A stretch of DNA of 64,000 nt from Archangium sp. GTDB taxonomy: Bacteria > Myxococcota > Myxococcia > Myxococcales > Myxococcaceae. Every line of letters starts with the position of its first letter. The first letter of the stretch is position 1. Of the stretch, positions 1-64,000 are shown piece by piece. The stretch lies in assembly GCA_030695565.1 (NCBI GenBank), contig JAUYRZ010000103.1, positions 1 through 64,000 of the forward strand, read 5' to 3'. Position numbers and translations under genes: made by a program. The notes beneath the pieces are model-generated. The model did no database searches and was not told where the DNA came from. It worked only from the letters and a program-made list of their open reading frames with translations.

Positions 1-1
1 G

Positions 2-187
2 CAGGCGAAGCTCGCCTTCGCTGACCGCGCGTACCCCGAGAACCGCGACTCCACCTCGTCGCTCAAGCTCAACGCCTCGCCCGACGGGAAGAACGGCGCC
101 CAGACCTGCAGCGCCATCCCGATGGATGCGTCGCTCGCCGCCCTCGGTCTGGGCCTGCTCGCGCTGGCCCGCCGCCGCCGCAGCTGA
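2..187 (+). CDS. 3' end of a MYXO-CTERM-type surface protein (partial)
   Basis: The frame is open from the window edge to a TGA at 185-187 and gives about 61 residues. The end has the three-part MYXO-CTERM layout: a Cys (context QTCSAIP), a short hydrophobic stretch (ALGLGLLALA) and a terminal Arg cluster (RRRRS). Such tails are known in Myxococcota as signals for cleavage and anchoring by a myxosortase, with the Cys probably lipidated. The body of the protein lies outside the window, so its function cannot be read. A strong terminator follows directly, which supports this as the true gene end. Confidence 0.75.
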   Translation, partial: QAKLAFADRAYPENRDSTSSLKLNASPDGKNGAQTCSAIPMDASLAALGLGLLALARRRRS

Positions 188-209
188 GCGGTGACGCTCT
201 GACTTCAAG

Positions 210-244
210 CCCGCCGGTTCCTTCGGGAGCCGGCGGGTTTTTTT
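210..244 (+). terminator. Rho-independent terminator
   Basis: A GC-rich hairpin (CCCGCCGG arm, TTCG tetraloop core, CCGGCGGG arm) is followed by seven T residues. It starts 23 bases after the stop of the MYXO-CTERM gene. The T run reaches the last two bases of the convergent amidohydrolase gene, so it may also shield that gene from read-through. Confidence 0.9.
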
Positions 245-1478
245 ATGGCGCGATGCGCGGGAACAGCTGGGGGCGGATCATGAAGACGTCGTCGCTCAGC
301 CGCTTGCCGCCGAGGTTCACGGTGCGCTTGATGGCGAAGTCGAAGAGCAGCGGGTTGTGTTGGTCGATCTCGTTGAGCAGGCGCCGCTCGTCTTCGTTCA
401 GAAAACCCGCCTGCACGATGGCGCCGGTCTGCATCAACGCGTTGATCGCGGGCAGCGGGTAATCACTGCCGTTGATCAACCGGCGGTGCAGCTCAGGGTG
501 CTCGAGCAGGTAGCGCAGCGGCTTGCCGACGCGGTTGACCAGGGTGATGGCGGAGAGCTCTCCGAACAACAGGCCATCCCATTGCGCCTCGTTCATGAGC
601 CGAACGAAGAGCTCGAAGTTGTCGACCCACGGCGCACCGGCCTGGGCATCGAGATCGGGGTTCATGCCCAGTGACGCGCAGTGCGCCACGATCACCTTGA
701 GCCCCCGCTCGAGCGGCCGTCGCAGGTGGAGCGGATTTCCCAACCGCTGTGCGTCTTCCGCGTGCACCGCCTTCTCTTCGCCCGCGTGGGTGATCAACGG
801 CACCTGCAGGCGCACCATCGCGTCGTAGAACGCGTCGCACATCGCGCTCGAGGGGTCGATGTTCATCGCGTTGGGCAACCACTTCACCGCGACCGCGCCG
901 CCCGCGACTGCCTTCTCCAACACGGCCAGCGCGTCGGGCCGGTACGGGTGCACCGATGCACACGGCACGAACAGGTCGGGAGCCGCCCTGGCCAGCGAGA
1001 GCACGTAGTCGTTGGGCGTGTAGAACTCGGAGGCCTCGAGCTGGAGCTTCCCGTCATCGCCGTAGACGTGATCGAACGCGAAGAGCAGCGCGCGGCCATG
1101 CGGCGTCTGCGTCTCGATCAGGGATGACAGCCGCTCGATGTACTGCTGATCCGCCCGGCTCAGATCCGTCACGCCCGAGGCCTGGAGATAGATGCTGAAC
1201 TTCATCGCCTCCACCGGGTTGAAGGCCGACTGCAGGCGTTCGCCGACCTCACACCCGGTGCCGCCGCAGCCATTGCCCACCACGTGCACATGCGTGTCGA
1301 GCACCCGTTTCGGATCGAGCCCGGCCCACGCGCGGGCAATCAAATCGAGCGCGTCTTGGGAGAGCGGTCCACTCGGCGCGGCCGGCCGGGCTGCGCGGGT
1401 GTGGCCGAAGCGGAAGCCTCCGTAGAGCGCGCCTGCCGTGGCGAGGGCGATGAGCTGTCGTCGGGTGACGCGGGCCAT
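243..1478 (-). CDS. Amidohydrolase-family protein, probable Tat-exported
   Basis: This 411-residue protein has the pattern of a metal-dependent TIM-barrel hydrolase (amidohydrolase 2 type). Visible motifs are DTHVHVVGNG near residue 60 (metal-binding HxH), a Lys in VKWLPNAMNIDP, a His in ITHAGEE, a His in VIVAHCAS and an Asp in INGSDYP. The N-terminus TRRQLIALATAGALYGG has a twin-arginine followed by a hydrophobic segment, suggesting Tat export and periplasmic action. The substrate cannot be deduced. It is divergent from the PHP-type lipoprotein gene, with 33 bases between the start codons, so the two may share a control region. Confidence 0.8.
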   Translation of the reverse strand: MARVTRRQLIALATAGALYGGFRFGHTRAARPAAPSGPLSQDALDLIARAWAGLDPKRVLDTHVHVVGNGCGGTGCEVGERLQSAFNPVEAMKFSIYLQASGVTDLSRADQQYIERLSSLIETQTPHGRALLFAFDHVYGDDGKLQLEASEFYTPNDYVLSLARAAPDLFVPCASVHPYRPDALAVLEKAVAGGAVAVKWLPNAMNIDPSSAMCDAFYDAMVRLQVPLITHAGEEKAVHAEDAQRLGNPLHLRRPLERGLKVIVAHCASLGMNPDLDAQAGAPWVDNFELFVRLMNEAQWDGLLFGELSAITLVNRVGKPLRYLLEHPELHRRLINGSDYPLPAINALMQTGAIVQAGFLNEDERRLLNEIDQHNPLLFDFAIKRTVNLGGKRLSDDVFMIRPQLFPRIAP

Positions 1479-1511
1479 GGTGTGGAGCTGATTGTGTGCT
1501 CAGAAGGGCTC

Positions 1512-2882
1512 ATGCGACACGCTCTCTTTCTGGCGTTGGCTCTGATGGGCTGTCCCAAACCGGTCGATCCGCCGTTGCCTGCCGCAGTGTGGCAGCCGGG
1601 CATGGCTCTTCGACTCGATCGCGCTCCCAACGCGCGCGGCTACGTGGAGCTGCGCGGCCTGGTGCACGTGCACTCGGTCTATTCGCACGACGCCTGCGAC
1701 GGTCAGCCGCACGATGACGCCGGCGTGCGAAACCAGACCTGCCTCGAAGATTTCCGCCGCGGCGTCTGCCAGACGCAAGATGACTTCTTCTTCCTCACCG
1801 ATCACGGCGACAGCTTCGCGGACAACGAGTTTCCCGAGGTCCTGCTCTTCGATGCCTCGCGCGGCGACGTGCTGGTGCAGCGTCCGAGTGGCCCCAGCGC
1901 GAACTGGCTCGCCTGCCCCGGTGCCAACCCCGCGTTGATCATGGCCGGCACCGAGACGGGCACCATGCCGGTCGGCCTCGAAGGTCACGCCGCGCAACGC
2001 AGTCTGTACGGCGACGTCGACAACACCGCGCTCGACACCTTTCACTCGATGGGCGGCATCACCCTGGTACCGCACGTCGAAGACTGGACGGTGGATCAGC
2101 TCAGCGAGCTGCACCTCGACGGCTTCGAGATGTTCAACCTGCACCGCAACGCGCTCAAGAATGCGGGCGTCGCGGCCGACCTGCTCCTCAACTACGTCGA
2201 CAAGGGGTTGCTCGACGGCTTGATGCACCCCGACCTCTTCTTCGCGGCCTTCAACCTCGACGACGAGCTGTACATGAATCGCTGGGGCACGGTGCTCGCG
2301 CGCGGCCACCACCGCGTCACCACCATGGGCACCGACTGTCATCGCAATACCTTCCCCCAGCTGCTGCAAGACGGAGAACGCATCGACAGCTACCGCCGCA
2401 TGATGAGCGCCTTCTCGAATCACCTGCTGATCAAACCGAAGAGCGACGGCACGTGGGACGACGTGGAGCTCAAAGAAGCGCTCAAGGCCGGCCGCAACTT
2501 CGGCGTCTTCGAGTTCCTCGGCTATGCCGAGGGCTTCGACTTCGTGGCGATGGAAGGGCAGACGCCGCGTGAGCTGGGTCAGACCGCGCTGCTGGCCAAC
2601 GGCGTGACGCTCGAGGCGGTGATGCCCAAAGTCAAAGGCCTCGACCCAACGGTCGAGGCCCCGGCGCTGAAGCTTCAACTTCTCAAAGCGCGCGACGGCG
2701 GGTGGGACGAGGTGGCCTCCGTCACGGAGGGCACTCTCGAGTTTCCCGTCACCCAGCGCGGCGCCTACCGGGTCGAGGTGCGCATGGTGCCGCGCCACCT
2801 CAAGAACTTCGCCGGTACGCGCCGCGCCTTCTTCACCGCCGAACGCCCCTGGGTGATGAGCAGCGCCCTCTACGTGGAGTGA
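1512..2882 (+). CDS. PHP-type metallohydrolase lipoprotein (CehA/McbA-like)
   Basis: The start at 1512 gives MRHALFLALALMGCPK, a lipoprotein signal with lipobox LMGC; longer in-frame starts lack a signal. The 456-residue protein carries PHP-domain features: HVHSVYSHD near residue 50, FFLTDHGD near 97, GTETG, TLVPHVEDW and a later GTDCHR motif, which supply His and Asp metal ligands. PHP proteins of this subgroup are presumed phosphoesterases or carbamate-type hydrolases; the substrate here is unknown. It is probably anchored at the envelope. It ends one base before the convergent giant lipoprotein gene. Confidence 0.8.
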   Translation: MRHALFLALALMGCPKPVDPPLPAAVWQPGMALRLDRAPNARGYVELRGLVHVHSVYSHDACDGQPHDDAGVRNQTCLEDFRRGVCQTQDDFFFLTDHGDSFADNEFPEVLLFDASRGDVLVQRPSGPSANWLACPGANPALIMAGTETGTMPVGLEGHAAQRSLYGDVDNTALDTFHSMGGITLVPHVEDWTVDQLSELHLDGFEMFNLHRNALKNAGVAADLLLNYVDKGLLDGLMHPDLFFAAFNLDDELYMNRWGTVLARGHHRVTTMGTDCHRNTFPQLLQDGERIDSYRRMMSAFSNHLLIKPKSDGTWDDVELKEALKAGRNFGVFEFLGYAEGFDFVAMEGQTPRELGQTALLANGVTLEAVMPKVKGLDPTVEAPALKLQLLKARDGGWDEVASVTEGTLEFPVTQRGAYRVEVRMVPRHLKNFAGTRRAFFTAERPWVMSSALYVE

Positions 2883-2883
2883 A

Positions 2884-5800
2884 TCACGGCGAGTAGACCT
2901 TGGTGTGCGCGTTGCCCGAAGTGCTGCCCGGGTCTGACGACTGCGCGTGGATCACCGCCGATGACGAGCCGTTGTACATCGTGACCATGCCGCGGCTGCC
3001 GTCGGTGTTCGACACGGTGCCGTTCTTCTTGGGCGAGACCTTCCAGCCGACCTGCAGCGTGATGTCGAGCTCGATGGTGGTGGTGCCATCGGTGAAGGTG
3101 CCCGTGGCGGTGAGCTGAATGGGCACGCCGACCGCGCTGCTCTGATTCTCCGGCGTGACCGCGATGTTCACCAGTCGCAGGTTCATCACCGTCGCCGTGG
3201 CCGAGCCGCCCTGGCCACCGAACCGCGCCAACACGGTGGTGGTGCCGGCGCTCAGCCCCGTCACCCGGCCTCCGTAGAGCGCGCCATTACCCACGTTGGC
3301 GACGGCCGGGCTGCCGGTGGTCCAGGTGGCCTGGCGGGTGATGTCGATGGTGAGGCCGTCATCGAACAGCGCGCGCACGGTGTACGGGCGGAAGTACCCG
3401 AGCGGCACGATGCCGCTTGCGGGCAACACGGTCAGCCCCGTCAGCAACGCGCTGCTCACCGTCAGGGAGGCCGTGCCGCTCACCGTGCCGAACCGCGCGG
3501 TCAGGGTGGTGGCGCCCCCGCTGAGCGCGGTGACCAGGCCCACGCTGCCTGCCGCGCCGCTGACCGACGCGACGGCGGGAGAAGACGACGACCAGGCTGC
3601 GACGGTGGTGATGTCGAAGGTGGTGCCGTCGCTGAACGTGGCCAGCGCGCGGTACTGCACTTCGATGCCGATGGCCGTCAGGTGCACCGCAGGCGTCACG
3701 GTGATCGAACTCATCGCAGCGTTGGTGACGGTCAAGGTGGTGTCGTCATCCTGCCCGGCCCAGGCCACGTGGATGGTGGTGACGCCCTGGCCCCGCGTGG
3801 TGGCCAGGCCCTCGCTGCCCACCACGTTGCTGATCACCGCCACCGAGTTGAGTGACGAGGTCCACGTCGCGACGCGCGTCACGTCGGCCGTGGTGCCGTC
3901 TGACCAGAAGCCCGAGGCGTTGAACTGCACGTCGATGCCGATGCCGGTCCGCACCACCGCTGGAGAGATGTAGAGCGTGTTGAGCACCGCGTTGGTCACC
4001 GTCAACACCGCGCTCGCGCTCGTGCTGCCGAACGAAGCGGTGATGGTCGAGGTGCCCGCGTTCAGGCCCACCGTCACGCCGCGGAAGCCGGTGTCGTTGC
4101 GCACGCGCGCCACCGACGCGCTGCTCGAGGTCCACGCGGCCAGCTCGGTCACGTCGAGCGCCGTGCCATCGGTATAGATGGCCGTGGCGACCAACGACAC
4201 CACGCCCTGCAGACCGATGCGCGGTGTAGGGGGCGAGACGGAGACGCCTTCGAGCGTGGCGTTGGTGACCCGGAGCTGCGCGGTTGCGACCTCCGTTCCC
4301 AGGGCGGCGGTCACCGTGGTGTTGCCGGTGCCGAGCGAGGTGAGCAGGCCATGGCTGGTCGCCGCGTTGCTGATCGACGCCACCGCCAGGTTGCCGGTGC
4401 GCCAACGAACCAGCGCCGTCACGTCGCGTGCGGTGCCGTCATCGAACACGCCGGTGGCCCGGTACTGGCGCGGCGCGCCGATGGGCAGGGTGAGCTGCGC
4501 CGGCGTGATGGACAACGAGGTGAGCCGCGCGTTGGTCACCCTCAGCGAGGTCGCCCCGCTCCGGCCGCTGAAGGCCGCTTCGATCTGCGTGGTGCCCGCA
4601 GTGAGCGTGCTGACCACGCCCTGCTGCGGGAAGGTGTTCGAGACACGGGCCACTGAAGGCGCGGTGCTGCTCCACGCCGCGGTGAGCGTGAGGTCGTAGG
4701 CGTTGCCATCGGAGTACAGCCCGACCGCGCCGTACTGAAGCGCGAAGCCGTGAGGCACCGTCTCGTCGGCCGGGAAGACCTGGATGGTGTTGAGCGTCGC
4801 GGTGTTCACCGTGAGCGTGCCGGCGCCCATGTTGCCGGCGAGCGCAGCGGTGATTTGCGTGTTGCCTGCGCCTTCGGCCGTGACCAGGCCACGCGTGGGC
4901 GTGCTGCTGCTCACCGTGGCGACGCTGGGGGCGGTGCTCCCCCAGGCCGACTCGTTGGTGACGTCGCGCGCCGTGCCGTCAGACAACATCGCCGTGGCCG
5001 TGAAGGCCGCGCGCACCCCACGAGGCAGGGTCGAGCTGGCGGGGCTCACGCTGATGGAGGTGACGTACACGCTGGTGACGATCAACGGCGTCGAGCCGGT
5101 GACGCCCGAGAGCGTGGCAGTGACCTGGGTGGTGCCCGCGGCGAGGCCGGTGGCGAGCCCCGTGCTGGAGACGCTGGCCACGGCAGGCGCCGAGCTCGAC
5201 CAGGTGACGCTCGAGGTCAGATCTGCCAACGAGCCGTCACTGAAGGTGCCCGTCGCTTCGTACGCCTGCACCAGCCCCGTCGGCAGCTGCACGCCCAGCG
5301 GGGTGAGCTCGAGCCGGTCGAGTGCAGGCTCGGTGATGGTGACCTGCGCGCCGGTGGAGCTGAAGCCCGAGTAGAGGGCCTGCACGGTGGTGGTGCCCAC
5401 CGCGAGCGACTGCAACCGGCCTTGCGTCGAGATGGTGGCCGCCGTGGTGTCAGAGCTCGTCCACGTCGCGGTGTTCGTCACATCGACGCCGCTGCCGTCG
5501 GAGAACTGCGCGGTCGCCACGAAGGACAACCCGCGGCCCAGGGGAACCGTGCCCGAGCCGGGCATCACGGAGACCCCGGTGAGAATCGCGGGGCCGCAGC
5601 TGCCGTTGGCGCAGTTGCCCGACGCGCAGTCGGTGTTGCGCTCGCAGAACAGACCCGAGCCGCAGCCGGGGCAGACGCCGCCACCGCAGTCGGTCGCGGT
5701 CTCCAGCCCGTTCCGCACCCTATCGGAGCAGCTCGCCGCCTGGCAGACGTTGCTTGTGCACACGCCCGAGCTGCAGTCGCTGTTGCCCGTGCACCCCTGG

Positions 5801-7395
5801 CCAGTGCTGCAGGGCGCGCAATCGGGCCCGCCGCAGTCGAGGCCGGTCTCTGCTCCGTTTCTCACGCCGTCGGTGCAGGCCGCGATGACGCAGACGCCGG
5901 CGCCGCACACCCCCGAGACGCAGTCAGCGCCCGTGGTGCACCCGCCGCCGTTGCCGCACACCGGGCAGGTGCCGCCGCCGCAGTCGACGTCGGTCTCCGC
6001 GCCGTTCGCGACGCCGTCGCTGCAGGTGGCGGTCTGGCAGACGCCCGCGGTGCACACGCCCGTCACGCAGTCACCGGGGATGACGCAGGTCTGCCCCGCG
6101 CCGCAGTTGCCGCAGACCGGACCACCGCAGTCGACGCCCGTCTCCATTCCGTTTCTCACCGCGTCGGTACAGGTGGCGGATTGGCAGACCCCGCCGGTGC
6201 AGACCTGGGAGAGGCAGTCCGTACCGCTGCCGCAGCCCTGGCCGGTGGTGCATTGCGCGCAGGTGGGCCCGCCGCAATCGAGGCCCGTCTCCTGGCCGTT
6301 GCGACGGCCATCGGAGCAGGTCGGCGCGAGGCAGACGTTCGCGCTGCACACGCCCGAAGCGCAGTCGGCGCCCGTGGTGCAACCGCCGCCCGTGGCGCAG
6401 CCCGCGCAAGTCAGGCCGCCGCAGTCGAGGTCGGTCTCGTCACCGTTGAGCACGCCGTCGGTGCAGCTCGAGGCCTGGCACACGCCGTTGATGCACACGC
6501 CTTGCGCGCAGTCGGCGGGGCTCGAGCAGCCTCCGCCCGTGCCGCAGGCGACGCAGGTGGGGCCACCGCAGTCGGTGCCGGTCTCCTGCCCGTTGCGAAC
6601 GGCGTCGAAGCAGGTGGCGGCCTGGCACACGCCGTTGGTGCACACGTTCGAGGCGCAGTCGGGGTTCATGCTGCACTGGGCTCCCGGCCCGCAGCCCGCG
6701 CAGTCAGGCCCGCCGCAGTCGAGCGCGGTCTCGCGCCCGTTGCGGATGCCGTCGGTGCAGGTGGCCGCGCTGCACACGCCGTTCACGCACAGCTGCGAGG
6801 TGCAGTCCTGGTGGCCGCTGCAGGTTTGACCCGGCCCACACGCGGGGCAGAGGTGGCCGCCGCAGTCGATGCCCGACTCGGTGCCGTTCTTCTCGCCGTC
6901 ATCGCAGGCCGCGGGCCGGGTGCAGAAGCCGCCCACACATCGGCCCGAGGTGCAGTCAGCGGCGGCGATACACGCCAGCCCTGCGCCACAACCGCCGCAG
7001 GTGGGCCCGCCACAATCCACGTCGCTCTCTTCTCCATTCCTCTGTCCATCCGTGCAGCTGGCGCCGCGTTCATTCACGGCGACGTCTGCGCCCGCATTGA
7101 AGGCGTCGAGTGACGCGGTGATCACCAGCGTGCCGGCGGCGAGGCCTTGCACCCGACCGCCCTCCACGCGCGCGAGGCTTTCATCGCCGCTCAGCCAGGT
7201 CACCTGCGTGGTGACGTCTTCGCCGTTGACCCGATGCACCGTCAGCGCGCCTGGATCTCCACCCGCCATCAGGGTGAGCACCGTGGGCTCGATGACCAGC
7301 GAGAGTGGATCGACGCTCGGGTTCACGCCGCACTGGCAGGCGGAGACCAGGGCCAACACTGCACACAACGGGAGGATGCGCTGAGAGCTATTCAA
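2884..7395 (-). CDS. Giant lipoprotein with Ig-like (Big_2) domains and ten Cys-rich repeats
   Basis: A TTG start with a G-rich stretch upstream opens a 1503-residue protein. Its signal ends in lipobox LVSAC (Cys20), so it should be outer-membrane or surface anchored. The order is: one Ig-like bacterial domain (about residues 28-108), ten Cys-rich repeats of about 48 residues (114-598), then ten Big_2-like domains of about 90 residues to the C-terminus. Each Ig-like unit repeats a pattern like FSDGT..DVT..A.W.SS.P.VA.VS followed by GTT.. and a closing strand. Each Cys-rich unit has eight Cys and the core NG.E...DCGG. Such architectures are typical of myxobacterial surface proteins; adhesion or surface coat is an inference. 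Confidence 0.85.
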   Translation of the reverse strand: MNSSQRILPLCAVLALVSACQCGVNPSVDPLSLVIEPTVLTLMAGGDPGALTVHRVNGEDVTTQVTWLSGDESLARVEGGRVQGLAAGTLVITASLDAFNAGADVAVNERGASCTDGQRNGEESDVDCGGPTCGGCGAGLACIAAADCTSGRCVGGFCTRPAACDDGEKNGTESGIDCGGHLCPACGPGQTCSGHQDCTSQLCVNGVCSAATCTDGIRNGRETALDCGGPDCAGCGPGAQCSMNPDCASNVCTNGVCQAATCFDAVRNGQETGTDCGGPTCVACGTGGGCSSPADCAQGVCINGVCQASSCTDGVLNGDETDLDCGGLTCAGCATGGGCTTGADCASGVCSANVCLAPTCSDGRRNGQETGLDCGGPTCAQCTTGQGCGSGTDCLSQVCTGGVCQSATCTDAVRNGMETGVDCGGPVCGNCGAGQTCVIPGDCVTGVCTAGVCQTATCSDGVANGAETDVDCGGGTCPVCGNGGGCTTGADCVSGVCGAGVCVIAACTDGVRNGAETGLDCGGPDCAPCSTGQGCTGNSDCSSGVCTSNVCQAASCSDRVRNGLETATDCGGGVCPGCGSGLFCERNTDCASGNCANGSCGPAILTGVSVMPGSGTVPLGRGLSFVATAQFSDGSGVDVTNTATWTSSDTTAATISTQGRLQSLAVGTTTVQALYSGFSSTGAQVTITEPALDRLELTPLGVQLPTGLVQAYEATGTFSDGSLADLTSSVTWSSSAPAVASVSSTGLATGLAAGTTQVTATLSGVTGSTPLIVTSVYVTSISVSPASSTLPRGVRAAFTATAMLSDGTARDVTNESAWGSTAPSVATVSSSTPTRGLVTAEGAGNTQITAALAGNMGAGTLTVNTATLNTIQVFPADETVPHGFALQYGAVGLYSDGNAYDLTLTAAWSSTAPSVARVSNTFPQQGVVSTLTAGTTQIEAAFSGRSGATSLRVTNARLTSLSITPAQLTLPIGAPRQYRATGVFDDGTARDVTALVRWRTGNLAVASISNAATSHGLLTSLGTGNTTVTAALGTEVATAQLRVTNATLEGVSVSPPTPRIGLQGVVSLVATAIYTDGTALDVTELAAWTSSSASVARVRNDTGFRGVTVGLNAGTSTITASFGSTSASAVLTVTNAVLNTLYISPAVVRTGIGIDVQFNASGFWSDGTTADVTRVATWTSSLNSVAVISNVVGSEGLATTRGQGVTTIHVAWAGQDDDTTLTVTNAAMSSITVTPAVHLTAIGIEVQYRALATFSDGTTFDITTVAAWSSSSPAVASVSGAAGSVGLVTALSGGATTLTARFGTVSGTASLTVSSALLTGLTVLPASGIVPLGYFRPYTVRALFDDGLTIDITRQATWTTGSPAVANVGNGALYGGRVTGLSAGTTTVLARFGGQGGSATATVMNLRLVNIAVTPENQSSAVGVPIQLTATGTFTDGTTTIELDITLQVGWKVSPKKNGTVSNTDGSRGMVTMYNGSSSAVIHAQSSDPGSTSGNAHTKVYSP
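5598..7056 (-). repeat. Ten tandem Cys-rich repeats inside the giant lipoprotein gene
   Basis: Ten consecutive units of about 145 bases encode the eight-Cys module C(T/S)DG.RNG.ET..DCGGP.C..C...G..C.....DC.SGVC...VC. The conserved spacing suggests four disulfides per unit, fitting an extracellular location. The DNA copies are diverged enough that they are unlikely to be a recent expansion, though homologous slippage would change copy number in frame. Confidence 0.85.
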
Positions 7396-7533
7396 GGGAA
7401 GCCCCTTCGGAATCAGTGGAGTGAGGTGTGGGTGGCCCTGCGGGGGAACGGGCCAGGAAGTTCGCTGCTGACGGCGGGCGTCAGGTCAGCCGTGCTGTGC
7501 ATCGGATACGCCACGAATTCTTCCGAGCAGGAA

Positions 7534-7549
7534 CGCGTTCGCGAACGCG
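7534..7549. promoter_or_regulatory. 16-base perfect palindrome in a 373-base gene-free stretch
   Basis: CGCGTTCGCGAACGCG is a perfect palindrome about 140 bases upstream of the TTG start of the giant lipoprotein gene. It lies in the stretch 7396-7768, which holds no gene I can support. It could be an operator, but short GC-rich palindromes also arise by chance in DNA of this composition. No promoter hexamers were identified. Confidence 0.3.
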
Positions 7550-7768
7550 AGAAAGCTGCGTTGTCGTGCAGCGGGTCGTGCGCGTCAGCGGCGGAGGGCG
7601 AGTCTGGTGAGCAGCGCTGCGAAAGGCAGTGCTCGGCCCGTTCCTCGCTTCGGTACGACGGCTCCCACAAGTCGTGCTCCGGGCTCGGGCGCACACCTGC
7701 AAGCGGTCGCTGCCGCTCGGAGAACAGGCCTCCGAGGCGAGAGGGCAGGTGGCCCTTCTTCAGCGCGC

Positions 7769-7802
7769 AAAAAAGCCCGCCGGACCTTTCGGTGCGGCGG
7801 GC
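7769..7802 (-). terminator. Rho-independent terminator of the RND efflux operon
   Basis: Read on the reverse strand, a GCCCGCCG/CGGCGGGC-type hairpin with a GAAA-containing loop is followed by six T residues. It begins about 40 bases after the stop codon of the TolC-like gene, the last gene of the efflux operon. Confidence 0.88.
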
Positions 7803-7843
7803 GAGAAGTTCTGGATGGTCAGATGTGCGCGGTGGCGCGACCT

Positions 7844-9100
7844 TCACTCCAACGGGAGCGCCGCGCTGATGCGCAAAGACGCGCGCGCGGTGGCCAGCTC
7901 GGTGCGAGCCTGAATCTGGCTCACCTCAGCGCCGAACACGTCGCGCTCGGCCTGAATCACGTCGACCTGGGTGGCCGCTCCGGCGGCGTAGCGATCTCTC
8001 GCCACCTGGGTCGCGCGGCGGGCTGCTTCGACTTGCGCGGTGGCCGCTTCGATCTTGATCAACGCCGCCTGCAAGCGCTGCCAGTCGGAGTTGATCTGAT
8101 CTCTCGCCTGCAGCCGGGTGCGATCGCCCTGGAGCAGCGCTGCCTGCTCATTGGCCGACTGCGCCTGCATGCCCATGAACGTGGGCACATCGAGGCGCCA
8201 GGTCAGGTTGACGCCCGCGTTGTAGGTGCCTGCCTGGCCCTGGAACCCGGTGGCGTTGGTCAAACGCTGGGTGAACTGGGCCGACACCGAAGGCACCAGC
8301 GCGAGCTTCGAGGCGGTGGCGATGGTGCCCGCAGCCTGCGCGTCTTTGTCCGCGGCCTTCACGGCAGGCAGCTCTTCGATGCGCGCTTCCATCTCGGCCA
8401 ACGAAGCAGACGGCGTGACGTCATCGACCGGAAGGGGGAGCGACTCGGGTGGCTCGAGACCGGTGAGGGTGCGCACGGTGCGGCGTGAGGTGGCCACCAG
8501 CGCCACCGTGTCGGCCACCACTTGTTTGGTGCGCGCGACCTCGGCGCGGGCGCGCAGCAGGTCGAGCTCGGTGACCGTGCCTACGCTGGCGCGGATCTCC
8601 GTCAGCTTGAGCTGCTCCGAGGCGACGGCAGACGACTTCTTCGCCGACTCCATCACCGCGAGCGACGCTGCGTAGCCATAGAACGAGCCCACCACCTGGC
8701 GGCGCACCGCGTCTCGGGTGACCAGCTCACGCAGCTCAGCCGAAGCCTCCGCCGCACCCGAGACCGACATGCGGAACCAGCGCTGCACGTCGATGAGGGG
8801 CAGGTCGAACCGGAAGGCCGCCTCGAACTGATTCTTGGGAATGATCACCACCTCGGCGCCCGTGGCCGGGTTTCCGAAGATCGCGGGGTACTGGTTGTGT
8901 GTCCACCCTGCGGAGGCGGAGATCGACGGAAACAACGACGTCCACGCCTGGCGGTACTCGGCGGCAGCCCGGTTGCGCTGCTCGATGGAGATGCGGCGGT
9001 CGACGTTGCCCTGCTCCGCTGCGTCGAGGAACGTCTTCACGTTCTCCGCCGACGCGCTCATCGACACGACGACCAGGCTCAAAACGAGACGACGGCTCAC
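7844..9100 (-). CDS. TolC-like outer-membrane efflux channel
   Basis: This 418-residue protein starts with a GTG and a Sec signal peptide (MSRRLVLSLVVVSMSASA). The body is made of long amphipathic Ala/Gln/Glu-rich helices in two similar halves, as in outer-membrane efflux proteins; the pattern of helical repeats (for example LKLTEIRASVGTVTELDLLRA, and later VARDRYAAGAATQVDV) is diagnostic. Its start overlaps the RND stop by four bases (GTGA), indicating translational coupling. It should complete a tripartite efflux pump with the two preceding genes, and a terminator follows. Confidence 0.88.
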   Translation of the reverse strand: MSRRLVLSLVVVSMSASAENVKTFLDAAEQGNVDRRISIEQRNRAAAEYRQAWTSLFPSISASAGWTHNQYPAIFGNPATGAEVVIIPKNQFEAAFRFDLPLIDVQRWFRMSVSGAAEASAELRELVTRDAVRRQVVGSFYGYAASLAVMESAKKSSAVASEQLKLTEIRASVGTVTELDLLRARAEVARTKQVVADTVALVATSRRTVRTLTGLEPPESLPLPVDDVTPSASLAEMEARIEELPAVKAADKDAQAAGTIATASKLALVPSVSAQFTQRLTNATGFQGQAGTYNAGVNLTWRLDVPTFMGMQAQSANEQAALLQGDRTRLQARDQINSDWQRLQAALIKIEAATAQVEAARRATQVARDRYAAGAATQVDVIQAERDVFGAEVSQIQARTELATARASLRISAALPLE

Positions 9101-12100
9101 TTGCCCACCTCCGCCACCGAGATGTTCTGCGTGGTGGTCTCTTCCACTTCAGTTGAAGGTGCGTTCCGCTGCTTGCGGCGCTGCACCATCATCGAGAGGT
9201 CGTCGAAGAACGAATACGCCACGGGCACGGCGAGCAGGGTGAGCACCAGCGAGAGCGACTGACCGCCGACCACCACCCCCGCGGTGGCGCGGTTGAAGCC
9301 CGAGCCGATACCGCGCGCGGTGACGAGGGGAATCATGCCGGCCACGAAAGCCGCCGTGGTCATCAGAATCGGTCTGAGGCGGTCTTTGTTCGCCTGGAGG
9401 ATCGCGCTGAGCCGCGCGGCCTTGCGGGTGTACTTCTCCACCGAGGCGAAGTTCGTGAAGTTCGCCTTGGCGAGCGCAGTCTCGAGGCGCTCCCGGCCGA
9501 CGCTCTGGTCGAGCAGCTCGTGCAGGGTGTTGCGCCGCGCGGTCTCGGTCTTCTGCTTGAAGGCCTCATCGAGCGCGCGCTCCACCGCGTCGTGGTTCTT
9601 CTCGCGCACGCCGTTGGTGTGGTCGATCTGCAGAATCGCGTTCTTCTTCACGACGCCGAAGAGCACGAAGATGCCCAGGAAGCTGTACAGGTCGAGCGCC
9701 TGGTCGAACAGGATGACCGAGGCGATGGCGTAGGGCAGCGTCAGCGGCAGCGAGATGAGGATCGTGACCGGGTGCAGCCACGACTCGAACTGCGCCGCGA
9801 GGATGAGGTACATGAACACGAAGCTCGCCAGGAGCCCGAGGATGAAGCTGATGCCCGTCTCGCGCATCAGCTTGGTCTGGCCCTGGGCTTTGATCGCGTA
9901 GCCCTTGCCCAGCTTCGGCACCTCCTCGTCGAGCACCGCCTTGACCGCCTCACCGATGGTGCCATCAGAAGCCCCCGGGCCGGCGTTGGCCAGGAAGGTC
10001 ACCTGCCGCTCGCGCTGGTAGCGGAGAATCGCCGAAGGGCTCGAGCCCGTCTTGATTTGCACCACGTCGGCCAGCGTGACCAGACCCACCTTCTTGCTCG
10101 GCACCGTGATCAACCGGAGCGCGTCTTCGCTGCTGCGGTACTCCGGGGTGGCGCGCAGGCGCACTTCGTACTGCTCGCCGTGCTCCGAGTAGGTCGACAC
10201 CTTCTGGCCTGCCACCAGGTACTGGAGCGCCTGGGCCACGTCGACGATCTGCACGCCGAGGTCGGCCGCGCGGCTGCGATCGACGTACACGCCGAGCTCA
10301 GGCTTGCCGAGCACCAGCGTCGATTCGACGTCGACCGCACCGGGGATCTGCTTGATCCGATCGATGATGCGCGGCGCGGCCGCCGTGAGCACGTCGAGGT
10401 CGGGCCCCGCGAGAATGTACTGCACCCGCTGCGTGGCCTGGCCGCCGCCGAACTCGTTCACGTCGGCGATGGTGACCTTCAGCTCGGGCGGCAGCGTGGG
10501 GAGGATCTTGTTGCGCACCACGTTCTTCAGATCGTTCTGGGAGATCTCCCGCTTGTCGGGCGGCAGCAGCTTCACGTAGATGCGCGCCAGGTTCGGCGTC
10601 TTCGCGGCGTCGTCACCGATGGTGACCAGGGTCGCGGTCACCTCGGGCATGTCGCGAATGATGCGGGCCACGCGCTCGCCCACCAGCTCCGTGGCAGGCA
10701 CCGAGCGGCCTTCAGGCAGGCGCACCACCACCTCGAACTGGGCGCGGTCGTCGACGGGCAGGAAGCCCTTCTTCGCCTTTGCGGCCAGGGGCACCATGGC
10801 CACCAGTGAGGCGACCGAGGCGAGCACGACGATCCACCGGTGCTTCATCACGTAGGTCAGCAGGTTCACGTAGGTGCGCTCCACCGGCTGGTAGAACGCG
10901 TCGGTGACGCGCTCGAGCAGCGAGCGGGAGTGATCGCCCGGCGCCTTCGCCTTGAGCCAGCGCGAAGCGAGGCTGGGCGTCAGCGTGAAGGAGACGAAGA
11001 GCGACACGGCGATCGCGAAGGACATCGTGATGCCGAAGCTGCCCAGGAAACGCCCGGGGATGCCGGCCACGAACGCGATGGGCAAGAACACCGCGATGAG
11101 CGAGAGCGTGGTCGCGATGACGGCGGTGCCGATCTCGCGGGTGCCTTCGATGGCGGCCTGCTTGGGGTCCATGCCCTTCTCTTCGATGAACCTGAAGATG
11201 TTCTCGAGCACCACGATGGCGTCGTCGATCACGATGCCCACCGCCAGGGCCAGCGCGAGCAGGGTGATCGAGTTGAGCGTGTAGCCCTGCAACTTCATCA
11301 GCGCGAAGGTGCCGATGATGGAGGTGGGAATGGCGAGCGCCGCGATGACGGTGCTGCGCAGGTTGCCCAGGAAGAGCAGCACGATGATGGCCGCGAAGAT
11401 CGCGCCGAGGATCAAGTGTTCGGTGACCGCCTCGGTGCCGGTGCGCACCACGGCCGAGCCGTCACGCTGCACCTCGAGGGCGTAGCCGTTGGGCAGCTCC
11501 TTCTGTACGTCGACCATGCGCTCCCTGATGGCGTCGACCACCGCCACCGTGTTGGTGCCTGACTGCTTGCTCAACGACAGCAGCACGGTGCGCTCGCCGT
11601 TCCACAACGCGCCCGTGTCTGCGTCTTGAACGCCGTCGACCACCTCGGCCAGCTCGTCGAGGCGAATCGAGCGGCCGTTCATGTCGCGGATGATGATGGC
11701 CCGCAGCTCGTCGACCGACTCGACCCGGCCGTTGACGCGCAGGGTGAGGTAGTCGCGGCTGGTGTCGACCCGGCCACCGGGCAGCGTGATGTTCTGGGCG
11801 TTGATGGCCGCGCCCACCTCGAGCGGGGAGATGCCCAGCGCGCGCAGCTTCACCGGGTCGACCAACACGTCGATCTGGCGCTTGCGGCCACCGATGAGCA
11901 CGGCCTTGCCGACGCCGTTGACCGACTCCAGGCGGCGGCGAACGATGCGGTCGGCCACGTCGGTCACTTCACGCACGGTCTTGCCGGGCGCACGCAGGGC
12001 GATGAACAACACCGGCTGCGCGTCGGGCTCGATCTTCTGCACCACCGGCGGGTCGATGCCGCGCGGCAGCTCGGCCAGCACGGTGTTCACCTTCTGCTGC

Positions 12101-12426
12101 ACTTCTTGCGAAGCGACGTCGACGTTCTTCTCGAGCAGGAACTGAATGACGACCTGGCTGACGCCTTCGGCCGAGGTGCTGCGCAGCTCGTCGATGCCGC
12201 TGATGGTGTTGACCGCGCCTTCGATCTTGTCGGAGATCTCGCGCTCCATGTCGGCCGGCGAGGTGCCCGGCTGAATGGTGGTCACGACCACGACGGGGAA
12301 GTCGATCTTGGGAAACTGATCGACGCCCAGCTGCGTGTAGAAGACGCTGCCGACGACCAGGATGACCAGTGAAAGCACCGTCGCGAAGACGGGGCGCTTC
12401 ACACACAACTCAGCGAGCCATTGCAT
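9097..12426 (-). CDS. RND-family efflux pump permease (AcrB/HAE1-like) with an insertion
   Basis: At 1109 residues it is slightly longer than the usual 1030-1050. It has the family N-terminus (LAELCVKRPVFATVLSLVI), the proton-relay Asp pair in AVGIVIDDAIVV and the TM10 Lys in VKKNAIL. Two large periplasmic loops are present, as expected for proton-driven export of lipophilic compounds. Between KNAIL and RPILM (roughly 9378-9635) there are 95 residues where AcrB, from memory, has about 38, so some 57 extra charged, helical residues sit in the predicted cytoplasmic TM10-TM11 loop. It lies 23 bases after the adaptor gene and overlaps the TolC gene by four bases. Substrate unknown. Confidence 0.92.
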   Translation of the reverse strand: MQWLAELCVKRPVFATVLSLVILVVGSVFYTQLGVDQFPKIDFPVVVVTTIQPGTSPADMEREISDKIEGAVNTISGIDELRSTSAEGVSQVVIQFLLEKNVDVASQEVQQKVNTVLAELPRGIDPPVVQKIEPDAQPVLFIALRAPGKTVREVTDVADRIVRRRLESVNGVGKAVLIGGRKRQIDVLVDPVKLRALGISPLEVGAAINAQNITLPGGRVDTSRDYLTLRVNGRVESVDELRAIIIRDMNGRSIRLDELAEVVDGVQDADTGALWNGERTVLLSLSKQSGTNTVAVVDAIRERMVDVQKELPNGYALEVQRDGSAVVRTGTEAVTEHLILGAIFAAIIVLLFLGNLRSTVIAALAIPTSIIGTFALMKLQGYTLNSITLLALALAVGIVIDDAIVVLENIFRFIEEKGMDPKQAAIEGTREIGTAVIATTLSLIAVFLPIAFVAGIPGRFLGSFGITMSFAIAVSLFVSFTLTPSLASRWLKAKAPGDHSRSLLERVTDAFYQPVERTYVNLLTYVMKHRWIVVLASVASLVAMVPLAAKAKKGFLPVDDRAQFEVVVRLPEGRSVPATELVGERVARIIRDMPEVTATLVTIGDDAAKTPNLARIYVKLLPPDKREISQNDLKNVVRNKILPTLPPELKVTIADVNEFGGGQATQRVQYILAGPDLDVLTAAAPRIIDRIKQIPGAVDVESTLVLGKPELGVYVDRSRAADLGVQIVDVAQALQYLVAGQKVSTYSEHGEQYEVRLRATPEYRSSEDALRLITVPSKKVGLVTLADVVQIKTGSSPSAILRYQRERQVTFLANAGPGASDGTIGEAVKAVLDEEVPKLGKGYAIKAQGQTKLMRETGISFILGLLASFVFMYLILAAQFESWLHPVTILISLPLTLPYAIASVILFDQALDLYSFLGIFVLFGVVKKNAILQIDHTNGVREKNHDAVERALDEAFKQKTETARRNTLHELLDQSVGRERLETALAKANFTNFASVEKYTRKAARLSAILQANKDRLRPILMTTAAFVAGMIPLVTARGIGSGFNRATAGVVVGGQSLSLVLTLLAVPVAYSFFDDLSMMVQRRKQRNAPSTEVEETTTQNISVAEVGK

Positions 12427-12449
12427 GGGGTTGGTCTCGTTCTTTCTCG

Positions 12450-13526
12450 TTACTGAATCGAAGAGCCGTCACGCAGCCCCGGGGGCGGCGCGAGGATGAC
12501 CTTCTCGCCGGCAGCCAGCGGCTCCATCACGGCGATGCGGCCGTCTTTCTCGACCCCCGTCTGCACCACCACCTCGAAGGCCTGGCCGTTGCGGGCCAGG
12601 AAGAGGCGGCGCACGGTGCCTTCGACCTTGATGGCCGAGACCGGCACGGTGGGCTGCTCGTCTTCTCCGACCGAAATCTTTCCGGTGGCGAACATGCCGG
12701 GGCGCAGCGAGCCGTCGTCATTCTTCGCCGAGGCCTCGATGATGAGGTCGCGGGTGTTGGGGCGCAGGGCAGGAGAGACGAAGCGCACCGTCGCAGGGAA
12801 GTCGCGGCCCGGGTACGACGAGACCTGCAGGAAGAGCGTCTGGCCTTCTTTGACCATCGAGACGGCGGGCTCCGGCACGCTCAAGCTGACGCGCACGGGG
12901 TTGACCGCGAAGACGCTGGCCACCCGGGTGGGCGGCTGCACGTACTCACCGACGTTCACGAAACGCTCGCCGATGACGCCGTCGAACGGCGCGCGGATGA
13001 TGGTGTCGCCAGCGGCCTTGTTGGCCAGGTCGGCGTTCGCCTGCGCGGCGTTGGCCGTGTAGAGCTGCGAGGTGCACTGCGTCTTGAGGCGCTCGAACTC
13101 GGCCTTGGCGATCGCGCCCTGGGAAAAGAGGGTGTCGGCGCGCTCGCAGTCTTGTTTGGCGAGGTTGACCTGCGTCTGGGCTGCCTGGCTCTGGGCCACG
13201 GCGGCGGCGACCTGGAAACCGGCGGCGCGCGAGTCGACCACCGCGATGACCTGGCCCTGCTTCACCGGCATGCCGCGCTCGACGTAGGTGTTGGTCACCC
13301 GGCCCGACACGTTGGCGGCGATGTCCGACTGGCGGTCGGCGCTGATGCTGCCGGTCAAGGTCAGGTACCGCGGCATCTGCCGGTGCTCGATGTCGCCGGT
13401 CTCCACCTTCACGGGCGGGAGCGCGACCAGCTGCGGCCTGGTCGAGCCCGCCTCGGGGGCGGCGTCGGGCTTCTTGGAGCAGGCGGTCAGCGCGAGTACG
13501 CCGAGCAGGATTGCGGTGCGGGTCAT
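12450..13526 (-). CDS. RND efflux periplasmic adaptor lipoprotein
   Basis: The ATG at 13526 gives MTRTAILLGVLALTACSKK, a lipoprotein signal with lipobox LTAC; a longer in-frame start would overlap the regulator gene and lacks a signal. The 358-residue protein shows the membrane-fusion-protein order: barrel-sandwich half (DIAANVSGRVTNTYVERGMPVKQGQ), an alpha-helical hairpin, the second lipoyl half (IRAPFDGVIGERFVNVGEYV) and beta-barrel and membrane-proximal domains. It bridges the RND pump and TolC channel in the periplasm. It sits 37 bases downstream of the TetR gene. Confidence 0.9.
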   Translation of the reverse strand: MTRTAILLGVLALTACSKKPDAAPEAGSTRPQLVALPPVKVETGDIEHRQMPRYLTLTGSISADRQSDIAANVSGRVTNTYVERGMPVKQGQVIAVVDSRAAGFQVAAAVAQSQAAQTQVNLAKQDCERADTLFSQGAIAKAEFERLKTQCTSQLYTANAAQANADLANKAAGDTIIRAPFDGVIGERFVNVGEYVQPPTRVASVFAVNPVRVSLSVPEPAVSMVKEGQTLFLQVSSYPGRDFPATVRFVSPALRPNTRDLIIEASAKNDDGSLRPGMFATGKISVGEDEQPTVPVSAIKVEGTVRRLFLARNGQAFEVVVQTGVEKDGRIAVMEPLAAGEKVILAPPPGLRDGSSIQ

Positions 13527-13563
13527 GGTTTTCTGCCTCAGGGTGAAAGCGAAAGAGTGGAGG

Positions 13564-14184
13564 TCATGCGACCTCCTGACGCCCGCGCCGCTTCGGTGCT
13601 TTGGGCGCGAGGGCGCGGGTGAAGAGTTGAACGAGGTCGTCGAGGTACTCGCGGTTGCTGCGCGTCGAGTAGTGCACCTTGGCCACGTGCGCGGTGAAGG
13701 CGCGGGTCTGAATCGCACCGAGGATCGCGGTGGCCACGCTCTCGGGTGCTTGGGCTTCGATGAGCCCGGCCTCATTCGCCTTCTCGAGCCACTTCGAGAT
13801 GGCGCGAATGGCGTGCACGGGGGCGTTGCGTTTGCCTTCGAAGATCTTGTCGTGGGGCACGCCGCTCTCGCGGAGCGCCGACACGCACGGGATGATCTTC
13901 TCGAAGAACGTCCAGATGCGCTCGAAGTGGGCCGCGAGCTGGCGGTCGAGGGGCCGCTCGTCGGGGCCGAGGTCGAACTCCGTCATCCACGAGGGCGAGT
14001 CGGGGGGCTGGAGCGCCTTGAGCATCAAGTCGTGGCGGTTGCCGAACCGTTTGAGCAGGGCGGGCCCGGTCACCCCGAGCCGTTCGGCCACCACGTCGAG
14101 CGAGACCGCCGCGCCGCGCTCGAGCACGCAGGCTCGCATCGTGGTGAGGATCTGTTCGTCAGTGATCAGCCGCGGGCGCGCCAT
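13564..14184 (-). CDS. TetR/AcrR-family transcriptional regulator of the efflux operon
   Basis: This 206-residue protein has an N-terminal TetR-type helix-turn-helix (residues about 8-55, including VSLDVVAERLGVTGPALLKRFGNRHDLM), followed by an all-helical ligand-binding region. It is the first gene of the run that continues with adaptor, pump and channel on the same strand. An inverted repeat lies eight bases upstream of its start. By analogy with AcrR-type systems it probably represses its own operon until a pump substrate binds. The ligand is unknown. Confidence 0.88.
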   Translation of the reverse strand: MARPRLITDEQILTTMRACVLERGAAVSLDVVAERLGVTGPALLKRFGNRHDLMLKALQPPDSPSWMTEFDLGPDERPLDRQLAAHFERIWTFFEKIIPCVSALRESGVPHDKIFEGKRNAPVHAIRAISKWLEKANEAGLIEAQAPESVATAILGAIQTRAFTAHVAKVHYSTRSNREYLDDLVQLFTRALAPKAPKRRGRQEVA

Positions 14185-14191
14185 CGAGGTT

Positions 14192-14213
14192 GGTTAGTAA
14201 GTTCAAACTAACC
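14192..14213. promoter_or_regulatory. Probable TetR operator (inverted repeat)
   Basis: GGTTAGT and ACTAACC form a perfect 7-base inverted repeat separated by eight AT-rich bases. It is placed eight bases before the ATG of the TetR gene, in a GC-rich background where such a sequence stands out. Position and symmetry suit an autoregulatory operator overlapping the promoter of the whole efflux operon. Confidence 0.7.
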
Positions 14214-14350
14214 TCCGCGCAATGATCACGTGCCGAGGTCTCCGCCGACCGCGGCCCCGGCACGCCGAGAACTTCAAGAATCCTGACCATTTGGACAGTC
14301 GCGGCGGCCAACGTGAAGAAGTGTTGGCTCACCGTGAAGCGGCGCTGCTT

Positions 14351-15532
14351 TCAGCGCGACTGTTCGCTGTCGGCGGGAAAAGGTTTGGCGGCGGTGAGGC
14401 TCAAGATGAGCTCGGTCACCGCGCGGCGGCCCAACGCGGTCGACTCCACCACCCGCACCAGCAGGGCCGAGAAGAATTCGCCCTGCTCGGCGCGGTCGAT
14501 GAACTGGGCCGAACCGAGCAGCTTCTTCCAGCTGTCTTCCGGCATCACCGCGCGCGCGGTCAACGCCGCCTTCACGAAGGTGCTGGGGCAGGGGGTGGTG
14601 CTTCTCCACGCCGTGAAGCGGTTCACGAAGTCCGCGTGGTTCTCCGCGAGCAGCGGCCCCAGCTCCATCAGCAACAACGCCTCGCTCGCCGCCGCGCACC
14701 GCGAAGCGACGGGCAACTTCGGCACGAAACGATCGCGCTGGGCCTGCGGCACCCAGGGGTGCCAGAGCATCGCCGAAGCCAGGCGAGCCCCTCGCAGCGC
14801 CTGCACGGCCTGGCTCGGGGGACCCAGCTCCTTGCGGCCCAGCGCATCGAGCACGGCGCGCTGGCGATCGAGAATGCCCACGCCCACGAGTTGATCGAGC
14901 ACGAAGGGCCGGCCCACGAGCGCTTTGGCCAGGGCGGTGACGTCGGTGACCGCGGCCTCGAGCGTGCCCGCCCGGTGACCCTGGAGCAGCCGGAGCAGCG
15001 CCAGCCCACGCACCTGACGGAGGGCGAGGGTGGGGGCCTCGACGATGGCGCTGTGCACTTCGAAGAACTCCAGCGGGGTGCCGGCGACCTCGCCCCAGTC
15101 GTCGCGGCCCTGCAGGTCAGCCATCCACCCGAAGTCGCGCTCCACCACCGGCGCGTCGGCCGCGCGCCAGAGGAGCTGCTCACCGAGCGTGTCGAGCGCA
15201 GCGAGGGTCTTCTCGTCGATGGGGCCGGGGGCGTCGGGGCATCGCTCGAGGTGCCGTTGCACCGCCGCTGATTCGCCCGTCCAGCGCAGCTGGCAACCGA
15301 GCGCCGGCGGGGTGGGCTCGCCCGGGGTGTTCCAGGCGGCGGCCGCTGCGAGCTGGGCCTCCAGCGTGGCTGCGTTCTTTTCCCAGTCGGCGGTCAGCTG
15401 ACGGCGAACGGGCTCGGTATCGTCGGCGATGACGCGTTGAGCGACGACGCGCAGCGCGATGAACGCGAAGAGCACGAGGCCGATGGCGAAGACGGCGAAG
15501 GCGAGGCTGAGGCGCTTGAGCAGTCGAGGCAC
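14351..15532 (-). CDS. Membrane-anchored protein of unknown function
   Basis: This 393-residue protein has one N-terminal membrane segment (about residues 8-33, AFAVFAIGLVLFAFIALRVV), then a soluble, mostly helical, presumably periplasmic domain rich in Ala, Leu and Trp. I do not recognise the family; no catalytic motif stands out. It follows the DUF952 gene by 63 bases on the same strand, with a REP-like hairpin in between, so it may be the last member of the upstream run or separately transcribed. The 137 bases between it and the TetR operator hold no gene. Confidence 0.65.
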   Translation of the reverse strand: MPRLLKRLSLAFAVFAIGLVLFAFIALRVVAQRVIADDTEPVRRQLTADWEKNAATLEAQLAAAAAWNTPGEPTPPALGCQLRWTGESAAVQRHLERCPDAPGPIDEKTLAALDTLGEQLLWRAADAPVVERDFGWMADLQGRDDWGEVAGTPLEFFEVHSAIVEAPTLALRQVRGLALLRLLQGHRAGTLEAAVTDVTALAKALVGRPFVLDQLVGVGILDRQRAVLDALGRKELGPPSQAVQALRGARLASAMLWHPWVPQAQRDRFVPKLPVASRCAAASEALLLMELGPLLAENHADFVNRFTAWRSTTPCPSTFVKAALTARAVMPEDSWKKLLGSAQFIDRAEQGEFFSALLVRVVESTALGRRAVTELILSLTAAKPFPADSEQSR

Positions 15533-15569
15533 GGGTGAGGGCCTCGTATGACAAAACAGACCGACGCGC

Positions 15570-15596
15570 GCCCCTCACCCGAAGGGAGAGGGAGCT
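15570..15596. repeat. REP-like intergenic hairpin, copy 1
   Basis: A CCCCTCACCC/GGGAGAGGG-type imperfect inverted repeat sits just 3' of the DUF952 gene. It belongs to a family of at least five similar intergenic elements in this window (near 27481, 28917, 42431 and 48452). All have a CCCTCTC...GAGAGGG core. In this context it may attenuate transcription. Confidence 0.6.
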
Positions 15597-15934
15597 CAGG
15601 GGAACGCGCTGAGCGGCACCACCCTCACCACCGCCGCGGCGGGAATGGGGCCGTACACGTGAGGGAACACCCGGCCGTCGTGGTGCGCATGCACCGCCCC
15701 GTCGACCGACACCGGGGCCTCCCGCTTCACCTCGACCCCGAGCAGCGCCTCGTCGAGCTCGATGACCAACACCTCTTCGGCCGCGCCCGAGAAGGAGGCC
15801 GCCGCCACCTTCAGGGTGGTCTGCGCGTCATCACAACAGTGCACGAAACCATCGGTCTCGAAGCGTGCGGGCGTGTACTGGCCCGCGCGCCAACCGGCCT
15901 TCCACTCCGAGGCGAGCGCGAGGTGAAACATCAC
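15596..15934 (-). CDS. DUF952-family protein
   Basis: This 112-residue protein has the DUF952 signatures DGFVHCCDDAQ near residue 29 and FPHVYGPIP near 90, and the family length of about 110. DUF952 proteins are small cytoplasmic proteins of unknown biochemical role. The GTG start overlaps the stop of the upstream M48 protease gene by four bases; an ATG one codon later is equally possible. The coupling suggests co-expression with the protease lipoproteins, but I infer no function. Confidence 0.8.
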   Translation of the reverse strand: MMFHLALASEWKAGWRAGQYTPARFETDGFVHCCDDAQTTLKVAAASFSGAAEEVLVIELDEALLGVEVKREAPVSVDGAVHAHHDGRVFPHVYGPIPAAAVVRVVPLSAFP

Positions 15935-16947
15935 GGCGCGAGCGGGGCGAACACCTTGCTCAGGTCGGGTTTGGCGGTGCCGTGCACGAAGTCGCTCAGC
16001 TCACCCTTGCGCAGCGCCTCGAGTCTGGTGGCGCGCTCGAGGGAGGCCGGGTGATTGGCCTGCGCCCAGCCGGTGAGAAACTTCTCGTACTCCAGCGCGT
16101 CGTAGCCCGCGAACGACACCAGCTCGAGGGCGGCGCGGTCGGTCTGCAACTCGACGTCTTTGTCGTTGCCCAGCTGCACCAACATCATCATCACCTGCAT
16201 GATGAACTGGGTGAACCCGGGGTCGGCTTTGCTGGCGTCGGACGCAGGGTCGAAGCTGCGCGCGAACCTGGCGGCCTCCGCGAGGGCGGCGTTCTTCGGG
16301 GTGCTACTCTCCATCAGCGCGGCGGCGTAGCGGGCGGCGATGCACTGCTTGAACTTCGCCTCGACATAGGTGAGCAGCATGTGTTTCTGAACCACGTGGC
16401 CGATCTCGTGAGCGAGCACGCCCGCGAGCTGCGCTTCGTTGGTCATCTTCTTGAGCAGCGCGGTGGTGACGAACACGTAGCCGCCCGGCGTGCTGAAGGC
16501 CTGGGGGCTCTCGCTCTCGAGCACCCCGAAGACCCACGGGAGATCGGGCCGGCTGGAGTAGTGCGCGAGGTTCTTGCCCACCACCGCCACGTGCGCGCTC
16601 ACGGCATTCTTGCCGCCCTCGGGCAGGGTGACGGGCTTCTGGCTGGCGAGGGTGTCGATCAACTTCTGCGGATTCTTTTCGGTGGCGCCTTCGACGTAGA
16701 AGCGGCCGGCCCGGGCCGCCAGCGTGATGGCCAGCTCCTGGCCGATGACCCGCTCTTCTTCGAAGCCAGGGTCGTGCCTGAGCACCGGCTCACAGCTGAC
16801 CTCGGCCGCGGCGCGGGCCACCTGGGCCTGGGCCATCAGCGCCTGGGTCTCCAACATCATCTTGCTCATGTCCGTCGGCGAGGGCTGTTGGATCAGCGGG
16901 GCACAACCGACGACGCAGCAGAGTGTGGCCAGACCGGCGATGCGCAC
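15931..16947 (-). CDS. M48-family metalloprotease lipoprotein (paralogue 2)
   Basis: I place the start at the GTG at 16947. It has AGGAGG about six bases upstream and gives a lipoprotein signal (RIAGLATLCCVVGC). A longer in-frame start runs through the terminator upstream and has no signal. The 338-residue protein carries the zinc motif in GVLAHEIGHVVQKH, followed by a downstream Glu-containing helix as in M48 proteases (periplasmic BepA/LoiP-like quality-control enzymes). It is closely related to the next gene upstream, so the two are a tandem duplication. A terminator separates them, suggesting reduced expression of this copy. Confidence 0.85.
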   Translation of the reverse strand: MRIAGLATLCCVVGCAPLIQQPSPTDMSKMMLETQALMAQAQVARAAAEVSCEPVLRHDPGFEEERVIGQELAITLAARAGRFYVEGATEKNPQKLIDTLASQKPVTLPEGGKNAVSAHVAVVGKNLAHYSSRPDLPWVFGVLESESPQAFSTPGGYVFVTTALLKKMTNEAQLAGVLAHEIGHVVQKHMLLTYVEAKFKQCIAARYAAALMESSTPKNAALAEAARFARSFDPASDASKADPGFTQFIMQVMMMLVQLGNDKDVELQTDRAALELVSFAGYDALEYEKFLTGWAQANHPASLERATRLEALRKGELSDFVHGTAKPDLSKVFAPLAP

Positions 16948-16971
16948 GAAGACCTCCTGGCTACTGCAGGG

Positions 16972-17008
16972 AAAAGAAAAGGGGCCCGCGCGACCTGCAC
17001 GGGCCCCT
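16972..17008 (-). terminator. Rho-independent terminator between the two M48 genes
   Basis: On the reverse strand, a 9-base perfect stem (AGGGGCCCG/CGGGCCCCT) is followed by a T-rich run (TTTTCTTTTC). It lies 20 bases after the stop of the first M48 gene and before the ribosome-binding site of the second. It should terminate or attenuate the run that starts at the cyclase gene. Confidence 0.85.
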
Positions 17009-17028
17009 CGCAAGAATGGCTCGACTGA

Positions 17029-18087
17029 TTACTTCGTGGCCAGCGGCGCGAACGCCTTGGCGGTGTCAGGCTTGGCCGTACCGGTGGCAAAGTCCTTCAG
17101 CTCACCCTCACGCAGGGCCTTCAGCTTGGCCACGCGCTCGTCGGTCGAAGGGTGGCTCGACAACACGCCGCCGCCCTGACCGCCCAACGAGACGAGGAAC
17201 TTCTCGTACTCGGTCGGGTCGTAACCGGCGAAGGCCACCAGCTCGAGGCCCGTGGCGTCGGTCTGGAACTCCGACTCCTTGTCGTTGCCCGTCTGGAGAA
17301 GGCCGATCACCGCGCTCATGATGAACTTGATGAAGCCGCCCTCTTCCTTGTCGAGGTCGATGGTGCCGTCGAACTTCTTGGCGTACTTGGCCGCTTCGTC
17401 GGTGGCCGGGTTGCTCGGGCCGCCGTGCTCGATCAGGTAGCCCGCGTAGTTCGCCGCGATGCACTGCTTGTGCTTGGCATCCTTGTACTTGACCAGCGAG
17501 TGCTTGTGCACCACGTGGCCGATCTCGTGGCCGAGCACGCCGGCGAGCTGCGCCTCGTTGGTGATCTTCTTGAGCAACGCGGTGGTGACCACCACGTAGC
17601 CGCCCGGCGCGCTGAACGCGTTGACGGTGTCGTTCTTGATCACCGCGAACGTCCACGGCAGGTCGGGGCGAGCGGAGTAGCGCGCCAGGTTCTTGCCGAC
17701 GATCGACACGTACGCGGTCAGATCGTTGATCGCGTTGTCGGGGAGCGTGACCGCTTTCTTCTCGGCCAGGTTCTTGTTCAGGGTCTCCGGGTTCTTCTCG
17801 GTGAGCCCGTCGAGGAACAGGTGGCCACTGCCCGAGATGAGCTCGACGCCCACCACGCCGCCGATGGCGCGCTCTTCGTTGAAGCCGACCTGGGTCTCGA
17901 GGACGGGCGCGCACTTCTTCTCGGCATAGGCCTTGGCGTCAGCGCCCAGCTTGGCGAGCTTGTCGCCTTCGGCCTTGGCAGCGTTGGCGGCGGCCATGGG
18001 GTCTCCACCCTTGATCGCGCCGAACAGGGCGCAGCCGGGGGAGAGGAGGACGACGAGCGACAGGGTCGCCAGTTGAAGGGCCTTCAC
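17029..18087 (-). CDS. M48-family metalloprotease lipoprotein (paralogue 1)
   Basis: This 352-residue protein starts with GTG and a lipoprotein signal (LVVLLSPGC). It contains the zinc-protease motif GVLGHEIGHVVHKH, preceded by PGGYVVVTTALLKKITNEAQ, as in M48 peptidases. An outer-membrane-facing or periplasmic role in protein quality control is likely from family knowledge. The start overlaps the stop of the SH3-like gene by four bases (GTGA), indicating coupled translation. It differs from its neighbour paralogue mainly at the N-terminus and in the spacer regions. Confidence 0.88.
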   Translation of the reverse strand: MKALQLATLSLVVLLSPGCALFGAIKGGDPMAAANAAKAEGDKLAKLGADAKAYAEKKCAPVLETQVGFNEERAIGGVVGVELISGSGHLFLDGLTEKNPETLNKNLAEKKAVTLPDNAINDLTAYVSIVGKNLARYSARPDLPWTFAVIKNDTVNAFSAPGGYVVVTTALLKKITNEAQLAGVLGHEIGHVVHKHSLVKYKDAKHKQCIAANYAGYLIEHGGPSNPATDEAAKYAKKFDGTIDLDKEEGGFIKFIMSAVIGLLQTGNDKESEFQTDATGLELVAFAGYDPTEYEKFLVSLGGQGGGVLSSHPSTDERVAKLKALREGELKDFATGTAKPDTAKAFAPLATK

Positions 18088-18584
18088 TTGCCACCTCCCA
18101 GTTCCTTCGCCTTGGTGGCGATGGCCGCGGGCGTACCCTTGGCGAAGTTGTGCTGCTCGGCGTAGATGATTTCAGCGGCGGCTTCGGACTTGTTCACGTT
18201 GCCCTTGGCGTAGGTGACGCCGGCAGGGGTGAGCGCCTTGGTGGCCGCGCCCGACGAGGCGAAGGCCTGCGCCGACATCTCTTTGCCCGAGGAGGAGTCG
18301 AACTCCTTGGCGGGTGCCGCGGGGGAAAGGTTCGACATCAAGACGAAGCCCTTCTTCCCATCGACGGCGATCTCGTGGAACGCCTTGTCCTTCTCACTGG
18401 CGCCGTTCCAGATCACCTCTTTGCCCGGCTGCACGGTGGCGACTGCGGCCGCCCCGGCCTTGGGGTCCTTGAGCACCTTGGTGTCCTTCGACTTGATGTA
18501 GAGCTTGCCGCCTTTGGCGACTGCCCATGCTCCGCCTGCGCTGATCAGCGCGATGGCGGCCACTGCCCGAATGCTGCTTTTCAT
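18084..18584 (-). CDS. Exported SH3-like domain protein
   Basis: The start is at the ATG at 18584, preceded by GGGAGG. The 166-residue protein has a Sec signal (MKSSIRAVAAIALISAGGAWA). An SH3b-like segment follows at about residues 25-85: KLYIKSKDTKVLKDPKAGA, then VQPGKEVIWNG, then GKKGFVLMSNLSP. The C-terminal half is Ala/Lys-rich and unrecognised. SH3b domains in exported bacterial proteins often bind cell-wall material. It lies 20 bases after the cyclase gene and is coupled to the M48 gene, so the three are probably expressed together. Confidence 0.75.
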   Translation of the reverse strand: MKSSIRAVAAIALISAGGAWAVAKGGKLYIKSKDTKVLKDPKAGAAAVATVQPGKEVIWNGASEKDKAFHEIAVDGKKGFVLMSNLSPAAPAKEFDSSSGKEMSAQAFASSGAATKALTPAGVTYAKGNVNKSEAAAEIIYAEQHNFAKGTPAAIATKAKELGGGK

Positions 18585-18604
18585 GTTGCCTCCCGATTGC
18601 TGCG

Positions 18605-21076
18605 TCATTTTTCCAACCCTGAGACCGCGTCCCAACCTTCGGGGGGCGGGTGAAGCTCGTATTCAGTGCAAAGCGAAAGCAGTCGCCTGCTGGGGCCGTC
18701 ACTCTCGTCGACCTGCAGCGCTTGACCCAGCTTGATCTTCGCGTCGGTGAATCTTCGCGCGCGGTAGGCGAGCAGGGCCTGACCATACAGGTCAACCACT
18801 TTCAGCTTGTCGTGGTGCAGCTCGCCGCGCATGGCGAGCAGCTCGTAGACGGTGACCGCGTTCTGTTTGCCCGCCACGCGCACGTGATCGAGCTCGCGGG
18901 CCTCGACGTGCTCCTTGACGGCCTCGTAGGTGCCGGGGCCCATCATGATGAGCGTGCCGTAGTTCTTGTTGGCGCCCTCGAGCCGCGCGGCGAGGTTCAT
19001 CTCGTCGCCGATGGCGGTGTAGTCGAGCAGCTGGGCCGAGCCGATGTTGCCCACCATCATGGTGCCGGTGTTGAGGCCGACGCGCGTGTACACGTCGGGC
19101 AGGCCTTCGCCGCGGAAGTCTTCGCGCAGCGCGGCGATCGCTTTCTGCACCTTGAGCGCGCCGCGGCAGGCCCGCAAGGCGTGATCGGAGTGGGTCACCG
19201 GCGCGCCGAAGAGCGCCACCACCGCGTCACCGATGTACTTGTCGATGCACGCGCCTTCGGCGGTCAGCTCGGGCGTGACCACCGAGAGGTAGCGGTTGAG
19301 CAGGCGCATGAGTGACCTGGGCTCGTCTTTGAGCTTCTCGGAGAAGGTGGAGAACCCCTTGATGTCGGAGAAGAACGCGGTGACATGCAGGTTCTCGCCC
19401 TCGAGCGAGGGGAGCTGCTTCTGCTCCACCATCAGCTCCACCAGGTCCGACTCCATGTAGTTCTGGAAGAGCTCCTTCAAGCGGTCGCGCTCCTTGCGCG
19501 CGAACAGCCGCTCCCACGAGGTGGCCAGGATCGAGGCGACCGTACCGGCGAGGCCGGGCAGGGCAGAGAGCACGTGAATGCGGGTGGCCACCAGGAAGCT
19601 GCCGGTGATGGTGAAGAACCCCACGTAGAGGAGCACCGGCCAGCCGATGTCCACGAAGGTGTTTCGCACCACCAGCACCAGGCCCACCGAGAACAGCGCG
19701 ACCAGGAACGAGAACAGCAGCGAGACCCAGAAGGGCGCCGCGAGGATGAACTGATCCTTGATCATGTTGTCGATGGTGGCCGCGGTCTTCACCAGGCCGG
19801 GGGTCGCCTGCTCGAGCGGGGTGGCCTTGGAGTCGCCCGTGCCGACCGCCACGCCGCCCACCACCACGATCTTGTCCTTGAACACGCTGCCCTGGGGATC
19901 CTGCTCGATCACGCCGCCGGGGCAGTCTGCTTTCACCGCGTCGGTCTTGCCGATGCGCGCGTTGCAGAAGTGGAACCGGCTGACCACGTCGACCAGAGGG
20001 ATCATGCGAAACCGATCGTGCAGCCGGCCGCCGTAGTGAATCTCGGCGGTGCCGTCGTTGTTGATGCGCACGGTGCGTGAGCCGATGGTCAGCTTGCCCG
20101 GCTCGACCTGCACCTCCGTGGCTTTTTCCAGCTGGGCCAGCACCACCACGGGCGAGGTGGCGTAGGTGTTGTTGCCGTCGCTGAAGACGAAGCCGGTGCG
20201 GCGCAGCTTGCCGTCTTCATCTTCTTCGCTGCTCACCGCGCCGAAGCCGTCGGTGGTCTCCAGCACGCGGGGCAACGAAGGCATGGGGTAGTTGGCGAAC
20301 TCCTTGCCCGTGGGTTCACCGTCGGCGTTGCGCTCGATCTCCACGGGGAACCGCGGCATCTCGAGGTCCTTCAGGGTCACCGGCACCGAGTACGCCTTCG
20401 CTGCCCACAGAATCCGGTTCTCGCCGGCGGCCTTGGCCAGGGCGAGCTGCTCTTCGGGCGTGGGGTCTTCGGGGAACTCGCCTTCGGGCACCACCTTCTC
20501 GGGCGGCGTGGGCATGGGGCCCACCGGGCGCACCATGGTGGGTTCGACCCTGGGCAGCGGGTTGGCGGTGGGTGAGGTGTTGAAGCCCAGAATGACCGGC
20601 GTCTGGATTTCTTTGAGCGCGTTGGCGAAGGCGAGATCGCCGGTGCCGTCAGACGACTGCTCGTTCATCACCATGTCGAAGACGATCGCCTTGGCCCCCG
20701 CCCTGGAGAGATAGGTGACCAGGTCGGCCCACACCACGCGGTCGAAGGGCAAGTTGGCGCCGTACCGCTGGCGGAGAAACTCCTGCTCGGAGACCTGGGT
20801 CATCGTCACGTCGTCGAGCGCGACGACCACCACGTCTTCGGAGCGGCCCGACTTGCCGAGGCCTGTTTTCTCCTGCACGAACTTGATCGCGTCGCGTTTG
20901 GGGAGCGTGAAGGCCTTGAGGCCGTCGTCGTACGCACCCCGTTCGTCGTCGGAGATCTCCATCACGTCGAACTCCCACCAGAAAGCCGCGAAGCCGGTGG
21001 CGATGACGGACAGGAGCAGCATCACGAGCCACATGCGGCTCAGGCGCAGACGGATCAGCTCGAGCGCGCGTCTCAT
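18605..21076 (-). CDS. CHASE2-domain class III adenylate cyclase
   Basis: This 823-residue membrane protein has one N-terminal helix (about 15-34), a large periplasmic CHASE2 sensor, three membrane helices (about 445-540) and a cytoplasmic class III cyclase domain (about 570-750). The cyclase shows both metal Asp motifs (AFFSDIKGFSTF and DKYIGDAVVALFG) and the adenine and transition-state region (DYTAIGDEMNLAARLE), including a Lys before YIGD, which point to ATP rather than GTP. It should make cAMP in response to an envelope signal. It heads the run with the SH3-like and M48 genes, hinting at an envelope-stress role (inference). Confidence 0.9.
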   Translation of the reverse strand: MRRALELIRLRLSRMWLVMLLLSVIATGFAAFWWEFDVMEISDDERGAYDDGLKAFTLPKRDAIKFVQEKTGLGKSGRSEDVVVVALDDVTMTQVSEQEFLRQRYGANLPFDRVVWADLVTYLSRAGAKAIVFDMVMNEQSSDGTGDLAFANALKEIQTPVILGFNTSPTANPLPRVEPTMVRPVGPMPTPPEKVVPEGEFPEDPTPEEQLALAKAAGENRILWAAKAYSVPVTLKDLEMPRFPVEIERNADGEPTGKEFANYPMPSLPRVLETTDGFGAVSSEEDEDGKLRRTGFVFSDGNNTYATSPVVVLAQLEKATEVQVEPGKLTIGSRTVRINNDGTAEIHYGGRLHDRFRMIPLVDVVSRFHFCNARIGKTDAVKADCPGGVIEQDPQGSVFKDKIVVVGGVAVGTGDSKATPLEQATPGLVKTAATIDNMIKDQFILAAPFWVSLLFSFLVALFSVGLVLVVRNTFVDIGWPVLLYVGFFTITGSFLVATRIHVLSALPGLAGTVASILATSWERLFARKERDRLKELFQNYMESDLVELMVEQKQLPSLEGENLHVTAFFSDIKGFSTFSEKLKDEPRSLMRLLNRYLSVVTPELTAEGACIDKYIGDAVVALFGAPVTHSDHALRACRGALKVQKAIAALREDFRGEGLPDVYTRVGLNTGTMMVGNIGSAQLLDYTAIGDEMNLAARLEGANKNYGTLIMMGPGTYEAVKEHVEARELDHVRVAGKQNAVTVYELLAMRGELHHDKLKVVDLYGQALLAYRARRFTDAKIKLGQALQVDESDGPSRRLLSLCTEYELHPPPEGWDAVSGLEK

Positions 21077-21152
21077 GGCGGCGGACCATACGCGGCGGGC
21101 CGCCGATCAGAACGAGAAACTCAGATCCGATGGCGGCGAAATGGGAGTGCGC

Positions 21153-23141
21153 TCACGGCCGGAGGGCGCGCAGGATCGTGGCGTTCTCACCGATCAGGTA
21201 GAGCTCGGTTTCGCCCGTGCCCAGCCGCCGCCCGCGTACCGAGCGCAGGGGCCAGCGGGTGCCGGTCTCGATGACCTCCCAGGTGCCCGTGCCGGTGAAA
21301 TGAGAGAGCACCCCGTCTTCGCCTGAGGCGTAGATGTTGTTGGCCGCGGTGCCCCACACACTGTGGAACTCGGTGCGCCCCTTCGGGTCGGTGGCGCTCC
21401 AGGCGCCCGTGGTGGAGCGTTGCCAGGCGCGGTCGCCCCGGGTGCCGACGGCCATCAGCTCGAATGCGACGCCGTTGGGCGGCGCAGCCCACACGCCCTT
21501 GAGATCGTCGGTGCAGCCGGGGTCTTTGATGTTCAGCCAGCCGCCATCGGCCGTGGGATCGCGCCGGAGCACCACGCACCCCTGACCGACGATGTACGCG
21601 CTGCCATCGGAGCGGCCGTCGATGTCGAAGAGATCGGGCCCTCCGTCGGGGAAGAACAGGTTCCGCGACCAGCCGACCGCGTCGCGATGCCAGATCTCTC
21701 CTTCGTCGCCGACCGCCCAGAGATCGTTTCGTGAGGTGCCCCACACCGCGTTGAGGTTTCCCTGGAAGGTGTCGTCGACGGGCACGGAGATCGGCTGGGC
21801 CATCGAACCCCGGGCGCCTTCGAAAAGTCTCCGCCCATCGCCGACGTACACGCGGAAGGTGTCGTCCGGAGCGATCCAGAGATCCTTCAGGTTGACGTTC
21901 GATCCGTTGACGCCGCCGAAGATCCACTCGCCCAACGAGCGGTTGTAGGAGAGCGACCCATCGCCCACCACGACCTCACGTTGGCCATCGACCCACAGTC
22001 CCGAGAAGTTGGCTCCCACACCCTGCCGGCGCTGAACCCACTCTCCGTTCTGATGGCGCAGCATCCCCCCGTTGCCGCCCACCAACCATCCGCCCTCGTA
22101 GCTGTCAGCTGGTGTCCAGAGGCCGTTGTACGGCAGGTATTGATTCTGGAGCCCCTCGAGGGGGCCCGCCGTGGGAGGCGTTCCCTGCCACAGCTCGGTG
22201 ATTCCACAGTACGCGACGCTGACCGGGCCCCGCGCGAAGCCCGCCGCGCAGCCCGTGCCTGCCGCGCGCTCCTGGGCCCAGCCGCCGTCGGCGCTGCGAA
22301 GCCAGAGCTGGCCCTCGGTTGCAGACGGTGAGACCTGCTTGATGATGCCCGCGTGAAAGATGCCCGGCCCCGTCGACCACAAGCCGTTGATGGCCACGTT
22401 AGAATCGGGGGCGAGCGTCAGCTCGAGCGCGCCACCGTCGCACGGCCCGATGCCGTGAAGATCGATGCTGACCGCCGCCAGACAGGTGCCTGCGTCATCG
22501 AAGGCGATCGAGGTGAGCGAGATGTTCGCCGAGGCGTCTGGCAGCTGCTCGAAGATGCGGGGTTGCCACACACCGGTGGGGCTTCGCCGGGCGATCACAC
22601 CGCTGAGCCCCACGGCCTGAATGTCGAGACCGTTGCCTCGAATCGACAACAGCTCGGGCTGGGGGCCTGCGTTCCAGGTCTCCGCCACCCAACCACCATC
22701 GACGAGCAGCCTCATCGGCTTCATCGGCCCGGAATTCGAGCTCAGCTGAGTCTCGCCGACCACGAGCACGACATCGCCGTTGGACCAGACCGAGTTGAGC
22801 TGTGTCGACGAGGGGAACAGCGGCGAGTGGTTCTCCAGGCGCGTGCCGTTCCAGTGCAGCACCGTGCCGACGGACCCGACCATCCACACGTCGGAGGCGC
22901 TCTTGCCCCAGACGGCCTTCAGATCGTTGCCCTGCGGGAGTGGGTATTCCCAGCAGAAGCCGTTGCGGCAGATGGCTCCTTCCGAAGCGTTGCCACCGCC
23001 GGTGCCGCCGCCCGTGCCGCCGCCGATCGCGCCACCACCTCCGCCGATCAACCCGCCATCGAGCCGCCTCGCGAGTGCTTCATCGATGTCGGCACACGCG
23101 GCGAACAGGCTCACCAGCACCAACGCAGTCAGCTTCTTCAT
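21153..23141 (-). CDS. Lipoprotein with propeller-like repeats
   Basis: This 662-residue protein has a lipoprotein signal (lipobox FAAC), then a low-complexity GGGTGGG-type linker of about 25 residues. A long region follows with recurring units of the type LKAVWG.S..DVW.VG..G.V.HW. These Trp/Gly-rich units, about 45-60 residues apart, resemble beta-propeller repeats and the Gly linker is common in myxobacterial surface lipoproteins. No catalytic motif is seen. The ATG overlaps the stop of the upstream gene by four bases, so it is the last gene of a three-gene operon. Confidence 0.75.
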   Translation of the reverse strand: MKKLTALVLVSLFAACADIDEALARRLDGGLIGGGGGAIGGGTGGGTGGGNASEGAICRNGFCWEYPLPQGNDLKAVWGKSASDVWMVGSVGTVLHWNGTRLENHSPLFPSSTQLNSVWSNGDVVLVVGETQLSSNSGPMKPMRLLVDGGWVAETWNAGPQPELLSIRGNGLDIQAVGLSGVIARRSPTGVWQPRIFEQLPDASANISLTSIAFDDAGTCLAAVSIDLHGIGPCDGGALELTLAPDSNVAINGLWSTGPGIFHAGIIKQVSPSATEGQLWLRSADGGWAQERAAGTGCAAGFARGPVSVAYCGITELWQGTPPTAGPLEGLQNQYLPYNGLWTPADSYEGGWLVGGNGGMLRHQNGEWVQRRQGVGANFSGLWVDGQREVVVGDGSLSYNRSLGEWIFGGVNGSNVNLKDLWIAPDDTFRVYVGDGRRLFEGARGSMAQPISVPVDDTFQGNLNAVWGTSRNDLWAVGDEGEIWHRDAVGWSRNLFFPDGGPDLFDIDGRSDGSAYIVGQGCVVLRRDPTADGGWLNIKDPGCTDDLKGVWAAPPNGVAFELMAVGTRGDRAWQRSTTGAWSATDPKGRTEFHSVWGTAANNIYASGEDGVLSHFTGTGTWEVIETGTRWPLRSVRGRRLGTGETELYLIGENATILRALRP

Positions 23142-24025
23142 GGCAGCCGCCCTTCCACGCCCACGAACCCACCGGCGGGAGTCAACGCAACGATGGGCAT
23201 CGCCTCGGGCGCCTTGCCGGTGAAGAAGAGGACCGCGGCGGTGGTCATGCCCGCCGCGCCCACGCCCAGGAAGAGGATGCCGAGCACTCGAGCGCTCCTG
23301 GCCTGATTGGCCATTGCCTCCGGTTCGGGCGAGATGGCGATCTGATCACGGCTGGTGATCGAACTCGCGATGTAGCCTCCGCCTGCGACCACGGAAAGGG
23401 CCCCGAGCGTGACGGGAATGAGCGCCAGCCAGCGCTTGTCGAAGGGGCGGGCGGGTGTTGCGACCTCGGCTGCTGCGATGCGAGCAGGTTCGATCTCGAC
23501 GGGCTTCTCCACCACCGGTTTCTCGACGACCGGCGTGTCCTCCACCGGCGCGACGGCCACCGCCTTGCCTCGCTTGGCCGCGACCAACTTCGCGGTGAAC
23601 TCATCGGCGCCGGCCTCGAGCGTGTCGAGCACCTTGCCTTCATCGGTCGCGCTCCCCGAGATGCTCCCGATCACGGCTGCGTTCGCCGGATCAATCAGCG
23701 TCAGGGTCAGCTCGAACCGTTGCCCGAAGCGGGCCACACGAGCGCGCACGATGGCGTCTGCACCGAGCGCCGCGGCGATCTCTGCCTGGCAGCTGCTGCT
23801 GTTTTCGGCACAGCCCAGCAACTGCTTCTGCCGCTCGAGCCCCAGCACCGTCTCGATCTCGGTGGCGGTGGTGACCGCGAGCCCGCGGCTGCGCAGCCGG
23901 TTGGCGAACCGATCCATGAAGAACGCCGCGGCCTCCGGCTGAATGTTGATCACGTTGAAGTTGGGAACGGCGACCCGCAGCGGCGCGGGCGTGGCCGCCA
24001 GCATCAGCAGGGAGAGCGCGAGCAT
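23138..24025 (-). CDS. Exported protein with a TolB/CsgG-like N-terminal domain
   Basis: This 295-residue protein has a short N-terminal hydrophobic signal, then a domain beginning LRVAVPNFNVINIQPEAAAFFMDRFANRLRSRGL. It continues with CQAEIAAALGADAIVRARVARFG, a layout like the N-terminal TolB/CsgG fold used by myxobacterial envelope proteins. A Lys/Val/Pro-rich linker (about 165-205) and two C-terminal hydrophobic helices follow. Function unknown; envelope assembly or sensing is an inference. It lies two bases after the preceding gene and overlaps the following lipoprotein gene. Confidence 0.65.
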   Translation of the reverse strand: MLALSLLMLAATPAPLRVAVPNFNVINIQPEAAAFFMDRFANRLRSRGLAVTTATEIETVLGLERQKQLLGCAENSSSCQAEIAAALGADAIVRARVARFGQRFELTLTLIDPANAAVIGSISGSATDEGKVLDTLEAGADEFTAKLVAAKRGKAVAVAPVEDTPVVEKPVVEKPVEIEPARIAAAEVATPARPFDKRWLALIPVTLGALSVVAGGGYIASSITSRDQIAISPEPEAMANQARSARVLGILFLGVGAAGMTTAAVLFFTGKAPEAMPIVALTPAGGFVGVEGRLP

Positions 24026-24027
24026 GC

Positions 24028-24612
24028 TTACTCCGGCAGGGCCAACGTGAGGCCGCCACCCAGGGCGGGATTCTGGGGCGGGCGGAGATCGAGCAGGCCG
24101 CGATTGTAGCCTGCCACCGCGCTGAAGAACTTCGACTGCGCCGAGAGCGCGAACGGCAGCGCGATGAGCGAGAGCACCAGGCCGACGCCCGAAGCGGCCA
24201 GGCTGGCGATCAGCAGCGGCAACAACAGAGTCCGCACCAGGGTGGACACCACCGTCACCGCCAGCGCGGCGCCGACCACTGCGAGCCCGGCGATCTGCAA
24301 GCGCGAGGCGACCAGGAAGTCGGAGTGCGCCTGCTGCGCGCTCGCGAACGCCTCGGGCACCAGCTTGAAGGCGGTCTCGAAGTCGTCATCTTGAAGGCGG
24401 AACACGCGCTCGCGCTGACGCACTTCCATGCTCGAGCCGGAAGCGCCGATGGCCAGCAGGTGGCGATCGACGAACTCGGCGAAGAGCTTCACCTCGGGTG
24501 GCTCGGCTCCTGGAGAGACGGCTTCAGTGCTCGGCGGTGCGAGCGGCGGCGTGGTGAGGGGCGCGACTTCCGGAGTCTGAAAGAGCACGAGCGCGAGCAG
24601 GAGCGGTGACAT
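24028..24612 (-). CDS. Membrane protein of unknown function
   Basis: This 194-residue protein has an N-terminal signal (MSPLLLALVLFQTPEVAP), a Pro/Glu-rich stretch, a helical soluble part and two or three membrane helices (about residues 100-160). I do not recognise the family. It is the first gene of a tight three-gene run, with a two-base gap to the TolB-like gene, and has the GTGACAAC array about 155-185 bases upstream. Joint envelope function with the two downstream products is likely but untested. Confidence 0.6.
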   Translation of the reverse strand: MSPLLLALVLFQTPEVAPLTTPPLAPPSTEAVSPGAEPPEVKLFAEFVDRHLLAIGASGSSMEVRQRERVFRLQDDDFETAFKLVPEAFASAQQAHSDFLVASRLQIAGLAVVGAALAVTVVSTLVRTLLLPLLIASLAASGVGLVLSLIALPFALSAQSKFFSAVAGYNRGLLDLRPPQNPALGGGLTLALPE

Positions 24613-24766
24613 GGACTTTCTTCTTAAGACAACCGGCTGAAGGTCGACGGGAAAGACCGCTTTTCAAGGTTCATGGCGTGAAAGTCCTCCGCCAGGTGCC
24701 CGGTGCGAGCAGGCCCCGCGACTTCGGGCGAAGATTCTCGAGTGACCAGGTCTGACTTTTCTCGCT

Positions 24767-24806
24767 GTGACAACCCTGTTGCTTCGCGTGACAACAGCGT
24801 TGTCAC
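24767..24806. promoter_or_regulatory. Phased GTGACAAC half-site array (operator candidate)
   Basis: GTGACAAC occurs at 24767-24774 and 24788-24795, exactly 21 bases apart. Its complement GTTGTCAC at 24799-24806 completes a perfect 8+3+8 palindrome. A weaker GTGACC half lies at 24742. The two-turn spacing and palindrome look like binding sites for a dimeric regulator. The array lies in a 324-base gene-free stretch (24613-24936) upstream of the three-gene envelope operon. Nothing else was recognised in that stretch. Confidence 0.55.
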
Positions 24807-24936
24807 GGCTTGAGAAGAAGCACCGGCCCCCGCCTGCTCACGTACGCATCCTTGCACGAAGTCGAGAGGCCAGCCCGCTTCAGAACACGCGCCGGACACC
24901 ATCAAAGACTGTCTCCCCTCAGGGCGAATTCGCTGA

Positions 24937-25920
24937 CTACGGCAACGGTCGAACGAACAGCGACTTGCTCGCGAGGAACTCAGCGTTGAACACCTTCGAC
25001 GCGTACCGGCTGCCGTGATCACACAGGAACGTCGCGATGCGCAGACCCTGCTGGGGCCGCGCCCTGGCGACCTCATACGCCGCCCGCACGTTGAGCGCCG
25101 CCGAGGTGCCCACCACCAACGCGTCTTCGCGGGCCAGGTGGTAGAGCATCTCGATCATCTCCTGATCAGTCACCCGCATCGCCGAGTCGATCTTCGCGCG
25201 CTTGAAGTTCTCGGTGAGCCGCATGATGCCGATGCCCTCGGTGATCGAGCCGCCGGTGGTCTCCATCTTTCCTTCGCGCACGTGGCAGTAGAGCCCCGAG
25301 CCGTACGGGTCGACGAGGATCACCTCGAGCTTCGGGTTCTTCGCCTTGAGCGCGCTCGACACCCCACCCAGCGTGCCGCCCGTGCCGCACGACGCGACCA
25401 GCACGTCGAGCTTGCCGTCGCACTGCGCCCAGATCTCCTCGGCGGTGGTCTGCGCGTGGAACTCGCCGTTGGCGGGGTTCTCGAACTGATTGGCCCAGAA
25501 CCACCCGTGCTCTTCGGAGAGCTTTTTCGCCACGTGGAAGAAATGGTTCTCGTTGGCGAACGGCACCACCGGCACCTTGCGAACCTCCGCGCCCATCGCC
25601 TCGAGCAGTTCGTATTTTTCGCGGGCCTGGTTGTCCGGCATGGTGACCACCACGCGGTAGCCACGCTCGCGGCCCAACAACGCGAGCCCGATGCCGGTGT
25701 TGCCCGCGGTGCCTTCGACGATGGTCGCGCCCGGCTTCAAGAGCCCCCGCTTCTCCGCGTCGGCGATCATGCCCTTGGCCGCGCGATCCTTGATGCTGCC
25801 GCCGGGGTTCATGAACTCGGCCTTGCCGAGCACTTCATTGCCCGTGCGTTTGCTGAGCGTGCCGATGCGCAGGAGCGGGGTGTTGCCGACGGAATCCCAG
25901 AGCGTGGAGATCGAAGCCAT
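24937..25920 (-). CDS. cysK: Cysteine synthase A family protein
   Basis: This 327-residue PLP enzyme has the pyridoxal Lys44 in NPGGSIKDRAAKG, the substrate loop EGTAGNTGIG and the phosphate-binding loop SCGTGGTLGG. It ends with GTSAALNV and a short C-terminal tail. It should make L-cysteine from O-acetylserine and sulfide in the cytoplasm. The close variants cystathionine beta-synthase and cysteine synthase B cannot be fully excluded by reading, but length and motifs fit the CysK-type best. It follows the HAD hydrolase gene by 18 bases, suggesting a two-gene operon. Confidence 0.82.
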   Translation of the reverse strand: MASISTLWDSVGNTPLLRIGTLSKRTGNEVLGKAEFMNPGGSIKDRAAKGMIADAEKRGLLKPGATIVEGTAGNTGIGLALLGRERGYRVVVTMPDNQAREKYELLEAMGAEVRKVPVVPFANENHFFHVAKKLSEEHGWFWANQFENPANGEFHAQTTAEEIWAQCDGKLDVLVASCGTGGTLGGVSSALKAKNPKLEVILVDPYGSGLYCHVREGKMETTGGSITEGIGIMRLTENFKRAKIDSAMRVTDQEMIEMLYHLAREDALVVGTSAALNVRAAYEVARARPQQGLRIATFLCDHGSRYASKVFNAEFLASKSLFVRPLP

Positions 25921-25938
25921 TGAGGGCTCCGATCTACC

Positions 25939-26544
25939 TCACTTCGCCTTGAAGCCGAGCTTCGCGAGATCTTCCTGGAACTGCTCGACGGTGGTGAACA
26001 CCCGCCCGTGCATGCCCACCTGCGTCGCCGCGATGGCGTAGCTCTTGATGTCGTCGAAGTACGCCGTCTTCCACGGTGAGGTGCCCGCCACCGCGAGCGC
26101 CTTCTCGTAGATGGCCTTCTCCGGCTTGATGAGGCCCACGTCGCAGGACAACACCAGGCCCTCGAACTGCTCCAGCACGGGGAGCTGCGGCCGCACGAAC
26201 GCCACGTGTTGATCGTGCGTGTTCGACAGCAGCACCAGCTTCACCTGCCCTACGAGGAACTGCACCATCGCCACCATCGGCTCGTTGATGGAGAAGTGAC
26301 AGGTCCACACGTCGACCCACTGTTGGGGCGTGAGCTCCTTGCCCAGGCGCTGCACCAGCTCCACGCGCAATGAGTCACCGGGCAGCTGACCGCGGTTGAC
26401 CCGCTCCCACAGGCCGCCGTCGAGGCGCGCCTTCATGGCCTCGGGCGTGGTGTCGAACGCGCGGGCCATCTCAGCGAAGAGCCTGGTGTTGTCGTGAAAC
26501 GCGAGGACGTTGCCGAGGTCGAGAATGAGGGCGTCGAGCGACAT
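25939..26544 (-). CDS. HAD-family hydrolase (YihX-like)
   Basis: This protein of about 201 residues has HAD motif I as LDLGNVLAFHD, motif II LLSNTHD, a Lys in LIKPEKAIYEKAL (motif III) and motif IV YFDDIKSY. The DLGNV form of motif I is seen in the sugar-phosphate phosphatase subgroup that includes YihX, so a cytoplasmic phosphatase is likely. The substrate is unknown. I use the ATG at 26544; an in-frame TTG two codons upstream is the alternative. It is 18 bases upstream of the cysteine synthase gene. Confidence 0.78.
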   Translation of the reverse strand: MSLDALILDLGNVLAFHDNTRLFAEMARAFDTTPEAMKARLDGGLWERVNRGQLPGDSLRVELVQRLGKELTPQQWVDVWTCHFSINEPMVAMVQFLVGQVKLVLLSNTHDQHVAFVRPQLPVLEQFEGLVLSCDVGLIKPEKAIYEKALAVAGTSPWKTAYFDDIKSYAIAATQVGMHGRVFTTVEQFQEDLAKLGFKAK

Positions 26545-26620
26545 GTGCAATCGTCTAGCTCAGGGCTGGGCGATGCGCAGGTCCGTCGCGTCGAGATCTT
26601 CTGCCGTGCCTGTGCCGCAC

Positions 26621-27460
26621 TCACACCCGCAGGCTGCGGTGCTGACGGCGCCGTTTGAGCAGCAGCAGGCCGAGCAGGGAGAGCTCGGGCATGGCGGAGC
26701 AGCCCCGCGCCTTCCCCAGCTCTCCGTCGTACGCGGGAAGCAAGCACGTGCGCGCGAGTTGGCCGGCCGGGTAGATCTCACAGACGAACTTCTTCGAGTC
26801 GGCGTCGAGGCTGCGTTTGCTCGTCTCACCAGGCAACGCGCTGGCGTTCATGGTGGAGCTCGCCGACGGGCTGTGACTCAAGCCGAGCACGTGGCCGAAC
26901 TCGTGCGTCACCGTGTTCTGCACGTCGCTGGCGACGCAGCTGGTGTCGAAGGCCGGGGGAAAGCAGGGCGGCGCGTCGACGGTGGTGAAGATGAAGCGCG
27001 GCGTATTGAGCTCGATGTCGGAGTCGGAGATGCGCCCGCTGTTCTTCTCGTAGCTGGTGGTGGTGATGGCCAGCGCGCCGTTCGCGTGCTCCCAACAATC
27101 ACGCTCGTTGCCGCAGGTCTCCGGGTCGTTGCAGGCGGGCATCAGCTCGTCGCAGTCGACCTGCCTGAAGAGCACGAGGGTGGTGCCGTCGTCTTCGATC
27201 TTCCGGGTGCTCACCCGCGGGCGTTCTTCGAAGCCGATGTTGCCGCAGAGGGCCAGCTGCTGGCCCCAGCTCTGGTACGAGGCGGTGATCGCGAAGAACT
27301 CGGTGTCGCCGGGCGTCTCGGGGTTGCCCACGTTGCTCTGCTCCACGCTGATGACGGTGCCTTCTTTCCACCACAGGCACTGCGAGCTGGGGTCATCGCG
27401 ATCGACGCGACTGCGCACGTACTGAGAGAGCACCAACGTCGCGACCACTCCAGTGAGCAT
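26621..27460 (-). CDS. Zinc metalloprotease with MYXO-CTERM-type tail
   Basis: This 279-residue exported protein has an N-terminal hydrophobic signal, a Cys-rich middle and the matrixin/metzincin zinc motif THEFGHVLGLSHS near residue 196, followed by a Met-containing segment (STMNASALPGE). The C-terminus has a Cys (RGCSAMPEL), a short hydrophobic helix (LSLLGLLLL) and a basic end (KRRRQHRS), the layout of a MYXO-CTERM sorting tail. It should be a surface-anchored or released protease, plausibly for predation or matrix processing (inference). It is divergent from the amidohydrolase lipoprotein gene. Confidence 0.82.
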   Translation of the reverse strand: MLTGVVATLVLSQYVRSRVDRDDPSSQCLWWKEGTVISVEQSNVGNPETPGDTEFFAITASYQSWGQQLALCGNIGFEERPRVSTRKIEDDGTTLVLFRQVDCDELMPACNDPETCGNERDCWEHANGALAITTTSYEKNSGRISDSDIELNTPRFIFTTVDAPPCFPPAFDTSCVASDVQNTVTHEFGHVLGLSHSPSASSTMNASALPGETSKRSLDADSKKFVCEIYPAGQLARTCLLPAYDGELGKARGCSAMPELSLLGLLLLKRRRQHRSLRV

Positions 27461-27480
27461 CGCGTCGAACCTACACGCCT

Positions 27481-27503
27481 CCCTCTCCCCGAGGGGGAGA
27501 GGG
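27481..27503. repeat. REP-like intergenic hairpin, copy 2 (perfect)
   Basis: CCCTCTCCCC and GGGGAGAGGG form a perfect 10-base inverted repeat around a three-base loop. Unlike the other copies, which sit at gene ends, this one lies between two divergent start codons (27460 and 27528). It therefore cannot act as a simple terminator there, and may instead influence the promoters. Confidence 0.75.
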
Positions 27504-27527
27504 CAGACGGTCTAAGGTGCGCGAACC

Positions 27528-28913
27528 GTGCGAATCCCGTTCTTCATCTCCGCGCTGCTCCTGACGAGCTGCATCCATTTCCCCTCCTACCGGCCCCTGG
27601 TGTCCGCGGGCGCCACGGGAAGAATCGTCTTCCGGGACGCCGCAGTCTTCACTGCTACGTCGACCGAGCTGCTCGAGCACACCGATGTCTGGGTAGAGGA
27701 CGGGCTGATCACGGGGATCGAGCCGACCGACCCCTCGAAGCCCGCGACGCTGGTCATCGACGGGCGGGGCAAGACGTTGATGCCCGGGCTGGTCGACGCG
27801 CACGTGCACACCACGATGAACTCGTTGCCGCCCTGGTACCCCTCGATCCCCAACCCGGGCCACAACCTGGAGGCGTTCCTCTACGCGGGCATCACCACGG
27901 TCAACGATCTGGGTGGCAGCCCCGACGAGATCCGCGGGCTGCGCAAGGAGATCGCCGAAGGCACCCGGTTGGGGCCCCGCATCTACTTCGCAGGTCAAAT
28001 CATCACGCACCGCGATGGGTACCCCATCAGCATGGTGCGCGAGGCGTATGGGGCGCTCGCGTACGCAGCCATCGGCGACAAGCTGGCCACGCAGATTGCT
28101 TCACCGCAAGAAGGCGCGCTGGCGGTGCGCAAGCGGTTCGCCGCGGGTGCGACGATGATCAAGGTGGTGATCGCCGACATTCCGCGCGGCGCGCCGAGGC
28201 TCAGCGGCGAGGAACTCGATGCGATCGTTCGGCAGGCGCACCAGCTCGGCCTGCAGGTGATCGCGCACATCGATACGAGCGAAGACGCGTTGATGGCGGC
28301 GCGGCACGAGGTCGATGCGCTGGCGCACGGCGTGGAGACCACGGTGCTCACGCCCGAGCAGGCCGCCGAGCTGAAGGCGTCGGGCATCGTGATGGTGCCC
28401 ACGCTCGTGAACTACGAGCGGTTCTGTCAGATCGCGCAGAAGCGCTATCGCCCGCTGGCCCTCACGGTGGAGTCGGAGCCGAGCGAAGTCCTCGCGCAGT
28501 TCGCGCCCTCGTTCGTGGACTCGGCGAAACTGCCCAAGGGCTTCTACGCGTGGGGTGATGAGCTCGAGGCGAACGTGAAGGTGCGCTCGGACAACGTGCG
28601 CACGGCGTGGGAAGCGGGCGTGCCGTTGGTGGCGGGCGCGGATGCGATGGGCTCCGTCGGGACGTTCGCGGGCGACCTGCACCATGAGCTGGAGATGTGG
28701 GTTGCGGCGGGTATTCCGCCCGCGGAGGCGTTGTTGGCAGCGACGTCGAAGAGCGCGCGCTTCATCACGCCGCGGCCGAGCTTCGGGACGATCGAAGTGG
28801 GGAAGAGCGCTGACCTGCTGCTGATCGATGGTGATCCGCTGAAGGACATCAGTGTCACCCAGAAGATCCTGACGGTGATGGCGAGGGGGCAGCTGGTCGA
28901 GCGGCTCAAGTGA
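27528..28913 (+). CDS. Amidohydrolase-family lipoprotein
   Basis: A GTG start gives a lipoprotein signal (FFISALLLTSC). The 461-residue protein is an amidohydrolase 1-type enzyme: PGLVDAHVHT (first metal His pair), a Lys in TMIKVVIADIPRGAP, His in VIAHIDTSED and LAHGVE, and Asp in VAGADAMG. The C-terminal small beta domain (GTIEVGKSADLLLIDGDPL) is typical of imidazolonepropionase-like and prolidase-like amidohydrolases. It should act at the periplasmic face; the substrate is unknown. A REP-like hairpin lies three bases after its stop codon. Confidence 0.85.
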   Translation: MRIPFFISALLLTSCIHFPSYRPLVSAGATGRIVFRDAAVFTATSTELLEHTDVWVEDGLITGIEPTDPSKPATLVIDGRGKTLMPGLVDAHVHTTMNSLPPWYPSIPNPGHNLEAFLYAGITTVNDLGGSPDEIRGLRKEIAEGTRLGPRIYFAGQIITHRDGYPISMVREAYGALAYAAIGDKLATQIASPQEGALAVRKRFAAGATMIKVVIADIPRGAPRLSGEELDAIVRQAHQLGLQVIAHIDTSEDALMAARHEVDALAHGVETTVLTPEQAAELKASGIVMVPTLVNYERFCQIAQKRYRPLALTVESEPSEVLAQFAPSFVDSAKLPKGFYAWGDELEANVKVRSDNVRTAWEAGVPLVAGADAMGSVGTFAGDLHHELEMWVAAGIPPAEALLAATSKSARFITPRPSFGTIEVGKSADLLLIDGDPLKDISVTQKILTVMARGQLVERLK

Positions 28914-28916
28914 TCC

Positions 28917-28949
28917 CCCTCTCCCTTCGGGAGAGGGTCGGGGTGAGGG
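28917..28949. repeat. REP-like intergenic hairpin, copy 3
   Basis: A 9-base perfect stem (CCCTCTCCC/GGGAGAGGG, TTC loop) is followed by GGGGTGAGGG. It fills the space between the convergent stop codons of the amidohydrolase lipoprotein and the phospholipase D-like gene. It probably serves as a bidirectional transcription barrier. Confidence 0.75.
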
Positions 28950-28950
28950 C

Positions 28951-29564
28951 TTAGCGTCCGAACCGCTTCGAGTGACCCAGCACGACCCCGCCCTTCGACG
29001 CGCGTGACCGCCTCTTTGCCGGCCCCGGCCCAATCGGATCCGGACACAAATCATGCAGCCGGCACGTCTTGCACTCCGCGCCGCTCCACACCGCGTCGAA
29101 CAGCGCCGACACCCGATCGATCGTATCGAAGTCTTCCGTGACCAGGCCCAGCTCGAAGTTCCGCCGTTGGCATGTTTCGCGCCCAGGCCCGCGCCGGTGA
29201 GATTGGCGCTCCCCAGGTACAGCCAGGCCCCGTCGATCAACACGGCCTTGAAGTGCACCCGCGGGCAGATCTTCAACCCCATGCCTCCGCTGGTGAGCCG
29301 CTCGTGTTTGTCGAACGCTTCGCGAAACGGGCGGCTGGGCAGCTCCGCGTGGAGCAACCGCACCGTCACGCCCTTCTTGCTGAGCTGCGCGAACAGATCG
29401 GCGATCGGCCTGAACTGCCCGGCCTTCAGCTCGACCAGCATCGCCTTCACGTTGGCGGTCGCGATGAGCACCGACTCGCGCGCCTGCGTCATTTTCTCCA
29501 GCACCACGCGCCGGTAGAGCGCTTCGCCCGAGAGCAGCTCCGCATCAATGGGGTGGGACGGCAT
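28951..29564 (-). pseudogene. Phospholipase D-like gene interrupted by a one-base deletion
   Basis: The first ~133 codons are intact and include an HKD motif (VHFKAVLIDGAWLYLGSANL). At about 29160-29168 the frame breaks after GAKHAN. Adding one C there restores a typical continuation (NRRNFELGLVTEDFD) and a C..C.....C segment (CKTCRLHDLCPDP). It would then end at a stop at 28951-28953 next to the REP-like hairpin. Without the repair, translation runs out of frame into the neighbouring gene. The intact protein would be about 205 residues with a single HKD motif. The cause is a real mutation or a sequencing error; I cannot tell which. Confidence 0.82.
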
Positions 29565-29594
29565 TCCCCGAAGCTACAGGAGTACGCTCCCCCC

Positions 29595-30971
29595 GTGCGT
29601 CGCGCGCTCATGCTCATGGCGGGGTTGCTCGGGGGCTGCTCGTCGTCGAGCATGAACCCACCCGCGGCGATGCCGTGCCTGGTCGTCACACCTTCAGAGA
29701 TCGACTTCGGTGAGGTCGAGAACCTGAACATGGGGTTCGAGCGCCTGCAGGTCAGCAACCCCGGCCGCTTCAACCGCACGGTGACGGCCTCGACGCCGCT
29801 GGCCTTCGGCATTTCGCCGGTGTCGGTGCAGCTCCCGGCCCACAGCACGCGCGCCTTCGTGGTGCAGTTTCAACCGGCGGATGCGCGGCTCCATCTCGGT
29901 GAGCTCGAGCTGAATGGCGGGCAGGGTTGCACGGCGACGGTGCGCCTGAGGGGCCTCGGTCAGGGCTCGCTCACGATGGTGCCTGCGCTGCTCGACTTCG
30001 GTTTCATGGAGCCCGGTGAACGCAAGACGCTCGAGCTGAGCGTGGTGAACACCCGCCGCACGCCCGTGCAGATTACCTCTGCCGGCTTCCTCCCCGGCTC
30101 GAGCGCCGCGTTCAGCATGGTGCTGCCGTCTCGATTCGAGCTGGCTCCCAGCAGCGCCATGTCGCTGGCGATCACTGCCTCCCCCTCGAGCGATGAGGCG
30201 TACCAGGCCCAGCTCCAGCTGGGTTCGGCTGAGGGCTTTCTGCGCTCGCGCTTCATCGTGGAAGGCGGCGCGCCGGTCGCCGAACTCTCGCCGCGCTCCG
30301 TGCACCTGCCGGTGGTCGGCTTCACGCTTCTTTCGTTTCCACGCTCCTTTGCCGACCGGGTGGTGTCCCTGCGCAACGCGAGCACGAGGGGCCGGTCGAC
30401 CGGTGCACAGCTCCGCCTGGTGCCGCCGCTGTTCAAGGTCGAGCTGCTCGACGGAGGGACGGTGGATGAACTCACCGTCGTTCCGGCCAGCGAGCTCCTG
30501 CGAGGCCTCGGTCTCGGCGAGGCGGCGACTGTTTCGCTTCACTTCGAACCCAGGTCAGTCGGCAGCCGCGGCTATCGCGTCACGCTCTTCACCAATGATC
30601 CGGTGCAGCCCGAGCAGGTGTTCTCGTTCGAGACGAGCGTTCAGCAGTTGCCCGCGTGCACGCTCGACATTTCGCCGCCCATCGAGCTGGTGCTCGCGCC
30701 TCAGGCCGATGGCAGCTCGACCGGAGCGGTCACCTTCACCAACACGGGCCTCGACCCCTGTGTCGTCGACGACCTGCGGCTCGAGGGTCCGGTGCCGCCG
30801 GGCTTCCGCGTGGTGAACCCCGAGGCGCAGGTGACGATCGCGCCGGGCGAGAGTCACGCCGTGCAGCTCGCCGGCCCGCGCGCGCTCTTCGGTTCCACCA
30901 CCGTGCTGGGCTTCCACGTGTTCAACCGCGACAGCGTGCGCGAGTACATCAACCTGCAAGCGCCGCCCTGA
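29595..30971 (+). CDS. Lipoprotein with ASH/choice-of-anchor-D-like domains
   Basis: The GTG start at 29595 gives RRALMLMAGLLGGCSSSS, a lipoprotein signal with lipobox LGGC. The 458-residue protein has three to four Ig-like units with the pattern P..IDFG.V..G......V.N.....V (for example TPSEIDFGEVENLN and PALLDFGFMEPGE), as in ASPM-SPD2-Hydin-type domains. These occur in large surface proteins; no enzyme motif is seen. It is divergent from the phospholipase D-like gene with 30 bases between starts, and precedes cydA by 64 bases. Confidence 0.78.
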   Translation: MRRALMLMAGLLGGCSSSSMNPPAAMPCLVVTPSEIDFGEVENLNMGFERLQVSNPGRFNRTVTASTPLAFGISPVSVQLPAHSTRAFVVQFQPADARLHLGELELNGGQGCTATVRLRGLGQGSLTMVPALLDFGFMEPGERKTLELSVVNTRRTPVQITSAGFLPGSSAAFSMVLPSRFELAPSSAMSLAITASPSSDEAYQAQLQLGSAEGFLRSRFIVEGGAPVAELSPRSVHLPVVGFTLLSFPRSFADRVVSLRNASTRGRSTGAQLRLVPPLFKVELLDGGTVDELTVVPASELLRGLGLGEAATVSLHFEPRSVGSRGYRVTLFTNDPVQPEQVFSFETSVQQLPACTLDISPPIELVLAPQADGSSTGAVTFTNTGLDPCVVDDLRLEGPVPPGFRVVNPEAQVTIAPGESHAVQLAGPRALFGSTTVLGFHVFNRDSVREYINLQAPP

Positions 30972-31035
30972 CACGATGCCAGCCATTACTTGATGTCGCT
31001 GCACGCGCGACCGGACACCATCAAGATGGAGACCC

Positions 31036-32364
31036 ATGGCTGACCCGCTCGCGTGGCACCGGCTGCAGTTCGCCTTCACCATCGTCTATCACTACCTCTT
31101 CCCTCAGCTGACGATGGGGCTGGCGTTGATCATCGTGCTGCTCAAAGCGCGCGCACTCCGGCCGGGCGGTGAGGCGTACGCGACGGCCGCGCGCTTCTGG
31201 GTGCGCATCTTCGGGCTCAACTTCGTGGTCGGCGTGGTCACCGGCATCCCCATGGAGTTCCAGTTCGGCACCAACTGGGCGCGTTTTTCAGCGGTCACCG
31301 GCGAAGTGGTGGGGCAACTGCTCGCCATCGAGGGGCTCTTCGCGTTCTTTCTCGAGTCGTCCTTCCTCGCGATGCTGGTGTGGGGAGAGAAGAAGCTGGG
31401 CCCGAAGAAACACTTCGCCGCCGCCCTCGCGCTCTTCGTGGGGAGCTGGATGTCGGGCGTGATCATCATCACCACCAACGCCTTCATGCAGAACCCGGTG
31501 GGCTACGGGCGCGGGCCCGACGGCGTGTTCGTCATTCAGGATCTCGGCGCGTACCTGTTCAACCCCTGGGCGCTCGCGCAGTTCGCGCACAACCAGATGG
31601 CCTCGTTGGTGACCGCGTCGTTCGTGGTGACCGCGGTCGGTGCGTTCTGGTTCCTGGGCGGCGCGCACCTCGAGCAGGCGCGGCTCAACTTGAAGGTGGG
31701 CACCGGGCTCGGGCTCCTCGCGTCGGTGCTCGTCGCGTTTCCCACCGGAGACCTGCAGGCGAAGCTCGTCGCCCATCACCAACCCGCTGCGCTCGCCGCG
31801 ATGGAAGGCCGCTTCGAGTCAGGCACCCGCGCTGAGATTCACCTGCTCGGCCAGCCCAACGTGAAGGAGCGCAAGCTCGACAATCCCATCGGTGTGCCGA
31901 TGGTGCTCTCCTTCCTCGCGTTCGGCCGCTTCAACGCAGAGGTGAAGGGGCTCAACGAGTTTCCTGAAGCCGACTGGCCCGACAACATCGAGCTGCTCTA
32001 CTACTCGTTTCACGTGATGGTCGGCCTGGGCACCCTGTTCATCGGGCTGATGGGGCTGGCCGTTTTGTTTCGATGGAGAGGGTGGCTCGAGAAGACGCGG
32101 CCGCTGCTCTGGGCGCTGATGCTGGCCTTTCCGTTTCCGTACATCGCGAACACCGCGGGGTGGATGACGGCAGAGCTGGGTCGGCAACCGTGGCTCGTCT
32201 ACGGGCTCTTGCGCACGGCGGATGGCGCGAGCCCCACGGTGCACGCGGGCAGCACGTTGTTCACCCTCATCGGGTTCTGTGGCCTGTACCTCGTGTTGGG
32301 GCTCGCGTTTCTGTTCCTCGTGGGGCGCGAAGTGACGCACGGGCCGGAGGCTGCACATGCATGA
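31036..32364 (+). CDS. cydA: Cytochrome bd-type quinol oxidase subunit I
   Basis: This 442-residue membrane protein has the heme ligand His19 in FTIVYHYLFP, a second conserved His in AQFAHNQMAS, the Met ligand region YYSFHVMVGLG and the signature GRQPW..YGLLRT. It oxidises quinol and reduces oxygen to water at the membrane. The length indicates the short Q-loop subclass, unlike the longer E. coli subunit. A GGAG lies eight bases before the ATG. It is followed 33 bases later by cydB; no small CydX-like gene was recognised. Confidence 0.95.
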   Translation: MADPLAWHRLQFAFTIVYHYLFPQLTMGLALIIVLLKARALRPGGEAYATAARFWVRIFGLNFVVGVVTGIPMEFQFGTNWARFSAVTGEVVGQLLAIEGLFAFFLESSFLAMLVWGEKKLGPKKHFAAALALFVGSWMSGVIIITTNAFMQNPVGYGRGPDGVFVIQDLGAYLFNPWALAQFAHNQMASLVTASFVVTAVGAFWFLGGAHLEQARLNLKVGTGLGLLASVLVAFPTGDLQAKLVAHHQPAALAAMEGRFESGTRAEIHLLGQPNVKERKLDNPIGVPMVLSFLAFGRFNAEVKGLNEFPEADWPDNIELLYYSFHVMVGLGTLFIGLMGLAVLFRWRGWLEKTRPLLWALMLAFPFPYIANTAGWMTAELGRQPWLVYGLLRTADGASPTVHAGSTLFTLIGFCGLYLVLGLAFLFLVGREVTHGPEAAHA

Positions 32365-32397
32365 GCAGAACGGTCGGTCTGCTCGGGAGGAACGGTG

Positions 32398-33435
32398 ATG
32401 CCTGAGATCTCCACCGTCTGGTTCTGGCTGGTCGCGCTCCTGTTGACCGCGTGGGCGGTGCTCGATGGCTTCGACTTCGGCGCCGGCATCCTGCACCGCT
32501 TCGTGGCGCGCACCGACTCCGAGCGCCGCGAAGTGCTCGGCGCGATCGGCCCGGTGTTCGACGGCAACGAGGTCTGGCTCATCGCCGCCGGGGGCTCGCT
32601 CTACTTCGCCTTCCCCCGCCTGATGGCGGCTGCCTTCTCGGGCTTCTACCTGCCGATGATCTTCGTCGTCTGGGCGCTGCTCCTGCGCGGCGTGTCGCTC
32701 GAGCTCCGCAGCCACGTCACCAACTCACTCTGGCGCAGCTTCTTCGACACCACCTTCGGGGTCTCTTCTTTCGCCGTGCCGCTGCTGATGGGCGCGCTGC
32801 TGGGCAACCTGGTGCGCGGCGTGCCGTTGCGTGAAGACGGCTACTTCGAGCTCGGCCTCTTCGCTGCCGGAGGCGACCTCGGCGTGCTCGACGGCTACAC
32901 CTTCCTCTGCGCGCTCCTGGTTCTCACCACGCTCGCGGCCCACGGAGCGAACTGGCTCGTGTGGAAGACGCAGGGCCCGATGCACCAGCGCGTGCGCTCG
33001 TTGCGACTCCCGCTGTGGCTCGGTTCATGCTCACTGTGGCTGTTGACCACGTTCGTCACCTGGCGCGTGGCCCCCGACGTCATCGCCCGCTTCCCGCAGC
33101 GGCCGCTGGCGTGGCTCGGCCTGGTCCTGGTCCTGGGTGGACTCACGACGGTCTTCCTCAAACGAAAGGAAGAACTCGCTCCGTTCGCCGGCGGCGTGGC
33201 CTTCATCGTGGGGTGCCTGGTGATGACGGCCGCCTGTCTCTTTCCCGTCGCGTTGCGGGCGAACGAGGCCGCGCTCTCCCTGAGTGTGGCCAGCGCTGCG
33301 ACCGGCGCGAGCGCGATGAAGGGCGCTTTGCTCTGGGCAGGCCCGGGCGTGTTGCTCGCCGCGGGCTACCTCTGGTGGGTGCTCCGCCATTTCCGCGGCA
33401 AGGTCACCGCGGCGCGCGATGGTGAAGGTTATTGA
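32398..33435 (+). CDS. cydB: Cytochrome bd-type quinol oxidase subunit II
   Basis: This 345-residue protein begins near MPEISTVWFWLVALLLTAWAVLDGFDFGAG, the CydB signature with the conserved DGFDFG. It has about eight membrane helices and the motif GPVFDGNEVWLI. The ATG at 32398 has GGGAGGA upstream; a GTG one codon earlier is possible. It pairs with CydA in one operon. Its last seven bases overlap the end of the convergent SnoaL-like gene. Confidence 0.95.
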   Translation: MPEISTVWFWLVALLLTAWAVLDGFDFGAGILHRFVARTDSERREVLGAIGPVFDGNEVWLIAAGGSLYFAFPRLMAAAFSGFYLPMIFVVWALLLRGVSLELRSHVTNSLWRSFFDTTFGVSSFAVPLLMGALLGNLVRGVPLREDGYFELGLFAAGGDLGVLDGYTFLCALLVLTTLAAHGANWLVWKTQGPMHQRVRSLRLPLWLGSCSLWLLTTFVTWRVAPDVIARFPQRPLAWLGLVLVLGGLTTVFLKRKEELAPFAGGVAFIVGCLVMTAACLFPVALRANEAALSLSVASAATGASAMKGALLWAGPGVLLAAGYLWWVLRHFRGKVTAARDGEGY

Positions 33436-33866
33436 GCCGGGCTCGGCGGCTGCGAAAGGTTGCGATCCCGCCCGAACGGGTCACCCAGAATTGCCTCAGT
33501 GTGCAGGGCACACCGCCACTGGCCATCACGCCGAACCCAGGTCGAAGAATCGGTGGCCTCGAGGCTCACCGGTTTCCCCTCGACGACGAGGTCTTCGTGA
33601 ACCCGGTAAGCGACCACCGCCACGTCGTCACCGATGAGCTGAACCTCGGGGTTCTTCGCGAAACGAAAGCTGCGCAGCTCGTAGCGCCCGTCGTTCATCA
33701 TCGCGCCCACCTGTTTGGGGGTGTAGCTCCCAAAGCCCTGGGCCCCGGTCACCACGCAGGGGTCGTCGCTCAGGGCGGCCGCGGTCTTGCCGTCCCTGTT
33801 CTTGATGGCTTCCCAGAATTGCCTCTCCAGCTCCATCAGCTCTTCGGTCGCGTTTGCGTTGGCCAT
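33429..33866 (-). CDS. SnoaL-like/DUF4440-family protein
   Basis: This 145-residue protein has the small alpha+beta NTF2-like pattern: an N-terminal helix (EELMELERQFWEAIKNRDGKTAAALSDDPCVV), then TPKQVGAMMNDGRYELRSF, a VAVVAYRVHEDL strand and a Trp-rich end (DSSTWVRRDGQWRCALH). Members of this fold act as small-molecule-binding or minor enzymatic proteins; no specific role can be assigned. A good AAGGAGG site precedes the ATG. It faces cydB tail to tail with seven shared bases. Confidence 0.78.
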   Translation of the reverse strand: MANANATEELMELERQFWEAIKNRDGKTAAALSDDPCVVTGAQGFGSYTPKQVGAMMNDGRYELRSFRFAKNPEVQLIGDDVAVVAYRVHEDLVVEGKPVSLEATDSSTWVRRDGQWRCALHTEAILGDPFGRDRNLSQPPSPAQ

Positions 33867-33931
33867 GAAAGCCTCCTTGGAAGCAGTGCAAAGAGCATCG
33901 GGTATGCCAGCCCTGTCTGAAGTAACGGGCG

Positions 33932-35218
33932 GTGGTGGCGACTGATCTCGACCAGCCTGCGGAGCGCCGCGCGCTCTACCTGACCGCCTTCTTCCGCGCG
34001 CTCACCACGAGCCTGCTGGGGGTGTTGCTCGGCGTGTTCCTCGCGCGGCAGCACATCACCGGCGCGGCCTTCGGCGCCATCGTCTCGTCGGGCCTGGTGG
34101 GCGCTGCGCTCGCCGCGATTTGCGCCACCTTCTTCGCGGATCGATGGGGCCGCCGCCGCTTCTTGATCGTGTTGTCCCTGCTGTCGGTGGGCGGCACCGT
34201 CGTCTTCGCGTTCAGCGCGAGCCCGCTCACGCTCGCCCTCGCTGCCTTCTTCGGCATGCTCAACGGCATGGGGAAGGATCGCGGCGCCGCGCTCATCCTC
34301 GAGCAGGCGGTGCTTCCCGGCACCACCTCGCCGGGCCAGCGCACGCAGGTGATCGCCTGGTACACGATGCTGCAGGACTTCGGTCACGCGGCCGGCGCGC
34401 TGCTGGCGGGGCTGCCCACGCTGCTCGAGGCCACCACGCCGTTGAACGGAGCGGAACCCCACCGGGTCACGCTGCTCGCCTGCGCCGCGCTGGGGTTGGT
34501 CTCCGTCGGGCTCTATTCGCGCCTGGGTTCGACCATCGAAGCGCCCACGCAACAGGCGGCCCTGGTGCTCACCGCGCACAGCCGCTCGGTGCTGCAAAAA
34601 ATCTCTGCGCTCTTCGCCATCGATGCGCTCGCCGGAGGGTTCCTCACCACCGCGCTGCTCTCGTTCTTCTTCTTCGAGCGGTTCTCCGCCTCGGCAGGGG
34701 CCATCGGCGTGCTCTTCTTCTTCGCGCGCCTGATGAACGCGCTCTCTCATCTCGGAGCGGCCTGGCTCGCCAGGCGCATTGGGCTGGTGAACACGATGGT
34801 CTTCACCCACGTGCCCTCGAGCCTGCTGTTGGTCACCGTCGCGTTCGCGCCCAACTTCTTCGTGGCGGCCGCCCTGTTCCTTCTTCGGGAGGGGCTGGTG
34901 GAGATGGACGTGCCCACCCGGCAGTCCTACGTGATGGCCGTGGTGCAACCCGGCGAGCGCACGTTCGCCTCGGGCATCACCAACCTGGTGCGGCTCGCCT
35001 CGTGGGCCGTGGCGCCCGCGTTCGCGGGTGCGTTGATGGTCGGCGACTCGATGTACCTGCCGCTGGTCATCGGCGCGGCGATGAAGATCTCCTACGACGT
35101 GCTGCTCTGGCGTGCGTTTCGCGGGTTGCCCCCACCCGAAGAGGTCGCCGTCGAGGGCACGAACCCGGCCACGAACGTCTTGAGCTCTTCGAACGGGAGC
35201 GGCGGCGAGAAGAAGTAG
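33932..35218 (+). CDS. Major facilitator superfamily transporter
   Basis: This 428-residue protein has about twelve membrane helices. It has the MFS loop motif after TM2 (ATFFADRWGRRRFLIVLS) and a central cytoplasmic loop near residue 205. It is a secondary transporter of unknown substrate in the inner membrane. The start is one of two adjacent GTG codons. Its last 127 bases overlap tail to tail with the end of the Hpt-REC-EAL gene, so one of the C-termini may have grown by read-through of an older stop. Confidence 0.85.
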   Translation: MVATDLDQPAERRALYLTAFFRALTTSLLGVLLGVFLARQHITGAAFGAIVSSGLVGAALAAICATFFADRWGRRRFLIVLSLLSVGGTVVFAFSASPLTLALAAFFGMLNGMGKDRGAALILEQAVLPGTTSPGQRTQVIAWYTMLQDFGHAAGALLAGLPTLLEATTPLNGAEPHRVTLLACAALGLVSVGLYSRLGSTIEAPTQQAALVLTAHSRSVLQKISALFAIDALAGGFLTTALLSFFFFERFSASAGAIGVLFFFARLMNALSHLGAAWLARRIGLVNTMVFTHVPSSLLLVTVAFAPNFFVAAALFLLREGLVEMDVPTRQSYVMAVVQPGERTFASGITNLVRLASWAVAPAFAGALMVGDSMYLPLVIGAAMKISYDVLLWRAFRGLPPPEEVAVEGTNPATNVLSSSNGSGGEKK

Positions 35219-37281
35219 CCCTGCACGGCGTCGCAGCCCGCGCGGCGCACGAACTCCAGCTCTTCGATGGTCTCCACGCCTTCGGCCGTGGTGGTCATCT
35301 TGAGCCTTCGGGCGAGCACCACGCTGCTCTCCACCACGGCGCGCGCGGCTTCTTCGCGGCACCCTTCGCGTACGAACTGACGGTCGATCTTCAGGTCGGA
35401 GAAGGGGATGTCGGCGATGCGTTGGTGCGTGGAGCGGCCGGTGCCGAAGTCGTCGATGGCGAGGTGGAAGCCGCGCAGGTGGAGGCGGGCGAGCATCTCC
35501 GCGACGCGCCGGGGATCTCCGTCGACGTCGGTCTCGGTGAGCTCGAATTGCAATCGTTCGGGCGCGATCTGGCGGGTCTGCACCAGCTTCATCAGCCGGC
35601 CGATCGCCGCGTCGTCACACGCGGTGGAGGCCTCGAGGTTGAGGGCCACGGAGAGCTGGGGGAACGCGTCGAGCACCTCGGTCGCGTGCTCCACGCCTCT
35701 GAGCAGCAGCGCTTCCATCAGCCCACCGCTGACCGCCATCGGGAGGAAGACTGCGGGCGAGATGACGCCGAACTCCGGGTGAATCCACCGTGCGAGGGCC
35801 TCGACGCCGGTGATGAGCCCGGTGCGCAGGGAGACCTTCGGTTGGTAGTACGGTCGAACGCCACCGTCGGCGATGGCCGCGCGCAGGTCTTCCATCGTCC
35901 AGCGGGGGGCGCGCAGCACGTGCGAAGGCGCAGCGCGGCTGCGGCTCTTTCGCAGGGCCTCCTGCACGCGGGAGAGCGCGGCGGCGAGCTGGCCACTCGA
36001 GGCGGGTTTGGCGAGCGAGGCGACCACCTGGAAACCCAGCGAACGCGCGAGGCGCTCCACGCTCTGGCGCAGCCGCACCTCGGCGACGCTCACCACGATC
36101 ACCGCGCCGCGATAGTTCACCTCGGCGAGCTGGCGAATGAAGGTGACGCCGTCGACCTGGGGCATGCGCAGATCGCAGATGATCGCGTCGAGGGGGTCGG
36201 CCTCGGTGTAGTTGGCCAGCGCGCCCAGCGCTTCCCCGGCCGAGGCGCACGCCACCACCTGCCTCGAGGTGAGGTGACCGAGCATCACGGCCAGCGCCGA
36301 ACGGGCGAATGGATCGTCGTCGACGATGAGCAGGTTGAGCGAGCTGGCCGGGGCGCGCTGCTTGTGATTGCCCTCCGGCTCCACGTCGCGCGCGAGGCGG
36401 ATCTCCAGCCAGGCGACCTCTTTGCCGATGGCGGCGACCAGCGAAGGGAGCTCGGGGCTCTGGTTGTCACCGAGCTGATCTTCGAGCCGGGAGCACAGCT
36501 CTGCGAGCACGTCGGCGCCCAACATGGCTGCGGCGCCCTTGAGGGAGTGGGCCGACATCACGTCGACGCCCACCGGATTCGAGTCACCAAAACTCTGGCT
36601 GAGCCGCAGCGCGGTCTCGAGGAATGAAGTGCGCAGCCTGCGAACACCTTCATCTGGCAGGCCACCCAGCAAGCGTGAGAGCCGGCCTTCATCGAAGCGC
36701 GAGTTGTCGTCCTGAAACCCCGAAGCCGATGAGGAGAACGGCACCGCTTCTTCTCGCGGCGCGTCGAACATCAACTCGACCCGCGATTCACCCGAGGGGC
36801 GCTCGACCAGGTGCCACGAGAGCCGGGAGGCCAGCGAGCTTATCAGCCAGAAGCGGCGATCTCCGGTCAGGTGCACCGCGCCCATGCTGACGCCGAGCTG
36901 GCCGAGCGAAGAGCGGCAGGTGAGGGTGATGGTGTCGCCGGGCGTGGATTGGTCGAGAACGATGCCCAGGAGAAGGATCAGCAGGGCGTGGGCCCGTTCA
37001 CGATCTGCGAAGACCACGGGCTCGTGCAGGCAGAGCCGTTCGAGGGCGATCTTCACGGCGTGTTCTTCGAGCAGGGGGGCGAGCTGTTCGACGATCTCCG
37101 CGAGCAGGGTCTCGAGGTGCACCGGCGCCTGCTGCGGGAGCGGCGCCTGGGTGGCGAGATCTTCGATCAACCGGGTGAGCGCGCGCACGCTGGCGACGTG
37201 AGCGCGGGCCACCTCACTCCCCGATGATGAGGTGAGCACCTGCGTGACGCGGCGGAGTTCTGAGAACAGCTCAGCGAGCAA
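35092..37281 (-). CDS. Hpt-response regulator-EAL signalling protein
   Basis: The most plausible start is the TTG at 37281, where the family-like sequence begins (LAELFSELRRV). The product is about 729 residues. The order is a degenerate histidine-kinase ATPase-like region (about 50-175), an Hpt domain with phospho-His245 in SAHSLKGAAA, a receiver domain with Asp370 in IICDLRMPQ, and an EAL domain (about 465-715) with E494AL, ELTETD, IDDFGTG, KIDRQF and AEGVET. The EAL residues for cyclic-di-GMP hydrolysis look intact. It probably joins a phosphorelay to cyclic-di-GMP breakdown in the cytoplasm. No GGDEF domain is present. Confidence 0.85.
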   Translation of the reverse strand: MLAELFSELRRVTQVLTSSSGSEVARAHVASVRALTRLIEDLATQAPLPQQAPVHLETLLAEIVEQLAPLLEEHAVKIALERLCLHEPVVFADRERAHALLILLLGIVLDQSTPGDTITLTCRSSLGQLGVSMGAVHLTGDRRFWLISSLASRLSWHLVERPSGESRVELMFDAPREEAVPFSSSASGFQDDNSRFDEGRLSRLLGGLPDEGVRRLRTSFLETALRLSQSFGDSNPVGVDVMSAHSLKGAAAMLGADVLAELCSRLEDQLGDNQSPELPSLVAAIGKEVAWLEIRLARDVEPEGNHKQRAPASSLNLLIVDDDPFARSALAVMLGHLTSRQVVACASAGEALGALANYTEADPLDAIICDLRMPQVDGVTFIRQLAEVNYRGAVIVVSVAEVRLRQSVERLARSLGFQVVASLAKPASSGQLAAALSRVQEALRKSRSRAAPSHVLRAPRWTMEDLRAAIADGGVRPYYQPKVSLRTGLITGVEALARWIHPEFGVISPAVFLPMAVSGGLMEALLLRGVEHATEVLDAFPQLSVALNLEASTACDDAAIGRLMKLVQTRQIAPERLQFELTETDVDGDPRRVAEMLARLHLRGFHLAIDDFGTGRSTHQRIADIPFSDLKIDRQFVREGCREEAARAVVESSVVLARRLKMTTTAEGVETIEELEFVRRAGCDAVQGYFFSPPLPFEELKTFVAGFVPSTATSSGGGNPRNARQSSTS

Positions 37282-37379
37282 GGGGCCCCCCTCGGGCGAA
37301 GGTCGATTTTTAGCACGCGGAACGAGCGCGGTTACAAACGAGTGACACGCATGAACCCAGATGGGCGTTTGATGCGCAC

Positions 37380-37448
37380 ATGGCTGCAAGGCGCATCCTG
37401 GTGGTCGAAGACGACGCAGGCACTGTCCACCCGGGGCAAGGTGGATAA
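37380..37448 (+). pseudogene. 5' stub of a response regulator gene
   Basis: From the ATG at 37380 the sequence reads MAARRILVVEDDAG, the classic start of a receiver domain (first strand and acidic pair). It then loses similarity and stops at 37446-37448 after only 22 codons. The rest of the domain, including the phospho-Asp and Lys, is missing. It is divergent from the Hpt-REC-EAL gene and looks like the left edge of a deletion. Confidence 0.55.
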
Positions 37449-37474
37449 GGCCTCGCCACGGGGGGCAGATCGGG

Positions 37475-37582
37475 GTGGAGGACGAGAGCTGTCTGAACAA
37501 CCGGAGCGTCGTGACGTGGGAGGTCACCCTGGCGCCCGGAAAGTCGCTCGACCTCTCGTACGACCTGACCTTCCATCATTGA
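37475..37582 (+). pseudogene. 3' remnant of a lost gene (DUF4139/MuiA-like end)
   Basis: An open frame ends RSVVTWEVTLAPGKSLDLSY and a few more residues before a TGA at 37580-37582. This reads like the last beta strands of DUF4139-type proteins (W.v.LaPGe...l.Y.v.h). No start codon or body precedes it. Together with the regulator stub just upstream it suggests that an internal deletion fused the beginning of one gene to the end of another. Family assignment is tentative. The whole stretch 37282-37613 contains no intact gene. Confidence 0.4.
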
Positions 37583-37613
37583 CTGTGGGCCCCGCTCCGG
37601 GTGAATCGGCGCC

Positions 37614-40600
37614 ATGGCTTCATTTGAGAACCTGTCGTCGGAGGGGAGCTTCGCTGAGGACGAGCGCAAGCTCCTGGAGCTCTGGAAGAAGTTGGGCGCC
37701 TTCGAGCGCTCCGTGTCGCAGCGCAAAGACGCTCCGAACTTCATCTTCTACGACGGGCCTCCGTTCGCCACCGGCCTGCCGCACTACGGCCACCTGGTCG
37801 CCTCGACGCTCAAGGACATCGTGCCCCGCTACTGGACGATGCGCGGCTTCCGGGTGGAGCGCCGCTTCGGCTGGGACACGCACGGCCTGCCGATCGAGAT
37901 GGAGATCGAGAAGCAGCTGGGTCTCTCGGGGCCCCAGTCGATCCGCGAGCTGGGCATCGAGAAGTTCAACGAGGCCTGCCGCGCGAGCGTGCTCAAGTAC
38001 GTCGACGAGTGGCGCAAGACGGTCACCCGCGTCGGGCGTTGGGTCGACTTCGACGACGACTACAAGACGATGGATCTCCCGTTCATGGAGAGCGTCTGGT
38101 GGGTGTTCGGCGAGCTGTGGAAGAAGGGCCTGGTCACCAAGGGCCACCGGGTGATGCCCTATTCGTGGCGGCTCTCCACGGCGCTGTCGAACTTCGAGGC
38201 GGGCTTGGACTACCGCGACGTCGATGATCCGGCGCTGACGGTGCGCTTCAAGTTGAACGAGCCGCTCGCTGGCAAGCCGGCCTCGTTGCTGGTGTGGACG
38301 ACGACTCCGTGGACCCTTCCATCGAACCTCGCCGTCGCCGTGAACGAAGCGCTCGACTACGTGATCGCGGATCACGAAGACGGCCAGCGGTACGTGGTGG
38401 CCGAGGCGCTCTTCGCGGCCGTGCTGGGTGAGCAGGCGAAGGTGGTGGGTACGCTCAAGGGCAGCGAGCTGCTGGGCAAGACCTACCAGCCGCTCTTCCC
38501 CTTCTTCTCAGGGCGCGCGGCGAGTGGTGCGTTCCGGGTGATCAACGCGGGCCACGTCACCACCACCGACGGCACGGGCCTGGTGCACATGGCGCCTGCG
38601 TTCGGTGAAGAAGACGCCGAGGCGTGCCGCAAGGCGAAGATCGAGCTGGTGGATCCGGTCGATGCGGGCGGCAACTTCACCAACGAGGTGCCGCCGTACC
38701 AGGGCCTCAACGTGAAGGAGGCCGACAAGCCGATCATTCACGACTTGAAGCAGCAGGGCTCGATCTTCAAGCACGCGCAGTTCCGGCACAGCTATCCGTT
38801 CTGTTACCGCTCGGGCACGCCGCTCATCTACAAGGCCACGCCCTCCTGGTACGTGAACGTGGAGACGTTGCGCGAGCGCATGGTGCAGAACAACCGCACC
38901 ATTCATTGGGTGCCCGGCTTCGTCGGCGAGAAACGCTTCGAGAACTGGCTCAAGGAAGCGCGCGACTGGAGCATCAGCCGTTCGCGCTTCTGGGGCACGC
39001 CGATCCCTCTGTGGATCAGCGATGACGGCACCGAGACGCACTGCGTGTCGTCGGTGGAGGAGCTGCAGCAGCTCACCGGTCAGAAGGTGACCGACCTGCA
39101 TCCCCACCGCATCGATCACCTCACCTTCGTGAAGAACGGGAAGACGCTGCGCCGCATCGGCGACGTGTTCGATTGTTGGTTCGAGTCGGGCTCGATGCCG
39201 TACGCGCAGCTGCACTATCCGTTCGAGAACAAGGCGCTGTTCGAGGGCGCTTTCCCCGCGCAGTTCATCGCGGAAGGGCTCGATCAGACGCGCGGGTGGT
39301 TCTACACGCTGCTGGTGTTGTCGACGGCGCTGTTCGACAAGGCGCCGTTCAAGAACGTGATCGTGAACGGGCTGGTGCTGGCGGAAGACGGCCAGAAGAT
39401 GTCGAAGCGGCTGAAGAACTATCCTGACCCGAACGAGGTGATCGAGCGGCATGGAGCGGATGCGCTGCGGGCGTATCTGATCAGCTCGCCGCTGGTGCGC
39501 GCCGAGCCGCTGCGGTTCTCGGAAGCGGGCGTGAAGGAAGTGGTGCGCACGGTGTTGTTGCCGCTCCAGAACGCGTGGAGCTTCTTCACCACGTACGCGA
39601 ACCTCGACGGGTGGGATCCGAAGAAGGATCTCTCGGCGGCGCCGAAGTTGAGCGACCGGCCGGAGTTGGATCGGTGGATCGTCTCGGTGCTGCAGACGCT
39701 GGTGCGCGAGGTGAACACGCAGATGGAGGGGTACTACCTCGACAAGGTGGTGCCTCCGATGCTCGCGTTCATCGACCATCTGACGAATTGGTACATCCGC
39801 CGTTCGCGGCGGCGTTTCTGGAAAAGCACGGACGCGGCAGACAAGGCGTCGGCGTACGCGACGCTGTACGAGGTGCTCGTCGAGTTCAGCAAGGTGCTCG
39901 CGCCGGTGTTGCCGTTCGTCTCGGAGAGCGTGTACCAGCACCTGGTGGTCGGCCCCGGCATGGCGGCGGCGAACGAAGACAGTGTGCATTTGTGCAGCTA
40001 CCCGCAGCCCGATGCGGCGAAGACGGATGCGCATGTCGAGGCGCAGATGGCGGCGGTGCGGCAGGTGGTGACGCTCGGCCGCGCGATCCGTGAGAAGCAC
40101 AAGCTCAAGACGCGCCAGCCGCTCGCGGCGGTGACGGTGGTGTCGACCGACGCGAAGGTCCGCGCGGCGATCGAGGCGCACTCCGAGCTGTTGGTCGAAG
40201 AGCTGAACGTGAAGAAGGTGGTCGCGCTCGGTGACGACGCCGCGCTGGCCACGCTCTCGTTCAAGCCGAACCTGAAGACGCTGGGCAAGCGCCTGGGGCC
40301 GAAGCTGAAGGCCGCGACGGGTGAGATCGCTGCGTTCGGCCGAGAGCAGTGGCACACGCTCGAGCAGGGCGGGTTGGTGCTGGTGCAGGGCGAGGAGCTC
40401 AAGAAGGACGACGTGCTGGTCTCGCGCACCGCGCGCGGCGAGGTGGTCATTCAGAGCGAGGGCGATCTGACGGTGGCGCTCGACACCACGATGACCGAGG
40501 TGCTCGCGCGTGAAGGGCTGATGCGCGAGTTGGTGTCGCGCGTGCAGCGGCAGCGCAAGGATCTGGGGCTCGAGGTGAGTGATCGCATTTCGATCCAGGT

Positions 40601-40763
40601 CGCTACGGCGAGTGAGCCGCTCAAGCTGATGCTGGTCGAGCACGACGCGAAGATTCGCGAAGAGGTGCTCGCGGTGGTGGTGACGCTGGTCGAGACGTCG
40701 TCAGGCGAGGTGATGGATCTCGATGGTCACGCGATCACGGTGCAGGTGGGCAAAGCGAGCTGA
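37614..40763 (+). CDS. ileS: Isoleucine-tRNA ligase
   Basis: This 1049-residue class I synthetase has the HIGH-type motif as HYGH (residues 57-60, within GPPFATGLPHYGHL) and the KMSKS-type motif as KMSKR (GQKMSKRLKNYP). It has a large CP1 editing domain and a C-terminal anticodon-binding region. It charges tRNA-Ile with isoleucine in the cytoplasm. The form PPFATGLPHYGH and the length fit the eukaryote-like (type 2) IleRS group found in some bacteria. No strong ribosome-binding site precedes the ATG. It stands alone. Confidence 0.95.
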   Translation: MASFENLSSEGSFAEDERKLLELWKKLGAFERSVSQRKDAPNFIFYDGPPFATGLPHYGHLVASTLKDIVPRYWTMRGFRVERRFGWDTHGLPIEMEIEKQLGLSGPQSIRELGIEKFNEACRASVLKYVDEWRKTVTRVGRWVDFDDDYKTMDLPFMESVWWVFGELWKKGLVTKGHRVMPYSWRLSTALSNFEAGLDYRDVDDPALTVRFKLNEPLAGKPASLLVWTTTPWTLPSNLAVAVNEALDYVIADHEDGQRYVVAEALFAAVLGEQAKVVGTLKGSELLGKTYQPLFPFFSGRAASGAFRVINAGHVTTTDGTGLVHMAPAFGEEDAEACRKAKIELVDPVDAGGNFTNEVPPYQGLNVKEADKPIIHDLKQQGSIFKHAQFRHSYPFCYRSGTPLIYKATPSWYVNVETLRERMVQNNRTIHWVPGFVGEKRFENWLKEARDWSISRSRFWGTPIPLWISDDGTETHCVSSVEELQQLTGQKVTDLHPHRIDHLTFVKNGKTLRRIGDVFDCWFESGSMPYAQLHYPFENKALFEGAFPAQFIAEGLDQTRGWFYTLLVLSTALFDKAPFKNVIVNGLVLAEDGQKMSKRLKNYPDPNEVIERHGADALRAYLISSPLVRAEPLRFSEAGVKEVVRTVLLPLQNAWSFFTTYANLDGWDPKKDLSAAPKLSDRPELDRWIVSVLQTLVREVNTQMEGYYLDKVVPPMLAFIDHLTNWYIRRSRRRFWKSTDAADKASAYATLYEVLVEFSKVLAPVLPFVSESVYQHLVVGPGMAAANEDSVHLCSYPQPDAAKTDAHVEAQMAAVRQVVTLGRAIREKHKLKTRQPLAAVTVVSTDAKVRAAIEAHSELLVEELNVKKVVALGDDAALATLSFKPNLKTLGKRLGPKLKAATGEIAAFGREQWHTLEQGGLVLVQGEELKKDDVLVSRTARGEVVIQSEGDLTVALDTTMTEVLAREGLMRELVSRVQRQRKDLGLEVSDRISIQVATASEPLKLMLVEHDAKIREEVLAVVVTLVETSSGEVMDLDGHAITVQVGKAS

Positions 40764-40892
40764 TGGAAAGCCTGCTCTGGGGAAGGCGGCCGGTGTGGTC
40801 GCTCACTCCGGGTTCGGAAATGAACTGGCCTCTTGGCGCGTGGGTCGCGTGCGAGCACTGCACGCAGCGTTGAACAGGTGACTGCTCTCAGC

Positions 40893-41103
40893 GAGCTAAC
40901 TCACGCTTTGTAAACAAAGTCCCCAAGGCGTGATCCCCCCGAGAGCAGCAGGGGCTCATGGATTTTGTTTACAAAGTGAAGGTTGGCTCTCTCGTCGACT
41001 CGCCGCTTTCTAACTCGCACTTTGTAAACAAAATCCCTGAGGGGCCAGACCCGCCGGTGGGGTCACGGCTTAGAGACTTTGTTTACAAAGTGAAGGTTGG
41101 CTC
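40893..41103. repeat. Array of four alternating inverted repeats with exact 57-base phasing
   Basis: A 12-base AT-rich core (TTTGTAAACAAA or its complement TTTGTTTACAAA) occurs at 40907, 40964, 41021 and 41078, exactly 57 bases apart and alternating in orientation. Each core lies in a related 29-base block (40893-40921, 40961-40989, 41007-41035, 41075-41103). Blocks 1 and 3, and 2 and 4, are near-identical direct copies 114 bases apart. Blocks 1/2 and 3/4 form long imperfect hairpins. The last block supplies the end of the MarR-like gene. The rest of 40764-41069 holds no gene I can support. Confidence 0.9.
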
Positions 41104-41774
41104 GCGCGCTCGCGCTCAATCCGCTCGCGTCGCTCCAGATCTCGGAGGACGCACAAGTCATCTGCATCGAGGAACACATTGATCCCGGTGGACTCGTGGG
41201 GCGCCGCCTCGAGGGGCACGTCCGATACAGGCTGAGGTGCTGGCTCCAACAGACCCTCCTCCATTTCGGCCCTCGCCCGCACCGGGTCGACTCGCAGGTC
41301 ATGCGGAACCATCAGCCCGCGCCGCCACCCATCACCACCCGGCCGATTCACCGCGGTCATCACGAGCTTCTGGAGCATCCGCGTCAGCTCTGGGACCTCG
41401 AGCCACCGGGCCATCTCTTCCTCCCACGCGACGACCGACCGCTCGAGCAAGCCCCACATCCGCCACCCGCGCTCAGTGAGGGTCCAGGCCTGCGCCCGGC
41501 CACGCACTGACGTGACGGACGGCGCCACCAACCCCCGCTGCTGCATCATGCGCAACGATCGATGCACCTGCTGTCGCGCCCGGCCGCTGCGTAACGCCAG
41601 GTTGCACTCGGGATCGTGGCCCCGCTGCGCCAGCAGCATCAACACCATCACCCCGCACTCATCGAGATCCAGATCCCGAGCCCACCCGCGGGTGACCAGA
41701 CTCATCGCCGTCAACGCCTGCATCATCGCCAACCAGGAGCCCATGCCGAACGTCATCGCATGTGGGTCCGACAT
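41070..41774 (-). CDS. MarR-like winged-helix regulator
   Basis: This 234-residue protein has a winged-helix-like N-terminal half (about residues 15-135): LDECGVMVLMLLAQRG, then RQQVHRSLRMMQQRGLVAPS and RGRAQAWTLTERGWRMWGLLER, matching the HTH and wing of MarR-type regulators. The C-terminal ~90 residues are Pro/Glu/Arg-rich and unrecognised. The last residues (SQPSLCKQSL) are encoded by the fourth copy of the phased repeat. It is divergent from the lipoprotein gene at 41848, with 73 bases between starts, and may control it. Confidence 0.7.
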   Translation of the reverse strand: MSDPHAMTFGMGSWLAMMQALTAMSLVTRGWARDLDLDECGVMVLMLLAQRGHDPECNLALRSGRARQQVHRSLRMMQQRGLVAPSVTSVRGRAQAWTLTERGWRMWGLLERSVVAWEEEMARWLEVPELTRMLQKLVMTAVNRPGGDGWRRGLMVPHDLRVDPVRARAEMEEGLLEPAPQPVSDVPLEAAPHESTGINVFLDADDLCVLRDLERRERIERERASQPSLCKQSL

Positions 41775-41847
41775 CCCGATTGTGACTGCCGTTCGTTGTG
41801 AGACGCTCTCGCCCGCAACCCAACTCCCTCAACCCAAGGCAAACCGA

Positions 41848-42408
41848 ATGAAACACGGACTCATTGGTGCAGCGTTGATCGTCGGCCTTCTCTCCGGCTG
41901 TGGCCCCGCGTGGAAGGTCGTGCGCGTCTCTGGCCCGCCGTCTGCGCTCGCCGCCGCGAACGACGTCGCGCTCTCGTTCGACTACACCCAGATGTACGTC
42001 GAAGGCCGCACCGAGAATGACTGGGTCGCCGCGAAGACCGCTGAAGACGCGAAGTACACGACGACCTGGGCTGACCTGAAGGGCAAGTTCGAAGCCGCCG
42101 TGCTGCAGGGCCTGCGCAACGAGTATCCCCAGGCTCACCCGCCCACGGGTTCTCCGACCGAAGTCGTGATGACCGTGCAGGTGCGCAGCTTCAAGCTCGG
42201 CAAGTTCATCCCGTTCGTGCTCCCGCCCACCGTGATGGACGCGGAGATCATCTTCTCGGTCAATGGCCAGGCCGGCGATGAGATCTCTCTGGTGCGCAGC
42301 TACCCGTCGTCGATCACCCAGCCTTCCGTCTTCAACCACATCGGCTCGGTCGGTCAGCAGATCGGCAACGCCGGCGGCAAGCTGATCGCTTCCAAGAAGG
42401 GCAAGTAA
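41848..42408 (+). CDS. Lipoprotein of unknown function
   Basis: The ATG at 41848 gives MKHGLIGAALIVGLLSGCGP, a clear lipoprotein signal with lipobox LSGC. The 186-residue protein is otherwise a small alpha/beta domain (ALSFDYTQMYVEGRTENDW..., then VVMTVQVRSFKLGKFIPFVLP) ending in a Gly/Lys-rich tail. I do not recognise the family firmly. It is divergent from a MarR-like regulator and convergent with surE, with a REP-like hairpin between the stops. Confidence 0.75.
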   Translation: MKHGLIGAALIVGLLSGCGPAWKVVRVSGPPSALAAANDVALSFDYTQMYVEGRTENDWVAAKTAEDAKYTTTWADLKGKFEAAVLQGLRNEYPQAHPPTGSPTEVVMTVQVRSFKLGKFIPFVLPPTVMDAEIIFSVNGQAGDEISLVRSYPSSITQPSVFNHIGSVGQQIGNAGGKLIASKKGK

Positions 42409-42430
42409 GCAAGTCAGCCCCTGACCTGAA

Positions 42431-42456
42431 CCCTCTCCCGCTTCGCAGGGCGAGGG
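42431..42456. repeat. REP-like intergenic hairpin, copy 4 (imperfect)
   Basis: CCCTCTCCCG and CAGGGCGAGGG pair imperfectly around a CTTCG loop between the convergent stops of the lipoprotein gene and surE. It is the most diverged of the five copies in the window. Confidence 0.5.
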
Positions 42457-42462
42457 AGCAGC

Positions 42463-43197
42463 TCAGTCGAACTTGAGCCGCTTCGAATCTTCCGCCAGAC
42501 CCTGCTGATCCGTCAGGTCCAGCCGCAGCGGGGTGATGGACACCAGGTCTTCACCCAGCGCCCACCGATCCGTGCCCGGCTCCACGCCTTCGATGGGCAG
42601 CGCCGCGAACCAATACACCAGCCGATCGTACGGATCCTTGTCGGGCACGATCTTGCCGTCGTAGTGCCGCACCGACTGCTTGGTCCACGTGATGCCCCGC
42701 GGCGTCAGCGGGAAGTTCACGTTGTGCAGCTGCGCCATCGGCTTCTGCGTGAGCAACGTGGTCAACACCCGCCGCGCGAAAGGCATCATCAGATCGTAGT
42801 CGCCGCTCTCTTCGATCGACGGCGCGCTCAGCGCGATGCCCCGCACGCCGAACAGGGCGGCCTGCTTCGCCGCGGCCAACGTGCCCGAGTGCCAGCACGC
42901 GTTGCCGACGTTGAGACCCTGGTTGATGCCGCTGAGCACCACGTCGACCCGCTCCCAGTGGTGAATGCCGAGCGCTACGCAATCGGAAGGTGTTCCGTTC
43001 ACACGGAACGCCTCGAACGGCCCGATGCGCGCGCGCCGATACGACAGCGGCCTGCTCGGGCTGATGGCCTGCCCCATCGAGGATTGTTCGAAATCAGGGG
43101 CGACGATGCGTACTTCTCCGAACTCCGTCGCAAGTTTTGCGAGCGCTGCGATTCCGGGACTGAAGACGCCGTCGTCGTTGGAGATGAGGATGCGCAT
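42463..43197 (-). CDS. surE: 5'/3'-nucleotidase SurE
   Basis: This 244-residue protein starts MRILISNDDGVFSPGI, with the metal-binding NDD (residues 7-9). It continues with FEQSSMG, the GTPSDCV loop and SGINQGLNVGNACWHSGTLAAA, all SurE hallmarks. SurE removes phosphate from nucleoside monophosphates and is a survival or stationary-phase protein in the cytoplasm. The DNA before its start runs to the divergent diacylglycerol-kinase-like gene, whose ATG is 60 bases away. Confidence 0.92.
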   Translation of the reverse strand: MRILISNDDGVFSPGIAALAKLATEFGEVRIVAPDFEQSSMGQAISPSRPLSYRRARIGPFEAFRVNGTPSDCVALGIHHWERVDVVLSGINQGLNVGNACWHSGTLAAAKQAALFGVRGIALSAPSIEESGDYDLMMPFARRVLTTLLTQKPMAQLHNVNFPLTPRGITWTKQSVRHYDGKIVPDKDPYDRLVYWFAALPIEGVEPGTDRWALGEDLVSITPLRLDLTDQQGLAEDSKRLKFD

Positions 43198-43257
43198 CTC
43201 GAGGAGGTAAGGGCGTCGGCGCGTGGCGGCAACCCCTCTGGCTCGCTACTACCTGCC

Positions 43258-44160
43258 ATGGGCGGAGGGGCCAGACGGGTCACGTTGGTGCAGAACCCCA
43301 GCGCAGGAGCGGGGGCGGTCGCGCAGCGGCAACTCCTCACGGCACTCGAAGAGGCGGGCCACGAGGTCCGCAACGTCGAGCCAGACAAGGGTCTGGGAAA
43401 ACATCTGGCCCACCGCGCCGACGTGGTCATCGCCGCCGGTGGTGACGGAACCGTGCTCGGCGTCGCGCGCAGACTGGTGCACAGCAAGGTGCCGCTGGCC
43501 ATCCTCCCGCTGGGCACCGCCAACAACCTCGCCCGCTCCGTGGGCATGCCCAACGACATCGAGGTGCTGCTCCAGCTGCTCGATGATCCACGCGAGCGGC
43601 CGCTCGACATCGGCGTGGCCACCGGCAATTGGGGTGAACGGTACTTCTGCGAGAGCGCTGGCGTGGGCTGGTTCGCCGAAGCGCTCCAGGTCGAGGTCAC
43701 CGAAGACGACAAGGAGCCCGAACGCGCCGTCACCGTGCTGCGCAAGGCGCTGCTGGCTTCCACGCCCAAACGGTGGACCATGACCATCGATGGTGAAGAC
43801 GCTTCGGGCGAGTACCTGTCGGTCGACGTGATGAACGCGAAATACTTCGGGCCGAACCTCAAGCTGGGCAAACGCGCCGAGCCCTTCGACGGCGTACTCG
43901 ACGTGGTGATGCTCAAGGCGAAAGACGCCAGGCGCATGGCGGCGTACCTGGCGGCCCTGGAGAAAAAGCATGATTCGCCCGCGCCCCCTTTCGAGACCCG
44001 CAAGGCGAAACACGTGCACATCGTGCTCGAGGAACACCGGCTGCGCATCGACGATGCCGTGCGCCCCAAACAGGGTGCGCTGCGCTCCCACTTCGCGGAT
44101 CTGCGGCTGCTGGCCGGCGCGGTGCGCTTGTGGCTGCCTCAACGGCGCGCACCTCGCTAA
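43258..44160 (+). CDS. Diacylglycerol kinase-like lipid kinase
   Basis: The ATG at 43258 is preferred because family similarity begins at RRVTLVQNPSAGAG. The 300-residue protein has the nucleotide-binding GGDGT (61-65) and the following ILPLGTANNLARSVG of the DAGK catalytic family, plus the C-terminal beta domain (AEPFDGVLDVVML). It probably phosphorylates a lipid such as diacylglycerol or a sphingoid base at the membrane; the exact substrate is unknown. The stop is followed by 69 bases before a sigma-like gene. Confidence 0.88.
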   Translation: MGGGARRVTLVQNPSAGAGAVAQRQLLTALEEAGHEVRNVEPDKGLGKHLAHRADVVIAAGGDGTVLGVARRLVHSKVPLAILPLGTANNLARSVGMPNDIEVLLQLLDDPRERPLDIGVATGNWGERYFCESAGVGWFAEALQVEVTEDDKEPERAVTVLRKALLASTPKRWTMTIDGEDASGEYLSVDVMNAKYFGPNLKLGKRAEPFDGVLDVVMLKAKDARRMAAYLAALEKKHDSPAPPFETRKAKHVHIVLEEHRLRIDDAVRPKQGALRSHFADLRLLAGAVRLWLPQRRAPR

Positions 44161-44229
44161 CACGCTGAAACAAAAGGCCCTTCGAAGAACTTTGCACCTG
44201 GATCGCCGGGGCGCGGTCAATCACCTCCT

Positions 44230-44496
44230 GTGCTCAAAACCACGACCTCGCTGGATTCAGGCACCCCCACCCACCTCCTCGCCGCCAGCCGGCTGCCCGC
44301 GCTGTACCGCAAGTACGGCCCCCTCATTTACTCCCGCTGCCGGCGCCTCCTTCAAGACGAGGCGCTCGCCCAGCAGGCCACCGAAGAAGTGTTCTTGCGC
44401 GTGCTGGCCGCCCTCGAAGGCGACGGCGCCCGGGCGGTCGAAGCCCTGGCCCAGGCCTGTGAAACCGTGTGCCGCGAATTGCGCCCTCCGCAATGA
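44230..44496 (+). CDS. Stand-alone sigma-factor region-2-like protein
   Basis: This 88-residue protein contains RLPALYRKYGPLIYSRCRRL followed by QDEALAQQATEEVFLRVLAAL. That matches region 2.1-2.2 of ECF sigma factors, the core-RNA-polymerase-binding helices. Region 2.4 and all of region 4, needed for promoter recognition, are absent. The start is a GTG. It lies just upstream of a large Ser/Thr kinase gene. It could be a decayed sigma factor or a decoy-like RNA polymerase binder; the sequence alone cannot decide. Confidence 0.55.
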   Translation: MLKTTTSLDSGTPTHLLAASRLPALYRKYGPLIYSRCRRLLQDEALAQQATEEVFLRVLAALEGDGARAVEALAQACETVCRELRPPQ

Positions 44497-44574
44497 CGAA
44501 GTGCGTCTGAATGTCAGCGCCACGGTACACGCGTGTGGATCTCCGAGCACACCGCTACGATGCGCGCCTCTTCG

Positions 44575-47500
44575 ATGGCGAGCACAGGGGAACAGCTAGG
44601 TCGGTATCACCTCGTTCGCAAACTCGCGCAGGGCGGCATGGCAGAGGTGTTTCTCGCCAAGGTCATGGGCCCCGGCGGGTTCGAGAAGTCGCTCGTCATC
44701 AAGCGCATCCTCCCCAACCTCGCGAAGGATCCCGAGTTCGTCTCCATGTTCCTTCAGGAGGCGCGGTTGGCGGCCCAGTTCGGCCACCCCGCGGTGGTGC
44801 AGATCTTCGACTTCGGTGAAGTGAACGGCTCGTACTTCCTGGCGATGGAGTTCGTCGACGGCCCGAACCTCCGCAGCATTCTCCGCGCGGCCCCGGAGAA
44901 ACGGATCAGCCCCGTCGTCGGCGCGCGGGTCATCGAAGAGGCCTGCGAAGGCCTCGCCTACGTGCACGAGTTCGCCGACGCATCGGGCGTGCCGATGGGG
45001 CTGATGCACTGCGACGTCAGCACCGACAACCTGCTGATCGCCAAGAACGGCGCCGTGAAGGTGGTCGACTTCGGCGTGGCCAAGGGCGCAGGCCAGGAGT
45101 CCAACGCGGCCCCCGGCACGGTGAAGGGCAAGATCGCCTACATGCCGCCGGAGCAGATCATCGGCGAGGCCGACCTGCGCGCCGACGTCTACGCGCTCGG
45201 CGTCATCCTCTACGAGCTCGCTTCGGGCACCCGGCCCTACGAGAGCCAGCCTGATCAGCAGCTGCTCGCCGCCATCATCACCACCGACCCCGTGCCGCTG
45301 CTCACGCGGCGCTCCGACATTCCGCGCGAGTACGCCCAGATCGTGCACAAGGCGATGGCCAAGAACCTCTCGCAGCGGTTCCAGAACTGCCGCGAGCTGG
45401 CCGCCGCGCTCGAAGAATTCGTGGCGAACTCCGGGCAACGCGTGGGCACCCGGCAACTCGCCGCGCTCGCCGCGCAGTTCCAGGAGGCGCCCGAAGGTCA
45501 GCCCTCCACGGGCACCCCGGTGCTGGCCACGCCCACGCCCGCGGCCCGGGTCAAGCAGCTCACGCCGGTGCCCACCTCGTCGCCGCGCATCGAGCTGAGG
45601 GCCGATCCCTTCGCAGCGTTCGGCGCCCCGCTGCCCAAGGCCCGGCCTTCCGCGCCGGCGCCCGCGCCCGCACCGCCCGTCTCCAGCTCACCCAGCCGCG
45701 CCGAGTCGCTCTTCAGCGACCTCTTCTCGGATCTCGATACGACGCCGCCCATTCCGCCCGGCGCTCCGGTGCCGCCCCCGCCTGCTCCGGCCGCGGCGGG
45801 AGACAGCTCGGAGATGAAGATCACCGTCGGCACCACGCGCGCGCCGCTGAGCATCGAGGCCTTCAACGCAGCCCGCGCGGCCGCCATCGCCGCTGCGGGG
45901 GGAGCGCCGCCGCCCGAGCCGCCTTCGCCACCGCCGCCTTCGGCCCCGCGGCCCGACACCGGGCGCATCGCCGGCGTGTTCACCTCGCCATCCCGGGTGC
46001 AGGAGCCGCCCAGACCTCCGGCGGTGGCCGTCGCCGTGGCGAAGCAGCCCACGCCGTTGCCGGTGGCCCGGGTGCAGGTGCTCAACACCCCCGAGGCGCG
46101 CGCGGCCCTGGTGATGGCCGATGCGTCGAACATGCGGCTGTACGAGCCGGGCGCGCCGCTGGCGTCGCTCGAGGTGCTCGAGTCGCTGCGGCGCCAGTTC
46201 GAGCTCGATGACACGTTGAACGTGATGGTGCGGTTCCCGCTGCACGCGCACCGCTTGCTGAGCGCGAAGGATGCCGAGGTGCTGGTCGCCGAGCGCATCA
46301 CCGGCGCAGTCGAGGGCCTGCTGCTCGCCGAAGCGTGGGGCGCGTTGGCCACGTTGCTGGAAAAATTGCGGGCCGCTTCGAACGCCGACGGCCACCAACG
46401 CGCCCTCTACGAGCTCGCGCTGTCCACCCTGGCCACCGGTGATCAAGCGCGCCGCATCTCGCAGCGGCTGCGTGAGGCGCCGCCCTCCGACATGGAGGGG
46501 CTCGGCCGGCTGCTGCCTTTCTTCGGAGCGCCTTTCGCGCGGGTGTGGCTCACCTTGTTCGAGAACCTCGATCTCCCCGCCAGCCGCGACGCGGTGCTGC
46601 CGGGGCTCGCGGGTCTGGCAGGGCTGAACCCCGAACCGTTCCTCGAGAAGCTCGCGCCCAAACGCCCCCGCCGCCTGATGGAGCTGGCCTTCTGCGTGGA
46701 GACCGGCCGGGTGCCCGATCGCCAGCGCATCATCAAAGAGCTGCTCGCCCGGCTCGATGCAGGCCGCCGCCGCGACGTGTTGACCGGTGTCGCGCGCGCC
46801 GCGACGGAGGACGCCTTCCGGGTGATCACCCAGGCGATCACCGACGAGCCCCCGCGCGCCAGCGGGCAAGAAGCCGACGCCGCTGCCGACCTTCAGGAGA
46901 CGCGGGTTCACGCGTTGCACCTGCTCGGCAAGTACTTCCCCGACCGCGTGTTGCCCGCGTTGCAGCCTCTCCTCACACCGCAACGTTCGAGCGAGTCGAG
47001 CGAGCCGATTCGCCGCGCGATGTGGGTGGCCGCGGGCGCATCGACTTCACCGGCGGCCTTCGACCTCGTGGTCAACGAGCTCAACCAGAAGCCGCCGCTG
47101 CTGGGCCGGGTCAAACACGACGCGCGCAAGGTCGAGGTGCTCGAGGCGTTGTCGGTGATGAAGACGCCCCAGGCCGCTGAGCTGATGCGGCGCATGGCCA
47201 CCGACAAGGCGCTGAGCGACACCGTGCGGGCCGCGGCCGATCGTCACCTGCGCGCTGCCGAGTTGATCGAGCGCACCACCACCGCGACGGTCGAATCGCG
47301 CCGGTGGGATCGCAACCCGCCCACGTGGAAAGACGTGCTGCTCGATCTCGCGTCGCTTGCGGGTGGTTCGCGCCTGGTCGAGGTCGACAGCGCCACCTTC
47401 GACGTGGCGTTCGCGCGGATGTCGAAGTGTCTGGCCACGCTGTTGCCCGCCGGGACGCAGGCGGTCGTCAACTGCACCACCGGGCTCACCGTCAATGGCG

Positions 47501-48441
47501 AGCTCGTGCACGAAGGTTCGGATCCTTCCGTGGATCGCGTGGTCAAGGCGTTCCAGACCCGCGGCATCGGCGGCTTCACCTTCACCCGCCAACCCGCACG
47601 CGCCGAGCTGGAGCACCTGGTGCGCTGGCTGGCCGCAGGCGCTGCGGCGGAGAGCGTGGAGACGCCGTCCATCACGCTCTTGTCCACGGTGCCGAGCACG
47701 CCGAAGCCGCCGCCTCCCCCGGTGCGCGTGGCCGCGATGACCGACTTCTCGCGTGAGGCGATGATTCGGTACGTCGAGCTGGTGCTCTCGTTCCGCAGCT
47801 GGCTGTCGGCGCGGAAGACCAACCCGCGCGCCGAGATGCCGGTGGTCACGCAGTTGTTCCACGACCTGGCCGCGGCCGCGTCATCCCGGGCGCTGCGTTT
47901 TGCGGGCCTCACGCCGCGGGGCCGCAAGCGCGAGGCCGAGCTGTTTCATTCTGCCAACGTGCTGACGCTCTCGTTGCTGTTCGGTGGTGAGCTCGGGTTG
48001 CAGCAGCCGCAGCTGGTCGAGCTGGCGACGGCGGCGTTCTTCTCCGACGTGGGCAACCTGGAGCTGAAAGACGAGACGCTCGAGCGGGTGGGCCCGTTGA
48101 CCGACGCGGATCACCAGGACATCACCACCGCGCGGCGTTGGTCGGCGCGGTTTCCCTTCGTGCGGTTCGGCGACAAGCCGCAGGCGGTGGCGTGGGCCTC
48201 GGTGGTGCTGGAGCAGGAGACCGAGCCGGGCAGCACGGGTGCGCAGGGGTTGACGGCGAGCGTGGTGGCGCTGGCGCGTGCGTACGAGACGCTCACGTCG
48301 CCGACGGCCAGCCGCGAGGCGATGGGCCGCGATGAGGCGATCGAGGTGCTGACGCAGAAGGCGGCGCACCGGTTCAGGCCTGAGTTGCTCCCGTTGTTCC
48401 GCAGCTTCTTGCAGCGGCTGTCGACGCGTCAGCTCAGCTGA
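44575..48441 (+). CDS. Ser/Thr protein kinase fused to HEAT-like and degenerate HD-GYP regions
   Basis: With the ATG at 44575 the product is 1288 residues (in-frame upstream starts exist). Residues about 9-270 are a Hanks-type kinase: GGMAEV loop, Lys43 in VIKRI, HCD at 145-147, Asn152, DFG at 165-167, MPPEQ. HCD replaces HRD, so it is a non-RD kinase. A Pro/Ala-rich linker (about 290-500) follows, then helical HEAT-like segments. The last ~170 residues read as an HD-GYP domain (ELFHSANVLTLSLLFG, then ARAYETLTSPTASREAMGRD and HRFRPELLPLF). Its metal motif is SDVGN instead of HDIGK, so cyclic-di-GMP hydrolysis is unlikely. Confidence 0.85.
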   Translation: MASTGEQLGRYHLVRKLAQGGMAEVFLAKVMGPGGFEKSLVIKRILPNLAKDPEFVSMFLQEARLAAQFGHPAVVQIFDFGEVNGSYFLAMEFVDGPNLRSILRAAPEKRISPVVGARVIEEACEGLAYVHEFADASGVPMGLMHCDVSTDNLLIAKNGAVKVVDFGVAKGAGQESNAAPGTVKGKIAYMPPEQIIGEADLRADVYALGVILYELASGTRPYESQPDQQLLAAIITTDPVPLLTRRSDIPREYAQIVHKAMAKNLSQRFQNCRELAAALEEFVANSGQRVGTRQLAALAAQFQEAPEGQPSTGTPVLATPTPAARVKQLTPVPTSSPRIELRADPFAAFGAPLPKARPSAPAPAPAPPVSSSPSRAESLFSDLFSDLDTTPPIPPGAPVPPPPAPAAAGDSSEMKITVGTTRAPLSIEAFNAARAAAIAAAGGAPPPEPPSPPPPSAPRPDTGRIAGVFTSPSRVQEPPRPPAVAVAVAKQPTPLPVARVQVLNTPEARAALVMADASNMRLYEPGAPLASLEVLESLRRQFELDDTLNVMVRFPLHAHRLLSAKDAEVLVAERITGAVEGLLLAEAWGALATLLEKLRAASNADGHQRALYELALSTLATGDQARRISQRLREAPPSDMEGLGRLLPFFGAPFARVWLTLFENLDLPASRDAVLPGLAGLAGLNPEPFLEKLAPKRPRRLMELAFCVETGRVPDRQRIIKELLARLDAGRRRDVLTGVARAATEDAFRVITQAITDEPPRASGQEADAAADLQETRVHALHLLGKYFPDRVLPALQPLLTPQRSSESSEPIRRAMWVAAGASTSPAAFDLVVNELNQKPPLLGRVKHDARKVEVLEALSVMKTPQAAELMRRMATDKALSDTVRAAADRHLRAAELIERTTTATVESRRWDRNPPTWKDVLLDLASLAGGSRLVEVDSATFDVAFARMSKCLATLLPAGTQAVVNCTTGLTVNGELVHEGSDPSVDRVVKAFQTRGIGGFTFTRQPARAELEHLVRWLAAGAAAESVETPSITLLSTVPSTPKPPPPPVRVAAMTDFSREAMIRYVELVLSFRSWLSARKTNPRAEMPVVTQLFHDLAAAASSRALRFAGLTPRGRKREAELFHSANVLTLSLLFGGELGLQQPQLVELATAAFFSDVGNLELKDETLERVGPLTDADHQDITTARRWSARFPFVRFGDKPQAVAWASVVLEQETEPGSTGAQGLTASVVALARAYETLTSPTASREAMGRDEAIEVLTQKAAHRFRPELLPLFRSFLQRLSTRQLS

Positions 48442-48451
48442 CCACGTGCCT

Positions 48452-48473
48452 CCCTCTCACCCCGGGGAGAGGG
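48452..48473. repeat. REP-like intergenic hairpin, copy 5
   Basis: CCCTCTCACC/CCGGGGAGAGGG pair to form a short GC-rich hairpin between the convergent stops of the kinase fusion and the metallophosphoesterase genes, 44 bases apart. It probably blocks read-through in both directions. Confidence 0.65.
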
Positions 48474-48485
48474 CCCGCGGAAGGC

Positions 48486-49595
48486 TCAGCGCAAGACCAG
48501 CCGCTGGCGCAGCTCGAGATCGAACAGCTCGTACTCGACCGCCGCGACCCGGTGCATCGCCCCATCGAGGAACAGCAGCCGATCTTCGTCGCGGCAGCCC
48601 AGGTGGTACTCCACGCGCGCGCCGATCTCGAGACCGCGCAGACACCCCAGCTCGGGGATCTGGGTGAACGCCCACGGGCCCATCAGCTCGCGGCACTTCT
48701 TGTCGTTGATGTGGCCGATCACCTGCGTGATGCCCGGCGGCAACGAGCGCGGATCGTACCGGCGGCTGGCCCTGTCGACCTGCTTGCTGGCGGGATTGGC
48801 CGGCCGGTGCGCGAGAATGCCGCGCGCTTCTCCGTCACGCGCCGAGCCGAGCTCATGGAGCGGGGCGAGATCGAGCGCGCCTTCACCTCTCCACTTCGTC
48901 ACCCGCGCCTCGAGGAAACGGTTCAGCAGCTCGGCGATGGAGAGCGCGTCGAGCGCCACGGGCTCGAGCGGTTCGAGATCCGCCAGGGTGACGCCCGCGT
49001 GTACCAGCAACAGATCCGGCGCCGGGGCCAGGGCGAGTTTCACCCTGCGGGCCTTGAGCAACCGCGTCACCAGGGTGCGCTGCCGCACGCTGAAGCACGA
49101 GTAGTCGCGGGTGATGACGCCGGGGCTCGCCAGCATCGGGTAGCGCGCCAACAACGCGGCCTGCTGCTGCGGCTGCACGGCGAGGTCTGCCAACGCGCGT
49201 GCTTCGCTGAAGGTCGCGTCGGTAAAACCACTCAGCTCACCGACCCGAACCAGGTCGTGGTTACCCACCAGAATCTTCACCTGGTCGGGTGGATGCGCGG
49301 CGAGCCAGGAGAGCAGGGCCGTGCCTTCTTCCGTCGCCTTCTCGCGATCGTCGGGGCGGCCCCAGTCGAAGTGATCGCCCATCGAGACCAGCCCCACCTC
49401 GGGGCGCAGGCGGCCGTCGTCTGCGAGCAGGCCGTTCAGGTCGAGGATGCTGAAGAACTTCTCCAGCGGCGCCTGGGGGTCGCCCACCGCCACGTGGAGC
49501 TGCCGGGGCACTGCGTCCGGAGCGGAAAGCGTGAGCGCGTCGGCGTCTTCCTGGGCGCGCAGCTGGGCTTTGACGACGCGGCGATCGGGCGACAC
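48486..49595 (-). CDS. Calcineurin-like metallophosphoesterase
   Basis: The GTG at 49595 is preferred because the recognisable domain starts soon after it. The 369-residue protein shows the metallophosphatase blocks: VAVGDPQAP (a GDxQ variant of GDxH), MGDHFDWG, ILVGNHDLV, LLLVHAGV and IGHINDK. It may dephosphorylate phosphoproteins or small phosphoesters. It is divergent (42 bases) from a Ser/Thr kinase gene and convergent with another. That placement suggests, but does not prove, a kinase/phosphatase set. Confidence 0.8.
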   Translation of the reverse strand: MSPDRRVVKAQLRAQEDADALTLSAPDAVPRQLHVAVGDPQAPLEKFFSILDLNGLLADDGRLRPEVGLVSMGDHFDWGRPDDREKATEEGTALLSWLAAHPPDQVKILVGNHDLVRVGELSGFTDATFSEARALADLAVQPQQQAALLARYPMLASPGVITRDYSCFSVRQRTLVTRLLKARRVKLALAPAPDLLLVHAGVTLADLEPLEPVALDALSIAELLNRFLEARVTKWRGEGALDLAPLHELGSARDGEARGILAHRPANPASKQVDRASRRYDPRSLPPGITQVIGHINDKKCRELMGPWAFTQIPELGCLRGLEIGARVEYHLGCRDEDRLLFLDGAMHRVAAVEYELFDLELRQRLVLR

Positions 49596-49637
49596 GGCTG
49601 CATCATCGCACGGCGCGCTTCGGCTACACTCGTCACA

Positions 49638-51065
49638 GTGAATGCAGGGGGCGACACCGTCGAACGCGCGATCCTCTTTGAAGACGCGTTCGGGTACCGC
49701 CGGCTCAGCGCCCGAAGGTGCCTCGAGACGTGGCTGTCGGAGTACGACTATTCGTTGCTCCAGGTCGACCTCGGGCTGCGCGAGACGGGCCCTGCGCTCT
49801 TCGTCATCTTGCGCTTTCGGGAAGACCGCTTCACCGAGACCACCCATGCCGCGCTCGTCGGTGGAGGTGAGCATGCGGGCGGGCGCGTGGTGGCCTTGAG
49901 CGAGCTCGAGTACCAGGAGCGGGGCCACTTCTTGTCCCGCTTCGCGGAGTGCGGGCTGCAGAAGCTGGGGCTCGCCCCGGACGAGGTGACCTCCGCGCTC
50001 GATGAGGTCTTCTCGAGGGTGGAGGAGCGGCGGGCTTCGGTGCGCCACCCCATCATCGCGCCCGTGGCGGTGCCTGAAGTGCGGCAGCGGCTCGCTTCGC
50101 AGCCGCCGGCCAAACTGGAGATCCCGGTGACCGCCGCGGCGTTGGTCACGGCGCCTGTGCCTTCGGCCGAGCTCGACCGGGTCGGCCCCTACGAGTTGCT
50201 CTCGCTGTTGGGGTCTGGTGGCACCAGCGACGTGCACTTCGCGCGAGTGACGGAAGGTCCCCGCGAGGGGGAGTACGTCGCGGTGAAGCGGCTGCACAAA
50301 CGCCGCGCGCAGGATCCCTCGGCGGTGCGCGCCTTCGAGGCTGAAGCGAAGACGCTCTCGTTGTTGAAGCACCCGAACATCGTGCGCGCGCTCGACACGC
50401 TGGTGGTCGACGGCCACCACTGCCTGGTGATGGAGGTCATCGAAGGGCGTGACCTCGGCCAGATTCTTCGCCGCTGCCGCTCGCGCAAGAAGCAGCTGCC
50501 CATCGACGTGGCCTGCTTCATGGCGAAGGTGTTGCTCGATGCGCTCGGTGCGGTGCACGGCGCGAAGGATGAGACGGGCGCTGCGCTCGAGCTGGTGCAC
50601 GGCGACGTGTCACCTCACAACCTGTTCGTCTCGAAGGTCGGCCTCGTCAAGCTGGGTGACTTCGGGCTCGCGAGACGTGCGGGTACCGAGGGCGCGCGCG
50701 CGGTGAAAGAGGGGCGGCCCAGCTATCTGTCGCCTGACGCGCTGTCGGGTGAAGTCGCGACCTCGAGCGATCTCTGGGCGGCGGCGGTGACGCTGTATGA
50801 GTTGCTCACGCTGGAGCAGCCGTTCGTGGGCAACACCCTCGACGAGTTGACGAGCGCCATTCGCAGCGCCCGTGAAGTGCCTTTGCGCGAGCGGCGTGAC
50901 GAGTGTTCAGGACCGCTCGAAGCGGTGCTGCGACAAGCGCTCGAGAAGAACCGCGCGCTGCGATTTCAGAACGCCAAAGCCTTCGCCGATGCGGTCTCGG
51001 TGCACTTCCACCCCGTGCGCACCCCGATGCGGGTCGCCAGCGTGGTTCGCGACCTCTACGCCTGA
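49638..51065 (+). CDS. Ser/Thr protein kinase with a novel N-terminal region
   Basis: A GTG start gives 475 residues. Residues 1-180 form an uncharacterised region (ERAILFEDAFGYRRLSARR and VVALSELEYQERGHFLSRF) that may be a small regulatory domain. Residues about 183-455 are a kinase: LGSGGTSDV, Lys217 in VAVKRL, HGD at 321-323 (non-RD), Asn328, DFG at 341-343 and YLSPD in the P+1 loop. No membrane helix is seen, so it should be cytoplasmic. The MglA-like gene starts 51 bases later and may be co-transcribed. Confidence 0.85.
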   Translation: MNAGGDTVERAILFEDAFGYRRLSARRCLETWLSEYDYSLLQVDLGLRETGPALFVILRFREDRFTETTHAALVGGGEHAGGRVVALSELEYQERGHFLSRFAECGLQKLGLAPDEVTSALDEVFSRVEERRASVRHPIIAPVAVPEVRQRLASQPPAKLEIPVTAAALVTAPVPSAELDRVGPYELLSLLGSGGTSDVHFARVTEGPREGEYVAVKRLHKRRAQDPSAVRAFEAEAKTLSLLKHPNIVRALDTLVVDGHHCLVMEVIEGRDLGQILRRCRSRKKQLPIDVACFMAKVLLDALGAVHGAKDETGAALELVHGDVSPHNLFVSKVGLVKLGDFGLARRAGTEGARAVKEGRPSYLSPDALSGEVATSSDLWAAAVTLYELLTLEQPFVGNTLDELTSAIRSAREVPLRERRDECSGPLEAVLRQALEKNRALRFQNAKAFADAVSVHFHPVRTPMRVASVVRDLYA

Positions 51066-51116
51066 GGGGCCGTCGAAGCTCCGGAGCAGTGGCATCTCGA
51101 TGAGGTAGAAACCCGC

Positions 51117-51767
51117 ATGCGTTTCGCCTGGCTCCTCCTCTTCGCCTCCACCACTGCCTCTGCCGCGTACATCGATTACGAGAAGAGGGAGATCAACCTC
51201 AAGGTCGTCTACGTCTCCGCCACCGACGGCGCGCACGCGAACCTCGAGTACGTCTTCTCGAAGACGAACCCGGAAGCGAAGGGCAAGGCCACCATCACCA
51301 CGGTGCCGTCGCCCAAAGGCAGCGCGGTGAAGTACTTCGACTTCCTCCCGCTGGCGCTCGGTGAGATCCGCGGCTTCAAGGTTCGTTTTCACCTCTACGG
51401 CGTGCGCTCTGAGAAGCAGGACACCGCGGTGAAGCTCGTGCTCAAGGGCGCCGACGGCATCGTCTTCGTGGCCAGCGCCGCACCGCACGCGCAGAAGGAC
51501 AACCGCGTGGTGTTCGACCGTCTCAAGTCAGACCTCGCCGCGCAGGGTTACGACCTCAAGTCGATGCCGTTCGTGCTGCAGCTCGACACGGATGGCGTGA
51601 CGGACCCGGTGACCCTCGAGGCGCTGCGAAAGACACTGGGGCTCGGAGAAACGACGGCCTTCACCGCGACGCCGACGAGCGGGCAGGGCGTGTTCGATAC
51701 GCTCAAAGGCATCGCCAAGCTGACGTTGATGGAGCTGAAGAAGGGCGCCGCGGACGCGGGTCGTTGA
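51117..51767 (+). CDS. Exported MglA-like pseudo-GTPase
   Basis: The 216-residue product begins with a Sec signal peptide (MRFAWLLLFASTTASA) and then follows the MglA pattern: AYIDYEKREINLKVVY, KTNPEAKGK, FDFLPLALGEIRGFKVRFHL, VLKGADGIVFVA, LKSDLAAQGYDLKSMPFVLQ and LRKTLG. The nucleotide-binding motifs are lost: the P-loop is SATDGAHAN with no GKT, the PGQ-type switch is GVRSEKQ, and NKxD is DTDG. It therefore probably cannot bind GTP and would act outside the cytoplasm. A GAGG lies before the ATG. It follows a Ser/Thr kinase by 51 bases. Confidence 0.78.
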   Translation: MRFAWLLLFASTTASAAYIDYEKREINLKVVYVSATDGAHANLEYVFSKTNPEAKGKATITTVPSPKGSAVKYFDFLPLALGEIRGFKVRFHLYGVRSEKQDTAVKLVLKGADGIVFVASAAPHAQKDNRVVFDRLKSDLAAQGYDLKSMPFVLQLDTDGVTDPVTLEALRKTLGLGETTAFTATPTSGQGVFDTLKGIAKLTLMELKKGAADAGR

Positions 51768-51957
51768 TCGGTCCGCTCCTTTGGCGTCAGGGCAGCGAGC
51801 TCTGCAGCCAAGCCGATCGTTCTGACCCGCGCAGCTTTCCTTCGCTCTAGACGTCAGGCAACAGCCCGGAGCTGTCGTGGCGTACCGCAGGGACCCTGTT
51901 GACCGGATAGCAACGATGCCTTGTTAACACTTCGGCTGTTTGATCGTCTCTGAGGTC

Positions 51958-52569
51958 ATGCGCACGACTTCGCTGCTGAAACTGGTGCTCGTCACTCTTG
52001 GTTCCACCGCAGCAGCGCAACCCTTGACGGGTGGAGCGGCCGTGCCTGTGAGGCTGCAGGTCACCTGGGCTTCGCCGCTCCCGGTGCCTGAGGGCGCCAC
52101 CATCAGGCTCGAGGTCACCAGCCCGGGGATCAGCGTCACCACCATCACCAACCACTGGAGAGCCGTGGGACCCACCGACCGCAGCCTCGACGTGCCCTTG
52201 CCGGATCGTGAGGTGTTCGAATCGACGCTCCGCCGCGCCGGCGACTGCCAGCGGGTCACGCCGACGCAGGCGCGCCTGGGCTGGTTGTCGCTGGGGGTGT
52301 GGGTGGGAGGCGCTCGGCTTGGTCAACTCGATCTGTTCGATGGGAAGACGCCGTTGCTCGTGGGCTACGCCGACACCGACTCGCAGCAGCCCGCTTCTCC
52401 CCCTTGCAAGGTGATCGGCGCACCCGTGTTTTCCGCCGGGTGGAATGTGCTTCGAGTTCCAGAAGGAGCGAAGGGTACGGCCGAGCCTCTTCGGGGGCCG
52501 CTGACCGCTCGGTATGTCTCGGCACTGCCCACGCCGAAGGCAACCAGGGTGCGCTCACGCGCACCGTAG
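51958..52569 (+). CDS. Exported protein of unknown function
   Basis: The ATG at 51958 gives a Sec signal (MRTTSLLKLVLVTLGSTAAA) and a 203-residue product; an upstream in-frame start would bury the signal. The mature part is beta-rich (VPVRLQVTWASPLPVPEGATIRL...) with two Cys. I do not recognise a family. The 190 bases upstream contain no gene. It lies 190 bases from the MglA-like gene, so co-transcription is possible but unsupported. Confidence 0.6.
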   Translation: MRTTSLLKLVLVTLGSTAAAQPLTGGAAVPVRLQVTWASPLPVPEGATIRLEVTSPGISVTTITNHWRAVGPTDRSLDVPLPDREVFESTLRRAGDCQRVTPTQARLGWLSLGVWVGGARLGQLDLFDGKTPLLVGYADTDSQQPASPPCKVIGAPVFSAGWNVLRVPEGAKGTAEPLRGPLTARYVSALPTPKATRVRSRAP

Positions 52570-52660
52570 ACGAACCGATTTTCGGAAGCGGATGTTGGCC
52601 GAGCACATGCGCAGCTCGCCCCTCTCAACTACGGCGCCAATCCCCGCGAGTCTGGAGCTC

Positions 52661-52707
52661 ATCGACCAGCGGAGCACCGAGTCGATGTCTATTGGCTGCG
52701 CCACCGG
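52661..52707 (+). pseudogene. Remnant of an antitoxin-like gene
   Basis: The DNA matches part of the antitoxin-like gene near 60887-60926: a shared block of about 26 bases (GACCAGCGGAGCnCCGAGTC and on) with one difference, then TGGCTGCGCC. The encoded DQRSTESMS corresponds to DQRSAESMS in the intact protein. Similarity fades on both sides, so this is a decayed paralogue fragment. Confidence 0.5.
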
Positions 52708-52892
52708 GCACACCGAGCTTCGTGCGCTCGACGTCGCGCCCTCGCGTGCGAGCTCGAGCCGAAAAGTGCAGTCGGCCGACTCGAGCAGGTCTCGAAGCGG
52801 CGGGCGAGGTCCTTGTCGACGGCGCGTTTGCGGTGGAGACCGAGGATTTCGTCAGCGGAGACATCGAGAGCCGCGGCGAACTGAGCGAGCAA
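52689..52892 (-). pseudogene. Fragment of an XRE-type regulator
   Basis: The reverse strand reads LAQFAAALDVSADEILGL followed by HRKRAVDKDLARRFE. This is the end of an XRE helix-turn-helix domain (..A.AL.VS.DE.LG) and the basic stretch typically after it. The recognition helix upstream (TCS-to-PKAEH part) is out of frame, and the C-terminal side degenerates to Arg/Ser-rich sequence. It is best read as a frameshifted pseudogene. Confidence 0.4.
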
Positions 52893-53493
52893 CTCGGAAA
52901 AGATGCTCGGCCTTGGGCAGGAGCAGTGAGACGCTGTGGGAGCGACAGAGCCAAATCCTCAAGACTACCCCGCCCGGCTGCGCGCGCGCCCTGTGCATTG
53001 AAGTCCATGCAGAGTGATTCGGGGCCGGCCTCTGAAGTACCCGTCCGCCCCAAGGGGCTCCCCTGAAGTGCGTCGCGCTTGAGCGCGCGCCGCCAAAGCC
53101 CGCGGCCTGCGGGCAGCTCTCGTGAAGTCGGTGAGTCGCTCGCGCTGATCACCGCGGCGATCTCGATCGCATCGCGCGACGGTGAACGAGATCTCCGCGG
53201 TGCTCGCATCGCACGCGATCGTGAACACCTCGGCGGTCGTGTGCGCGCTTCAGAGAAACGACCAAGATGTATGGAAGGCCCTCTCGTTGACGCTGGCCTC
53301 ATCGCGGGGCGGAGTCTGCTGGCACACTCGGGAGTGAAGGCGCCGCTCTACGCGGCGAGCGGCGCGCTCGCCCGCTTTGGTGACAACATCAACGGGCCGC
53401 TTCCGGGCCGACCTCTTCTCCCGGCTCAACATGTGCGGGGCTTGCCTCGTTTCACCAAAGCGACACGACGCGTCGACCAGTAGGCTGAGTTCC

Positions 53494-55389
53494 ATGGCAG
53501 CTGGGCCACCCGCAGGTGAAACGACCGAAGCCGAGCTGAAGCGCCTGCGGGAGGAAGTGCAGCTCCTCCGGCAGATGGTGGAGACCGTACCGGCCGTGGT
53601 GTTGCGGCTCTCGGTCACCGGCACCATCGAGTACGTCAACAAGGTGTTGCCGGAGTTCGCCCACGTCCCCGTCGTGGGCATGGACATCTACTCCTTCGCC
53701 CCCGCCGATCAGCACACCGTGATGCGGGCGGCGATCGCCAAGGTCACCACCACCCAGGGGCCGGGCTCGTACGAGTCGATCGCCGTCGACCCCGAAGGCC
53801 GCCGCGAATGGTGGATCACCACCTTGAACCCGCTGCTCAGGGGTGACCGCCTGGTGGGCATCTTGTTGGCGACCACCCAGGCCACCCGCGTCAAGGAGGC
53901 CGAGGCCGCCCTCGTCGCCAGCCGCGCAGAGCTGAAGATGGCGCTGGCCGCCGGTAACGTGGGCGTCTGGAGCTGGGACAAAGCGAGCGACGCCGTGCGG
54001 TGGGACGACACGCTCACCGAGATGTACGGCCTGCGGCCGGAAGAGGCTCCGCGCACCGTGGCCCAGTACCTGGCGGTGATCCCCGAGAACCAGCGGGCGG
54101 CCATGGCAGCCCACATCGAGCGCGCCCTCGAGACGGGCCACTACCCCGACTTTCCCCTCACCGTGGGGCCCCGCTCCTTCATCATCAAGGGCGGGATCCA
54201 ACGGGACCTCGCCGGGAACGTCAGCGGGCTGATGGGCGGGGTGATCGACGTCACCGACCGACGCCAGCTCGAAGAACGGCTCCAGCAGGCCCAGAAGCTG
54301 GAGGCCGTGGGCCAGCTGGCCGCCGGCGTGGCGCACAACTTCAACAACATGTTGGCGGTGATCATCCCCTCGTTGGAGCTCGTCCGGAAGCAGGTCGAAG
54401 ATCAGTCGTTGCTGGAGGACGCCATCACCTCGGCCACCAACGCCGCGCAGCTGGTGCGCGAGCTGATGGTCTTCTCTCGCAGCGGCTCCCAGCACGACTT
54501 CAGACGCGAGACCCTGTCCGAGGCGGTGCGGCGGGCCGTGGAGCTGTGCCGGAAGACCTTCCCTCCGTCGGTGCGCCTCGAGCTGGGCGCCCTCGACGCG
54601 GGGCGCGACTGCGCGGTCAACGCCGGCGCTCTCGAGCAGGCCCTGGTCAACCTGCTCTTCAACGCGCGCGACGCCATCACCCGTGACGCCGGCGGCGCCG
54701 GCACCATCGAGCTGACGCTCCAGCGGCGACCCAACGCCGAGGTGCGGCGGCTCCACCCCCAGGCCTCCGGCGACTTCGTGGAGCTGCGGGTGCGCGATGA
54801 GGGCCACGGGATGGACGCAGCCACCCGCGCCCGCATGCTCGAGCCCTTCTTCTCCACCAAGCCGGTGGGCCGGGGCACCGGGCTGGGCCTGTCCACCGCC
54901 TGGGGCACCGTGCACGGCCACGGCGGCTTCCTGGACTGCCAGTCGGAGCCCGGGGCCGGCACCACCTTCACCCTGTTGATCCCCGCCACCGCAGTGAAGG
55001 CCCCGCACTCAGCGCCCGCCGCCCTGCTGCCCCGAGCCAGTGAAGGTCGGGTGGTGTTGCTGATCGACGACGACGCCGCCGTGCGTCGCGCGACCGGGGC
55101 GCTCCTGTCTGCGCTGGGCTTCAGCGTGCTGATGGCCACCGGTGGCGACGAGGGGCTGCGTATCGCCGCTGGCACACCCGTGGACGTGGTGCTGCTCGAC
55201 TACTCCATGCCCGGCCGCTCGGCCGAGCTCACCCTCGCCGCCCTGCACGCGCACCAGCCAGCGCTCCCGGTGATCTGCCTCAGCGGCCTGGACGTGACCC
55301 TCGAAGGAGCGGCCGCACACCTCCTCAAGCCCGTCACCCATCAGGTCCTGGTCGAGGCACTGCAGCGGGTGTTGCCGCGCAGCCGATAG
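53494..55389 (+). CDS. Hybrid histidine kinase (PAS-PAS-HisKA-HATPase-REC)
   Basis: The ATG at 53494 gives 631 residues. Two PAS-like domains (about 25-135 and 145-255) precede a dimerisation domain with phospho-His281 in GVAHNFNNML. A complete ATPase domain follows (NLLFNARDA, VRDEGHGMD, FFSTKPVGRGTGLGLS). It ends in a receiver domain (about 525-631) with Asp in VVLLDYSMPG and Lys in LLKPVT. A coiled-coil-like segment opens the protein (TTEAELKRLREEVQLLRQM). No membrane helix is seen, so it senses a cytoplasmic signal. No cognate regulator is adjacent. Confidence 0.9.
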   Translation: MAAGPPAGETTEAELKRLREEVQLLRQMVETVPAVVLRLSVTGTIEYVNKVLPEFAHVPVVGMDIYSFAPADQHTVMRAAIAKVTTTQGPGSYESIAVDPEGRREWWITTLNPLLRGDRLVGILLATTQATRVKEAEAALVASRAELKMALAAGNVGVWSWDKASDAVRWDDTLTEMYGLRPEEAPRTVAQYLAVIPENQRAAMAAHIERALETGHYPDFPLTVGPRSFIIKGGIQRDLAGNVSGLMGGVIDVTDRRQLEERLQQAQKLEAVGQLAAGVAHNFNNMLAVIIPSLELVRKQVEDQSLLEDAITSATNAAQLVRELMVFSRSGSQHDFRRETLSEAVRRAVELCRKTFPPSVRLELGALDAGRDCAVNAGALEQALVNLLFNARDAITRDAGGAGTIELTLQRRPNAEVRRLHPQASGDFVELRVRDEGHGMDAATRARMLEPFFSTKPVGRGTGLGLSTAWGTVHGHGGFLDCQSEPGAGTTFTLLIPATAVKAPHSAPAALLPRASEGRVVLLIDDDAAVRRATGALLSALGFSVLMATGGDEGLRIAAGTPVDVVLLDYSMPGRSAELTLAALHAHQPALPVICLSGLDVTLEGAAAHLLKPVTHQVLVEALQRVLPRSR

Positions 55390-55488
55390 CTGCACGCGTT
55401 CCGAACGTTTCGCCCTGCTGTCGTGGGGTGTGACGCTCCCGGGACTGTCCCGCCCCCACTCGCGTTCCCCCACTTCGTCACGCGACGC

Positions 55489-56439
55489 TCAGCGTCCGAG
55501 CAGCGCGCCCAGGCTCTGCGCCAGGGTGTCCCGCCAGCACGTCCACGTGTGCCCGTCGCGCACGGTGTGCAGCTCGACCTGGTAGCCCTGGGCGCGAAGC
55601 ACGCGCGCCATCGCCTGGTTGTTGGCGAGGTTCTCTTCAGCGCTGCCGCAGGTGAGCATCACGGGAATGGGGTGGCCGGGCGTGGTCGCCACCTCGCGAA
55701 CGAAGGCGTCGATGCGCTCGAAGCGGCTGAAGCGGTGCTCGTGCACGTCGAGGTCGCGCTGAAAGAAGCTCCCTGACTGCAGCACCAGCGCGCTGAAGAG
55801 GTGAGGGTGACGTCGGTGCGCGTGCAGCATCGCCAGGCCCCCCAGACTCGCGCCCAGCCCGATGCGGGTGGTGATCGCGAACCGCTTCTCCAGCGCAGGC
55901 AGCAGCTCGTTCGCGAGCGACTCGGCCGCGGGCGGCGACGCCGAATACGCCTCATCGCGGGCGCGAGGCTGCAGCAAAACCGCGCGCACCGGGGGCACCC
56001 CTGCGGCCGCGAGGAAATCAGTGAGCCCCGCGAGCCGGGCGTACTCGGGGCCGTCGTGGGCGATGATGAGGGGCGCAGGCGTCTGGGGCGTGAGCCCGGG
56101 CGCGGTCCACAGCAGGCCCTCCGCGATGGGCTCGGTCGTGCCGGCGGGCCCCGCGTGGCAGACCCAGCTCGGGGCCCGGTAGTGCTCCGAGATGAAAACG
56201 CTCGTCGGCCCGAAGGGCGCGTCGACCGTGGGCGCATGGGGGTCGAGTCGGCGCTCGACCCGCCCGTCGGGGAACACCAGCTCGAGCGCATATTCGAGGC
56301 GATCCACGGGCAGCGCGCCGAGCTCGAGCTCCCACACGTCACCCACGCGGGTGAAGGCGCGCGGTGGCTCGCGTTTCCACAGCTCTGTCAGCAGGCGGAC
56401 GTTCGAGAGCCCGGCCTGCTCGAAGCGGATCAGCGGCAC
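55489..56439 (-). CDS. Esterase of the enterochelin-esterase/esterase D type
   Basis: This 316-residue protein has an N-terminal beta domain (about 1-95, WELELGALPVDRLEYALEL) and an alpha/beta-hydrolase domain. The nucleophile motif is GLGASLGGLAML, and a catalytic His lies in VRDGHTWTCWRDTL near the C-terminus. The layout is that of Fes-type or esterase D-type enzymes. No signal peptide is visible, so it is probably cytoplasmic; the substrate is unknown. The 99 bases to the upstream convergent kinase and the 241 bases after it (56440-56680) hold no gene. Confidence 0.8.
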   Translation of the reverse strand: MPLIRFEQAGLSNVRLLTELWKREPPRAFTRVGDVWELELGALPVDRLEYALELVFPDGRVERRLDPHAPTVDAPFGPTSVFISEHYRAPSWVCHAGPAGTTEPIAEGLLWTAPGLTPQTPAPLIIAHDGPEYARLAGLTDFLAAAGVPPVRAVLLQPRARDEAYSASPPAAESLANELLPALEKRFAITTRIGLGASLGGLAMLHAHRRHPHLFSALVLQSGSFFQRDLDVHEHRFSRFERIDAFVREVATTPGHPIPVMLTCGSAEENLANNQAMARVLRAQGYQVELHTVRDGHTWTCWRDTLAQSLGALLGR

Positions 56440-56680
56440 GCTTCGACGCCTGACCTGGTGACGATGCGCGGGCCTCTCGAGGTCGGAGCGCCTGTGAGGT
56501 GACCTGTTTTGTTCATGGCAAGGGCATGGTCAGCCGAGCGTGGATTCAGTCAGTCATCAGCGACACTTCGTAGATTTCATCGGCGCGGCCTTCACGTGAA
56601 CGCGGTTGACCGCCTCCCGGTCGGGTCCTTCGGCCGGCGAAACGCGCGCAGCTCTTGCCGAACCCCTGCGCGCGAAGTCG

Positions 56681-58354
56681 TCAGCGGCCCGACTGGCAGA
56701 GACAGGCGGTGTTCAACGAGAGGTCCGCCTTTTCCCAGATCCGGGTGAAGCGCTCCGTGGTGGCCCGGGCCTCCTCGCGCTGGCCCTGCGCCTCGAGGGC
56801 CTGGCTCAGGCCGAAGAGGGCCCACCCGTTGTCGGGCGTGCGGCGCAGATCCTCCCGGAACACCTTCTCGGCTTCGGCGTGTTTGCGGCTGCGATTGAGC
56901 GCCGCGCCCAGGGCGTGCCGAGTGGGCTGCAGCCAGTCCGGCGGCTCGTCGTACTTGAGGCGGTCTTCGGCCTCCACCGCTCCCCGCAGCGCCGCGAGCC
57001 CCGCGGCCTCCTTGCCTTCGGCGTAGAGGATCTCGCCTTCCAGCAGGCGGCCGGCCACCTCGTTGATCGCAGAGACCGGGTTTTGACCCATCACGTACTC
57101 GGCGGGAACAAGGCCGCGCGCCACCTCGAAGGCCTGCTGTGCTGCGCGGGCCTCGGTCAGCCGGCCGGTGGCGGCGAAGGCCACCCCCCGCGCTGCCTGC
57201 CGCAGGGCCCGGGAGGCCGGCAGGTCTTCCCCGAACTCCGGCGTCGCGAGGATCTCTTCCCACTTCCCGAAGCGCATCAGCACCTCGAGCGGGAGCGCGA
57301 AGTACGCATCGACGAAGGCCGGCGCCTGCGCCCGGAAGCCGGGGGGAATCTGCGCCACCATCTGGTTCATCGCCGCGATGGCCTCCTGGCTCCGCCCGGT
57401 CATCATCGCGGCGAAGGCCAACATCTGGTGATTGTGGGCCATGTACAGCGCGTAGAAGCCCTGCTCCGGAGCGCGGGCGCGGTAGGCCTCGTCGGCCTCG
57501 ATGGCCCGGCGGTTGGCTTCGATGGCCGCCACCCACTGCCCGGTGCGCACGTCGATGTGCGAAGGCATGTGCACCATGTGCCCCAGGCCCGGCTGCAGCG
57601 TGCGGAGCAGGTCTGCTGCGCCCTGCGCCTGTTGGGGGTCGGCCGAGCCCTCCAGCGCGTGAATGAGCAGGTGGTTCGCCATGGGGTGCCTGGGGGCGAG
57701 GGCCAGGGCGGCCCGGGTGACCTCGACGATCTCCGCGGTCCACGGCTTTGCGGTGTTGTCGTTGAGGTACAGATCCCACGGGTGCAGATCCATCAGCGCC
57801 TCGGCGGTGAGCGCCACCACGTCAGCGTCAGTGGGGAAGGCGCGGTGCACTCCACGCATGGCCTCTGCGTAGGCCGCGTCGAGCCCCGCGCGATCGGCGG
57901 GAGGCGGATCCGCGTAGCGGGCGGCCAGCGCGGTGATCAACGCCTGCTCGACCGGCGTGGCGCCCGCCGCGCGCGCCTGGGCCTGTTTCAACGCCGCCCA
58001 CGCCGCCTGCGCGTTCTCCGGTGAGAGCTGCGGGTTGTTGATGTGGGGACCGTTGGCGTAGGCCACGCCCCAGGCGCACAGGGCACAGTCCGGCGCCAGC
58101 TCCGCGGCCCAGGCGAAGGAGCGGATCGCTTCGTCGTGGTTGAAGCCGTACACGAGGTTCAGCCCCTGGTTGAACCAGCGTTGCGCCTCCTGCGAGGCGT
58201 GGCTCACCGGGCGGGCGTAGGTGCCCACGCCCTCCACCACCGGGGGCGGCTGCTTCCTGGGGGCCTCGGCCGCTGGCGGCGGGCGGGCGGCCTCCTTCGT
58301 GGTGACACATGAGGTAAACAAAGACAGCGCCACCGCGGCGGAGCGTGTGTTCAT
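56681..58354 (-). CDS. TPR-repeat lipoprotein
   Basis: The ATG at 58354 gives MNTRSAAVALSLFTSCVTTK, a lipoprotein signal with lipobox FTSC; a longer start lacks a signal. The 557-residue product has a Pro-rich linker after the Cys. A helical TPR-like solenoid follows, with units such as QRWFNQGLNLVYGFNHDEAI and SFAWAAELAPDCALCAWGVAYANGP. Short TPR-like repeats continue to the end. It should be an envelope scaffold. No enzyme motif is seen. It is divergent from a hybrid kinase, with 255 bases of gene-free DNA between. Confidence 0.78.
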   Translation of the reverse strand: MNTRSAAVALSLFTSCVTTKEAARPPPAAEAPRKQPPPVVEGVGTYARPVSHASQEAQRWFNQGLNLVYGFNHDEAIRSFAWAAELAPDCALCAWGVAYANGPHINNPQLSPENAQAAWAALKQAQARAAGATPVEQALITALAARYADPPPADRAGLDAAYAEAMRGVHRAFPTDADVVALTAEALMDLHPWDLYLNDNTAKPWTAEIVEVTRAALALAPRHPMANHLLIHALEGSADPQQAQGAADLLRTLQPGLGHMVHMPSHIDVRTGQWVAAIEANRRAIEADEAYRARAPEQGFYALYMAHNHQMLAFAAMMTGRSQEAIAAMNQMVAQIPPGFRAQAPAFVDAYFALPLEVLMRFGKWEEILATPEFGEDLPASRALRQAARGVAFAATGRLTEARAAQQAFEVARGLVPAEYVMGQNPVSAINEVAGRLLEGEILYAEGKEAAGLAALRGAVEAEDRLKYDEPPDWLQPTRHALGAALNRSRKHAEAEKVFREDLRRTPDNGWALFGLSQALEAQGQREEARATTERFTRIWEKADLSLNTACLCQSGR

Positions 58355-58609
58355 CGTGCTTCTTCCCCCTCGAAAGAATTTGGACGCCGCGCAGTATGCC
58401 CGCTCATCGAGCCTGCCGCCCGCGGACCACACCCCAGGCGACGACGTTGATTCTGGGTAGAGATGAATTCGGTTTCGGGGCGACGCTTTCAATCCATGCG
58501 ATTTTCGCTAGGTTGCGCGACGAGGCCGCTGAGCAACGGGCCCCAGCAGCGAGCCGCTTGATCCACCCGAAGGTGGGTCAAGCCTTTCGTTCACCAGAGG
58601 CGCCTGCAG

Positions 58610-60640
58610 ATGCCCCGTTCGTTCCAGGTCGAGAGTCACGACGGGCGAAAGGAGATGATTGCCCTCATCTACATCGTCATCGGGGTGCCGTTCATCGCGT
58701 GGCTGTGGATTCTTGGGGGCTTCACCGCGGCGTCGATCATCGGCTCACTGGTGCCGATCTCGGTGGTGGTGTTTCTGTTGCTGGTGCGACGCGAAGCACC
58801 GTGGATGTGGATCTACCCGCTGGGGGTCGCGCCGTTACTCACCTGTCTTGCCGGTGCGGAGGTCTCTGGTTCGCCCGCATTGTTCACCGGCTTGCTCATG
58901 GGCCCCGCGGGCCTCAGCGGGCTGCACGACGATCGCCGCTCCGTGATGATCTCGTGGGTCTGCTGCGCGCTCGGCTTCACGGTGCTCTCGTACGCCCAGA
59001 ATCAAGGCCCGTGGGGTTTCGGCGCCGCGGCCATCACCAGCGCGATGCACCTCGTCATCTGCCTGCTGGTGTACTTCAAGGCAGAGCAACACCGCGCCGC
59101 CATCGCCGCTGCGACGAAGGCCACCCGGGAAGCGCAGACCGCGCTGGGGTTGGCGAACGAGGCGGTGAAGACGCGAGAACGGTTCCTGGCGAACATGACG
59201 CACGAGCTTCGCACTCCGCTGAGCGGAATCATCGGCATGGGCCAACTGCTGCCCGCGAGCCTCTCTCCGGAAGTCAGAGACATCATGGACACCATCAACA
59301 GCTCCGCGAAGAGCCTGCTGGAGATCGTCAACGACGTGTTGATGTTCTCCAAGGGCAAGTCGGGGACGATCGAGCTGAAGAAGGAGGTGTTTTCGCCGCT
59401 CGCGGCGATCCGCGACGCGGTGCGCAGCATCAGCGCACAGGGCCATCAGAAGGGGCTCGAGCTGCTGTTCGACTTCGAGCCCGACGTGCCCGACTCGATG
59501 CTGGGCGACGAGCTGCGCTTTCGGCAGGTGATGATCAACCTGTTCGGCAACGCGCTCAAGTTCACGCAACACGGCTCGGTGGTGGTGCGTGCGTCGTACC
59601 TCCCTGGGCCCGGCGCGTTGTGCGTGGAGATCGTCGACACCGGCATGGGCATTCCCAGGGAGCGGCTGGCCAGCGTGTTCGAGGCGTTCGTGCAGGTCGA
59701 TGACTCTCACTCGCGAAGGTTCGGTGGCACCGGCCTGGGGCTGGCCATCACCTCGCACCTGGTCGGGCTGATGGGCGGCAAGCTCGAGGTCGAGAGCGAA
59801 CAGGGCGTGGGCAGCACCTTCCGGTTCCTGGTTCCCGTCGGCGCGTCAGAGCAAAGGCCGCCGTCGATGCCGCTGGAGGGGTGGTTGAAGGACAGGCGCA
59901 CGGCGTTCGTGGCGGGGTCCTCCCGGGGCTTCTTGAAGCGCATGCTCGAGACGGCGGGCGCGCAAAGCGTCGAGGTGCGTTCACTGCGCGACCTTTCGAC
60001 GGGAGATTTCAGTCTGGCCGTGGTCGACGTCGCGCCCGATGTGAACTGGAGTGAGCTGCTCGAGGCCGCGGAGCGGGTGCAGGTGGTGGCGCTGCTCACC
60101 CCGGAGCAACGCGCGGCGCATGCCGGCGAGCAGGTCGACGGGCTGGTCATCGTCGAGAAGCCGTACGGCGCGCTGGAGCTCCAGGCAGCGGTCAACCGGT
60201 TGAAGCGGTGCTCGCTGGCGCGCGCGAGCGGGCCGGTGGTGCACGCAGCGCAGTGGGATGCGCTGGTGGTGGAGGACAACAGCATCAACGCGCGCGTGGC
60301 GGTCGGGCTGCTCGGCAAGTTGGGGCACCGCGCGGTGGTCGCGAAGAATGGCGTCGAGGCGCTGCGCGAGTTGGCCGTGGGGCGCTTCGACGTGGTGTTG
60401 ATGGACATGCAGATGCCCGAGATGGATGGGCTCGAAGCGACGGCGCGCATCAGGCAGGACGAGGTGGGGACGCAGCGGCATCTGCCGATTCTGATGGTGT
60501 CGGCGAACACGTTGCCCGAGCACGAGGAAGCGAGTCTTCGTGCGGGGGCCGATGCGATGTTGGCCAAGCCCCTCAACCTCGAGAAGTTGGCGAGCATGTT
60601 GAGACTGTTGCTCGTGGAGGGCCGCCGGCCGGCGGCTTGA
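58610..60640 (+). CDS. Membrane hybrid histidine kinase with two receiver domains
   Basis: With the ATG at 58610 the product is 676 residues (an ATG 15 codons later is possible). About five N-terminal membrane helices (about 16-160) form an MHYT/MASE-like sensor of unknown ligand. A short coiled coil, HisKA with phospho-His198 in MTHELRTPLSG and an ATPase domain (NLFGNALKFT, VDTGMGIPRE, FGGTGLGLAI) follow. Then comes a degenerate receiver (about 430-530, AVVDVAPD lacking a clear phospho-Asp) and a full receiver ending at about 665 (VLMDMQMPEMDG, AKPLN). It stands near the antitoxin-like pair without an adjacent regulator. Confidence 0.88.
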   Translation: MPRSFQVESHDGRKEMIALIYIVIGVPFIAWLWILGGFTAASIIGSLVPISVVVFLLLVRREAPWMWIYPLGVAPLLTCLAGAEVSGSPALFTGLLMGPAGLSGLHDDRRSVMISWVCCALGFTVLSYAQNQGPWGFGAAAITSAMHLVICLLVYFKAEQHRAAIAAATKATREAQTALGLANEAVKTRERFLANMTHELRTPLSGIIGMGQLLPASLSPEVRDIMDTINSSAKSLLEIVNDVLMFSKGKSGTIELKKEVFSPLAAIRDAVRSISAQGHQKGLELLFDFEPDVPDSMLGDELRFRQVMINLFGNALKFTQHGSVVVRASYLPGPGALCVEIVDTGMGIPRERLASVFEAFVQVDDSHSRRFGGTGLGLAITSHLVGLMGGKLEVESEQGVGSTFRFLVPVGASEQRPPSMPLEGWLKDRRTAFVAGSSRGFLKRMLETAGAQSVEVRSLRDLSTGDFSLAVVDVAPDVNWSELLEAAERVQVVALLTPEQRAAHAGEQVDGLVIVEKPYGALELQAAVNRLKRCSLARASGPVVHAAQWDALVVEDNSINARVAVGLLGKLGHRAVVAKNGVEALRELAVGRFDVVLMDMQMPEMDGLEATARIRQDEVGTQRHLPILMVSANTLPEHEEASLRAGADAMLAKPLNLEKLASMLRLLLVEGRRPAA

Positions 60641-60685
60641 TCATGGGGAAGGGCGCGGCCTCACAAGCTGCGCTAGACTTGGGTC

Positions 60686-60961
60686 ATGTCGGCAGATCGC
60701 GCAGCGCACTTTCTCCAGCACCTCGCGGAGCGACGCAGCTCTCTGCGAGAGGAGATCGAGGACGACATCTCGGGCTTGCGGGGCATGAGCCTGGACGAAC
60801 GAGGCAAACTCCTCGAATCCGTGTGTCGCGATGCCATGGCGATTCTCCACGGCAGGCCTGACTTCGAGCGGGCAATTCAACATCAGGACCAGCGGAGCGC
60901 CGAGTCGATGTCGACGTGGCTGCGCCTCGTCAGGCGGTACCGGGCCGATGGACGCCACTGA
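60686..60961 (+). CDS. Small putative antitoxin-like protein
   Basis: This 91-residue helical, charged protein (MSADRAAHFLQHLAERRSSL...) has no recognised fold. It overlaps the start of the nucleotidyltransferase gene by 14 bases, giving coupled translation, as in toxin-antitoxin pairs such as AbiE or MenAT. A decayed homologous segment occurs at 52661-52707, showing the gene was once present in more than one copy. Function as an antitoxin is inferred from gene order only. Confidence 0.6.
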   Translation: MSADRAAHFLQHLAERRSSLREEIEDDISGLRGMSLDERGKLLESVCRDAMAILHGRPDFERAIQHQDQRSAESMSTWLRLVRRYRADGRH

Positions 60962-61505
60962 AGGGGCCGTTCATTTCGCGACTGCCCTCCAGCGTGCGGG
61001 TATTCCCCATGCCATCGGCGGCGCCATCGCCTACGGCTTCTTTGGTGCTGCCCGCGGCACGCACGACGTCGACATCAACCTCTTCGTCTCCGGAGACGCG
61101 GCGGGGCCAGCACTCGACGCGCTGATTGCCGCCGGCCTCGAGATCGATGCGCCGCTCGCGCTGACGACCGCTGCCGAGCGCGGCGATGCCCGCGGGAGTT
61201 TCAGAGGGCTGCCGATCGACTTGTTCTTCAACTCGATTCCCGTGCACGACCGCGCCGCCACGCGCACGAGGGAAGTCATGCTCCACGGCGTGCGCCTGCG
61301 GGTGCTCTCTCCGGAAGACACCGCGGTCTTCAAGATGCTCTTCTTCCGCGGGAAGGACCTCGTCGACGTCGAGCGACTGCTCGGCATCATGCAGGGTGCG
61401 CTCGATCTCGCTTACGTGCGCGCGGCCTTGCTCGAGGTGGTCGGTGAGGACGACTACCGAACGAAGAAGTGGGACGAGCTCGTCGCTCAGTTGGTCAGCG
61501 CGTAG
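60948..61505 (+). CDS. Nucleotidyltransferase-like protein (possible toxin)
   Basis: The ATG at 60948 gives 185 residues. Near residue 23 it has a nucleotidyltransferase signature: GGAIAYGFFGAARGTHDVDI, with the GG turn and the DxD metal pair, followed by LSPEDTAVFKMLFFRGKDLVDVERLL, a pattern of AbiEii- or DUF6036-type proteins. It overlaps a small upstream gene by 14 bases. Type IV toxin-antitoxin toxins of this fold modify tRNA or other nucleotides; whether this one is toxic is untested. Confidence 0.65.
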   Translation: MDATEGAVHFATALQRAGIPHAIGGAIAYGFFGAARGTHDVDINLFVSGDAAGPALDALIAAGLEIDAPLALTTAAERGDARGSFRGLPIDLFFNSIPVHDRAATRTREVMLHGVRLRVLSPEDTAVFKMLFFRGKDLVDVERLLGIMQGALDLAYVRAALLEVVGEDDYRTKKWDELVAQLVSA

Positions 61506-61539
61506 CTTCATCGTCAGTCGCGATCTGGGGCGCTGAGAA

Positions 61540-62283
61540 TCAGCGTGGCTTGATCAGCAGCCGCTTGAAGCGAAGTCCCTGCAGCGCCGGGAGCAGCGCG
61601 AGCGCGAAGCCCGGGCCTTCCTCGGTGAGCTCGGCCGAGGGCAGGTACCGCACGTCGAGCGCCGTGGGCAGGATCGCGTCGACCGTCTTCCATGTGCCGC
61701 GCGAGAAGGTCTCGACCCAGGCGTGCCCGAACGCGCTCGGCGTGCCATTCGTCGTCATCAGCACCGTGCCCAGCATCACCCGAGCCGGAAAGCCGTAGCG
61801 TCTCAGGATCGCGGCCAGCAGCACCGCGTGTTCAGAGCAATCACCCTCGCGCGTCGCTGCGACCTTCGAGGCGAGGTCGAAGTTCCGGCTCAACGACTTG
61901 TTCGAGACGTACGCGCCAGTGAAAGCGATCAGGTCGGCGACCGTGGGCTTGCTGCCGGCCTGCTTCTCCAGCTCAGCCCAGATCGGGTTGAACACCGGTT
62001 CCTTGAAGTCCATCACCCACGAATCGCCGCGGTGGCGAGGCGCGACGGGGTCTTTCATCACCGGCTCAATGAGCGAGCGCACCGTGACGGTTCCTTTGTC
62101 CGGGTGCAGCCCGCGGCGTTGCAGGAAGAGCGGCGCGTCAGGTTGATCCAGCTCCACCACGAGCTGCACCTGATCCCAGTGCACTTCGCCTTGCACCTCC
62201 GAGGTGACGGCGAGCTGGTGCAGGAACTTTTCCGCGGGTGGATTCGCAGCCATCGCCGCGGTGAGCAGCACCAGGCAGATCAC
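61540..62283 (-). CDS. Exported transglutaminase-like protein
   Basis: A GTG start and Sec signal (MICLVLLTAAMAA) give 247 residues. The transglutaminase-like core has the catalytic Cys in REGDCSEHAVLLAAILRRYG, His in FGHAWVETF and Asp in WKTVDAILP, the classic Cys-His-Asp order of this fold. It may act as a protease or crosslinking-type enzyme outside the cytoplasm. It overlaps the upstream lipoprotein gene by four bases, so the two are probably translated together. Confidence 0.85.
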   Translation of the reverse strand: MICLVLLTAAMAANPPAEKFLHQLAVTSEVQGEVHWDQVQLVVELDQPDAPLFLQRRGLHPDKGTVTVRSLIEPVMKDPVAPRHRGDSWVMDFKEPVFNPIWAELEKQAGSKPTVADLIAFTGAYVSNKSLSRNFDLASKVAATREGDCSEHAVLLAAILRRYGFPARVMLGTVLMTTNGTPSAFGHAWVETFSRGTWKTVDAILPTALDVRYLPSAELTEEGPGFALALLPALQGLRFKRLLIKPR

Positions 62284-63509
62284 TCGGGCTTCCCCTCGAT
62301 GAACTTGCGCGCGGAGTGCAGCACGAAGGTGCCGAGCTGAACATCGGTCGCCTCGGAGTCTCCGTTCTCGTCGACCGTGGTGACGATCTTGAGCTGCGGA
62401 GTCGTGAGCTCGACCACCCTCGGTCCCGAGGCCGCCCTGCGCGCCACGAACATCGTCGGCGCGAGGGGCGTCAGATCAGGAAGGTACTGCTCGACCTCGA
62501 GCTGCTTGACCTTGTCGGTGAGCAGCTCGTTCTTGAGCGCACGGCCCAGCAGCACGTCAGACTCGAACCCGCGCGCGCCTTTCGTCTTGAAGGTGCCCGA
62601 CAGCTCCTTGCCCGACGAGGTGCCCGCGTAGGTGTAGAGGCGGCCGCCGTTGTGCGTCGCGAGCATGTTGAGCTGAAGCTCTCCGTTCGTCGCAGCGATG
62701 ACGCGGCGGGCGCTGATGATGCCGTCCGCGTCGAGGTCGCTGATGGCGGCCGAGTCTTGCGCCATCCACTCCGTGGCCGAGCGGGGGAGCAGCAGGGTGC
62801 TTACGGTCGCGATGTGTTTCACGCCATCGTCGGTCTTCGTGAAGCGCACGGTGTCGAAGCCGACGGGCACTCCGTTGAGCGTGTCGATGGAGACCGTTCG
62901 ATACGTGGTGAGGGGGCCGGTCTCCGGCGCGGAGCGGGCGAGGATCGACGCGAGCCTCGTGGTGATGCGCTGGAACCCCTCCTGGTAGCCGGGCTCGTCG
63001 TGAAGGCAGAACACCGGGGAGCCCGTGTCGGGGAACACGGCGAGCTTGAGCAGGCCCGCCTGCTTTCCTGCGGGTGCGTCGACCAGGTACTTGAGCTCGA
63101 CGAAGAGTGCGGGCGCGCGCTCCACCACCTCGACGGCCACCAGGCGAATGGAGGCGATGGTGAACCGTGACTTCACCTGCGCGATGGCGCGCGCGATCGT
63201 CGCGCCTGCGTCGATGGGCGCCGGGTAGAGGAAACACTGCACCGGCAGCTGGGTGCCGATGGGCAGCTTGAGCTCGATGAACTTCTTCTCGGCGTCCGGC
63301 TTGACCTCCACGGGGCCCGCGGCTTCGACCTTCACGCGCCGCGTGCCGAGGTCGACGAGCTCGTCACCGACGGAGTCCGCCAGCTCGCGCTCGATCAGCT
63401 GGTCGAGGGTCTGCGGCGCAGGAGCGGGCGGCTTCGGCGGCGCGACCTCGACGGGATCCTTCGTGCAACTGCAAACCAGCACCGCCACCGCCACCAGGAT
63501 TCGTCGCAT
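62280..63509 (-). CDS. Lipoprotein of unknown function coupled to the transglutaminase-like gene
   Basis: The ATG at 63509 gives MRRILVAVAVLVCSCTKD, a lipoprotein signal with lipobox VCSC. The 409-residue product has a Pro-rich linker and two mainly beta-strand segments. No family was recognised. It overlaps the transglutaminase-like gene by four bases, and the pair may form one envelope unit, the lipoprotein as anchor or substrate of the enzyme (inference). Confidence 0.7.
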   Translation of the reverse strand: MRRILVAVAVLVCSCTKDPVEVAPPKPPAPAPQTLDQLIERELADSVGDELVDLGTRRVKVEAAGPVEVKPDAEKKFIELKLPIGTQLPVQCFLYPAPIDAGATIARAIAQVKSRFTIASIRLVAVEVVERAPALFVELKYLVDAPAGKQAGLLKLAVFPDTGSPVFCLHDEPGYQEGFQRITTRLASILARSAPETGPLTTYRTVSIDTLNGVPVGFDTVRFTKTDDGVKHIATVSTLLLPRSATEWMAQDSAAISDLDADGIISARRVIAATNGELQLNMLATHNGGRLYTYAGTSSGKELSGTFKTKGARGFESDVLLGRALKNELLTDKVKQLEVEQYLPDLTPLAPTMFVARRAASGPRVVELTTPQLKIVTTVDENGDSEATDVQLGTFVLHSARKFIEGKPE

Positions 63510-63946
63510 GACGCGAAGGCTCCCACGCTGGAGAGGGAATAGCTCGCAGCGACTCTGGCTCAACTCGTGGCGGCCGCCTCGAGCGTGGCGGGATCAGGGC
63601 GATCCAGGCTCGGATCGCGAACTCCTTCTGCGTCGCGGCAATGGCCTTCGCCGTCAGGCTGAGGGGCGGGCATCCAGAGCTGACCGATGGACCGTGTCAG
63701 CCCTGCGTCGCACTGGAGAAGAAGGTGGCGGCGGTGCTGACGGCCTACCCTTGAGTCAGCCAAGCGGTGTCTCACCTCCGCGCGCTACCGCGGTCTTCCC
63801 GAGGGCGTGCTGCCCCCGAGGCCCTCGCCGGAAGCGCGGTGCACTGAACGAGCGGTCGAAGCCCTTGGTATTTGGACGGTTCTTGTCTGCAAAGCTGTTC
63901 GCCCAAATCCGAGTCACCTGAGCGGTGAGCGCGGGGTCAGGCAGGC
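63510..63946. other. 437 bases without a recognised gene
   Basis: Open frames in this stretch are short and Arg/Ser/Pro-rich and overlap the reverse-strand lipoprotein in the opposite direction. No hairpin, promoter or remnant was recognised. Confidence 0.5.
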
Positions 63947-64000
63947 ATGATCGAACGCACGCTGCAGAAGAATGGGAAGGACCTCGTTCTCGCCGCCAAC
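63947..64000 (+). CDS. Possible 5' end of a gene running off the window
   Basis: An ATG at 63947 opens 18 codons to the window edge (MIERTLQKNGKDLVLAAN) with an AGGCA segment shortly before. The composition is protein-like, with Lys, Asn and Asp not expected in random DNA of this composition. It cannot be confirmed without the next bases. Confidence 0.35.
   Translation, partial: MIERTLQKNGKDLVLAAN

Follow-up and report, generated by a model that had tools for sequence, protein, structure and literature searches.

The window, by which we mean the whole 64,000-nucleotide stretch of Archangium sp. DNA analysed here, carries an intact open reading frame whose product joins a predicted signal peptide to a homologue of MglA, the gliding-motility GTPase (Table 1). 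Codons 1-62 contain no alternative in-frame ATG, GTG or TTG start, the first possible one being codon 63, and the N-terminal extension therefore cannot be skipped.

Table 1. The MglA-like gene with a predicted signal peptide, its parts, and the kinase region upstream of it in the window.
Feature	Position	Strand	Basis or remark
Intact ORF, 216 aa	51117..51767	+	ATG start
Sec-type signal peptide MRFAWLLLFASTTASA	51117..51164	+	Codons 1-16; best cleavage between ASA and AY
Mature MglA-like domain, 200 aa, without cysteine, G1-G4 lost	51165..51764	+	phmmer, AlphaFold2, VIA-align, motif counts
Former P-loop SATDGAHA, codons 34-41 (MglA: GPGLCGKTT)	51216..51239	+	Alignments, motif counts
Stop codon	51765..51767	+	ORF reading
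Upstream Ser/Thr kinase domain region	50190..51065	+	Pfam Pkinase 2.5e-34; pairing not conserved

The putative signal has a single Arg, an n-region of net charge +1, a short hydrophobic core and an Ala-Ser-Ala end, and both a lipobox Cys and a twin Arg are absent from it. In an approximate weight-matrix scan the best cleavage site fell after residue 16, between TTASA and AYI; its score of 13.0 exceeds the 99.9th percentile of shuffled sequences, and the normal MglA of the same genome scored negative. The junction with the MglA-like part lies exactly at the position of MglA Ser2. Thus the proposal, made earlier from the sequence alone, that a Sec signal with an ASA site is fused where MglA would start agrees with the predicted cleavage site and with the alignment.

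A phmmer search of PDB sequences matched residues 17-212 to M. xanthus MglA (5ymx, E 2.5e-46) over the whole MglA length, as expected from the earlier claim that the mature part follows MglA from its N-terminus to near its end. Identity to the genome's own MglA is 46%. To define invariant residues we used a reference set of 89 distinct ordinary MglAs, in all of which GxxxxGKT, PGQ and NKRD are kept. The window protein retains 0/21 invariant residues in G1-G4 and 65/108 at other positions (Fisher p 5.6e-8). The P-loop GPGLCGKT is replaced by SATDGA-HA, which is one residue shorter, TVPGQ by GVRSEK and NKRD by DTDG, and the arginine finger Arg53 and the Mg-binding Thr54 of G2 are missing. The replacement of the P-loop, the PGQ-type switch and the NKxD motif that the sequence-only reading described is therefore complete at the invariant G-motif positions. 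Neither GTP binding nor GTP hydrolysis is predicted from these motif losses.

AlphaFold2 was given an input alignment of four sequences only, those of the window protein and its three relatives (below), and modelled the mature window protein with pLDDT 81.5 and pTM 0.84. MglA structures were the top matches of this model (Foldseek 1.3e-21 to 6izw; VIA-align Z 27.6 to 6h17, rmsd 1.9 over 191 aligned residues), and other Ras-like proteins scored well under MglA, at about Z 17-18. The most divergent relative, in genome G023, also has an MglA fold (pLDDT 77.3; Z 25.9 to 6izw). The comparison of a predicted structure with MglA, which had been suggested as a check, thus returned an MglA-like model. 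Both sequence and fold make the window protein an MglA homologue, but it stands outside the GTPases because G1-G4 are absent. It has the sequence and fold properties of a pseudoGTPase: a GTPase fold established by homology and structure, and a loss of motifs common to four members, which keep 0-4 of the 21 residues.

How widespread is this design? We searched 96 Myxococcaceae genomes, 145 of the order and 195 of the phylum Myxococcota, and found exactly three relatives, all in Myxococcaceae: one in the window's genus (G003), one in a second genus (G052, a complete genome in one contig of 12,489,432 bases) and one in a third (G023). With the window genome included, these proteins, which for brevity we call the exported members, occur in 4/96 Myxococcaceae genomes. 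No more than these four were detected in the order, the phylum or a wider contig collection, where very divergent members that score below MglA could have escaped notice, and the sole match in a plasmid search was an Arf-like sequence from Deinococcus. The three relatives are 36-56% identical to the window protein. Each keeps 2-4 of the 21 motif residues and, judged by those residues, would have no working nucleotide site. The P-loop pattern GxxxxGK[ST] (G1) occurs in 0/4 exported members as against 89/89 MglAs. None of the four matched any Pfam or NCBIfam family significantly, and the window genome's normal MglA matched Arf in the same databases. In the literature searched we found no description of an exported or bacterial pseudoGTPase of such kind, and signal peptides go unmentioned in a 2014 survey of prokaryotic Ras-like GTPases.

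All three relatives carry signal peptides of their own, ending in ASA before SF in G003, AFG before SS in G052 and AFA before ST in G023, with the junction at the equivalent of MglA Ser2. A search for orthologues that combine a signal peptide with the same motif losses, the other check proposed at the outset, thus found both features in every relative. By the approximate weight matrix, the exported proteins have an n-h-c signal with small residues at -3 and -1 and no lipobox, and the mature proteins would be exported and released by cleavage. The N-terminal segment might instead be an uncleaved inner-membrane anchor, leaving the domain tethered in the periplasm, or in the cytoplasm if inverted. 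The G052 signal, slightly longer at 21 amino acids and ending in AFG, would suit an anchor. However, the hydrophobic stretches are short, and small -3 and -1 residues stand at the exact MglA junction in 4/4 proteins, as is typical of cleavable signals. We therefore regard an anchor as unlikely. Cysteine content was also compared: it is zero in three of the exported proteins and one in the remaining protein, against two or three in 88/89 MglAs. Such a low content suits an oxidising compartment.

The four exported proteins form one clade (support 96/95). The clade was recovered with support 97/87 after the motif columns were removed and a P-loop-altered cytosolic MglA paralogue was added; this fast-evolving paralogue served as a long-branch control, and long branches are still a caution in reading these values. 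A single origin is in agreement with the shared derived residues, for example Val18, Pro107 and Gly52 (three of four).

Mutual identity among the exported proteins is 33-56%, compared with a mean of 85% among MglAs, and synonymous sites are saturated. Rapid divergence of this kind, a sporadic distribution and the lack of conserved neighbours could all be expected of a decaying duplicate, in which an accidental fusion to a signal peptide was followed by functionless drift. We consider such decay distinctly improbable. The four ORFs are intact and equal in length, with a coding-type GC3 of 0.89-0.99 that has been kept despite deep divergence, and for this reason the genes are read as being under selection and not as decaying pseudogenes. 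Moreover, retention is uneven along the proteins, and drift would not empty the nucleotide site alone while sparing helix alpha5 and the interswitch region.

The genomic surroundings differ in every genome. Across the four genomes compared, we saw no neighbour shared between exported copies, although some neighbour-gene names come from by-eye reading of sequence. The G003 copy follows a coiled-coil gene, the G052 copy lies between a LysM/CHAP gene and an acyl-CoA dehydrogenase gene, and the G023 copy lies just upstream of ATP synthase genes. The exported gene apparently moves by itself, as one unit. Since no neighbour is shared, a partner, if it is a protein, would be encoded elsewhere. The normal MglA of the window genome (G000:C34) has MglB, a Roadblock-domain protein, directly upstream.

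The sequence-only reading drew attention to a Ser/Thr kinase gene that ends 51 bases upstream on the same strand, and hinted at a link between the two genes. The gap is real. A partnership in which the exported protein is, for example, a substrate or sensor of this kinase would account for the arrangement, but the kinase domain is the only Pfam match in that ORF, orthologues of the kinase in G003 and G002 do not adjoin the exported gene, and different genes flank the other exported copies. A conserved kinase partnership was rejected on these grounds, and we give a partnership of any kind almost no weight. Because neighbours differ in every genome, the adjacency is probably a coincidence.

Several neighbouring genes are worth recording in their own right. 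A metallophosphatase-like gene (minus strand, weak Pfam match) stands beside the Ser/Thr kinase (plus strand) at window 48486-51065. The kinase orthologues in G003 and G002 also have an opposite-strand neighbour resembling the metallophosphatase-like gene, giving similar divergent pairs at G003:C22 (L166) and G002:C486 (L168), and the two genes may be a working kinase/phosphatase pair. Further upstream, window 44533-48441 holds a 1302-aa ORF with an N-terminal Ser/Thr kinase domain and a C-terminal HD-type domain (HD_5, weak, just below the cut-off). Downstream, at 51958-52566, lies a small ORF with a signal-like N-terminus and no Pfam match; among the Myxococcaceae genomes searched it occurs in only one other (G061, 79% identical), in which no exported gene was found.

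What has been kept in a protein that has lost its nucleotide site? We counted how many of the four sequences retain each MglA-invariant residue. Mean retention was 0.48 in the G motifs, 3.0 in the interswitch hairpin (beta2-beta3, residues 57-77), 3.15 in alpha5 (residues 173-193) and 1.96 elsewhere. The interswitch and alpha5 together differ from the rest with p 1.8e-4, an optimistic value since the regions were chosen after inspecting the data. In MglA, the C-terminal helix of MglB occupies a pocket away from the nucleotide site, formed by alpha5 and the beta2-beta3 region, where it contacts Lys181, Lys185, Leu64 and Ile67, and the Glu-rich helix of RomR has been suggested to share this pocket (PMC6785124). 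K181 and K185, which correspond to K197 and K201 of the window protein, are kept in 4/4 exported proteins, and L64 and I67 in 3/4, both being lost in the G052 member. This pattern of residues suggests that the nucleotide-free exported protein may still use the helix-binding face. The reading is no more than suggestive, since core strands form part of the region and the literature-defined MglB contact set alone gives a retention p of 0.035; conservation of the face, which overlaps the buried beta-sheet core, may be partly structural.

Retention of the MglB/RomR-helix face without the GTPase motifs could also be read as the mark of a secreted decoy, which would enter the cytoplasm of other myxobacterial cells, bind MglB or RomR and jam the polarity switch. 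Strain-specific competition genes show a similarly patchy distribution. However, Sec export offers no route into another cytoplasm, and neither a delivery module nor an immunity gene nor a toxin neighbourhood was seen at the loci. We therefore think a decoy highly improbable.

We consider it likely that the exported protein descends from MglA and is now a pseudoGTPase without nucleotide, serving as a passive scaffold for binding, either periplasmic or extracellular. MglA would have been duplicated, and in one copy a Sec signal peptide would have replaced the first residue. Loss of the nucleotide site would have come next, as expected after a move to a compartment without GTP, and the mature protein would have kept the MglA fold in its role as a scaffold. 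The likeliest binding surface would be the interswitch hairpin together with alpha5. Because MglB and RomR are cytoplasmic, the old partners are unavailable outside; the surface that holds the acidic MglB C-terminal helix in MglA, and probably the Glu-rich helix of RomR, may now bind another exported protein. A more specific proposal, which we advance tentatively and hold to be possible rather than probable, is that these proteins are nucleotide-independent, helix-binding envelope adaptors that reuse the allosteric MglB/RomR helix pocket for an extracytoplasmic partner, and so make up a previously undescribed, as far as our searches go, family of exported prokaryotic pseudoGTPases. The sequence-only reading suggested that the polarity system had supplied a structural module for some task in the envelope. 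This suggestion is partly supported: such a recruitment fits, and the envelope task is putative.

Why does such a small family matter? A GTP switch and a cytoplasmic life are the defining traits of Ras-like small GTPases; the exported family, to judge by its sequences, keeps the fold and drops both. It is a natural experiment that separates the parts of MglA that handle nucleotide from those that bind partners. It also illustrates one route to a pseudoenzyme, the re-addressing of a protein to a compartment that lacks its ligand. As the G052 genome is complete in a single contig, a cultured strain is possible, and hence genetics.

The closest known system is MglA itself (Myxococcus xanthus MXAN_1925), with which the window protein shares full-length homology, the fold, the N-terminal beta0 strand, the interswitch sequence FDFLPL-LGEIRGFK and alpha5 with K181/K185. 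It differs from MglA in its signal peptide, in the loss of G1-G4 (the Arg53 finger among them) and in having no adjacent mglB; its genome also has a normal mglBA pair elsewhere. A second MglA paralogue in G052 (L169:2072-2710, minus strand, P0002; at about 6044571-6045209 of G052:C1) is likewise an MglA homologue with an altered P-loop (GPDLAGQKT) and switch 2 (no PGQ). However, it is without a signal peptide, keeps NKRD and falls outside the exported clade, and it is possibly a cytosolic, half-degenerate MglA. Among eukaryotic proteins, the kinetochore pseudoGTPase CENP-M is also a nucleotide-free structural scaffold with a small G-protein fold (PMC10211241), but it is not exported, represents a separate lineage within the fold and has a known partner. 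Similarly, the pseudoGTPase domains of p190RhoGAP have GTPase folds with degenerate nucleotide sites (PMC5593906), although they are domains within a large cytoplasmic protein that is not exported.
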